From NCBI RefSeq assembly GCF_002114215.1, contig NZ_NCTE01000078.1, positions 1-36,990 on the forward strand: a stretch of 36,990 bases of DNA, read 5' to 3'. A program made the translations under genes and the position numbers. The notes below the pieces were generated by a model. That model saw only the letters and a list, made by a program, of their open reading frames with translations. It did not search any database and had not been told where the DNA came from. This document shows, piece by piece, positions 1 through 36,990 of the stretch; within the stretch, counting starts at the first letter, position 1; the number at the start of each line of letters is the position of its first letter. This DNA is from Streptomyces sp. 13-12-16. Its GTDB lineage: Bacteria; Actinomycetota; Actinomycetes; Streptomycetales; Streptomycetaceae.

Positions 1-1
1 G

Positions 2-1561
2 GCCGACGGGGCCCCCGCCCCCGCCGCCGTACCGGGTGCCGGCCCCCGGCGGTTCCTCCGGGCGGCCCTGGCGCGCGTCCCGCTCCCCCTGCGCGGCCTG
101 CGCCCCCGCCTGCTGACGTCCTTCGTCCTGGTGGCCCTGGCCAGTTCCCTGGGCACCGGGGCCCTCGCCTTCCGGGAGGCGCGCACGGGGGTGCTCCAGC
201 AGAGCCAGGACTCCGTCATCAACCGGTTCCGTACGAGCATCGACGCCGTCGCGCGCTACATCCCCCCCGCCCCGGACCAGTCGGACCTCCAGTCCGCGGC
301 GAACCAGGTGCTGTACGCGAACCGTTCGTCGGGCTGGCGGATCATGGCCACGTACGGCGGCCACCGCGCCTACGCGCCGAGCGCCGGTTTCACCGAGCCG
401 AGCCCCGAAATGCTCCGGTCCGTCCGGGACCGGCGTGCCGCGGTGTTCCAGCGGATGAACGTCGACGGGCGTCCCCGTCTCGTCGTCGGCATGCCCGTCA
501 TGTACGCCTCGGAAGAGGGCACGGAGCCCAGGCTCTCCGGGCTCGTGATGTACCTGGAGGTCCCGCAGACCACCGAGGAGGGGTACGTCGAGGCCATGGT
601 CAGCGGCATCGAGCGGGCCACCCTGGTGGCCCTGTGCCTCGCCGTCGTCCTGGCGCTGCTCGCCGCGAGCGGCGTACTGCGCCCCGTGCGGGCGCTGCGC
701 CGGGCGACGCGCCGGATGGCCGCGGGACACCTCGACGTACGACTGGACGTCACAGGCTCCGACGAACTGGCCGATCTCTCCCGGTCCTTCAACGAGACGG
801 CGGCCGAACTGGAGCGGACCGTGCGGGAGCTGCGCCGTCTGGAGGCCCAGGGGCGCCGCTTCGTGGCGGACGTCTCCCACGAGCTGCGCACGCCGCTGGC
901 GGCCATGTCGGCGGTCACCGACGTGCTGGACCTGGAGGGGGAGGGGGAGACCGGTGAGGCGCTGCGGCTCATCAGCGAGGGAACGAACCGGCTGAGCGGA
1001 CTGGTGAACGACCTGATGGAGATCTCCCGCTTCGACGCGGGGGTGGCCGAACTCAACCGGGACGAGATCGACCTGGCCGAGTCCGTACGGCGCACCGTCG
1101 CCTCCCGGTGGTGGCAGGGGGAGGTGGAGATGCGGCTGCCCGGGCCGGGTGAGCTCCGTGCGCGCGTCGATCCGCGCAGGCTCGACGTGGTGACGGCCAA
1201 TCTGATCGGCAACGCGCTGCGGCACGGAGAGCCGCCCGCGCGGCTGACCATGGCGGTGCGGGAGGAAGGGAGCGGCGTGGCGTGGGCCGTCATCGAGGTG
1301 ACCGACAACGGACCGGGGATCTCCGAGGAGGCCATGCCCCACATCTTCGAGCGGTTCTACAAGGCGAGCACCTCACGGGCCAGGAGCGAGAGCAGCGGAC
1401 TGGGTCTGGCCATCACGGCGGAGAACGTGCGCCTGCACGGGGGGCGCATCCGGGCGGCGAACCTGCCCGGGGGCGGGGCGGTGTTCACGGTCGAACTCCC
1501 GCTGCACCCCGCCGGCACCGATGCCGGTGCCGGCGGGGGCGGGGGCGGGGTCACCCGGTGA
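2..1561 (+). CDS. Sensor histidine kinase (5' end outside window)
   Basis: Membrane sensor kinase of a two-component system. The reading frame is open from base 2 with no ATG, GTG or TTG before the GTG at 131. That GTG lies inside a hydrophobic stretch that looks like the first membrane helix, so the true start is probably upstream of the window. In order there is an extracytoplasmic region (about 200-600), a second membrane helix (about 610-690), a HAMP linker, and a HisKA domain with phospho-acceptor His in VSHELRTP (His codon 878-880). The ATPase domain follows with N box NLIGNALRHG, G1 VTDNGPGIS, F box IFERFY and G2 SGLGLAI. All catalytic boxes look intact. The cognate response regulator is probably just upstream and is not seen. 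The gene overlaps the following lipoprotein gene by 4 bases (GTGA), so the two are likely co-translated. The signal sensed cannot be told from sequence. Confidence 0.93.
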   Translation, partial: ADGAPAPAAVPGAGPRRFLRAALARVPLPLRGLRPRLLTSFVLVALASSLGTGALAFREARTGVLQQSQDSVINRFRTSIDAVARYIPPAPDQSDLQSAANQVLYANRSSGWRIMATYGGHRAYAPSAGFTEPSPEMLRSVRDRRAAVFQRMNVDGRPRLVVGMPVMYASEEGTEPRLSGLVMYLEVPQTTEEGYVEAMVSGIERATLVALCLAVVLALLAASGVLRPVRALRRATRRMAAGHLDVRLDVTGSDELADLSRSFNETAAELERTVRELRRLEAQGRRFVADVSHELRTPLAAMSAVTDVLDLEGEGETGEALRLISEGTNRLSGLVNDLMEISRFDAGVAELNRDEIDLAESVRRTVASRWWQGEVEMRLPGPGELRARVDPRRLDVVTANLIGNALRHGEPPARLTMAVREEGSGVAWAVIEVTDNGPGISEEAMPHIFERFYKASTSRARSESSGLGLAITAENVRLHGGRIRAANLPGGGAVFTVELPLHPAGTDAGAGGGGGGVTR

Positions 1562-2181
1562 GGGGCTCGCGGACGGCCGCGCTGCTGTCCGGGCTCACGG
1601 CCGCGCTCGCGCTCACGGCGTGCGGGGTCCCCCCGTCCGGTGTCATCGAGGCCGGTGCACCGGCGAGCGGCATGTTCCCCCCCGACTCGGCGTCCCCCAC
1701 GACGCCCGCCACCGTCTCCCTCTTCTTCCTGCGCGACGGGGAGCTGACGCCCTACCCCCGCCGGGCCGACGACGCGGGGGACCTCGGAGCCGTGATACGT
1801 CTGCTCTTCGAGGGGCCGGCCGGGAACGAGACCGCGACGGCCACCACGGAGCTGCCCCGCCCGGCGGACGCGCCACGGGTGGCGATCGCCGACGACGGCG
1901 CCCTCTCCGTCTGGCTCCCCGGTGAGACGGAACCGCTGAGCCGTCAGGCCGTGCTCCAGCTGACGTGCACGGTGAACCACGCGGCTCCGTCGGCCCCCAC
2001 CCTCGTCCCCCGCGTCGAAACGGAGGCCGACGACGACACCGCGCGTGATTCCGCCGCGCCCAGCAGCCTCCAGGTGCTGGGGGAGGGATGGACGATGACG
2101 CAGCCGGACGACGCGTGCCCCGTCGCGCCCCGTCAAGAGGAGCAGCCGGAAGCACCGACCTCACAGAAACCCTCCGGCTGA
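1558..2181 (+). CDS. Lipoprotein with GerMN-like domain, coupled to the kinase
   Basis: Secreted lipoprotein of 207 residues. The GTG at 1558 overlaps the kinase stop. It is chosen because it places a basic N-terminus (RGSR) before a hydrophobic stretch and the lipobox LTAC, with Cys22 as the predicted lipidated residue. The middle part (VSLFFLRDGELTPYPR, then a segment resembling LGAVIRLLFEGP) resembles GerMN-type domains found in LpqB and other actinobacterial lipoproteins. The tail is Pro/Glu/Thr-rich. A lipoprotein directly coupled to a sensor kinase suggests an accessory that modulates signal perception at the membrane, as CseA does for CseBC. That role is inferred from context only. Confidence 0.82.
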   Translation: MRGSRTAALLSGLTAALALTACGVPPSGVIEAGAPASGMFPPDSASPTTPATVSLFFLRDGELTPYPRRADDAGDLGAVIRLLFEGPAGNETATATTELPRPADAPRVAIADDGALSVWLPGETEPLSRQAVLQLTCTVNHAAPSAPTLVPRVETEADDDTARDSAAPSSLQVLGEGWTMTQPDDACPVAPRQEEQPEAPTSQKPSG

Positions 2182-2232
2182 CCACCGCCCACCTGCGCGG
2201 CGACAGACCGACCACTGGCCCGGCCGGCAAAG

Positions 2233-2257
2233 AACCCCAGGTCGTCGACCTGGGGTT
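2233..2257. terminator. Hairpin next to the outermost tRNA-Gly scar
   Basis: Perfect inverted repeat: AACCCCAGGT and ACCTGGGGTT around a 5-base loop. It lies 51 bases past the lipoprotein stop. It also lies on the 3' side of a decayed tRNA-Gly tail, in the same place as the hairpin beside the intact tRNA at 30344-30370. It probably descends from the tRNA terminator and now also ends the upstream operon. Confidence 0.65.
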
Positions 2258-2263
2258 CCATCG

Positions 2264-2309
2264 TGGAGCGGGTGCCGAGAACCGAACTCGCGCTCCCGGT
2301 CCGGGAAGC
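2264..2309 (-). repeat. Decayed tRNA-Gly 3' end (old attachment-site scar)
   Basis: 39 of 46 bases match the 3' part of the intact tRNA-Gly at 30376-30449, from the CCA end through the T arm into the anticodon loop. About 75 bases further on (2384-2401) is an 18-base string, CACCGCTGTCGACCGTGG, that recurs with one change at 10804-10821. There it is also about 77 bases from a tRNA-Gly relic. Matching spacing points to the same kind of attachment site. The rest of 2182-2549 shows no convincing gene. Confidence 0.65.
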
Positions 2310-2549
2310 GACGACGCTTGCGCGGCCGGACACTTCCGGCCCGGCCGTCCGCTTCCGGCGTGACCCCTGCGGGCGCAGGACCGCACCGCTGTCGACCGTG
2401 GCCGACCCGCCGTACGGGCTCACCATGGGCACGCCACCGACGCGAAGGCGCGGGAAGTCCTCCCGGGGAGCACCGCCGAAGCGCTGTGAGCGGCCCGCTC
2501 GATCGTGCCGTGCGGTCGATGCGCCTTCCCGGCCGGTCCTACGGGCGGA

Positions 2550-3383
2550 TCAGCGCAGTCCGGCGAAGAGGTCGTTCTCGGGCAGGGCCGCGCCGGTGGC
2601 GTCCTGGACACGTACGAAGGTCTCCGTGCCCATCAACTCGCCGAACCTCTCCTTTCCCATCTTGAGGAAGAAGATGTTCTCGCCCTGACTGGCGTGCGCG
2701 GCCAACGCGTCGAACTTCTGACCGCTGAACGCGGTGGTGTCCACCCACGTGGTGATCTCGTCGTCGGGCAGGCCGAGCTCGGCCATCGCGGCGGCCTCGG
2801 CAGGGTCCGGCTCCGGCATGTCCGGATGGAACTCGCGCATGATCTCGCCGAACCGTCGCATCCCCGAGCGGGGCACCGTGGTCCAGTACACCTTCGGTGC
2901 CAGCGCGGTCATCTCCAGCGCCGCCATCGTGATGCGGTGGGCCTGGATGTGGTCGGGGTGGCCGTAGAAGCCGTTCTCGTCGTAGGTGACGACCACATCG
3001 GGTCGGTAGTGCCGCATGAGTTCCGCGAGCCGGGCCGCGCCCTCCTCCACCGGGGTCCGCCAGAAGGATCCGGGGGCGTCGTTGCTCGGCCAGCCCATCA
3101 TCCCCGAGTCGGCATAGTCCAGCATCTCCAGATCGCTGACCTTCAGGACGCCACAGCTCGCTTCGAGTTCCTGACGACGCATCAAGGCGACCGCCGCCGG
3201 GTCGTGACCGGGCTCACCCGGCTTGACACCCCCCGGCCCGTCACCGCAACCGCCGTCGGTACACGTCACGAGAACCGTGCGGATGCCTTCCGCCGCGTAC
3301 CGCGCGAGGACACCTCCGGTTCCGGTGGCCTCGTCGTCGGGGTGGGCGTGTACCGCCATGAGCGTCAAGGGCCGGTCGGTCAT
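2550..3383 (-). CDS. PIG-L (LmbE-like) zinc deacetylase
   Basis: Predicted cytoplasmic zinc-dependent N-acetyl-sugar deacetylase or amidase of 277 residues, normal length for the family. The metal-site motif HAHPDDEA is near the N-terminus (about residues 13-20) and the second motif GHPDHIQAH is in the middle. Family members include MshB and Mca of mycothiol metabolism. Overall shape and motifs fit that broad group, but I cannot decide between MshB, Mca or a paralog. The ATG at 3383 is chosen because a strong GGAGGA lies about 8 bases upstream. No partner gene is adjacent. Confidence 0.88.
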   Translation of the reverse strand: MTDRPLTLMAVHAHPDDEATGTGGVLARYAAEGIRTVLVTCTDGGCGDGPGGVKPGEPGHDPAAVALMRRQELEASCGVLKVSDLEMLDYADSGMMGWPSNDAPGSFWRTPVEEGAARLAELMRHYRPDVVVTYDENGFYGHPDHIQAHRITMAALEMTALAPKVYWTTVPRSGMRRFGEIMREFHPDMPEPDPAEAAAMAELGLPDDEITTWVDTTAFSGQKFDALAAHASQGENIFFLKMGKERFGELMGTETFVRVQDATGAALPENDLFAGLR

Positions 3384-3870
3384 GAAGCAGTCCTCCTGCG
3401 GATGTAAGTCCCGGCCCGAGTACGCGGCGGGCGTGCCGCGATCCTGGAGCCCGGATCCTGGTGGGGCGGACGACCTCGCGGCCTCGGTGCTCCCGCCGTC
3501 CGGCGCCGGCCCCTCGGTCGGTGCAACCGTGCCGGACGCACCGGCTGTTCCCGGCGCGGCCACTTCGCCTCCGAGCGCCGGCGCTCGACGCGACCGGGGG
3601 ACGGGCGAGACCCGCACGTCCCAGCACCACGTCGGATTCGGCTTCCGTCCGAGACCGGCTGTGAGATTCCGGCCGGTGGGCGGGCCCGGGGATGCGCGGA
3701 GCGGCCGAGCGCGGCAGTCGCGGTCGCACATGGCGGCCGGTCCCTCGCCTCGCCTCGCCTCGCCTCGGCTCGGGAGATCACAGAACGTGGGATCACCCCT
3801 GCGGACTTCGGCCTCCACGAGAAGTGGTTCGGTGCAGGAGACGGCGAGCACGATGCGGTGCCACGGCTCA
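3384..3870. other. Long intergenic stretch with a CCTCG microsatellite
   Basis: About 490 bases with no convincing gene on either strand; the open frames here have poor composition and no start signals. At 3743-3767 there are five perfect tandem CCTCG units, followed by one GCTCG. The upstream region of the deacetylase gene lies at its left end. Confidence 0.5.
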
Positions 3871-4215
3871 ATGCGCCGCACCCAACCGGCCGACCCCTCC
3901 GCCTCGCCGTCCTCCACGAGCCCGGTGAATCCCGCTCGTACTGCAACGGCAACGGAGGAGGAGCCCGCCGAGGAGTCGGACGAGGGGGCCGATGCGGTAC
4001 CCAAGACGGACGCCCCGGCCGCCGAGAGCTTGCCCGCGGAGCGGTCGGCGGCCGCTCACGGGACCGGCCCCGAGGCCCCCCTCGGCCTCTCCGACCGGCG
4101 GATTCCCGTGTTCACACTGGGCGCGGGGCCGGCTCCGGTGGGCCTCGGCATCGGCTTCCCCGGGGTGCGGATGCGCCGCCGCCGAGCGGCTCGCGACGGC
4201 CCGGGTCCCCCTTGA
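3871..4215 (+). CDS. Possible small C-terminally anchored protein
   Basis: Possible protein of 114 residues: an acidic, Ala/Pro/Glu-rich N-terminal half, then a hydrophobic Gly-rich stretch (FTLGAGPAPVGLGIGF) and a basic tail (RMRRRRAAR). That resembles a single-pass membrane protein with a cytoplasmic Arg cluster. Codon third positions are mostly G or C, which supports coding. Against it, no ribosome binding site precedes the ATG, and two prolines interrupt the hydrophobic segment, so it may be decayed. Function unknown. Confidence 0.35.
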   Translation: MRRTQPADPSASPSSTSPVNPARTATATEEEPAEESDEGADAVPKTDAPAAESLPAERSAAAHGTGPEAPLGLSDRRIPVFTLGAGPAPVGLGIGFPGVRMRRRRAARDGPGPP

Positions 4216-4245
4216 GTCGGACCTCCGGCGTCCGCCTCAGGACGC

Positions 4246-4273
4246 TTGTCCACGCGGACTTACTCGGTATACA
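4246..4273 (+). promoter_or_regulatory. Promoter of the PadR gene, probably leaderless
   Basis: TTGTCC (4246-4251), a 16-base spacer, then TATACA (4268-4273). Transcription would begin about 4280, at or next to the ATG at 4282, so the mRNA would have essentially no leader. No Shine-Dalgarno sequence precedes this ATG. Confidence 0.6.
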
Positions 4274-4283
4274 TACTCGGTAT
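4261..4283. promoter_or_regulatory. Twin TACTCGGTAT repeats, candidate PadR operator
   Basis: TACTCGGTAT occurs at 4261-4270 and 4274-4283, 13 bases apart from start to start. The repeats cover the -10 element and the start codon of the PadR gene. PadR proteins commonly repress their own promoter, so this is the obvious autoregulatory site. Binding is inferred. Confidence 0.55.
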
Positions 4284-4938
4284 GTCCATCCGCCACGGGC
4301 TTCTCGCCCTCCTCGAACGCGGCCCGCGCTACGGCTCACAGCTCCGTACGGAGTTCGAGTTCCGCACCGGCTCCACCTGGCCGCTCAACGTGGGTCAGGT
4401 CTACACGACGCTCAGCCGGCTCGAACGCGACGGCATGGTCGTGCAGGACGGTGAGGACGAGGCCGGCCACCAGCTCTACGCGATCACCGACAGCGGTCGC
4501 GTCGAACTTCGCAGCTGGTTCGAGCACCCCGTCGACCGCACCAGCCCGGCCCGTGACGAGCTGGCCATCAAGCTGGCCATGGCCGTCGGGGCGCCCGGGG
4601 TCGACATCCGTGACGTCATCCAGTCCCAGCGCCGGCACACCGTGAAGGCCATGCAGGACTACACCCGGCTGAAGGCGCAGGCCCTCACCGCCGTGGAGAA
4701 GAACGGGGACCGGGAGCGGGACGACATCGCCTGGCTCCTCGTCCTGGAGCAGCTGATCTTCCAGACCGAGGCCGAGGCGCGCTGGCTCGACCACTGCGAG
4801 TCCCGGCTGATCCGTCTCTCGTCGACCGCCCGGGCGGCGGGGCCGGAGCCGGCCTCGCCGGGGGCGGTGGCGGGAGCGGCGGGGACGGGGACGCGGGCGG
4901 CGGCCGGGGCAGAGGAGACCGCACGCCACCGCCCGTGA
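4282..4938 (+). CDS. PadR-family transcriptional repressor
   Basis: DNA-binding repressor of 218 residues. The N-terminal winged helix (about residues 1-85) has the PadR signature: HGLLALLERGPRYGSQL, the VYTTLSRLERDGMV recognition helix and wing, and YAITDSGR. The C-terminal half is a helical dimerisation domain (PadR C-terminal type), ending in a low-complexity Ala/Gly tail. The ATG at 4282 is used because it begins exactly at the PadR domain and fits the leaderless promoter. It lies 205 bases upstream of an ABC ATPase/permease operon on the same strand. PadR repressors next to FtsX-type exporters usually control them and respond to a small ligand. The ligand here is unknown. Confidence 0.92.
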   Translation: MSIRHGLLALLERGPRYGSQLRTEFEFRTGSTWPLNVGQVYTTLSRLERDGMVVQDGEDEAGHQLYAITDSGRVELRSWFEHPVDRTSPARDELAIKLAMAVGAPGVDIRDVIQSQRRHTVKAMQDYTRLKAQALTAVEKNGDRERDDIAWLLVLEQLIFQTEAEARWLDHCESRLIRLSSTARAAGPEPASPGAVAGAAGTGTRAAAGAEETARHRP

Positions 4939-5143
4939 CGTCCGACCTTCACGACCGGCCCCGAGCGCCCGAACGACCGGACCCACAGGGCCGACCGAGT
5001 CCACCGGCTCCACCCGACCCACTCGTAGCACCCGAAGACTCCGAACCACCCGACCAGACCCATACCGTACGCACGGCGCTGCCAACGACCGTCCGTCGCA
5101 CCGACGTCCGGCCGTTCGCCGGCGTACGCCCGAGGGGGGAACC

Positions 5144-5880
<737 letters not shown>

Positions 5881-5884
<4 letters not shown>

Positions 5885-8748
5885 CGACCTGGTTCCACTC
5901 CTGGCGGGCCGCGGTCCGCATCGCCCGCCGTGACGCCTGGCGCTCCAAGGGCCGCAGCTTCCTCGTCCTCGCCATGATCGCGCTGCCGATCCTGGGCGTG
6001 AGCGCCCTGGACCTGACCCTGCGCAGCGCCGAACTCACCCCCGCGCAGCGGATGGAGCGCACCCTGGGCGCCGCTGACGCCCGCTTCTCCGACGCCCGGA
6101 CGGGCGGCGTGGCCATCCTGCAGGACCCCGAGGGCGAGCAGCACATCCCGGCCGGGGACTACGAGTCGCCGGGCACGCCCTGGCCCGACGGCCCGACCGA
6201 TGTCACCAAGACCATCCCGGCCGGTTCGACGGTGCTGACCGACAGCACCGGCACCGCCAAGCTGACCACCACTCACGGTCTGCTTCAGACCGAGGTCCGT
6301 GAGCTGGCCGCCGCCGACCCCGTCGCCCGGGGCATCATGCGGCTGCAGGAGGGCCGCTTCCCCGAGGAGAACGACGAGATCGCCGCGACCACCCGGTTCC
6401 TGGAGAGCAGCGGGCTGTCCGTCGGCTCCACCCTCACCGCCCGCGGCTTCGACCGCACCTATGTGATCAGCGGCTCGTACGAACTGCCCAGCGACCTCAA
6501 GGCACAGCAGGTCAACGCCCTGCCGGGGACCTTCCTGGCGCCGTACGCCAAGGCGGTCGAGAAGGCCGGACTGCCGAAGCCCGACGTCTCCACCACCTAC
6601 CTGGTGAAGAAGGCCGGTGGTTTCACGTGGAACACGGTCCAGACGATCAACGCCAAGGGTGTCCTGGTCACCTCGCGCGCCGTGGCCCTCGACCCGCCCG
6701 CCGACTCCGAGGTGCCGCTTTACCAGAAGGAGGGCTGGGCCAACTACGAGAGCAGCGGGGCCGCCGACGCCGCCGCGCTCGCCGCCGTGGGCACGGTCGT
6801 CGGTCTGGCGATGCTGGAGATCTGCCTGCTCGCCGGTCCCGCCTTCGCCGTCGGCGCCCGTCGTTCCCGCCGCCAGCTCGGCCTGGTCGGCGCCAACGGC
6901 GGTGCCCGCAGCCACATCCGGGCCATCGTGCTGAGCGGCGGCCTGGTCATCGGCGTCGCGGCGGCCCTGGTCGGCATCGTCCTCGCCCTGGTCCTGACCT
7001 TCGCCCTCCGGCCGCTCCTCGAGGACTACATGGGGCAGCGGTTCGGCGGCTTCACCGTCAGGCCGCTGGAACTGCTCGCCATCGCCGCGCTCGCCGTCCT
7101 CACCGGCCTGCTCTCCGCGGTCATCCCGGCCGTCACCGCCTCCCGGCAGACCGTCCTGGCCTCCCTCACCGGCCGTCGCGGCGTGCGCCGCAGCAACCGC
7201 GTGCTGCCGCTGATCGGCCTCGGCGCCTTCCTGCTCGGCGCGGCCATCGCCCTGTACGGCTCGGTCGTCTCCGACCAGTTCGTCCTGGTCGCGGGTGGCT
7301 CGGCCATCGCCGAGCTGGGTGTGGTCGCCATGACGCCCGCCCTGGTCGGCCTGTTCGGCCGGGCCGGCCGCTGGCTGCCGCTCTCGCCGCGCCTCGCCCT
7401 GCGGGACGCCGTCCGCAACCGGGGCCGTACGGCACCCGCTGTCGCCGCCGTCCTGGCCGCCGTCGCGGGCACCGTCGCCGTCTCGACGTACGCCGCGAGC
7501 CGCGACGCCCAGAGTCTGGCCGAGTACCGGGCCAGCCTGCCGCACGGGGCCGTCGCCGCGCTCGTCACCGAGGAGGGCGGCCGGGACGTCCCCGCCGTCC
7601 GCGACGCCGTGCAGCGGACGCTGCCCGTCGACGTCCGCGCCGACGTGTTCCGGATCGCCGTCGGAAAACCCGGCTGCGCCCCGTACGGCGAGGGCGAGGG
7701 CTGTGGCCGCTTCGACGTCGTCATCCCGCCGGCCAACGAGTGCCCGCTGTGGGCCGTCGCCCCCGACGGCTCCGACCCCGCGGAGAAGTACAGCAAGGAG
7801 CAGCGGCGCGCCCTCGCCAAGGACTGGCGCTGCCTCTCGCGCGCAGGCAACGGCATCTACGTCGAGGAGGGTCTCCTCGTCGCCGACGCCCCGCTCCTGA
7901 AGGTCCTCGGCATCGACGACCCGGGTGCGGCCAAGGCCCTCGCCGACGGAAAGCTCGTCAGCTTGCACAGGCCCCAGGTCGACAGGGACGGCACCGTCGG
8001 CATCAAGCTGATCACCGACCCGGAGGCTGCCGACCGCGCCGCCGAGCAGAACAAACCGGTCCCGGGCGAGCTGAAGTCCTTCCCCGCCTACCAGGTGCCC
8101 GGCTCGCCCGACTCCTACGGAGTGGAGAGCGTGCTCAGCCCCGCCGCCGCCAAGGCCGCCGGACTGACCACCGTCCCCCTCGGCGCCCTCTTCAGCACCG
8201 ACCGGATGCCCAGCACCGAGCAGCGGCAGAGGCTCGACGCCGAGATCGCCAAGCTCGGCAGCAACGTCGAGCTGACCGTGGAGCAGGGCTGGGTCGACGG
8301 GAACGGGCTCGTCCTGCTCGCACTGACCGTCTTCGCCGGCCTGGTCACCATCGGTGCGGCCGGCATCGCCACCGGTCTCGCCCAGGCCGACGCGGAGGCG
8401 GATCTCAAGACGCTCGCCGCGGTCGGCGCCCCGCCCCGGGTGCGCCGCATGCTCAGCGGCTTCCAGTGCGGTGTGGTCGCCACGATGGGTGTGGTCCTCG
8501 GCTCGGCGGCCGGTGTCCTGCCCGCGGTCGGGCTGCGGCTCACCGAGGAGCGCGAGCAGATGCGCTTCTATCAGGAGGCTCTCGACCAGGGGTGGGGCGG
8601 CGTCGGTGACGCCCCGCCGTACGTGCCGGTCGTCGTCCCCTGGGAGACACTCGCCGCCCTCCTGGTCGCCGTGCCCCTCGGCGCCGCCCTGCTGGCCGCG
8701 CTGGTGACCCGCTCGCGCGGGGCGCTGGCCCGCCGCGAAGCGCACTGA
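5881..8748 (+). CDS. ABC transporter permease with two FtsX domains
   Basis: Large membrane permease of 955 residues. A basic N-terminus leads into the first helix (FLVLAMIALPILGVSAL), followed by an extracytoplasmic region (about residues 40-290). A first FtsX core of three helices (about 295-425) is followed by further helices around 440-500, then a second large external domain (about 545-805) and a second FtsX core (about 810-950). This duplicated FtsX layout is common in actinobacterial antimicrobial-peptide or lipoprotein-type exporters. The GTG start overlaps the ATPase stop. A strong terminator follows 18 bases after the stop, closing the operon. Confidence 0.94.
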
Positions 8749-8765
8749 GCCTCCGTTGCCTGACC

Positions 8766-8806
8766 GTGCCCCTGGACGAGGCTGGATCACCCTCGTCCAG
8801 GGGCAC
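8766..8806 (+). terminator. Rho-independent type terminator of the ABC operon
   Basis: Perfect 15-base arms, GTGCCCCTGGACGAG and CTCGTCCAGGGGCAC, around an 11-base loop. It starts 18 bases after the permease stop. There is no T-run, as is usual in Streptomyces. Confidence 0.8.
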
Positions 8807-9027
8807 ACCGTGCGGGAAAGCACGCGTGCGCGAGAACGGCGGCATGGAGATGCCGAGGAACGAGCGGGCTGAGGGCTCGCCTCCGGCTCATCTGTGTGAA
8901 GGTAAAGGTCAGCGCCATGCTGCGACGTGATGGGGGCGCCCTCGCAAGGCGTGCGTGCCCTCTGCGTGCCCCATCTCGGAGTGCGGGAGCACTCGCAAAC
9001 CGCAGCAACGAGACCCCTATGAAACAA

Positions 9028-9050
9028 GCCCCGGGTCGCTGACCTGGGGC
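9028..9050. terminator. Hairpin beside the second tRNA-Gly relic
   Basis: GCCCCGGGTC and GACCTGGGGC pair around a 3-base loop with one G-T pair. It occupies the same position relative to the tRNA-Gly relic as the terminator hairpin at 30344-30370 and the hairpin at 2233-2257. The preceding stretch 8807-9027 shows no gene. Confidence 0.55.
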
Positions 9051-9066
9051 TTGAAGAAGAGCGGGG

Positions 9067-9102
9067 GACGAGAATCGAACTCGCGCTCTCAGCTTGGGAA
9101 GC
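9067..9102 (-). repeat. tRNA-Gly 3' relic (second attachment-site scar)
   Basis: 36 bases identical to the T-arm to anticodon-loop part of the tRNA-Gly gene at 30376-30449. The sequence then diverges on the 5' side of the tRNA, so no tRNA can be formed. At 9206-9232 two close CTGGCACG copies occur, and at 9459-9466 and 9472-9479 two TGCTGTAC copies. Short direct repeats like these often flank integrase sites. The stretch 9103-9583 otherwise shows no clear gene. Confidence 0.75.
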
Positions 9103-9583
9103 CGAGGTGATCTACGGTCGATTGTGCGGCTGACCTGGGCGGGAGCGCTGCCGGCGTCCGATTGCGCGTGGGACCGGTATCCGGTGTTCCCCGTGGCTCC
9201 CCGCACGATCTGGCACGGGTCTGGCACGTCTGCGTTCTACGGACGGCAGAGCCGGACGCGTTGATGTCATCGTCGGTCGCCGTCGGCTGACCTTGGACGG
9301 CCCGGAGACGGCCCGGGAAGTTCGAGCCGGGACGTCGCGCCAGCTTGAGCGACGCTGACTACCTCGATGCGAACTACGGGCGGGACGGCCGTTGGGGTCT
9401 GCTGAGCTGGTCAGTGAGCTTCTGGGAGCCAGTGGCGACCGGTCGCAGTCGTCGTGGTTGCTGTACGTCGCTGCTGTACCGCAACTTCATGCCGCTTCGC
9501 AGCGATGCGCTTACAAGGCGGCACATTTCGATCTTGAGTGAGGGTATTCGAAGACTGCCCTCACTCATGGAGGTTCGAAGCCT

Positions 9584-9700
9584 GTGACCGTCTCTATCGC
9601 ATACAAGGGGCTTGAGTTGATGCCCACGTGGTTTGTCGCCACGACTGCGGTCTTGGCTGTGGTCGGGATCATCCTGGCCTACCGACGGAGACAACGATGA
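9584..9700 (+). CDS. Possible 38-residue membrane peptide
   Basis: Small ORF starting at GTG, with GGAGG about 10 bases upstream. The peptide has a short N-terminus, one hydrophobic helix (FVATTAVLAVVGIILAY, about residues 17-33) and a basic tail RRRQR. Codon use is less G+C-rich than in neighbours, which suggests a transferred origin. A hairpin with 10-base arms (9535-9544 and 9558-9567) ends just before the ribosome binding site and could affect translation. Single-helix peptides with a basic tail occur in phages, plasmids and type I toxins, but none of these is demonstrated. Low certainty. Confidence 0.4.
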   Translation: MTVSIAYKGLELMPTWFVATTAVLAVVGIILAYRRRQR

Positions 9701-9988
9701 TCAGCTCAGAGCTGACGAGCCGTCGCCCATTGGTTGATGGAGGCGGCTCGCCCCGGGCCGTGAGAGACGGATCGAGCTCATCCTTGTCAGGTCGATCGCA
9801 GGGGACCGTCGACATCGGTCAACCCGGCTCTGCGCATCGGCCGGTCTTGCGCTGAGGTCCGCCGCCGAGCACTGCTGTTCGTGCTTGTTGGTGTCAGCCG
9901 CTGATGCCGGCCGCCGCACGCGGTCTTTGCAGGGGGCGACGCTGTTGAGAGATTAGGGCTGTCCCTGGCCTGGTGGAGGATGGTGCTC

Positions 9989-10462
9989 ATGCGCGTTCTT
10001 TTCGACCCCCCTGAGCCTCGCCGCGTCCCGCCCGGCGAGTACCCAGTGTGGGACCAGGCTCTCGCCCTTCTGAACCGAGACCTGGCGGTGACGCTTCCCC
10101 GGCTGGAACCCCTGCAACTGCTGGCCCTCCCGTCCTACGATGCGGATGAGCCGGAGAACGTCTACGTCGCCATGGCCAACGGCGAGTGGCACGGCAATCA
10201 CCTGGACCCGAACTCGCAGGACTGCCTCGTCTCTGCGCTGGCGAGCGTTGCCGATGCAGCGCAGGAGACCGTCATGGAGGTTCTGTGGCAGGCGTGGCCC
10301 CTGTGCCCCGAGCATGGCCTGGGCATGCATCCGAGGGAGGATGCACAGGAGCGACTGTTCTGGTGGTGCGCGGGAGAACGGTTGCGTCGCGGCCCGGCTC
10401 ATGTCTACGCGGCCGTGGGTGCACTTGACGCTTTGGGAGCGTCGATCCGTACACGGTCTTGA
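9989..10462 (+). CDS. Unknown protein ending inside a tRNA-Ser remnant
   Basis: Predicted soluble protein of 157 residues that I do not recognise. The ATG at 9989 is preferred to the one at 9980 because GGAGGA sits 8 bases upstream. It has few Lys, several Trp and Pro, and acidic segments, with no membrane helix or signal peptide. The last residues (IRTRS) are encoded by the first bases of a tRNA-Ser 3' half (10453-10512). The natural C-terminus may therefore have been replaced when an element joined this tRNA fragment. The stretch 9703-9988 upstream shows no gene. Confidence 0.55.
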   Translation: MRVLFDPPEPRRVPPGEYPVWDQALALLNRDLAVTLPRLEPLQLLALPSYDADEPENVYVAMANGEWHGNHLDPNSQDCLVSALASVADAAQETVMEVLWQAWPLCPEHGLGMHPREDAQERLFWWCAGERLRRGPAHVYAAVGALDALGASIRTRS

Positions 10463-10512
10463 AAACCGTCGTGGCAGCGATGTCACCGTGGGTTCAAATC
10501 CCACCGCCTCCG
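10453..10512 (+). pseudogene. 3' half of a tRNA-Ser(TGA) gene
   Basis: Shows the anticodon stem ACGGT/ACCGT with loop CTTGAAA (anticodon TGA), a long class II variable stem (GTGGCA with TGTCAC), the T arm GTGGG-TTCAAAT-CCCAC, and the 3' acceptor strand CGCCTCC plus discriminator G. The matching 5' strand GGAGGCG and a D arm are absent upstream, where the tail of the preceding ORF lies instead. This is therefore not a functional tRNA but a fragment of the kind left at an integration site. Confidence 0.8.
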
Positions 10513-10529
10513 CGCGACGAGCAGTGAGA

Positions 10530-10564
10530 ACGGCCCCTGACCTGAGCAGCCGGTCGAGGGCCGT
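10530..10564 (+). terminator. Hairpin downstream of the tRNA-Ser remnant
   Basis: ACGGCCC at 10530 pairs with GGGCCGT ending at 10564, and an inner GACC/GGTC extends the stem. It probably came along as the terminator of the original tRNA-Ser gene. Confidence 0.5.
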
Positions 10565-10667
10565 TGTGCTGTGGAGCGCCCCTCTGGTCACCCGACAGGC
10601 CTTCTGGTACGAATCTGGCACGCGGCGAGTGATCGCAGAGCACAGCAAAAAGGCCCGGGTCTCTGAG

Positions 10668-10727
10668 CTGGGCCTTCTTCATGGAGCGGGTGACGAGAAT
10701 CGAACTCGCGCTCTCAGCTTGGGAAGC
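10668..10727 (-). repeat. attR-like 60-bp repeat (tRNA-Gly 3' end)
   Basis: Sixty bases identical to 30362-30421. They cover the right arm of the tRNA terminator, the CCA end, the acceptor 3' strand, the T arm and the 3' side of the anticodon arm. No tRNA 5' part is present. Together with the intact tRNA copy this forms the perfect direct repeat expected at the two ends of an integrated element. AGGGCACGC at 10835-10843 recurs at 30296-30304 near the other end and may be an integrase arm site. The stretch 10728-10979 has no gene. Confidence 0.88.
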
Positions 10728-10979
10728 GATGGCGCTTGGGCATCCACATGGCTGCTGATCTGCATGGATTTGTTGTACTGCCGTAGGCGTGAGCGCTTGG
10801 TGGCACCGCTGTTGACCGTGGTTCTCCGCTCTGAAGGGCACGCTATGGGCATGACGCCGTGAGGCGGGCGAGCGCCGTGTTCGCACCGTGTCGTCGTGCT
10901 CGGAACTCGATGAGGCGCGGATGCGCCGACAGAGGGATTCGCGATCGCCCAGTGCGCGGCCGGTGCTGTCGGTCGGCGA

Positions 10980-12305
10980 TCAGCGCTCGCCGGGGGCCCC
11001 GGGCGGGGGCCTGTGCCTGTGCTGTTGGTGGGCGTCGGGGATGCCGTCGGCGTCCTCGTCGCGGTTCTCCGCCTCCCACAGCCTGCGGTAGATGCGGTCA
11101 CGACGTTTGACCAGCAGCGAGGCCATGCCCGCGGCGAGCACCGAGGCCAGCAGGACCGCGGCCTTGATCTGCCCGGCGGCTGCCGGGTCGGGGAAGGACA
11201 CCTCGGCGATCAGGAGGGCGACCGTGAAGCCGATGCCGGACAGCACCGCGAGGGCGAAGACGTCGGCCCAGGTCAGGTCGGGGTTGAGCCGGGCGCGGGT
11301 GAACCGGGCGGCGAGGTAGGTTCCGATGAAGATTCCCACCGACTTGCCGACGACCAGTCCCAGCAGCACGCCCAGCGGCTCCGGCCGGGTGAACGTCTCG
11401 CCCAGCCCGGGGAACGAGATGCTCACTCCGGCGGCGAACAGGGCGAACAGCGGCACGGCGAAGCCGGCGGACACCGGTCGCAAGAGGTACTCGGTGCGTT
11501 CCCCGGGCGAGGAGTCCTCCGTCGCTTCCCGGTCTCGGACGCAACGCAGGGCCAAACCCATGGCCACCCCGGACACGGTGGCATGCACCCCGCCGTTGTA
11601 GGTCAGCGCCCAGATGGCCACGCCCAGCGGCAGGTACCACCACCAGCCGCGCACCCGGAACCGCTGCAACAGGCAGAACACCACCAGCCCGGCGACGGCT
11701 CCCCCGAGCGCGGCCGGCTGCAGTCCACTGGAGAAGAACACCGCCACGACCAGGATCGCGCCCAGGTCGTCGACTACCGCGAGGGTCAGCAGGAAGGCCC
11801 GCAGTGCGGTGGGCAGGTGGGTACTGAGCACGGCGAGCACCGCCAGGGCGAAGGCGATGTCGGTGGCCATCGGCACCGCCCAGCCCCCCGCTCGCCCGCC
11901 GCCGGCCGTGACCGTGGCCAGGTAGATCGCCGCGGGTGCCACCATGCCGCAGACCGCGGCGACGACCGGCAGGACCGCCATGGCCGGGGTACTCAGCCCG
12001 CCGGTCACGAGTTCGCGCTTGAGTTCGATCCCGGCGACCAGGAAGAAGATGGTGAGCAGCCCGTCGGCGGTCCAGTGCTGCACCGAAAGATCCAGCCCCA
12101 GCGCGGGTACGCCGAAGTGGATGTCACGCAGTGACTCGTAGCTTCCGCTCCATGGGGTGTTCGCCCACACCAGCGCCACCGCCGCGGCGCCCAGCAGCAC
12201 GAGGCCGCCGACCGTCTCCGTCCGCAGCGCCCGGGCCACCTGCACGCGTTCGGACCAGGGCAGCAGCCCGAGGAAGACCGAACGCGTACGCGGTGCAGCG
12301 CACAA
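10980..12305 (-). CDS. nhaA: Na+/H+ antiporter NhaA
   Basis: Inner-membrane sodium/proton antiporter of 441 residues that exports Na+ (or Li+) in exchange for protons, aiding salt and alkaline tolerance. Hallmarks are FFLVAGIELKRELVTGGL, the MATDIAFALAVLAVL helix, and the paired Asp of the ion site in LAVVDDLGAILVVAVFF. About ten to twelve hydrophobic helices are visible. The C-terminus is a charged, His/Pro-rich cytoplasmic tail. The TTG start at 12305 is chosen because GGAGG lies 7 bases upstream; the frame stays open further up but without start signals. It is the first gene inside the left end of the element, pointing towards that end. Confidence 0.94.
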   Translation of the reverse strand: MCAAPRTRSVFLGLLPWSERVQVARALRTETVGGLVLLGAAAVALVWANTPWSGSYESLRDIHFGVPALGLDLSVQHWTADGLLTIFFLVAGIELKRELVTGGLSTPAMAVLPVVAAVCGMVAPAAIYLATVTAGGGRAGGWAVPMATDIAFALAVLAVLSTHLPTALRAFLLTLAVVDDLGAILVVAVFFSSGLQPAALGGAVAGLVVFCLLQRFRVRGWWWYLPLGVAIWALTYNGGVHATVSGVAMGLALRCVRDREATEDSSPGERTEYLLRPVSAGFAVPLFALFAAGVSISFPGLGETFTRPEPLGVLLGLVVGKSVGIFIGTYLAARFTRARLNPDLTWADVFALAVLSGIGFTVALLIAEVSFPDPAAAGQIKAAVLLASVLAAGMASLLVKRRDRIYRRLWEAENRDEDADGIPDAHQQHRHRPPPGAPGER

Positions 12306-12332
12306 GGAGGAACCTCCGGGTATCGCCACATG

Positions 12333-12338
12333 ATCATA
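12333..12338 (-). promoter_or_regulatory. Candidate -10 element of nhaA
   Basis: TATGAT on the minus strand, 28 bases before the TTG start, in a short A+T-rich patch. No clear -35 hexamer is seen at 16-18 bases. The interval 12306-12619 is a divergent promoter region between nhaA and the first DUF5994 gene and holds no gene. Confidence 0.35.
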
Positions 12339-12555
12339 AAAGAACGCGACTTTTGCGTACTTCAGGGCAGGTTCTCCCACGCTATCGCGGCAGACCTCCC
12401 CGCCCATGCACGTGCCCGGCGCATCCGGACGCGGTTCCCCCTCTCGGAACCCCTCGTCTCCCCGCAGGGACCACCCGTTGGCCTACGCGGCGGGCGCGGG
12501 CACGGCGGTGACCGCGAGTACCTCGGCGCGCCGTGGGTCTCCGGCCGATGTCGGC

Positions 12556-12570
12556 CGAGGAGTACCGTGA
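12556..12570 (+). promoter_or_regulatory. CGAGGAGTA promoter-like motif, copy A
   Basis: CGAGGAGTACCGTGA, 50 bases upstream of the first DUF5994 gene. It resembles three other sites at 13721-13748, 14091-14118 and 16642-16669. TACCGT fits the TANNNT -10 pattern of Streptomyces promoters. This is the weakest of the four matches. Confidence 0.35.
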
Positions 12571-12619
12571 AGCGAGGAGCTCTTTCGGTTTTCCCGTACC
12601 CGGTAGGCAGGCGAGCGCG

Positions 12620-13114
12620 ATGTCCGACGCAGATTCCCCGCGGGTGACCAGGCTCCTGCCCGACGCCGTCCACCAGGCGGTCTCACGACCAGGAACCGCC
12701 GTGGTGCGGCTTGAGACGACCCATGACCGGCAGGGAGTGCTCGACGGCGCGTGGTGGCCCCGTTCCCACGACATCGCCGGTGAACTCCCCGGCCTCATCA
12801 CCGCGCTGTCCGAGTACCTCGGGCCCATCACTCGTGTCGGTCTGGACAGCGATGCCTGGGAGGAATTGCCGACACGGATGACGATCGACGACCGTGTGGT
12901 CCACATCGACTCCTTCCCGGTCGGTGACGACACCGTCCTCATCACCCGGGGCGGCAATGACCTCTTCTCTCTCCTCGTGGTTCCACCGCACGCGATGCCC
13001 GACGCGGCGCGAGCCGCCATGGCCGCGGCCGTTCGCGCCGGCAGTCGGACGCCGGCGGAACAGATCCTCATCGACACCGGCACGGAGCGCACGGACCCGG
13101 GGCACCCGACCTGA
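12620..13114 (+). CDS. DUF5994 family protein, copy 1
   Basis: Predicted cytoplasmic protein of 164 residues. It has the DUF5994 core: DGAWWPRSHDIAGELPGL (about residues 42-59), a central strand region on both sides of DDRVVHIDSF, and DLFSLLVVPP near residues 115-124. No enzyme motif is visible. Family function is unknown; members are frequent in Streptomyces. The ATG at 12620 follows AGGCGAG and begins just before the conserved region. It is transcribed divergently from nhaA and convergently with copy 2. With copies 2 and 3 it forms an unusual local cluster. Confidence 0.82.
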   Translation: MSDADSPRVTRLLPDAVHQAVSRPGTAVVRLETTHDRQGVLDGAWWPRSHDIAGELPGLITALSEYLGPITRVGLDSDAWEELPTRMTIDDRVVHIDSFPVGDDTVLITRGGNDLFSLLVVPPHAMPDAARAAMAAAVRAGSRTPAEQILIDTGTERTDPGHPT

Positions 13115-13217
13115 TCGTGCATGTACTTGCCGGAGTGGACCTCCTGACCGGTGCGGCGGGCTTCGCCGTCGGCCGGAGCCGGCTCGGGCGCGGAGGACAC
13201 GCGCCCCTCACGCCGCT

Positions 13218-13619
13218 CTACCCCGCCGCGGCCATGAGGCGGGCAGCTGACGACGCGCTGGTCAGGGGTGGAACCACGAGGAGATCCCAACTTCCCGCGG
13301 TGTAGGACTGCAGCAGGATCCTGTGCGGGTCGAGTGCCTCGGCGAAGCGGTCGACCACCACCTCATGATCATTGACGACCACCACACCGCGCGGGGCGAG
13401 CCGCCAGTGGCGGGGGTTGACGGCGACGTGGGTGAGCCGGCCCCACAGCGGATCGATCACGTCGGCCAGTTCGCCGAGTTCGCGTGCCAGATCGCGGGTT
13501 CGGGGCCACCAAGCGCCGTCCGGCCGTCCGAAACGGCTGGCGGGCCCGAGGACGAGGCGCGCGGTACGCGGCCGGAAGGGCACCGCCTGCGGACGAGGCC
13601 GGGTGGTGTTCAAGATCAT
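13218..13619 (-). CDS. DUF5994 family protein, copy 2
   Basis: Predicted protein of 133 residues with the DUF5994 core. It shows RLVLGPASRF, then DGAWWPRTRDLARELGEL (about residues 34-51), HVAVNPRHW, VVVVNDHEVVVDRF and SWDLLVVPP, with the AARLMAAAG end. The ATG at 13619 is the first start before the conserved core, although its ribosome binding site is weak. It is clearly related to the genes at 12620-13114 and 15800-16315 but divergent outside the core. A 20-base perfect palindrome (13643-13662) lies 24 bases upstream and a promoter-like motif lies at 13721-13748. Confidence 0.8.
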   Translation of the reverse strand: MILNTTRPRPQAVPFRPRTARLVLGPASRFGRPDGAWWPRTRDLARELGELADVIDPLWGRLTHVAVNPRHWRLAPRGVVVVNDHEVVVDRFAEALDPHRILLQSYTAGSWDLLVVPPLTSASSAARLMAAAG

Positions 13620-13642
13620 GGTGACGGGCCTGACTGCGGGCA

Positions 13643-13662
13643 TCCGTCCATCGATGGACGGA
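13643..13662. promoter_or_regulatory. Perfect 20-bp palindrome upstream of DUF5994 copy 2
   Basis: TCCGTCCATC followed directly by its reverse complement GATGGACGGA. It lies between a promoter-like motif (13721-13748, minus strand) and the ATG at 13619, in the place expected for an operator in the transcript leader. No dedicated regulator gene is adjacent. Confidence 0.4.
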
Positions 13663-13720
13663 GCGCCCGGGGGTGGTGTTTCACCGAGGACGGGACCAGC
13701 GGCGGCGCCGGCTCGCGAAA

Positions 13721-13748
13721 GCCCTCGATACCTTCAGGCTACTCCTCG
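13721..13748 (-). promoter_or_regulatory. CGAGGAGTAG promoter-like motif, copy B
   Basis: On the minus strand the site begins CGAGGAGTAGCCTG and ends CGAGGGC. It matches copy C at 21 of 28 positions. TAGCCT fits TANNNT. It is upstream of DUF5994 copy 2. Confidence 0.45.
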
Positions 13749-13774
13749 AGGCGCCCTGACAAGAGGCACCGGCC

Positions 13775-13999
13775 TCATCGGCTGGACTCCAGCCACGAGC
13801 GGGCCGGTTCCTCCACACGGGTCGTGTCCACCGTGAGTTCGAGACGGGTGCCGCCTTCACCGCCCGCGGGGTAGCTGCGTTGCTCCGTCGCGGCGAAGCT
13901 TCGGCGGAGGACCTCCGCCACTCGCCGGGCGACCTCGGGTGACGCGGCGACGACCTGGACTTCGGCGTACCCGGCGGGGGGCGCTTCCTCGGACGTCAT
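13775..13999 (-). CDS. Small unknown protein (74 residues)
   Basis: Short acidic protein. The ATG at 13999 is chosen because GAGG lies 6 bases upstream and the N-terminal extension has no start signal. It contains AEVQVVAASPEVARRVAEVLRR-like text, then a strand-rich end (GGTRLELTVDTTRVEEPARSWL). The beta-alpha-beta pattern suggests a small ferredoxin-like fold, but no family is recognised. It faces away from the gene at 14143 and sits among the DUF5994 genes. Confidence 0.6.
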   Translation of the reverse strand: MTSEEAPPAGYAEVQVVAASPEVARRVAEVLRRSFAATEQRSYPAGGEGGTRLELTVDTTRVEEPARSWLESSR

Positions 14000-14090
14000 G
14001 ACGACCTCGCTGTGCGACAGGGGCGGGGTGCCGGTCACTGTACTCCGCCGTGCCTCTCGGAGACTCGGCGTACGGCCTGCTCGGACGCCG

Positions 14091-14118
14091 CGAAGAGTAG
14101 GCTGACAGGACCGGGGAC
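14091..14118 (+). promoter_or_regulatory. CGAAGAGTAGGCTG promoter-like motif, copy D
   Basis: Begins CGAAGAGTAGGCTG and ends GACCGGGGAC, closely matching the minus-strand site at 16642-16669. TAGGCT (14098-14103) fits TANNNT. The downstream GTG start is at 14143, so a leader of about 30 bases is expected. Confidence 0.5.
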
Positions 14119-14142
14119 ACTCCGCGCACAGCATTCGCGCCT

Positions 14143-14397
14143 GTGCCGTCCTCGGTGATCGAATACGCCGGGCCGGCCGCGGCCGCCTGGCTGATGGCCG
14201 CCGCGAGCGACCCGTGCCGGACAGCGACCGCGAGCAGCCTGGTGGCGGACGCCGCGCATCTGGTGACCGCCGAGGCCGACCGCACCGGGGAAGCGGTGTG
14301 GGAGTCCGAAGGGGGACACGGAGCCGGTGCTTCCGTCACTTCTCCGTGGCATCGAGTGGCCATCGCCGCGCCGACGGACCAGCCGGAGACGGTGTGA
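14143..14397 (+). CDS. Small unknown protein (84 residues)
   Basis: Ala-rich helical protein, coding-like by its strong third-position G/C bias. The N-terminal half reads like amphipathic helices (VIEYAGPAAAAWLMAAAS); the C-terminal part is polar with two Trp. No signal peptide or known motif. The GTG at 14143 is 25 bases after the promoter-like motif, without a clear ribosome binding site. It may be co-transcribed with the membrane protein 5 bases downstream. Not recognised. Confidence 0.5.
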   Translation: MPSSVIEYAGPAAAAWLMAAASDPCRTATASSLVADAAHLVTAEADRTGEAVWESEGGHGAGASVTSPWHRVAIAAPTDQPETV

Positions 14398-14402
14398 GGG
14401 CG

Positions 14403-14669
14403 ATGGACATCGTCGTGACGGTGATCGTGCTGCTGGCGGTCGTCGCGGCAGGCGCGTTCCTCATCCACCGGCTGAACGCTCAGCACGGGGACAGGAGCGC
14501 CGCCTTCCACTACGGCCGCGGCGGTGCGGTCGCACCGGGCCGGAAGACCACTGACGGGTCGGCCGCACGCCGCCGGGTCGCTGCGGCGAACGATGCCGGC
14601 GAGCGTCGGGACGGCGGACGCGGACGGCTGCGTCCTCGACGCCGTACCCACAGGAAACCGGCACACTAG
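14403..14669 (+). CDS. Small single-pass membrane protein
   Basis: 88 residues: an N-terminal hydrophobic helix (VVTVIVLLAVVAAGAFLI, about residues 4-21) followed by a long, basic, Arg-rich cytoplasmic-type tail. The ATG is 5 bases after the previous stop, with GAGGG close to it, so the two genes are probably one operon. It overlaps the end of the convergent desaturase gene by 4 bases. Function unknown. Confidence 0.5.
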   Translation: MDIVVTVIVLLAVVAAGAFLIHRLNAQHGDRSAAFHYGRGGAVAPGRKTTDGSAARRRVAAANDAGERRDGGRGRLRPRRRTHRKPAH

Positions 14670-15706
14670 GCCCGGACACGGGCCCGCCGGAGGGGTGCGC
14701 CGGCTTCGTGGAGGCTGGAGAGCGCCAGCCGGTACGAGGCGACCAACCCCGTCTCCGCGTAGTCCACGCCCAGTTCCCGGCAGTACCGCCGGACGATGGT
14801 GCGGGCCTTGCGCAGGTTGGGGCTGGGCATGCTCGGGAACAGATGGTGCTCGATCTGGTGGTTGAGGCCGCCGAGCACGAGGTCGGTGAACCGGCCGCCG
14901 TTGACGTTGCGCGAGGTGAGCACCTGGCGGCGGAGGAAGTCGGGGCGGTCGTCGGCCGACAGGATCGGCATGCCCTTGTGGTTGGGGGCGAAGACGGAAC
15001 CGAGGTAGACGCCGAACAGGCATTGGTGGACGGCGAGGAAGGCGATCGCCATGCCGGGCGGCAGGACCCAGAACAGGGCGGTCAGGTAGACCGCGCAGTG
15101 CGCGAACAGCAGGGCGCCGTCGAGCTTCCGGTGCCCCAGCCGGCGGTTGGCCACCGCCATGCCGCTCGACACGTGCAGGTTGAAGCCCTCCAGTGTGAGC
15201 AGCGGAAAGAACAGGAACGCCTGCCGGCGGCCGAGCAGGCGGGGCAGTCCGGTGGCGGCGCGGGCCTGGTCCGGGGACCAGACGAGCAGGTCGGGGCGGA
15301 TGTCGGGGTCGAGGCCCTCGGTGTTGGGGTTGGCGTGGTGACGGGTGTGCTTGTCCTGCCACCAGCCGTAACTCATGCCGATCGACGCGCCGGCGATCCG
15401 CCCGGACAATTCGCCGGCCCGGCGGCGGCGGAAGACCTGCCGATGAGCCATGTCATGGGCGACCAGGGCGACCTGCCCGTACATGACGGCCATGAAGGCG
15501 GCGATCGCCAGTGTCCACCACGAGGGGCCGACGAGGACGAACGCGGCCCACCCGGTGGCGTAGAGCACGGTCACCGCGGTGATCCGTAACGTGTAGTAGC
15601 CGGGGCGACGCCCCAGCAGTCCGGCATCCGCGATCTTCTTCGACAGCCGGGCGAAGTCGCTGCCGGGGGTGTCGGAACGCGGGGCGGGGGTGGTGGCCAT
15701 GGTCAT
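14666..15706 (-). CDS. Membrane fatty-acid desaturase
   Basis: Integral-membrane di-iron desaturase of 346 residues that would introduce a double bond into a membrane fatty acyl chain, using O2 and an electron donor. The three histidine boxes are intact: HDMAH (about residue 89), KHTRHH (about 123) and NHQIEHH (about 282). Four to six hydrophobic segments surround them. The HQIEHH form of the third box groups it with the front-end (linoleoyl-CoA/delta-6) superfamily, but this bacterial member lacks a cytochrome b5 domain, so an external ferredoxin or oxidoreductase is needed. Position of the double bond is unknown. It probably adjusts membrane fluidity in the stress cargo. Confidence 0.92.
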   Translation of the reverse strand: MTMATTPAPRSDTPGSDFARLSKKIADAGLLGRRPGYYTLRITAVTVLYATGWAAFVLVGPSWWTLAIAAFMAVMYGQVALVAHDMAHRQVFRRRRAGELSGRIAGASIGMSYGWWQDKHTRHHANPNTEGLDPDIRPDLLVWSPDQARAATGLPRLLGRRQAFLFFPLLTLEGFNLHVSSGMAVANRRLGHRKLDGALLFAHCAVYLTALFWVLPPGMAIAFLAVHQCLFGVYLGSVFAPNHKGMPILSADDRPDFLRRQVLTSRNVNGGRFTDLVLGGLNHQIEHHLFPSMPSPNLRKARTIVRRYCRELGVDYAETGLVASYRLALSSLHEAGAPLRRARVRA

Positions 15707-15799
15707 GAGGGCGAAGCTCTCTGAGAAGCGGGCGGATGACTCGGAGTGCGAGACGGGCGCAGGGACCGGGCGCGTACACGGACGTGCCTGCGACGGCGC

Positions 15800-16315
15800 C
15801 TACCACCGAGGGGCACGGGTTTCCCGCCCGGCGGACCCCACACGGCCGCGCGGTCCCCTTGCCGCCGCCGGGAACGGAGCTCGGACTTCTCCGTCGGTGT
15901 CGGGCACGCGGTCGTCCAGCGCGGTGGCCGTCAGGAGGGCGGCGGTTCCCTCCGTCGCGTCCGGCGGGATCACCAGCAGGTCCCAACGGCCGAGTCCGGC
16001 GGAGAGCAGGACGACCCGGTCCGGGGCGTGCGGTGAGGCGGGGGCCTTGTGCAGGCGTACGACCTGGTTGGCGACGAACATGCGTCCCGGTGCCGCCGAC
16101 CAGGCCGCGGCGTCCACGGTGACGCCGGTGATGTCGCCCCACGCGCTCGGCAGCGCGGCGAGCATCTGCGGGAGCTGCGTCAGAAGGTCGCGGGAGTGCG
16201 GCCACCACACTCCGTCGGTCCGGCGCGGCAGCACGCCGCGGGGCGCGAGACGCAGGCGGACGAGGGGAAGGGGGAGGGGCAGGGTGGACGGTGCGGGTGG
16301 AACTGTGGTGATCAC
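15800..16315 (-). CDS. DUF5994 family protein, copy 3
   Basis: 171 residues. It has the DUF5994 core RLRLAPRGVLPRR, DGVWWPHSRDLLTQLPQM (about residues 36-53), VTVDAAAW, a central strand region, and RWDLLVIPPDAT, then a longer Arg/Pro-rich tail than copies 1 and 2. The GTG at 16315 is chosen because AGAGAGAA precedes it and the frame further up is low quality. It lies upstream of the desaturase gene on the same strand with a 93-base gap, so co-transcription is possible. A short out-of-frame relic of a similar gene is at 20124-20171. Confidence 0.82.
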   Translation of the reverse strand: MITTVPPAPSTLPLPLPLVRLRLAPRGVLPRRTDGVWWPHSRDLLTQLPQMLAALPSAWGDITGVTVDAAAWSAAPGRMFVANQVVRLHKAPASPHAPDRVVLLSAGLGRWDLLVIPPDATEGTAALLTATALDDRVPDTDGEVRAPFPAAARGPRGRVGSAGRETRAPRW

Positions 16316-16770
16316 GTGAGTTCTCTCTGACGAGGTGGGTTGCCAGGCGGTTCGGCAGGGCGAGCAGGGCCGCACGGTGAGGGGTGGTGACCGGTCGGGC
16401 ACGGCGATCGGTGAGGCGGTCCACTTGCCCTGCCCGGGCCGACGCCGGGCGCGGGCCGGTGGGGGGACGGAGCACTGAGGGTCGTGCCTGCCGCTCTTCC
16501 GGAGGACGGCGCCGACGACCACCGCGAGTTCGGGGGAAGGGAGTCGGCGGGCGTGTGCGGGGTGAAGGGGGGAGCCCGTCCCGCGTGATGGACGCCGGTG
16601 GATACCGGGGGTGGAGCCGGTCCGCCACCGGCGTGCCTGATGCCCTCGGTCTTCCCAGCCTACTCCTCGGTGCGTAAAGGCGGCGTGACGGTCGGTCAGG
16701 AGTGCCGTAGGAGCGGCGGGCGGCCCCTGCCGCGGGGTTGCGGCAGCGGTGGGCGCTCACCACCGCCGTC
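16316..16770. other. Gene-free stretch with motif copy C
   Basis: About 455 bases without a convincing gene. On the minus strand at 16642-16669 is the motif CGAGGAGTAGGCTG ending CGAGGGC. It probably marks a promoter for the DUF5994 copy 3 / desaturase unit, which would give a leader of about 330 bases, or for a small transcript I cannot identify. Confidence 0.45.
16642..16669 (-). promoter_or_regulatory. CGAGGAGTAGGCTG promoter-like motif, copy C
   Basis: Minus-strand copy with TAGGCT as a TANNNT-type -10 element. It is nearly the same as copy D at 14091-14118 and shares 21 of 28 positions with copy B. Confidence 0.45.
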
Positions 16771-18498
16771 TCATGGCGGCGGCACGCGCAGGGCGAGCAG
16801 GGCCACGTCGTCGGTGCTGCCGGGCGGCACGTGGGCGAGCACGGCGCCGCACAGCGTGTCCAGCGGTTCGCGGGCGAGGGCGAGGGCGTGCCGGCGCAAC
16901 CGGTCCAGGCCCGTGTCGAGGTCGCTGCCCGGGGCCTCGACCAGCCCGTCGGTGTACAGCAGCAGGGTGGAGCCGGACTCCAGGGGATGTGTGGCGTCCG
17001 GCCGGCCCGCGCCGGTGACCGGACCGGTGCCGAGGAGCAGCCCTTGGCCGGCTTCCAGGTAGCACGCGGTGCCGTCCGGGGAGAGGAGCAGCGGAGGCGG
17101 GTGTCCCGCACTGGTCCAGTGGAGCGTCCACGGTCCCGTGTCCGGGTCGCCCTCGACGCGGGCGAGGATCAGGGTGGCCAGCGGGACGGTGGTGATGACC
17201 GGCATGGCGGCGTCGAGGCGGTCGACGACGGCGCCGGGCGGTCCCGTGTGGTCCCAGGCCAGTGAACGCAGGATGCCGTGCAGTTGCGCCATGCCGGCCG
17301 CCGCGGTCAGGTCGTGGCCCACGACGTCACCGATGACCAGGGCGAGCGCGCCGTCCTTCAGCGTGAAGGCGTCGTACCAGTCCCCGCCGACCTGGGAGCC
17401 CGCCGGTGCGGGCTGGTAGCGGGCGGCCAGCCGGAGGCGGCCGGGCCGGGGCAGCGGAGCGAGCAGGTTGCGCTGCATGGCCTCGGCGACGGCACGCTGA
17501 CGGCCGTAGCGGCGGGTGTTGTCGACGACCACGCCGACCCGGCGGCCGACATCGCCCACCGCCTCCAGGTCGCCCTCGTCGAAGGGATGTGCCGGGTCGG
17601 TGCGCACCACCGTCAGCGCCCCGGTGATCCGCTCCTCGGCGCCGAGCGGCACCGTGACGGCGGAGCTTGCGCTCACGGCACCCAGGAAGCCGCCGTGGAG
17701 GGCGACCAGAGGGGATTGTCCGGCGGCCGGGGTGACGGCTGTCACCCGCTCCTGGAGTACGGATTCACCACCGGTCAGCGCCCGGCCCAGGGGTGAGTCC
17801 TCCACCTCACCGGCGTCCTCCGGGACGGGTGCGCGCCGGCCCTCGAATCCGGCGTTCCGTCCCTCCGGACCGGTCACCGCCACACGGTGGATCTCCCCGG
17901 AGCCGGTGCGGAGATCCACCGCCGCCCAGTCGGCGAGGCGGGGCACCAGCAGGCGCACCAGGCGGGCCAGTGCCTCGTCGGTTTCCAGGGTCTGCCCGAG
18001 GACTTCCGTGATCTCGGCGACCAGGGACAGCCGCTCGTTGAGGTCCTCCAGGGCGCGCGTGCGTGCCGTTCGCTCCCGGTGGACGTGGCGGTCCCCGGTG
18101 GCATCCGTGAACAGCAGCGCCATACCCCTGACGGAGCCGTCCTCCGTCAGGGGAGAGGCGGACCAGGAGACCGCCAGCAGGCGACCGTCGCCCCGCAGGT
18201 ATGTGCCACCCTCCCCGCGCGCCGCCTTCCCCTCGGCCAGCGCGTGGAGCAGTGGGCACCGGTCCCGGGGCACCTCGTTGCCGTCCGCGTCCCGGTGCAG
18301 CAGGTCGTGCGCGTCAGCGCCCCGCATCGCCGCGGTGGTGCGGCCCAGCAGCCGCTCGGCCGCCGGATTCGCGGCGACCGCCCGTCCGGCTGCGTCCAGC
18401 ACCAGCAGCGCCGTGTCCAGCCGCTCGACGACCTGCCGCCAGAACCCCGGCTCGTCCGCCGGCCACCGCCCCATGTCCTCACCCACCGCATCACGCAC
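16771..18498 (-). CDS. PAS-GAF-PP2C (RsbU-like) serine phosphatase
   Basis: Cytoplasmic signalling phosphatase of 575 residues. In order: a PAS domain (about residues 15-125, LDTALLVLDAAGRAVAANPAAERLLGR region), a GAF domain (about 165-325), and a C-terminal PPM/SpoIIE phosphatase domain. Its metal-binding motifs are GGDWYDAF, LVIGDVVGHD, and GSTDDVALLALR at the end. Such proteins dephosphorylate anti-anti-sigma factors and so release stress sigma factors. The GTG at 18498 is chosen for GGAGGG 7 bases upstream. No anti-sigma or anti-anti-sigma gene is adjacent, and no ATPase (RsbW) domain is fused. Its target is therefore elsewhere in the genome. Confidence 0.92.
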   Translation of the reverse strand: MRDAVGEDMGRWPADEPGFWRQVVERLDTALLVLDAAGRAVAANPAAERLLGRTTAAMRGADAHDLLHRDADGNEVPRDRCPLLHALAEGKAARGEGGTYLRGDGRLLAVSWSASPLTEDGSVRGMALLFTDATGDRHVHRERTARTRALEDLNERLSLVAEITEVLGQTLETDEALARLVRLLVPRLADWAAVDLRTGSGEIHRVAVTGPEGRNAGFEGRRAPVPEDAGEVEDSPLGRALTGGESVLQERVTAVTPAAGQSPLVALHGGFLGAVSASSAVTVPLGAEERITGALTVVRTDPAHPFDEGDLEAVGDVGRRVGVVVDNTRRYGRQRAVAEAMQRNLLAPLPRPGRLRLAARYQPAPAGSQVGGDWYDAFTLKDGALALVIGDVVGHDLTAAAGMAQLHGILRSLAWDHTGPPGAVVDRLDAAMPVITTVPLATLILARVEGDPDTGPWTLHWTSAGHPPPLLLSPDGTACYLEAGQGLLLGTGPVTGAGRPDATHPLESGSTLLLYTDGLVEAPGSDLDTGLDRLRRHALALAREPLDTLCGAVLAHVPPGSTDDVALLALRVPPP

Positions 18499-18633
18499 GC
18501 ACGGACCCTCCGCAGACCGGCTTTCCGTCGATGGTCCTCCGATGCGGGCCTGCTCGCAGGGCGACGGGGGCACCTGGCGCACACCGCGTCGGCACGGCCC
18601 GCCGGTCCCGGCAAGGAGTGCTCGGGCCAGGGG

Positions 18634-19683
18634 TCAGTCGTCCTTCCGCCGTCTGTCCCGACTCCGCGTCTCCCGGATGGGCGGCTGTTCTCCGGCGGAG
18701 CCGTGCGCAGAGCTGTCCTCGTCCCGGTCCGCGGGGGCGGCTGTCCCGGCCGGGCCGGGGTGTCGGATGCTCAGTACGACGGACGCGGCCAGGACCGTGA
18801 CGATGACGGCGAGGCTGATGGGCGACGGGATCTCCGGGATGCTGCTGCTGAAGAGTTCGTGGGACGCCTGGAGGATCAGTTTCACGCCGATGAAGGCAAG
18901 GATCAGCGCGAGGCCCTTGCTGAGGTAGTGGAACCGGTCCAGCAGTCCGGCGAGCAGGAAGTACAGGGCCCGCAGGCCGAGGATGGCGAACGCGTTGCTG
19001 GTGTAGACGATGAAGGCGTCGTCGCTGACCGCCAGGACGGCGGGCACGCTGTCCACGGCGAAGACCAGGTCGGCTGCCTCGATCGCCGCGACGACGGCGA
19101 GCAGGGGGGTGGCGACCCGCTTGCCGGCTTCCCTTACGAAGAACTTCATCCCGGCGTACTCGTCCTGGACGGGTACCACCTTGCGCAGCAGCCGCACCGC
19201 GATGCTCCTGCCCGGGTCGAAGCTCTCTTCCTCCCCCTTGAGGATCTTGTAGGTGCTGTAGAAGAGGATGACCGCGAAGACGAAGAGCACCGCGGTGAAC
19301 CGGCTGACCACGGCCACCCCGGCGGCCAGGAAGAGGCCCCGGAACACCAGAGCGCCCATGACGCCGAAGAACAGCACACGGTGCTGGTAGGCGCGCGGCA
19401 CCTCGAAGTAGGCGAAGATCAGCGCGAAGACGAACAGGTTGTCGACCGACAGGCTCTTCTCCAGGAGCCACGCAGTGGTGTACTCCACCCCCGGCGCCGT
19501 GCCCAGGACCAGGAAGACGACCGCGCCGAAGACCAGGGCGAGACCGATCCATACCGCGCTCCAGGCGGCGGCCTCCTTGAACCGGATGACATGCGCCTCC
19601 CGGTGCGCCAGCAGGTCCACGGCCAGCGACACGACCACGGTGACGGCGAACACAGACCACAGCCAGAACGGCACGTCGAGCAC
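18634..19683 (-). CDS. TerC/Alx family membrane protein
   Basis: Integral membrane protein of 349 residues with eight to nine hydrophobic helices. TerC signatures include LLEKSLSVDNLFVFALIF and, in the second half, EAADLVFAVDSVPAVLAVS, each with the acidic residues thought to bind metal ions. The C-terminus is a hydrophilic charged tail. Relatives (Alx, MeeF/MeeY, TerC) are linked to manganese efflux, alkaline pH and tellurite resistance. The GTG at 19683 has GAGGGG 6 bases upstream. It is followed by the phosphatase gene 135 bases on, same strand. Together with NhaA it fits an ion/pH-stress cargo. Confidence 0.92.
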   Translation of the reverse strand: MLDVPFWLWSVFAVTVVVSLAVDLLAHREAHVIRFKEAAAWSAVWIGLALVFGAVVFLVLGTAPGVEYTTAWLLEKSLSVDNLFVFALIFAYFEVPRAYQHRVLFFGVMGALVFRGLFLAAGVAVVSRFTAVLFVFAVILFYSTYKILKGEEESFDPGRSIAVRLLRKVVPVQDEYAGMKFFVREAGKRVATPLLAVVAAIEAADLVFAVDSVPAVLAVSDDAFIVYTSNAFAILGLRALYFLLAGLLDRFHYLSKGLALILAFIGVKLILQASHELFSSSIPEIPSPISLAVIVTVLAASVVLSIRHPGPAGTAAPADRDEDSSAHGSAGEQPPIRETRSRDRRRKDD

Positions 19684-20123
19684 GAGAGACCCCTCACGAG
19701 GGCTGGTGTGGAAGCCTGCTCCTGCAAGAATTCTGGCTCAGGTGTCCAGGCTTGTCGTCCGCACCTGCGTAATGGCTGGCCGGGCCGCCGATGGCGGCCG
19801 TAAACCCTGTGCCGCGACGCAGTCGGAGGCGGAGTCCTCGGAGACCAGCGGAATGCCGGGGGTGCCGTAGCTGTAGGCGATTCTCTCCTGTGAGGCATTG
19901 ACAGGCGGACAGGCCGGTGTGCGGGCTTCTGGGTCGAACCGCCTGAGGGTGAGCGATGTCGGGGCGGCGGTGACGAGGGGTGACGTGGTGGTGCCGGCCG
20001 CGCCGCGTGCGGTCCTCGAGGTGATCCAGTCCGGGGCCATGCCTGAGCTCGCGGTAATCGTGCTCGATCCGCCGGCGCGTCGGGCCGGCGGCCGGTGTGA
20101 TGGCCCGATGCGGTGGCGGCTGA
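19684..20123. other. Gene-free stretch between TerC gene and junction zone
   Basis: About 440 bases. Frames here are short and have mixed codon composition. I see no gene or RNA. The TerC promoter should lie near its left end. Confidence 0.4.
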
Positions 20124-20171
20124 CGCGGCGAGCAGTTGCGGTAGCTCTGTCAGGAGGTCGTGGGAGCGCGG
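20124..20171 (-). pseudogene. DUF5994 gene relic
   Basis: On the minus strand this stretch would read RSHDLLTELPQLLAA. It matches the corresponding DNA of DUF5994 copy 3 at 40 of 48 bases. The sequence on both sides is unrelated to DUF5994. The relic runs, in a different frame, into the C-terminal codons of the gene at 20150-20536, so it marks a recombination joint. Confidence 0.65.
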
Positions 20172-20536
20172 TCGTCAGAGGAGCCCTCGATGGCCTCGAA
20201 GATGTCGGCGTCGGTCTCCTTCTGCCAGTCGGGCAGGCCGGGCCAGTCGGCGACGTATCCGGGCTTCGGGTTCTCGAAGTGCTTGTACATCTGGGCGGTC
20301 CAGCAGGTGGCGACGAAGCGGCTCTTCTGCTCGCGGGAGAGGCGGGAGGCGTGGCGGTCGCTGAGGTCGAGGAACTGGCGCACCTGGTCGTGGACGGCGC
20401 CGGCGGCCCGGCGCTCCCACTCGGGGGTCTCTTCCCAGGGGGTGACGTAGCCGGGCTTGGGCTCGCCGGGGAAGTGCTTGCGCACTCCGGTGATCCAAGC
20501 CTCGCGGAACAGTCGGGCGCCCTCGGACTACGACAT
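20150..20536 (-). pseudogene. Small repeat protein gene with an amber codon at position 3
   Basis: The ATG at 20536 has a good ribosome binding site (GGGGAAGG), but codon 3 is TAG (20530-20528). After it the frame is open and protein-like (SEGARLFREAWITGVRKHF...). Two related segments are visible, KPGYVTPWEETPEWER and KPGYVADWPGLPDWQ, so the protein has an internal duplication. I recall similar small Streptomyces proteins without the stop, but cannot verify this. The C-terminus (DDRAPTTS) comes from an out-of-frame DUF5994 relic. Translation could restart at the GTG at 20485, giving 111 residues. Otherwise the gene is broken at both ends. Function unknown. Confidence 0.6.
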
Positions 20537-20550
20537 GCCTTCCCCTCTCG

Positions 20551-20829
20551 TCACGTCGTGCACAGTGCGTCGATCTCGGCGCCCAGCTCCGCCACACGGG
20601 CGTCGCGGGTGAGCGGGCCGAGGTCGGTTCGTAGCCCCTGAAGTTTATGGGCGACGTAACCGGAGGAGGTCGTGCGGGCGAGCCGCAGCGCCTCCCCGCC
20701 GTAGGCGAGTACCTGGTCGGGGTCCTGGCGCCGGCCGCCGATGGCCGCGAGGTCGGTCAGGACCGCACCGCGTCGCCGGAAGGACTGGCCGGAAGCGAGG
20801 ACGTCCTGGCTGAGTGCGGTACTGAGAGG
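20551..20829 (-). pseudogene. C-terminal fragment of an XRE/TPR-type regulator
   Basis: About 90 codons are protein-like: GAVLTDLAAIGGRRQDPDQV followed by a TPR-like helix and SSGYVAHKLQGLRTDLGPL, ending VAELGAEIDALCTT. This resembles the last part of Streptomyces HTH regulators with C-terminal tetratricopeptide-like helices. The DNA-binding part is missing: beyond about 20829 the strand becomes the antisense of another gene fragment. It sits 14 bases before the small gene at 20536, suggesting the two were once an operon. Confidence 0.6.
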
Positions 20830-21105
20830 ATGTTCCGCGACCGGCTTCGGCGGGCGGGTCTGCCCGAGTTCGTCGCGGCTCCGACCGAGCCGGAGAACTT
20901 CCTCGCGGTCATGGAGTCGGGTCTGCGCACCTACGGGCTCCCTCTCCTGGACGAGATGCTGACCGACTCCCTGTTGGTCGATCTCGGCTACGTTGATGCC
21001 GACGCCCTCAGCCGGGCCCGCGACCACGCCGAGCGGACTCCCGCGGTGCCCGACCTGCTGTGCGACACACTCGCCCTGGAAGTCGGACTGCGGAGTCTCG
21101 CATGA
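20830..21105 (+). pseudogene. C-terminal gene fragment upstream of the methyltransferase
   Basis: Ninety-one codons, coding-like, reading RLRRAGLPEFVAAPTEPENF then LDEMLTDSLLVDLGYVDADAL. The text resembles the C-terminus of asparagine-synthase-like cyclases from peptide natural-product clusters, but this is a weak recognition. The N-terminal part is absent because the sequence switches at about 20829 to the antisense of the regulator fragment. It overlaps the methyltransferase ATG (ATGA), showing that it was the upstream member of an operon with it. Confidence 0.5.
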
Positions 21106-21848
21106 GCGGCCTGGACATTGCCGAACCCGGACACCTGGCAGCCTCCAACCTCTTCTACCGAGACCCAGCCCTGTACGACAGAGTGCAGTCCGACAACACC
21201 AGCGCGAGCACCTGTCGGGCGCTCGTCGACCGGCACCGCCCGGACGCCCGCAATCTGCTGGACCTGGGTTGTGGAACCGGGAGGGACCTGGAGCTGCTGG
21301 CCCGCTACTTCGACTGCATCGGCGTCGAGCTCCAGCCCGGCCTGGTCGACTACGCCCTCCGTACGCGGCCCGGCCTCGACATCCGCCTCGGCGACATGCG
21401 CACCATCCGACTCGATCACACCGCAGACGTCCTGACCTGCCTGGGAAACTCCCTCGCGTACGTGCACGACAACCAGGACATCCAGGCGGTCTTTCGAACC
21501 TTCGCAGCGCACGCCCATCCTGGGACACTCCTCGTACTCTGCTGTCCCGTAGCCCCGATCGAGCGTGATGAGCCGCAGGAAGCAGAGGTCGAGACCGGAT
21601 CGGGCACGGCCTATGTGACCATCAGCTACGAGTGGGACCTGCGGGCCCAGATGAACACCATGCGGCGGCACTGGGCGTTCGGCTCAGGTGAGGAAACACG
21701 GGACGTGATCCGTCGGCGTGTTCTCGGGCCGCGTGAGCTGGAGCTGTACGCGACCCTCGCCGGCTTCGACGTCATCCAGATCACGGACGGGATCGGAGCA
21801 GGCACCTTGAACGGGCCTACCGCGTACACCGTGGCCCGGTACAGGTGA
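21102..21848 (+). CDS. Class I SAM-dependent methyltransferase
   Basis: Soluble methyltransferase of 248 residues. The SAM-binding motif I is LLDLGCGTGRDLELLA (about residues 49-64), followed by an acidic motif in GVELQPGLVDYA and the post-I aspartate in LGDMRTIRL. The C-terminal half (RRHWAFGSGEETRDVIRRRV onward) resembles small-molecule or sugar N-methyltransferases. The ATG at 21102 has GGAG 6 bases upstream and overlaps the preceding fragment. Substrate unknown. It appears intact although its operon partner is truncated, so it is probably a stranded piece of a biosynthetic cluster. Confidence 0.87.
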   Translation: MSGLDIAEPGHLAASNLFYRDPALYDRVQSDNTSASTCRALVDRHRPDARNLLDLGCGTGRDLELLARYFDCIGVELQPGLVDYALRTRPGLDIRLGDMRTIRLDHTADVLTCLGNSLAYVHDNQDIQAVFRTFAAHAHPGTLLVLCCPVAPIERDEPQEAEVETGSGTAYVTISYEWDLRAQMNTMRRHWAFGSGEETRDVIRRRVLGPRELELYATLAGFDVIQITDGIGAGTLNGPTAYTVARYR

Positions 21849-21862
21849 TCAGGACGCGGTCG

Positions 21863-23605
21863 TCAGCGCCGATGGCGGGGGTCGTTCCCTGTCGGGCCGG
21901 GGGCCGACTGCGTGGTGGGCGCCGGGTGCGGGGTATGCCGGTTGGCTCGGAGGACCGTGGTGTTGCGGTCGTCGGGTAGTGAGGGCAGGTGAGCGCTGCG
22001 GCGCAGGCGCCAGACGAGGACGTCGCTCATGGATCCGGCGGAGCGTAGTTCGCGCCGTGTCGTGGCTTCGGTCAGCAGGGTGGCCGGGTCATGGCCGGCC
22101 CTCCGGGCGTCGTCGAGTGTGACGGCCAGGGCGGGCCAGCCGGACTCGGCTTGGATCTGGTCGGCCAGCTCCGGCAGCACTTGGTGGAGAAGGTTCGCCT
22201 GCTGTTGCCGGACACGTGGAGCCAGTCGCCGGCCTCGCTGGCTCAATGCTGTCATGGGCTGGACTGCGGCGGCCCGATAGGCGGCGCGGAGGTGCTCGGC
22301 GGCTTGCCGGGCTGCGGCGGCCTGCTGGCTGTGATGCTTCCTGGCGTGCCACTTCGCCGCGGCGGTCACGACGAAGAAGGCCATGTCGATGAGCATGGCC
22401 GTGGAGGCGCCGTCTTCGCCCCGGCCCAGGACCGGCCCGCTGTGGACGAGGTCACGGGCGGCTTGTCGCAGGGCCCGGTCGTGCCCGCGTACTGCCTTCA
22501 CGTGGGAGCGGCTCGCGCGCTCGAACGCGGTGGCCGCATCGCGCAGTTCAGCCCGGGTGTGGGCGGCGGAGGTCTTGGCCAGCGCGTCAAGGACCTCTCC
22601 GGTCGCGGCGATCTGGGCCGCTGCAGTGCCGTCGTCGCCGTGGTCGATCACCAGCAGGGCCTGCCACGTGGCAGCCGCGGCCCGCCGCCGCGCGAACGCG
22701 GGGCCAGTCACGGGCGGCGGTGCAGGCTGATCCGGCCATGAACTGTCGATGGTGGTGGGCGTCTCCGGGGGCCGGCTCCAGCGTTCGCGGACACGGGGCA
22801 GGGACAGGTCGGGCGCCAGCTTGGAGCCTGAGTAGAAGACCGGCTCGCCGTCCTTGTTCCGGTCATCGGGGAGGGCGACCTTGTACCCGAGGAGATCGCC
22901 GGAGGGCGCGAGACGTTTGCGGACCAGCAGACCGGCGGCGGCCAGGCGGTCGAAGAACTCGTCCGTCGAGGCAGCGCCGGCCACTGCCCGGCGCACGGAC
23001 TCACGAAGTTCATCCCGCGCGGTGCGCTCCCGGCCTTCCCGCCGGGCCTTGTGCCGTTCGGCGCTGGTCGGACGACGGGCCGCGGTGCCATCGCCGGTGG
23101 CGAGGCGGCGCAACCCGTAGTCGATCTCGATCACGCGGGCTTCGGCTTGGGAACGCTTGCCGTCCTGGCGGATACGGGCTTGGCGGCCGTCCTCTCGTAC
23201 GACGGTGGCGATGACGTGAATGTGGTCGTCGGCGTGCCGAATCGCTGCCCAGCGGCAGGCGGCGTCGTCACCGTCGGGAGCGATGCCGGTGGCTGCGACC
23301 ATTCGGCGCGCGATCTCGCCCCACTGCTCGTCCGACAGGACCGGGTCCTCAGGAGCGGCGCGTACCGACAGATGCCACACGTGCTCGGCGGGCCGTCGGT
23401 TCTTCGGCAGGGCGTTGACCGGCTGGTCGAGCAGCCGCTGGAGATCGCCGTACGTGGCGTCGGGGTCGCGCCCGGGATCAGGGGCGAGGCTGTCCCAGGC
23501 GGCCACCAGGTGCGGGTCCGTGTGTTCTTCGTGCGTGCCGGGCCCGTACAGGTAGTGGAGCAGGCCGATGGTGCGCGTGCCTCTTGCGTGGACGCGGGGG
23601 ATCAC
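21863..23605 (-). CDS. Relaxase / mobilization nuclease
   Basis: DNA relaxase of 580 residues that would nick the element at oriT and lead the strand during conjugative transfer. The N-terminal part carries a candidate catalytic Tyr in LLHYLYGPG (Tyr18 or Tyr20). The three-His metal motif is RHADDHIHVIAT (His124, His128, His130). This matches the actinobacterial relaxase/mobilization nuclease family typically paired with MobC. The C-terminal half (about 330-560) is helical, Ala/Arg-rich and without a helicase motif. The GTG at 23605 overlaps the MobC-like stop by 4 bases. No TraB/FtsK-like or T4SS gene is found in the window, so transfer would need helper functions. Confidence 0.9.
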   Translation of the reverse strand: MIPRVHARGTRTIGLLHYLYGPGTHEEHTDPHLVAAWDSLAPDPGRDPDATYGDLQRLLDQPVNALPKNRRPAEHVWHLSVRAAPEDPVLSDEQWGEIARRMVAATGIAPDGDDAACRWAAIRHADDHIHVIATVVREDGRQARIRQDGKRSQAEARVIEIDYGLRRLATGDGTAARRPTSAERHKARREGRERTARDELRESVRRAVAGAASTDEFFDRLAAAGLLVRKRLAPSGDLLGYKVALPDDRNKDGEPVFYSGSKLAPDLSLPRVRERWSRPPETPTTIDSSWPDQPAPPPVTGPAFARRRAAAATWQALLVIDHGDDGTAAAQIAATGEVLDALAKTSAAHTRAELRDAATAFERASRSHVKAVRGHDRALRQAARDLVHSGPVLGRGEDGASTAMLIDMAFFVVTAAAKWHARKHHSQQAAAARQAAEHLRAAYRAAAVQPMTALSQRGRRLAPRVRQQQANLLHQVLPELADQIQAESGWPALAVTLDDARRAGHDPATLLTEATTRRELRSAGSMSDVLVWRLRRSAHLPSLPDDRNTTVLRANRHTPHPAPTTQSAPGPTGNDPRHRR

Positions 23606-24261
23606 CCGGCCGTCCTGTTGTCCAAGTGGTGCTGGGTGAAGGCGTCGACGCGCTTGGCGGCGCGCTGGACGGCGGCGAGGACCGCCTCTGCCTGCGGTGC
23701 GTCGGCGCCGGAGTTCAGCGCCTTGGCGACCTGGTTGAGGTTGTTGCCGAGTTGCCCGAGGTGGCGCCGCAGCGCGAACAGCTCGTGCAGCATCTCTCGC
23801 TCGCCCGCGATGTCCGCGGCGGTACGGCCGAGGTCGTGGGCGGCGTTGAGAGCGGCGCGGGCGAGGAAGCCGGCGACGCTCATGTGGCAGGTGGCGGCTG
23901 CTCGGGCGAGCAGTTGGTACTCGGCATCATTCATGCGGCAGCTGGGCTGGTGCAGGCGCTTGTTCTCGTCGCGCAGACGTTCGCGCTGCTGTATGCGGGG
24001 CTGCAAGGGCGAGGTGTGCGCGCAGTCGACGTTGTGGCTCGCGTGTGGCTCTTCCCCGCCGGCATGCGATCCGTCCTCGGTCGCATCCGGATGGATCGGC
24101 GCATCCGGGAGCCGATCCGGTCCCACCGCTCTCAGGGCGGGAGACGCAAGAGCATTGCTCCCATCGGGAGCAATGCTCTTGCACCAACTTGCTCCGCCGG
24201 AGGCCGAGATGGTGGCCTCCTGACGTGGGTCGTCGGGAGTGTGCTGATGTGGTTGGTGCAT
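23602..24261 (-). CDS. MobC-like relaxosome accessory protein
   Basis: Mobilization accessory protein with a ribbon-helix-helix-like N-terminal part (MNDAEYQLLARAAATCHMS) and the MobC signature LRRHLGQLGNNLNQVAKAL near the C-terminus. It should bind oriT with the relaxase, whose GTG overlaps its stop. Length from the ATG at 24261 is 219 residues, but the first 100 or so are low-complexity. They are encoded by DNA carrying a 17-bp inverted repeat and a CGGTCC half-site. A start at the GTG at 24126 (174 residues) or further in is therefore plausible, which would put the hairpin in the upstream region. Confidence 0.8.
   Translation of the reverse strand: MHQPHQHTPDDPRQEATISASGGASWCKSIAPDGSNALASPALRAVGPDRLPDAPIHPDATEDGSHAGGEEPHASHNVDCAHTSPLQPRIQQRERLRDENKRLHQPSCRMNDAEYQLLARAAATCHMSVAGFLARAALNAAHDLGRTAADIAGEREMLHELFALRRHLGQLGNNLNQVAKALNSGADAPQAEAVLAAVQRAAKRVDAFTQHHLDNRTAG
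24146..24182. promoter_or_regulatory. 17-bp inverted repeat, candidate oriT hairpin
   Basis: GCAAGAGCATTGCTCCC and its exact complement GGGAGCAATGCTCTTGC flank a 3-base loop. It is unusually A+T-rich for this region. It lies beside the N-terminal codons of the MobC-like gene, where mobilizable elements often carry oriT. The nic site cannot be fixed from sequence. Confidence 0.5.
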
Positions 24262-24343
24262 GGGTCGCTTTCAGGATGGGTGTTCTACGGCGAGAACCCG
24301 CAGTGGCGGCCGTACGCGGCTGGCACCGGGCGGGCTCGTTACG

Positions 24344-24835
24344 GGACCGTGTGGGGCGGACTCCAAGTTGGAGCGGTCCGCGGGGACCGGTCCTCTCTCC
24401 CTCTGCGCATCACGCTCGGGGACCGCGTGCCGCGTTCTGAGGGTCTTCGGTCCTCGGCAGGACAGGGACCCGGCGGGGCTCGGTCCTCCCCTCACGATTG
24501 ACTTTCATCCGCGGTGCAGGACCGTTGTTTCCGCCCACCTGGGGGCTTTGACCTGCTGCTTTGCCAGGGGGCCGTTCCTGTATCCGGCGGGACCGTCGGG
24601 GACCGGTCCCCGCGACGTACGGGACCGGTCCCCGATGTCTGGTGAGGACCGGTCCCCACCTCGGGCGGCCACGGTCCCCGAATCGGGACGCTCGGTCCCC
24701 GCATGTGCCTGCTGTCCGGTCCCCGGCCACTGGGGACCGGTCCCCGACACCCTCGCTCGGTCCTCGACGGGGCACGAGGCCGGTCCTCGTGGCGAAAGTC
24801 TGCGCGCTCGGAGGCTGCCCTTGCGGTGTCCGGTC
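24344..24835. repeat. Array of GGACCGGTCC palindromes and CGGTCC half-sites
   Basis: Five full palindromes built on GGACCGGTCC: 24382-24393, 24598-24611, 24621-24633, 24644-24657 and 24732-24745. There are also about 13 single half-sites (CGGTCC or GGACCG) between 24344 and 24835, mostly extended to CGGTCCCC or CGGTCCTC. One more half-site is at 24118-24123. The array fills the gene-free gap between the MobC-like gene and the DnaC-like ATPase. Such dense repeats are typical of replication origins (iterons), partition sites or relaxosome loading sites. Which applies is unknown. Confidence 0.85.
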
Positions 24836-24846
24836 CTCATCGATCG

Positions 24847-25539
24847 TCAGGAGGAGCGGTGACGTCGTCTGTCGGGGCCCTTGAGGATGACGCGGTCGGT
24901 CATCTCCGCGAGGCGGGAGGCGACGCGGTCGCCGAGGGTGGTGCGCAGCTCGGCGGTGGGGAGGTTGGTGGTGATGAGGGTGGGGAGCAGGTGCTCGTAC
25001 CGGTGGTTGATGAGCCGGTAGGTCAGCTCCTCGGTCCACTCGCTGGTCTTGGCCGCACCGAGGTCGTCCAGAAGCAACAGCGGGCTGCGGGCCAAGGTCT
25101 GCAGGTCGCGTTCGGCGTCGTGGCCGGCACGGGGACGCAGGCGGGCATACAGGTCGGCGGTGGTGACGGCTTCCCAGCGCAGGCGGACCCCGCGGGTGAG
25201 GAGGGCCCGGACGGCGCCGTACGCCTGATGCGTCTTGCCCGTGCCGGTGGGGCCGGCGATCAACAGGGAGGGACCCTCGGCGATGCCGGGCCCGCTGGGG
25301 CCGGGGCGTCCGGCATGGGCGATGTGGTCGGCCCAGGCCGTGATCTGAGGGTGGTCGGCGAGGGCGCGGCGGTAGCGGGCCGGGATGCGGGCGTCGGCCA
25401 GCTCCAGGGCGGTGACGGGTTCGGCGGGCGGCTCCGCGGCTACGGCGCCGGAGTCGATGCCGCGGCCCGCCAGGATGCCGTTCAGACGGTCGGCGAGGGG
25501 GCCGACGTGCTGGGGTTCGCGGATGAGAGTGGAGGTCAG
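24847..25539 (-). CDS. DnaC/IstB-like ATPase (helicase-loader type)
   Basis: AAA+ ATPase of 230 residues. Walker A is GPTGTGKT (about 96-103), Walker B is LLLLDDLG (about 154-161), then the sensor-type segment ITTNLP and a basic tail. This is the DnaC/IstB helicase-loader type used by phage and mobile-element replication modules. Start choice: the frame stays open upstream inside the preceding gene, but protein-like text begins at a CTG at 25539, which overlaps the TGA of that gene (CTGA) and has GGAG 7 bases upstream. A CTG start is unusual but fits best. It is co-directional and coupled with the replication protein gene and next to the palindrome array. Confidence 0.87.
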   Translation of the reverse strand: MTSTLIREPQHVGPLADRLNGILAGRGIDSGAVAAEPPAEPVTALELADARIPARYRRALADHPQITAWADHIAHAGRPGPSGPGIAEGPSLLIAGPTGTGKTHQAYGAVRALLTRGVRLRWEAVTTADLYARLRPRAGHDAERDLQTLARSPLLLLDDLGAAKTSEWTEELTYRLINHRYEHLLPTLITTNLPTAELRTTLGDRVASRLAEMTDRVILKGPDRRRHRSS

Positions 25540-26492
25540 AGCTGTTCTCCGTAGGCGGCTTCGACATCGGCGGGGTTTGTCCACGTCCTGTGGACGACGG
25601 ACTGGGCGAGGGTGGCGTTCATGGCCTCGTGCACCAGGCTCGGCAGGATGCTGGGGTGCCTGCCCTTGGTCCTGTGGAGGACGAGCCCTGCCCTGATGTG
25701 GTCGGGAGCGATGCCTTCGGCGAGCAGCTTGCGCACCTCTCGGCCGAGATGCCCCAGGACGTCCTGGGGCGGGCGGTGGGCGCATGCCGCGCTGTATTCG
25801 GCGATGAGCTGCTTGGCCGAGACGGTGTTGGCCGCAGGGGCGCTTGCGCCCCCCGAAGGGGTAGATCCTAGATCCATGATCCTAGGTCCTAGATCCGGAC
25901 CGTGAGGTGTCACCGCGGCCTCAAGCACGCGTCCCTGAGGTTCACGTGAGGGCTCACTGAATCTCGCCTGACCTGCGGTTTTGCTGGTGGTGTCCAGTTG
26001 GGCCGAGGGGCCATGCGGGTTCCGTGCCCCTTCACTGCCACCTCCCTGAGGGTTCGGCGCATGGTCCGCGACGGCTCCGTGCGTTACGGACGGCACGGGT
26101 GCCACGGCCTCGATCGCCTCGGTGCCGACCGGGGCACCCTCCGGAGCGTTGTGGCGAGGGCAGGCCGGGATGCGGCTCTTGCTGGCCCGGTTGATTTTCT
26201 GGTGCTCGTGCCACTTGACGATGTGCAGGTAGCGCTTGTCGTCCGGGCCCTTGTACCGGCAGACCAGGCCGGCGTCGGCGAGCTGGGCGAGATCCTTCTC
26301 GACCTCGGCGGGAGTGTGCTCCGGCCGCAGAACCCACAGCTGACCGGCGATGATCGCCGCGTGGTCGCGGTAGCGGCCCTGGTCGTCGACCTGGGTGAGC
26401 AGACCGAAGAAGGTGCGCTCGGCGGTCAGGGTGACGACGGCGAGGGATTCGGAGACGAAGGCTTCGGGCTTGATGGTGCGGATCCGTGCCAA
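25536..26492 (-). CDS. Replication/helix-turn-helix protein (MARIRTIKPE type)
   Basis: 318 residues. The N-terminus MARIRTIKPEAF is the characteristic opening of a protein family in actinobacterial phages and integrative elements, often located in replication modules. A winged-helix-like part follows (about 15-110: FFGLLTQVDDQGRYRDH, WVLRPEHTPAEVEKDLAQL, YLHIVKWHEHQKINR). After a long low-complexity linker there is a C-terminal domain (about 215-318). The TTG at 26492 is chosen because it yields exactly the family start, with GAGG upstream; the longer frame to 26657 lacks conserved text. With the DnaC-like protein it resembles DnaD/DnaC initiator pairs. Role inferred. Confidence 0.78.
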   Translation of the reverse strand: MARIRTIKPEAFVSESLAVVTLTAERTFFGLLTQVDDQGRYRDHAAIIAGQLWVLRPEHTPAEVEKDLAQLADAGLVCRYKGPDDKRYLHIVKWHEHQKINRASKSRIPACPRHNAPEGAPVGTEAIEAVAPVPSVTHGAVADHAPNPQGGGSEGARNPHGPSAQLDTTSKTAGQARFSEPSREPQGRVLEAAVTPHGPDLGPRIMDLGSTPSGGASAPAANTVSAKQLIAEYSAACAHRPPQDVLGHLGREVRKLLAEGIAPDHIRAGLVLHRTKGRHPSILPSLVHEAMNATLAQSVVHRTWTNPADVEAAYGEQL

Positions 26493-26539
26493 GAGCGGAG
26501 TGTTCCTCACTCGGTGGCCGATGGGCGGGCACCCATGGC

Positions 26540-26638
26540 TCACCGTCGGTCGTGACGGTAGAGGCGGGCGAGTTGGTCGGCCGTTGACGCGAGGCTGGCT
26601 GAGAGCCGGTCGCGCTTTTCCGGGGGTGTCGTCAACAT
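26540..26638 (-). CDS. Possible 32-residue peptide upstream of the replication gene
   Basis: Short ORF from the ATG at 26638: TTPPEKRDRLSASLASTADQ then LARLYRHDRR. It is charged and helical, without a clear ribosome binding site. Small ORFs are common at this position in phage-like operons. It could equally be untranslated leader. Confidence 0.3.
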   Translation of the reverse strand: MLTTPPEKRDRLSASLASTADQLARLYRHDRR

Positions 26639-26743
26639 AGCCACACCCGGGCGGCACAAGTCCAGCCCTGACCTGTCGAATCTCTGTCGGCAGAAAGGCC
26701 GTCGGGAATCGAGGCGGCGAGGGCGGTGTGAAAACGGTAGGTC

Positions 26744-26763
26744 ACGATCGGCGGTTGACCAAA
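26744..26763. promoter_or_regulatory. Operator-like direct repeat, left copy
   Basis: ACGATCGGCGGTTGACCAAA matches 26951-26970 at 18 of 20 positions. It lies upstream of the leftward replication/mobility genes. It is a candidate binding site of the small HTH regulator at 26999. Confidence 0.5.
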
Positions 26764-26950
26764 TAGTTGTTCTGGGCGTCAAGCCAGAAGGATCACACCG
26801 GCAAGGCGTTGACGTCCGGTGAGTGGCGAAGCTACAACACAACACCCCACGTCAGAGATGCTTTCGAGCACTGCTCGGGCCGCCGTCACGGGGAACCCAT
26901 CGACGAAATGGCCACCCGCCTGCCAAACGCACGGCGGCGCAACATAGCCG

Positions 26951-26976
26951 ACGATCGCCGGTTAACCAAACCGGCG
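26951..26976. promoter_or_regulatory. Operator-like repeat with inverted repeat, right copy
   Basis: Second copy of the 20-base repeat. It also contains an inverted repeat CGCCGGTT / AACCGGCG (26956-26976) around AACCA. It ends 22 bases before the HTH gene start, a classic autorepressor position. The interval 26764-26950 shows no gene. Confidence 0.5.
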
Positions 26977-26998
26977 AACACAGCCGAGAATTGGAGTC

Positions 26999-27256
26999 AT
27001 GGCAGCACGTTCACTGGAAATCGGCGCAGCCGGGATAAGGGCCGCCCGCACGATCGAAATTCTCCGCACCGAGCGCGGCCTCTCCCAGCGAGAGCTGGCC
27101 GCTCGCGTCACCGCCCTTGGCCGGCCAATGTCCAACACGATGCTGTCCCGCATCGAACGCGCTCAGCGCCGCTGCGACGTCGACGACCTGCTCACCCTCG
27201 CGCAGGCACTTCGCGTCCCGGCCCGCGCCCTGCTCCAGGACTCCGCGATCTGTTGA
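26999..27256 (+). CDS. Small XRE-type HTH regulator
   Basis: 85 residues with one helix-turn-helix of the Cro/CI type (LRTERGLSQRELAARVTALG, then SNTMLSRIERAQRRCDVDDL). GGAG lies two bases before the ATG, which is closer than ideal. It is transcribed divergently from the replication and mobility genes and in the same direction as xis/int. The two operator-like repeats on its upstream side suggest that it represses its own promoter and the leftward operon, so it may be the switch controlling excision and replication. Confidence 0.85.
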   Translation: MAARSLEIGAAGIRAARTIEILRTERGLSQRELAARVTALGRPMSNTMLSRIERAQRRCDVDDLLTLAQALRVPARALLQDSAIC

Positions 27257-27383
27257 AGCCACCTTCGGTCCGCCGTGCCCGCTCCAGTTCCCGACCTCGG
27301 TAAGGAAGCCTCACCGTTGCACCGACTCGCAATAGCCCCGGCCCGTTGCCCTCAGCAGCACAGCCGAAAGGGGGCGGTCGCCC

Positions 27384-27596
27384 ATGACTGACCGCCTTCT
27401 GACGGTGGCCGAAGCCGCCGAACTGCTCGGTACCGGCGAACGGTTCATCCGCCGCCTGATCGCCGAGCGTCGCATTCGCTACGTCAAGCTCGGCCGTCCC
27501 GTGCGCGTCCCCGAACGTGCCGTCACCGAGTACATCGAGGCGCGCACGGTCGAGCCGACCCGGCGCACCCGCACTCGGTACGGGAGGGCCGCCTGA
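27384..27596 (+). CDS. xis: Excisionase-like HTH_17 (MerR-fold) protein
   Basis: 70 residues. LLTVAEAAELLGTGERFIRR, then RIRYVKLGRPVRVPERAVTE: a single winged helix of the excisionase/helix-turn-helix type, ending in a basic tail. Its stop overlaps the integrase ATG by one base (TGATG), the standard xis-int arrangement of actinobacterial integrative elements. It should bend the attachment site and favour excision. Confidence 0.88.
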   Translation: MTDRLLTVAEAAELLGTGERFIRRLIAERRIRYVKLGRPVRVPERAVTEYIEARTVEPTRRTRTRYGRAA

Positions 27597-28750
27597 TGCC
27601 GACACGCAAGCCCCCGCGTCGTCGGGAGTTCGGCACCGTACGCAAGCTCCCGTCCGGTCGATGGCAGGCCCGCTACCTGGGCCCGGACGGGCAGCGCCAC
27701 AAGGCCCCCGAGACCTTCGACACGAAGACCGACGCGCAGGACTGGCTGAACCTGGTCCGCGCCGACATCGAGCGTGACCACTGGCGTGACCCGGACGCCG
27801 GCGCGATCAACTTCGAGAAGTACGCCCTCCGCTGGGTGGAGGAGCGCGGTCTGGCCCCGACCACGGTCGACCGCTACGACGGCCTGCTACGCCTGCACCT
27901 CCTGCCGGCCTTCGGCAGCAAGGACCTGGACGAAATCACACCGCCTTCCGTCCGCACCTGGCGAGCCGAGCGGCTCAAGGCAACGGGTGCCACGACGGTC
28001 GCCAAGTCGTACCGGCTGCTGAAGGCCATCCTGCAGACCGCGGTCGATGACGACCTCCTGCGGACCAACCCGTGCCGGATCAAGGGCGCCGGTCGGGAGG
28101 AAGCCGACGAGCGGCCGACCGCCACCGTGGAGCAGGTCTTCGACCTCGCCGACGCCATGGGTCCGCGCTGGCGCCTGATGGTCCTGCTCGGCGCTTTCGC
28201 CTCGCTCCGCCCCGAGGAACTGGCCGAGCTGCGCCGCCGCAGTGTCGATCTCGACGAATGCTCCCTGCGGATCACGCATGCGTCACCGGAGCTGACGAAC
28301 GGCAGGAGGGTCACCGGCGATCCCAAGTCACGAGCGGGCAAGCGCACCGTGTACCTGCCCGACTTCCTCCTGCCCGAGCTTCGTCGCCACGTGCAGTGGT
28401 TCGCCGAGAAGGAGCCGGACGGGCTCCTCTTCGTCGGGGAGAAGGGCGCCCCGTTCCGTCGCTCGACCTTCGGACGGAAGTGGCGCAAGGCCAGGGCGAA
28501 GGTGGGGCTGCCCGACAACTTCCGCTTCTACGACCTCCGGCACACCGGGAACACCCTTGCCGCCGACACCGGCGCCAAGCTGAAGGACCTCATGGTGCGC
28601 GCCGGCCAGTCCTCGGAGCGGGCCCAGCTCATCTACCAGCACTCGACGGCCAAGCATCAGCGGAGGCTGGCCCGGGGGATCGATGCCGAGGTGCGGGCAA
28701 GGCTCAGCGAAACACCACCAGGAGCGCGGGGAGGTGCTCGCGAGGCGTAA
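27596..28750 (+). CDS. int: Tyrosine-recombinase integrase
   Basis: Site-specific recombinase of 384 residues. It has an N-terminal arm-binding region (1-60), a SAM-like core-binding domain (about 70-165) and a catalytic domain (about 175-360). Catalytic candidates are Arg205 (SLRPEEL), Lys near 244-249, Arg315 in FYDLRHTGNT, and nucleophile Tyr347 in LIYQHS. Two positions that are often His are different: Tyr312 in YDLRH and Gln338 in AGQSS. This may be a normal subfamily trait. It presumably catalysed integration into the 3' end of tRNA-Gly(CCC). The distance of 1.6 kb to the tRNA is explained by the two-gene toxin-antitoxin-like module in between. Confidence 0.93.
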   Translation: MPTRKPPRRREFGTVRKLPSGRWQARYLGPDGQRHKAPETFDTKTDAQDWLNLVRADIERDHWRDPDAGAINFEKYALRWVEERGLAPTTVDRYDGLLRLHLLPAFGSKDLDEITPPSVRTWRAERLKATGATTVAKSYRLLKAILQTAVDDDLLRTNPCRIKGAGREEADERPTATVEQVFDLADAMGPRWRLMVLLGAFASLRPEELAELRRRSVDLDECSLRITHASPELTNGRRVTGDPKSRAGKRTVYLPDFLLPELRRHVQWFAEKEPDGLLFVGEKGAPFRRSTFGRKWRKARAKVGLPDNFRFYDLRHTGNTLAADTGAKLKDLMVRAGQSSERAQLIYQHSTAKHQRRLARGIDAEVRARLSETPPGARGGAREA

Positions 28751-28753
28751 ATA

Positions 28754-28814
28754 TCGCCTGCCCTCGTTCCGGGTACCGGCTTTCAGCTGGTACCTCGTGT
28801 GGGAGGGCAGGCGA
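28754..28814 (+). terminator. Nested hairpin downstream of the integrase gene
   Basis: Outer arms of 12 bases (TCGCCTGCCCTC and its complement at 28803-28814) enclose an inner GGTACC pair (28772-28777 and 28789-28794). It starts 3 bases after the integrase stop, so termination is likely. Confidence 0.6.
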
Positions 28815-28919
28815 AATCCGCCCTTCGCCCCTGCCTCTCCGTACTTCCTGTAGCGTCCTGAGGTGCGCAGCTGGGATGCTGGGAGCTGAAGATCTCGCGA
28901 GGGCTGGAGGGAGTGGACC

Positions 28920-29561
28920 ATGGCGTACTCGACTCGCATGGCTGCGGCTCTCTCCGGAGCCACCACTGGGCAACTGCGCTCATGGCGGCAGGACCGAGGC
29001 AATGGACCGATCCTCTGCCCTGAGCTTGCGGCCAAGCCCGCTCTGTACTCCTTCCGGGATGTCCTGGCGCTACGGGCGTTCGCGATCCTCCGACAAGACG
29101 TATCGCTGCAGAAGATCCGCAAGGCTCTGGTCACGCTCAAGCGATTCGGCGAGTTCGAGCACCTGTCCAGCTACTCCCTGGTCGCCGAGGACGACTCCAT
29201 CGTCCTTGTGGGCGACAACAATGACGATCACGCAACTGACCTCGTCAAGCATCCCGGACAGCGGGTCATCGCGACCATGGACGACATCCTCCAGGAGTTC
29301 GCGCCCCGCGCCGGCGTCGTGGTCCCACACCTTCTGCGGCCCAAGCAATACGTCAGTGTGGACCCGGAGACGCAAGGAGGGCAGCCGGTCATCACCGGCA
29401 CTCGCGTCCCGTTCGACGCCGTCGCCGAGCTGGTGGAGGATGGCGTCCCCCCTGAGGACATCGCCCACTACTATCCCGGCGTGACTGCGGAGGCGGCCCG
29501 CGATGCGGTGTCCTTCGCGCTGTATGTGGACAGCTACAGCCCGGGACCGCGCGCTGCCTGA
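28920..29561 (+). CDS. MerR-like/DUF433 antitoxin-type protein
   Basis: 213 residues. The N-terminal part (YSTRMAAALSGATTGQLRSW, then LYSFRDVLALRAFAILR) is a MerR-like DNA-binding fold. The C-terminal part (about 145-205: GGQPVITGTRVPFDAVAELV, YYPGVTAEAARDAV) is a DUF433 domain. GGAGGGAG precedes the ATG. The stop overlaps the next ATG by one base (TGATG). DUF433 proteins paired with DUF5615 proteins are regarded as VapBC-like antitoxin-toxin pairs. The DNA-binding half would serve autoregulation. Its place between int and the tRNA suggests a role in keeping the element. Confidence 0.83.
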   Translation: MAYSTRMAAALSGATTGQLRSWRQDRGNGPILCPELAAKPALYSFRDVLALRAFAILRQDVSLQKIRKALVTLKRFGEFEHLSSYSLVAEDDSIVLVGDNNDDHATDLVKHPGQRVIATMDDILQEFAPRAGVVVPHLLRPKQYVSVDPETQGGQPVITGTRVPFDAVAELVEDGVPPEDIAHYYPGVTAEAARDAVSFALYVDSYSPGPRAA

Positions 29562-30001
29562 TGCGAATCCTCATCGACGAGAACGTCCCGGTACAGATGC
29601 TGGAGATGCTCAGGCGGCTGCTGCCCGGGCACGACGTGCGCCATGTCAGCGAGATCAAGTGGACGGGGAAAAAGGATCTGGCCCTCCTCCCTGACGCCGC
29701 GAAGAGAGGCTTCGAAGCCTTCCTCACCAAGGATGGGCGTCAGCTGGAGGACCCGTCGGAGACGACCGCCATCAAGAAGTCCGGCATGCACCACATCCGG
29801 TTCAGTCACGGTCACAAGGGCATGGCCGGCCTGGGTCTGGCCATGGGCGCTGTGATCGCCGCCATGCCTTTGATCGTCCGTGAACTTGATACGGCGGAAG
29901 GCCAGCAGCTCATCCACATCAAAGGTCTGAACCCGGGCAGTAAGCAGCGGTTCGATCTGGTCGATCCTGCCAAGGAACCGCCTCGCTACTGGCCGCGATA
30001 A
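29561..30001 (+). CDS. DUF5615 PIN-like toxin-type protein
   Basis: 146 residues. The start MRILIDENVPVQMLEMLRR is typical of DUF5615 / Mut7-C-like PIN nucleases, with acidic residues Asp6 and Glu7. A second acidic position is in AFLTKDGRQLED. The C-terminal half is longer than the minimal PIN-like domain (MGAVIAAMPLIVREL and a basic end). Predicted to be a ribonuclease neutralised by the upstream MerR/DUF433 protein, with which it is translationally coupled. Confidence 0.82.
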   Translation: MRILIDENVPVQMLEMLRRLLPGHDVRHVSEIKWTGKKDLALLPDAAKRGFEAFLTKDGRQLEDPSETTAIKKSGMHHIRFSHGHKGMAGLGLAMGAVIAAMPLIVRELDTAEGQQLIHIKGLNPGSKQRFDLVDPAKEPPRYWPR

Positions 30002-30343
30002 TCCCGTCCGCCGACCCTGCCTGCACGCTCTTGGCCGCCTGGCGCAGCCCTGGGGAGTCTGGCTACGTCGAGGAAGACAACCGGGAGTTTCGGGTAACGA
30101 AGCTAAACGGATCCTACTCGCCGCCCATTGGGCATGGCTCGTGCGAACTCTCCTTTTGCTGGAGCAACTTCACCCATACCGCATCGCCAGGTGGCGCAGG
30201 TCACATTAACAGTGTCTCGCCATTCGAGATGTTTCGATGCTGCTGTCGATAGGGCGGCGCTTTAGGGCCCCTGGGTGGTCCTTGAAAAGGGATTTAGGGC
30301 ACGCGGAGGGCACAAGACCATCAAATTGGTCTAGACAATAAGC
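30002..30343. other. A+T-richer stretch next to the tRNA, possible integrase arm sites
   Basis: No convincing gene. It contains TTTAGGGC at 30261-30268 and 30293-30300, and AGGGCAC at 30296-30302 and 30307-30313. AGGGCACGC (30296-30304) is shared with the left end of the element at 10835-10843. A short inverted repeat AGACCA/TGGTCT lies at 30315-30332. Confidence 0.45.
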
Positions 30344-30370
30344 AAGGCCCAGGTTGATGACCTGGGCCTT
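30344..30370 (-). terminator. tRNA-Gly terminator hairpin
   Basis: Perfect 11-base arms AAGGCCCAGGT and ACCTGGGCCTT around a 5-base loop, 6 bases beyond the CCA end of the tRNA gene. Confidence 0.75.
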
Positions 30371-30421
30371 CTTCATGGAGCGGGTGACGAGAATCGAACT
30401 CGCGCTCTCAGCTTGGGAAGC
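30362..30421 (-). repeat. attL-like 60-bp repeat inside tRNA-Gly
   Basis: The copy of the 60-base direct repeat (identical to 10668-10727) that lies in the functional tRNA gene. Identity stops inside the anticodon arm, so the tRNA 5' half is chromosomal while its 3' half is shared with the element. That is the normal way such elements keep their target gene working. Confidence 0.88.
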
Positions 30422-30449
30422 TGATGTTCTACCATTAAACTACACCCGC
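30376..30449 (-). tRNA. tRNA-Gly(CCC)
   Basis: Complete 74-base tRNA with the CCA end encoded. The acceptor stem is GCGGGTG/CACCCGC, the anticodon stem TCAGC/GCTGA with loop TTCCCAA (anticodon CCC, reading GGG), and the T arm GCGAG-TTCGATT-CTCGT. It is the intact target gene of the integrated element. Confidence 0.96.
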
Positions 30450-30507
30450 GTAAGATCCCGACCCCGTCGAATCCACGGTGTCCGGACGCTCGCTCACTCT
30501 ACCCCAT

Positions 30508-30543
30508 GTCAGGCCCCCGGTGCTCAGGACCCGGGGGCCTGAC
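30508..30543. terminator. Strong hairpin between the tRNA and the downstream genes
   Basis: GTCAGGCCCCCGG and CCGGGGGCCTGAC, 13-base perfect arms with a 10-base loop. It lies upstream of the leftward tRNA gene and probably insulates it from transcription of unrelated units. Confidence 0.65.
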
Positions 30544-30718
30544 TCCGTTTCAGGGCGTGGATGCGGCTGCGGGGGGCAGGTGTTGGGGCGTACCGTGAAG
30601 CCGTGGCGCGCGTGCGGGGTGCCGCCTGGAGAGCCGTTCCTTTGATCCCGTAATGTGGCTTTTGGCGTCAGGGCAGTTGGCCGGACGCGGCCTCTTGGGG
30701 AAGGGACTCTTGGACTTG

Positions 30719-30877
30719 ATGGAGCGCACCGTCGTCCGCTGTGCCGATGGGCACGTGTTCACCGCCGCCTCGTTTCCGATGCAGCAGGCCGAGCGACTCG
30801 GCCCCGGTCGGCTCCTGCGGTGTCCGCGCTGTGCGCGGCTCCGCAGTGTCGTGCCGGTGAGTCTTCAGAAGCGGTAG
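30719..30877 (+). CDS. Small zinc-ribbon protein
   Basis: 52 residues with CADGH and CPRC, a four-ligand zinc-ribbon pattern (Cys-x3-His and Cys-x2-Cys, with another Cys nearby), starting [13 protein letters not shown]. The ATG at 30719 is the start nearest the conserved text; a TTG slightly upstream with AAGGGA before it is an alternative. Function unknown. It lies upstream of dcd on the same strand. Confidence 0.6.
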
Positions 30878-30913
30878 CGGCGGGGTAACAGCGGGGGCGC
30901 GTGGGGCGGCCGA

Positions 30914-30944
30914 TTGTGGCCGGTCCGCGCGCCTTGCGTATTCT
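30914..30944 (+). promoter_or_regulatory. Candidate dcd promoter
   Basis: TTGTGG (30914-30919), a 19-base spacer, then TATTCT (30939-30944), only 6 bases before the GTG start. There is no Shine-Dalgarno sequence, so a leaderless transcript is likely. The spacer is longer than ideal. Confidence 0.4.
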
Positions 30945-30950
30945 CGGGGC

Positions 30951-31526
30951 GTGCTTCTCTCTGACAAGGACATCCGGGCCGAGATCGACGCCGGACGGGT
31001 GCGTATCGATCCCTACGACGACGCCATGGTGCAGCCGTCCAGCATCGACGTACGCCTCGACCGCTACTTCCGGGTGTTCGAGAACCACCGGTACCCCCAC
31101 ATCGACCCCTCCGTCGAGCAGGCGGACCTGACCCGGCTCGTGGAGCCGGAGGGGGACGAACCGTTCATCCTGCATCCCGGTGAGTTCGTGCTGGCCAGCA
31201 CGTACGAGGTCATCACGCTCCCCGACGACCTCGCCTCGCGGCTGGAGGGGAAGAGCTCGCTGGGGCGGCTCGGGCTGGTGACGCACTCCACCGCCGGGTT
31301 CATCGACCCCGGGTTCTCCGGGCACGTGACCCTCGAGCTCAGCAACCTCGCGACGCTCCCGATCAAGCTGTGGCCCGGCATGAAGATCGGGCAGCTGTGC
31401 ATGTTCCGGCTCAGCTCGCCGGCCGAGCACCCGTACGGCAGCGAGCGGTACGGGTCGCGGTACCAGGGGCAGCGGGGGCCGACGGCCTCGCGGTCCTACC
31501 TCAACTTCCACCGGACGCAGGTGTGA
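30951..31526 (+). CDS. dcd: dCTP deaminase
   Basis: 191 residues, usual length. It deaminates dCTP to dUTP, feeding dTTP synthesis, as a cytoplasmic trimer. Recognisable text: [10 protein letters not shown] at the start, [31 protein letters not shown] with the catalytic Glu in [11 protein letters not shown], and the C-terminal [14 protein letters not shown] nucleotide-binding segment. The GTG at 30951 starts directly at the conserved N-terminus. Its stop overlaps the phosphoribosyltransferase start, so the genes form a nucleotide-metabolism operon. Confidence 0.96.
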
Positions 31527-32032
31527 GCGGCGTGCGCGAGAACCTCAGTTACGAGCAGTTCGGCGTCGCCGTCCGCGAACTCGCCCAGACGATCGCCGAC
31601 GACGGGTACGAGCCCGATGTGGTGCTGAGCATCGCGCGCGGCGGTGTCTTCGTGGCCGGCGGGCTCGCCTACGCGCTCGACTGCAAGAACATCCACCTGG
31701 TCAACGTGGAGTTCTACACCGGGGTGGGGACGACCCTCGAGATGCCCGTCATGCTCGCGCCCGTGCCCAACGCCATCGACTTCACCGACAAGAAGGTGCT
31801 GATCGCGGACGACGTCGCCGACACCGGCAAGACGCTCAAGCTCGTGCGCGACTTCTGCCTCGACGCCGTCGCCGAGGTGCGCAGCGCCGTGATCTACGAG
31901 AAGACGCAGTCGCTGGTGAAGTGCGAGTACGTCTGGAAGCGCACCGACGAGTGGATCAACTTCCCGTGGAGTGTCTTGCCTCCAGTACGTAAGTCGGGCG
32001 AGGCGCCAAAGGAAAACAAGGAAGCGCTCTGA
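31523..32032 (+). CDS. Phosphoribosyltransferase
   Basis: 169 residues from the GTG at 31523, which overlaps the dcd stop; a GTG at 31532 is an alternative. The PRPP-binding motif is [17 protein letters not shown] (about residues 92-108). It is preceded by [17 protein letters not shown], the PPi-loop region. It fits type I purine (hypoxanthine/xanthine/guanine) phosphoribosyltransferase-like proteins of the XGPRT kind. Substrate base not determinable. Coupling with dcd suggests nucleotide salvage. Confidence 0.88.
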
Positions 32033-32067
32033 CCTCCGGGGTTCCGTCGCCGAAACCAGAGCCCATC

Positions 32068-32096
32068 TGGACCGAAAGTGACGGGTTGCGTACTCT
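32068..32096 (+). promoter_or_regulatory. Candidate leaderless promoter
   Basis: TGGACC (32068-32073), a 17-base spacer, then TACTCT (32091-32096), 6 bases before the ATG at 32103. No Shine-Dalgarno sequence is present. Confidence 0.4.
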
Positions 32097-32102
32097 CCGG
32101 GC

Positions 32103-32594
32103 ATGGAGTGGGGGACTCTGGCGGTTGTCGGACTTGGGGCGGTCCTCGGTGTTGGTGCCACCTTGGTCACCGATGGACTTCGTTCCAGGCGGGAGCAGGA
32201 ACAGCAGTGGGTGGAGGCGAAGCGGGCCGTTTATGTGCGTTTCCTGGCTGCTCTGGCGCAGGCGCACAGTCGTATGACAGTGGCTGCATGGCGTGAGCAA
32301 CCCGGGCTCGGTCGACAGCAAGCGGTCCACGACGCTTTCTTAAGTGATCCGCAACATAGTGACGCCAAGTCGGTTCTCCGTGAGCTGGCGATAGCTGCAC
32401 CTGACCGCGTCTACCGGGCGGCCACGTCAACATATGAGCAGCTGCGGGCGGCCCGCGATGTGCTGGCTGTGCATCCAGCTGGAACCGAATCGAGCGAGTA
32501 TCAGCAACTGATAAGACCGTTCTTCGCTGCCTTGGAGGACCTGCAACGACTGATGCGGGACGATCTGCGGTCACCAGCGTCTCGTCGGTCCTGA
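32103..32594 (+). CDS. Membrane-anchored helical protein of unknown function
   Basis: 163 residues. An N-terminal hydrophobic helix (GTLAVVGLGAVLGVGATLV) is followed by a basic turn (RSRREQEQQWVEAKRAVYVR) and long, mostly helical soluble segments. It resembles the many Streptomyces small proteins with one N-terminal anchor and a cytoplasmic coiled region. Codon usage is less biased than in its neighbours. No partner gene is coupled. Function unknown. Confidence 0.75.
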   Translation: MEWGTLAVVGLGAVLGVGATLVTDGLRSRREQEQQWVEAKRAVYVRFLAALAQAHSRMTVAAWREQPGLGRQQAVHDAFLSDPQHSDAKSVLRELAIAAPDRVYRAATSTYEQLRAARDVLAVHPAGTESSEYQQLIRPFFAALEDLQRLMRDDLRSPASRRS

Positions 32595-32704
32595 CCTGTT
32601 GGGCTGGAGCCCACTGGCTCAGATCCTTCTGGAGCGTCCAGCCGCCGGTCGTCAAGCGGTCCGGTCAGGTGCTCGACGCCTGAGGGCGGTGAGAAGGAAA
32701 AGGA

Positions 32705-32734
32705 AGAGGGGCTCCCGGCACCGGGAGCCCCTCT
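32705..32734. terminator. Bidirectional terminator
   Basis: AGAGGGGCTCCCGG and CCGGGAGCCCCTCT, 14-base perfect arms with a 2-base loop, between convergent genes ending at 32594 and 32755. Confidence 0.85.
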
Positions 32735-32754
32735 TCACTTCGTGCGCGTTCGCG

Positions 32755-33690
32755 TCAGAACGTGCCCAGCTTCACGATCGACAGCAGGGCGACCAGCTGG
32801 ATCGCCGAGGCGCCCAGGGCCTTCGGCCAGGGGAGGTCGTGGGAGCGGCTGACCATGATCGTGAGGAGGGCGCCGGCCGCCACCCAGGTGGCCCAGCCGA
32901 GGATCTGGACGAAGGAGGCGTCGCCGCCGGCGAACATGGCGAAGACCAGGCGGGGCGCGTCCGTGATGGACATGATCAGCATGGAGAGGCCGACGGTGGG
33001 CTGCCAGGCGCCGTTGCCGCCGAGCTGGCGGGCCAGGGTGTGGGTGACCACGCCGAGGATGAAGGCGCTGAGCACCATCGCGACGGCCGTCGTCAGGACG
33101 ATCGGGATCGCGTTCGACAGCGTGGCGTTGATCGCGTCCTCGCGCGCGGTGTCGAAGCCGAAGACGGCGAGCAGGCCGTAGAGGAAGCTGACGACGAGGG
33201 CGGGGCCCCACATCGAGTAGTCGCGCATCTGGTGGAACGTCTGGGCGGGGGCCAGGACGATGCCCTTGAGCAGGTCCTTCCAGCGCAGGCGGGGGCCGGC
33301 CGGCCCGGGGTCCGGGGCCGCGCCTGCGTGGTAGGCGTCGCCCTGGTGGTAGGGGTCCTCGTTGATCGAGAAGGCCTGGGTGTGCCCCGGGTTGTTGGCC
33401 GCGTACGGGTCGTGCGGGGCGCCCTGGGCGCCGTGCGGGTACGCGCCGTCGCCGAAGTACTCCGGCTCGCCGTGACCGCCGGGCCCGCCCGGGCCGCCGT
33501 TCGTCTGCGGCCAGCCGCCGCCACCGCCACCGCCGTGGCCGTACGACGGCTGCTGCGGGTACGGCTGCGGCGCCTGCGGGTAGCCGTACGACGGCCCCTG
33601 CGGCGTCTGCTGCCCGTGCGGGGGGTGTTGCGGTCGCGCGTGAGGAGCGCCGTTGTTGTTCCGGCCGCGTCCGATCCTGAATCCAGCCAC
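32755..33690 (-). CDS. Yip1-domain membrane protein
   Basis: 311 residues. The first 135 are Gly/Pro/Gln/Tyr-rich and disordered (PQGPSYGYPQAPQPYPQQPS). The rest is a Yip1-type membrane domain with five hydrophobic helices (ALVVSFLYGLLAVFGF, AIPIVLTTAVAMVLSAFILG, and so on), preceded by the typical amphipathic WKDLLKGIVLAPAQTFHQMR. A low-complexity N-terminus before such a domain is common in Streptomyces. Role unknown; Yip1 proteins act in membrane organisation in eukaryotes. Confidence 0.85.
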   Translation of the reverse strand: MAGFRIGRGRNNNGAPHARPQHPPHGQQTPQGPSYGYPQAPQPYPQQPSYGHGGGGGGGWPQTNGGPGGPGGHGEPEYFGDGAYPHGAQGAPHDPYAANNPGHTQAFSINEDPYHQGDAYHAGAAPDPGPAGPRLRWKDLLKGIVLAPAQTFHQMRDYSMWGPALVVSFLYGLLAVFGFDTAREDAINATLSNAIPIVLTTAVAMVLSAFILGVVTHTLARQLGGNGAWQPTVGLSMLIMSITDAPRLVFAMFAGGDASFVQILGWATWVAAGALLTIMVSRSHDLPWPKALGASAIQLVALLSIVKLGTF

Positions 33691-33724
33691 GTCCTCGAAC
33701 GTACCTGGTCCCGGGCGGTCGTGT

Positions 33725-33750
33725 GCCGGGCCCCGGCTTCAGGGCCCGGC
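33725..33750 (-). terminator. Terminator after the FG-GAP gene pair
   Basis: GCCGGGCCC and GGGCCCGGC with an 8-base loop, 36 bases beyond the stop of the leftward gene at 33786. Confidence 0.65.
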
Positions 33751-33785
33751 TTTGCTGCCGAGCTGTGACATCCCCTAAGGGTCGG

Positions 33786-35204
33786 TCAGCCGCCGAGGAC
33801 CGAGCCGAGGTGGGGGGTGCCGGTGGCGGAGACGCCCGTCGTGCCCGTGCCGAAGCTGAGGGAGCCCGTGGTCGTCAGGCCGTTCGCCGAGCCGCGCAGG
33901 GACCAGACCGAGCCGTCCCCGGAGTTCTCGCCCGGCGCGGACAGGGACAGGTCGGCGCGGCCGTCGCCGGTGTGGTCGGTGAGGACGACGCGGGCGCCGA
34001 AGAGGTCGCCGTCCTCGGAGGCGCCGGGGACGCCCGCGGTGTTCTGGGTGTAGTACTGGTTGCCCTCGGTGGTGAGGCCCGAGGCGGAGCCGTACAGGAC
34101 GGTGACGGCGCCGGCCCCGTCGTTCTCGCCCGCGGCGCCGACGGCGAGGTCGGCGTAGCCGTCGCCGTCGATGTCGCCGACGCCGACGCCGCTGCCGAAG
34201 CGGTCGCCGGTCTCGGAGGCCCCGGGGACGCCGGCGGTGTCCTGGGTGAGGACGAGCGGGGCGCGATCGGCGTCCAGGCCCTCCGGGCCGCCGTAGACCA
34301 CCGTGACCTTGCCGCCCTTTGCGCCCCCGGCGTCGGCGGAGGTCTCCCGGTCGTTGCCGACGGCGAAGTCCGGGTGGCCGTCGCCGTCGATGTCGCCGGC
34401 CGCGGAGACGTACCCGGCCGGCATCCGCTGGAGCCAGTCCGTGTAGTTGCCGATCCGCAGGTCGGCCAGGGAGGTGGCCGCGTCGCCGGTCTGCTCGGCG
34501 AGGCTGTGCAGGGCCACCGGGCCGCGGCCGTCGCCGGGGACGTCCGCGGAGGTGAGGTGGGTGACTCCGGGCGAGGAGAGCCCGTACCGCGAGCCGGAAC
34601 CGCCGTTGTGCGCCCCGGTCCTGGTGATCGGCCCGTTCACGACGGACAGGGTGATCGGGCCGGTGGAGCCGACGACGACGTCGGGGTCGCCGTCGTCGTC
34701 GAAGTCGCCCGTGGCGAAGGCCTGGCCGTAGTGGTCGTAGTCCGTGTCGAAGAAGCTGAAGAGGGAACGGGCGCCGGACAGGCCGGACTTGGAGCCCCAG
34801 ACGACGACGGCCGTGCCGCTGCCCGCGTCGCCGGTGACGTCCTCGCCGGGGACGCCGACCAGGAGGTCGGCGTAGCCGTCGGTGTTCAGGTCGGCGGAGG
34901 CCACGGCGGCACCGAAGGCGTCGCCGGCCTCGGCGGCGCCGGGGACCCCGGTGGTGTTCTGGGTGATCAGGGTGCGGGCCGAGGTGTTCGGGCCGCCGGC
35001 GCCGCCGTACACGACGGAGACGGCGCCCGCCTTCGCGTGGCCGTCGACGGTGGCGTCCGGGGCGCCGATCGCGAGGTCGGTGCGGCCGTCGCCGTTGAAG
35101 TCGTACGGGACGGCGGCCGTGGCGGCGTGCGCGGCGGGGGCCGTGAGGGCGAGCGGGGTCAGGGTGGCCGCGGCGAGGGCGATCGCGGCGGTGCGCAGGC
35201 GCAT
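33786..35204 (-). CDS. Secreted FG-GAP (integrin-like) repeat protein, copy 2
   Basis: 472 residues. A Sec signal peptide (RTAAIALAAATLTPLALT, cut after AHA near residue 27) leads into at least six FG-GAP repeats with Ca-binding loops such as DFNGDGRTDLAIGAP, DLNTDGYADLLVGVP, DIDGDGHPDFAVGN, DIDGDGYADLAVGA and DHTGDGRADLSLSAP. The repeats should form an extracellular beta-propeller. The ATG at 35204 has GAGG 7 bases upstream. It follows its paralog with a 38-base gap, so the pair arose by tandem duplication and is probably one operon. Partner unknown. Confidence 0.92.
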   Translation of the reverse strand: MRLRTAAIALAAATLTPLALTAPAAHAATAAVPYDFNGDGRTDLAIGAPDATVDGHAKAGAVSVVYGGAGGPNTSARTLITQNTTGVPGAAEAGDAFGAAVASADLNTDGYADLLVGVPGEDVTGDAGSGTAVVVWGSKSGLSGARSLFSFFDTDYDHYGQAFATGDFDDDGDPDVVVGSTGPITLSVVNGPITRTGAHNGGSGSRYGLSSPGVTHLTSADVPGDGRGPVALHSLAEQTGDAATSLADLRIGNYTDWLQRMPAGYVSAAGDIDGDGHPDFAVGNDRETSADAGGAKGGKVTVVYGGPEGLDADRAPLVLTQDTAGVPGASETGDRFGSGVGVGDIDGDGYADLAVGAAGENDGAGAVTVLYGSASGLTTEGNQYYTQNTAGVPGASEDGDLFGARVVLTDHTGDGRADLSLSAPGENSGDGSVWSLRGSANGLTTTGSLSFGTGTTGVSATGTPHLGSVLGG

Positions 35205-35242
35205 GGGGGACCTCGGTGCGGTGTGCGGGAGCGGGCGGGGGG

Positions 35243-36694
35243 TCACTGGGCGATCGTCCAGCCGAAGTCGGCGCCGCCCTGGAGGGAGACGCCGCGGGCG
35301 GAGAGGAACAGGGCGTTGGAGGTGGTGAGTCCGGAGGCGGTGCCGCGCATGACGGTGACGGCGCCGTAGCCGTTCTCGTAGCCGGCGCCGGCGACGAGGT
35401 CGGCCTTGCCGTTCTTGTCGAGGTCGACCAGGCGCACGGAGATGCCGAAGGCGTCGTTGGTCTCGTTCGCGCCGGGGACGCCCGCGGTGTCCTGGGAGTA
35501 CTGCTTGGCGCCCTTGCCGGTCAGGCCGGAGGCCGAGCCGTACAGGATGGTCACCGTGCCGGTGTCGGGCGTGGTGCCCAGGTCCTCGCCCTGGGCGCCG
35601 ACCGCGATGTCGGCGTAGCCGTCGCCGTTGACGTCGCCCGCGCTCAGCGCGGCGCCGAAGAGGTCGCCGTACTCGCCGCCGCCGGGCACGCCCTCCGTGT
35701 CCTGGTGGATCACGGTCGGCTTCTGGTCGGGGTCGGGGCCGTCCGGGCCGCCGTACCAGACGGTGATCTGGCCGCCCTTGTGGCCGTTGACCGAGTTGCC
35801 GTCGCTCGGGTCGCCGTAGTCGCCGAGGACGAGGTCGCCGTAGCCGTCCTTGTCGACGTCGGCGATCACGCCGTTCGAACCGTCGGCGTGCGGGAGCTCG
35901 ACCCGGGCGTAGTCGGACTCGGGGTGGGCGTCCCAGTTGCCGGGGTCGTGGCGGAAGTAGCTGATGTCGCCGGCCGGGTCGCCGTCGACGCCGAACGGGT
36001 AGACGCGCTCGGCCTTGCGGTCGCCGGTCATGTCGCCCGCGAACACCTCGTAGGTGGAGCCGAGTTCGTCGACGCCCTGGTGGCTCACGGGGGCGCCGGT
36101 GCGGGTGAAGGGGCCGTTGTGGAGGTGGGTGTGGCTCTGGCCGGTGACGGTCACGTCCGTGTCGCCGTCGCCGTCGAAGTCGCCGGTGGCGATGCCGGAG
36201 GAGTAGCCGCCCCACTCGGAGAGGCCGGACGGCTGGGGCAGTCCCGAGCCGCCGGACAGGCCGGACTTGCCGCCCCAGAGGACAGTGACCGAGCCGACGC
36301 CGTCGCGGTCGCCGATGGCCTCGTACTGGGAGCCGACGACGAGGTCGGAGTAGCCGTCGCGGTCCAGGTCGGCGGCGGCCATGCTCTGGCCGAAGCGGTC
36401 GCCGCTCTCGGCCGCGCCCGGGACGCCGGTGGAGTTCTGGGTGATCACGGTCTTCTTCGCGGCGGAGACGCCGGAGGACGAGCCGTAGAGCACGACGACG
36501 GCGCCGGCGCTCTGGACGGAGCCCACGTCGGCGCTGGCCGCGCCGATGGCGACGTCCCGGTACCCGTCGCCGTTGAAGTCGCCGGCCAGGCCGGAGGCGG
36601 CGGCGGCCGAAGGAACCGACAGGGCGAGCAGGCCGCCGGTCAGTGCGACGGCGGTGGCGGTGGCCAGGGCGAGACGCGCGGGGCGCTGGTGCAT
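35243..36694 (-). CDS. Secreted FG-GAP (integrin-like) repeat protein, copy 1
   Basis: 483 residues. A signal peptide (LALATATAVALTGGLLAL, cut near AAAAS) is followed by about seven FG-GAP-type units with loops such as DFNGDGYRDVAIGA, DLDRDGYSDLVVGS, DVDKDGYGDLVLGD, DVNGDGYADIAVGA and DLDKNGKADLVAG. One unit (DMTGDRKAERVYPF) has a degraded loop. The ATG at 36694 has GGAGAA about 8 bases upstream. It is the first gene of the tandem pair and is predicted to be an extracellular beta-propeller. Confidence 0.92.
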   Translation of the reverse strand: MHQRPARLALATATAVALTGGLLALSVPSAAAASGLAGDFNGDGYRDVAIGAASADVGSVQSAGAVVVLYGSSSGVSAAKKTVITQNSTGVPGAAESGDRFGQSMAAADLDRDGYSDLVVGSQYEAIGDRDGVGSVTVLWGGKSGLSGGSGLPQPSGLSEWGGYSSGIATGDFDGDGDTDVTVTGQSHTHLHNGPFTRTGAPVSHQGVDELGSTYEVFAGDMTGDRKAERVYPFGVDGDPAGDISYFRHDPGNWDAHPESDYARVELPHADGSNGVIADVDKDGYGDLVLGDYGDPSDGNSVNGHKGGQITVWYGGPDGPDPDQKPTVIHQDTEGVPGGGEYGDLFGAALSAGDVNGDGYADIAVGAQGEDLGTTPDTGTVTILYGSASGLTGKGAKQYSQDTAGVPGANETNDAFGISVRLVDLDKNGKADLVAGAGYENGYGAVTVMRGTASGLTTSNALFLSARGVSLQGGADFGWTIAQ

Positions 36695-36850
36695 GCGGGG
36701 TTCTCCTGCGGGGGCCGGACGCGGGCGGCGTGCCGGAAGGACGAGAGGGACGTGCCGTGGTGGTGCGGAGGCGGCGTGCGCGCGCACGGCTCGTGATCGA
36801 GAACCGTAGAGGGCCGGTGCGCGCGGTGCGCGGGATTTTCGTGCGCCGCG

Positions 36851-36983
36851 GGCCGGCACCGACGGAGCGGGCCGGGACCGGTGTCGCGGGCCGGAATCAG
36901 CGCTGCGGGCCGGGACCGGCGTCGCAGGTCAGGACCGTTGCCGCGGGCGAGGGCCGTTGCCGCGGGCCGGGGCCGGCGGGGGG
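36851..36983. repeat. Seven 19-bp tandem repeats
   Basis: Seven contiguous imperfect units of exactly 19 bases, most beginning GGCCGG and ending in GCG; the second is GGCCGGGACCGGTGTCGCG. They lie about 160 bases upstream of the FG-GAP pair and run to the window edge, so the array may continue beyond it. Confidence 0.75.
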
Positions 36984-36990
36984 GGCCCGG

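What the first reader, a model, noticed from the sequence alone, without database searches (positions are those of the whole stretch)
9989..10512. Half tRNA-Ser(TGA) fused to the end of an ORF
The 3' half of a class II tRNA lacks its 5' half, and the C-terminus of an unknown 157-residue protein is encoded by the tRNA sequence. This implies a second, different element that used tRNA-Ser, now nested among tRNA-Gly scars.
Basis: seen in the sequence. Interest (0 to 1): 0.5.

Follow-up and report, generated by a model that had tools for sequence, protein, structure and literature searches.

The report
Protein gene ending in tRNA half
A small Streptomyces gene of unknown function stops inside the anticodon of a broken serine tRNA; the same join recurs in other Streptomyces species and is best read as an old landing-site scar of mobile DNA that the gene has kept as its ending.

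Summary
Window 10453-10512 is the 3' half of tRNA-Ser(TGA), without a 5' half, and the stop codon of ORF 9980-10462 is the anticodon TGA. An intact tRNA-Ser(TGA) lies on another contig of the draft genome (92% over 113 bp, terminator included). Only two codons and the stop are tRNA sequence. The join is not local: sixteen Streptomyces loci, window included, share this C-terminus or a close variant and the stop. Their ORF sides form one clade; the tRNA sides are of several types that do not follow the ORF tree. The ORF is under purifying selection (median dN/dS 0.25, 12 of 16 copies). In 14 of 14 half tRNA-Ser copies without the ORF, chosen for holding the loop, tRNA identity starts 0-5 nt before the anticodon loop, as expected for an integrase crossover there. 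In the 6 genomes with both on one contig, the ORF junction lies at least 98.7 kb from intact tRNA-Ser; 9 of 16 junctions face another tRNA or tRNA half (Thr, Gly, Arg, Ile). Best reading: a retired tRNA-Ser attachment junction carried inside re-targeted, decaying integrative elements. Known principle, new variant.

The parts
9980..10462 (+). ORF of 160 aa (157 from ATG 9989), unknown function; stop codon inside the half tRNA
   Evidence: no Pfam, PHROG or significant NCBIfam match; homologs in 55 of 295 genomes of the genus, own included; purifying selection
10453..10512 (+). 3' half of tRNA-Ser(TGA), from the 5' strand of the anticodon stem to the discriminator base
10460..10462 (+). anticodon TGA, used as the ORF's stop codon
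10530..10565 (+). terminator-like hairpin of the tRNA-Ser 3' flank, carried with the half (read by eye)
   Evidence: same kind of hairpin behind the intact tRNA-Ser on C1280
10605..10622 (+). TGGTACGNNNNTGGCACG, a putative integrase arm-type site 145 nt behind the ORF end
   Evidence: sites at 145-152 nt in 7 of 18 loci, five of them within 1 mismatch and two with 2; by itself the motif is not rarer than chance in the window (9 found, 5.9 expected)
9777..9790 (-). possible remnant of a second att core: 13 of 14 bases of the tRNA-Ile(GAT) anticodon stem-loop, where L092 and L094 carry longer tRNA-Ile 3' halves
   Evidence: 2 of 500 shuffles for the window alone; 0 of 500 for L092 and L094
9791..9979 (+). 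conserved stretch between the tRNA-Ile remnant and the ORF (putative P arm)
   Evidence: shared with L092 and L094 to -682 and with G207 to -644 from the ORF end
10684..10727 (-). 3' half of tRNA-Gly(CCC), convergent with the half tRNA-Ser, 171 bp between them
9059..9102 (-). 3' half of tRNA-Gly(CCC), second scar
9211..9228 (+). TGGCACGGGTCTGGCACG, putative arm-type site beside the tRNA-Gly scar
   Evidence: 0 mismatches
30376..30449 (-). intact tRNA-Gly(CCC), head of the array of scars
27596..28750 (+). tyrosine integrase gene of the island behind tRNA-Gly

Best explanation
The junction is a relic attachment site. A tyrosine integrase of an integrative element recombined with tRNA-Ser(TGA) in the anticodon loop; the element's arm, ending in this small ORF, was joined to the displaced host 3' half, and the anticodon TGA became the ORF's stop codon. 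This part is well supported. The joined piece was then carried inside elements that integrate at other tRNA genes (Thr, Gly, Arg, Ile), probably after they had gained a new integrase and attachment site on the other side of the ORF, and so lies there as a retired attP/attR. This part is inferred. The tRNA half decays in some lineages, while the ORF and its borrowed stop codon are kept by selection on the protein. In the window the piece ended up between two tRNA-Gly scars with no integrase recognised between them.
For: Crossover point: in 14 of 14 half tRNA-Ser copies without the ORF, identity to the tRNA starts 0-5 nt before the anticodon loop; 5 nt in the window. In-place copies: G455, G457 and G458 carry such halves 5.9, 18.5 and 8.9 kb downstream of their intact tRNA-Ser, as island ends do. 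One ORF side, several tRNA sides: 17 rows (the 16 fused and L111) form one clade (100/100) apart from two unfused homologs; the tRNA type, my own hand classing of 12 rows, needs 6 changes on that tree where 2 is the minimum, no fewer than shuffled labels. Not at tRNA-Ser: 98.7 kb to 1.28 Mb away in G207, G226, G318, G374, G380 and 377 kb in G458. Other tRNAs: of 19 loci scanned, 11 (9 of the 16 fused) have a convergent tRNA T-arm within 5 kb downstream, and none has one in the ORF's direction other than the half tRNA-Ser itself. Upstream end: 4 of 8 loci tested carry an outward-facing 3' half of tRNA-Thr, tRNA-Arg or tRNA-Ile (0 of 500 shuffles). In L088 the core reads CTCGTAAAG where tRNA-Thr has CTTGTAAAG and tRNA-Arg CTCCTAAAG. 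Integrase remnants, by eye, between the junction and the next tRNA in L091, L111, L086. The half is cut short in L086 and L105 (41 and 39 nt) and only a stub in L088 and L093 (by eye), with the stop kept. Selection: differences at codon positions 508/447/1185, median dN/dS 0.25 over 66 pairs.
Against: No locus shows the ORF junction at an intact tRNA-Ser, so its use as a live tRNA-Ser attachment site is not seen; in most drafts the two are on different contigs and the distance is open. No complete element with this ORF and an intact integrase was found. The 14 halves were picked by a motif that spans the loop, so breaks further 3' could not appear; one copy without the motif (L169) was left out, and some of the 14 have similar arms and are not independent. 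Second tRNA-Ser matches far from the first also occur without the ORF in G009 (2.3 Mb) and G082 (0.5 Mb), not read further, so a far-off half is not special to the ORF. Upstream halves: the window's own is 14 nt (2 of 500), L087 and L089 are weak (12 and 9 of 500), L095 has none; three tRNAs were tried on each, and related tRNAs cross-match (L105 to Ile, 1 of 500). Only 3 of 16 inner branches of the ORF tree are well supported, and these force only 1 change per tRNA type. Putative arm sites within 1 mismatch in 7 of 18 loci; none with this spacing at 3 mismatches or fewer in L089, L090, L091, L093, L097, L105, G207, G226. The host's own tRNA-Ser is the best match of its half in 0 of 13 genomes (window rank 2 of 19), so where each half was picked up is unknown. 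One pair of near-identical copies has dN/dS 1.2.
Confidence: 0.55

Rival explanations
1. A local event: a second element, specific for tRNA-Ser, landed in or near the tRNA-Gly array of this strain or a close ancestor and left its attR.
For: The window's half and its flank are of the CGCCTCC type of its own clade (best match G009 93.6%, own 90.9%), so the tRNA side is from a close relative.
Against: The same ORF side of the junction is in 15 further loci, several beside other tRNAs; G207 carries the module with tRNA-Gly scars too.
Confidence: 0.12
2. The ORF is a small gene cassette: a 0.66-kb unit with anticodon-loop recombination sites for two different tRNAs at its two ends, moved as a unit between tRNA genes by integrases, somewhat like an integron cassette.
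For: Among the 12 stretches compared, the ORF is the gene that the loci share, apart from L071 and L074, which share more; it is bounded at -642 to -671 by outward-facing tRNA halves in 4 of 8 loci and at its end by the half tRNA-Ser; backgrounds differ.
Against: No circular form or empty site was seen; integrase remnants and further sequence lie between the unit and the next tRNA in some loci, which fits a decayed element as well.
Confidence: 0.1
3. Illegitimate duplication of the tRNA-Ser 3' end with its terminator behind the ORF, giving it a stop codon and a terminator; no integrase involved.
For: The terminator-like hairpin is carried with the half.
Against: Break at the anticodon loop, shared with 14 halves that lack the ORF; several tRNA types behind one ORF side.
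Confidence: 0.06
4. A functional RNA: a split or trans-spliced tRNA-Ser, or a tRNA-derived small RNA.
For: The T arm, variable arm and acceptor strand are intact in the window; the tRNA-Sec model matches weakly (31.5 bits, cut-off 47).
Against: An intact tRNA-Ser(TGA) is present; the half is cut to 41 nt or less in 4 of 16 related loci while the ORF stop stays.
Confidence: 0.02

Closest known systems
Displaced 3' tDNA fragments of genomic islands, anticodon-loop class (Islander; PMC4383910, passages read)
   Same: A tRNA 3' fragment broken in the anticodon loop marks the end of an integrated island; its table gives 2083 islands with an anticodon-centred site of 3919, and 626 islands that overlap a RefSeq CDS, 276 of these called hypothetical.
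   Different: Here fragment and intact tRNA are not seen as the two ends of one island; the fragment travels with a conserved ORF to other tRNA genes.
Accretion of AICEs at one tRNA in Streptomyces, and one AICE family at different sites with different integrases (PMC9513070, passages read)
   Same: Successive elements and remnants stacked at one tRNA, as with the tRNA-Gly halves here; re-targeting through a different integrase.
   Different: That paper describes AICEs and their remnants; here a 0.66-kb piece with two different tRNA cores is what the loci share.
tRNA remnants as integration sites for AICEs (PMC3218068, section 6 read)
   Same: Two AICEs sit at att sequences without a detected tRNA gene; a displaced half could serve as a landing site.
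   Different: No new insertion into the window's half tRNA-Ser is seen.
Cis-mobilizable elements (CIMEs): att-flanked pieces without integrase (recalled, from no call)
   Same: The 1.6-kb interval between the two tRNA-Gly halves has att-like ends and no recognised integrase.
   Different: It also holds internal cores of tRNA-Ser and, weakly, tRNA-Ile.

Membership tests
Displaced tRNA 3' fragment (att scar) | 3' part of a tRNA, broken at a known crossover sub-site | tested here: met
   starts 5 nt before the anticodon loop; 14 of 14 other halves, picked by a motif spanning the loop, start 0-5 nt before it
Displaced tRNA 3' fragment (att scar) | intact cognate tRNA in the same genome | tested here: met
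   C1280:2424-2511
Displaced tRNA 3' fragment (att scar) | fragment downstream of the intact tRNA, same orientation, island between | tested here: inconclusive
   the two lie on different contigs of the draft; in the 6 genomes with the same junction and the intact gene on one contig they are 98.7 kb or more apart
Integrated element specific for tRNA-Ser | integrase gene next to the attachment site | tested here: not met
   of 33 window ORF translations scanned against Pfam the only integrase is 27596-28750, behind tRNA-Gly; not every short ORF was scanned
CIME-like piece at tRNA-Gly | flanked by direct repeats of one tRNA end, no integrase inside | tested here: met
   halves 9059-9102 and 10684-10727, 98% alike; no integrase match in the five ORF translations scanned that overlap 9103-10683
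CIME-like piece at tRNA-Gly | can be excised by a related element's integrase | not testable with these tools
   needs an experiment
Split or permuted tRNA gene | 5' half elsewhere without an intact copy | tested here: not met
   intact gene present

The most novel reading that the evidence does not exclude
A protein-coding gene that is itself a tRNA-to-tRNA cassette: a 0.66-kb unit whose two ends are anticodon-loop crossover sites of different tRNA genes (Ser at its stop codon; Thr, Arg or Ile at the other end), moved between tRNA genes by the integrases of passing elements, with a tRNA anticodon fixed as its stop codon.
Probability: 0.1. Interest if true: 0.65.

Novelty: new variant of a known kind. 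Interest (0 to 1): 0.38.

Why it matters
It shows how an attachment scar can become part of a gene and be kept by selection, and it gives a marker to follow how integrative elements in Streptomyces change their tRNA targets: one conserved arm with several tRNA halves behind it. It also warns that a tRNA fragment far from its tRNA need not mean a local insertion.

Tried and rejected
Function of the ORF: no match in Pfam or PHROGs; one NCBIfam line at E 0.33 is noise; none in phage records or viral contigs; two large plasmids, of Streptomyces nigrescens and [Kitasatospora] papulosa, hold a homolog. AlphaFold2 model from 17 sequences, mean pLDDT 77; best PDB match E 0.11, TM 0.25, so no fold assignment.

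A pairing 5' acceptor strand before the half (GGGAGCG at 10435) was considered, as the tRNA-Sec match uses it; in the loci with an ACCCACC acceptor the same stretch does not pair (read by eye), so I take it as chance.

Origin of each half from its own host: not supported in general (own best in 0 of 13). Arm-type motif: 9 matches in the window against 5.9 expected, so it is evidence only by position; its controls are nearly empty for L086 and L087 (3 stretches each) and not rare in L095 (17 of 314).

Not-in-print check: searches in the open PMC library listed no report of this ORF/half tRNA-Ser junction; I judged by listings, opened four of the papers, and subscription journals are mostly not held there.

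Dropped rows: 12 of 16 fused ORFs were used (L093, L097 and G226 end 3 nt later than my frame, L105 has an interrupted frame), 12 of 19 rows bear a tRNA type; L111 joins the half to an ORF cut at about codon 132 and is not counted among the 16; L098, whose end looks like a further decayed copy, is not counted either.

Full report
What is there. The window lies in a draft genome of 8.7 Mb in 1511 contigs. I take the genus as Streptomyces: genomes given as of its own genus match named Streptomyces records in contig length. At 10453-10512 (+) stands the 3' half of tRNA-Ser(TGA): anticodon stem, loop, long variable arm, T arm and acceptor strand, followed by a terminator-like hairpin to 10565. The intact gene is on contig C1280, 2424-2511(-). 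The two match over 113 bp at 92%, starting at 10453. To the left lies ORF 9980-10462; its stop TGA is the anticodon. Only CGG TCT TGA of the ORF is tRNA sequence, so the protein owes its last two residues and its stop to the tRNA, not more.

Surroundings. The ORF and half lie between two 3' halves of tRNA-Gly(CCC), 9059-9102 and 10684-10727, which are 98% alike; the intact tRNA-Gly is at 30376-30449(-), with a tyrosine integrase at 27596-28750. A weaker copy matches at 2235-2309. Such stacking of insertions at one tRNA is known in Streptomyces as accretion (PMC9513070, passages read).

The junction is not local. The ORF has homologs in 55 of 295 genomes of the genus, own included; of 30 loci read from that search 5 carry a half tRNA-Ser. 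Of 24 loci from named records, 11 reach the fused end; the others have other C-termini, several of them basic ones such as VRPHRPNRKRRR. In all, sixteen loci, window included, share the ending GALDALGASIRTRS or a close variant and the TGA. Twelve of these keep a half tRNA-Ser of about 49 nt or more: window, L087, L089, L090 (S. litmocidini), L091 (S. exfoliatus), L092, L094, L095, L096, L097 (acceptor end lost), G207, G226. L086 and L105 keep 41 and 39 nt, L088 and L093 only a stub (by eye). A further half, in L111, is joined to a shorter ORF. A 31-nt pattern over the join, 3 mismatches allowed, occurs in 6 of 392 genomes, own included.

Why a recombination site. In 14 of 14 half tRNA-Ser copies without the ORF, identity to the tRNA begins 0-5 nt before the anticodon loop. 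These were picked by a motif that spans the loop, so the test shows where identity ends on the 5' side, not that no half breaks further 3'; some of the 14 have similar arms. Such halves sit 5.9, 18.5 and 8.9 kb behind the intact tRNA-Ser in G455, G457 and G458, as island ends do. The anticodon loop is a standard crossover site (2083 of 3919 islands; PMC4383910). Behind the one ORF side stand tRNA halves of several types, by acceptor and variable arm; on the ORF tree the types need 6 changes, no fewer than shuffled labels, though few branches are well supported. The window's half is of its own clade's type.

Where the junction lies. In the 6 genomes with both on one contig it is 98.7 kb to 1.28 Mb from the intact tRNA-Ser; in the other drafts searched they are on different contigs. 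Far-off second matches also occur without the ORF, in G009 and G082 (not read further). Of 19 loci scanned, 11 have a convergent tRNA T-arm within 5 kb behind the ORF and none has one in the ORF's own direction apart from the half itself: Thr in five, Gly in two, Arg or Arg-like in two, Ala and Ile in one each; 9 of the 16 fused loci are among the 11. Some contigs end early and the scan asks for a perfect T stem, so misses count little. Integrase remnants lie in that gap in L091, L111 and L086 (by eye). At the other end of the ORF unit, 642-671 nt before the ORF end, 4 of 8 loci tested carry an outward-facing 3' half of a different tRNA: Thr in L088 (42 of 43 bases), Arg in L105, Ile in L092 and L094 (0 of 500 shuffles each); the window keeps 14 nt of Ile (13 alike, 2 of 500); L087 and L089 have only weak Arg cores and L095 none. 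In L105 the unit lies between the tRNA-Arg(CCT) gene and its half, in L088 between two tRNA-Thr halves.

Reading. The simplest account is an element arm with this ORF that once recombined at tRNA-Ser and later travelled in elements with new targets, its tRNA-Ser core left inside as a retired site. The first step is well supported; the re-targeting is inferred. The ORF stays open in 15 of 16 copies and differs mostly at third positions (508/447/1185; median dN/dS 0.25 over 12 copies). All 12 bear the fused end, so the anticodon-derived stop belongs to a selected gene, while the tRNA half is cut short or lost in four loci.

Limits. No live element was found; the ORF's function is unknown; the tree rests on 447 columns. 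Of four papers I read passages, and of one of them a section.

Noticed in passing
window 8954-8971 (-): A perfect GGGCACGNNNNGGGCACG site about 90 nt beyond the tRNA-Gly half at 9059, on its downstream side, as if one more element had stood there.
   Followed up: no
window 2235-2309: A weak copy (76-80%) of the tRNA-Gly 3' end and terminator, perhaps an older scar of the same array.
   Followed up: no
window 8766-8806: Strong inverted repeat, 19-nt arms at 95%, 3-nt loop, behind the ABC permease gene; probably its terminator.
   Followed up: no
G000:C1280 (L012) 2299-2320: Behind the intact tRNA-Ser lies an arm-like CGGGCACGGCTGGGGCACGG (by eye), so an element may have been at this tRNA too; I did not search the rest of the contig for an integrase.
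   Followed up: no
L105 8700-9410: Between the decayed half tRNA-Ser and tRNA-Arg(CCT) lie two short genes that look like a VapBC-type toxin-antitoxin pair (by eye).
   Followed up: no
G226:C1:5079489-5079524 (L056): A 5' half of tRNA-Ser, 94% over 36 nt, 2 kb upstream of the intact gene; perhaps an insertion that displaced the 5' side.
   Followed up: no
G454 (S. olivochromogenes), loci L160, L166, L171, L175: Four half tRNA-Ser copies in one genome, only one of them (L160) with the ORF.
   Followed up: partly
L088 7780-7822: tRNA-Thr half whose loop reads CTCGTAAAG, between tRNA-Thr CTTGTAAAG and tRNA-Arg CTCCTAAAG; the same arm precedes an Arg core in L105 and weak Arg cores in L087 and L089, as if one arm had served two tRNAs.
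   Followed up: partly
G458:C1:7789200-7789249 (L169): A tRNA-Ser 3' match that begins beyond the anticodon loop (query 39-88); not tested for its break point.
   Followed up: no
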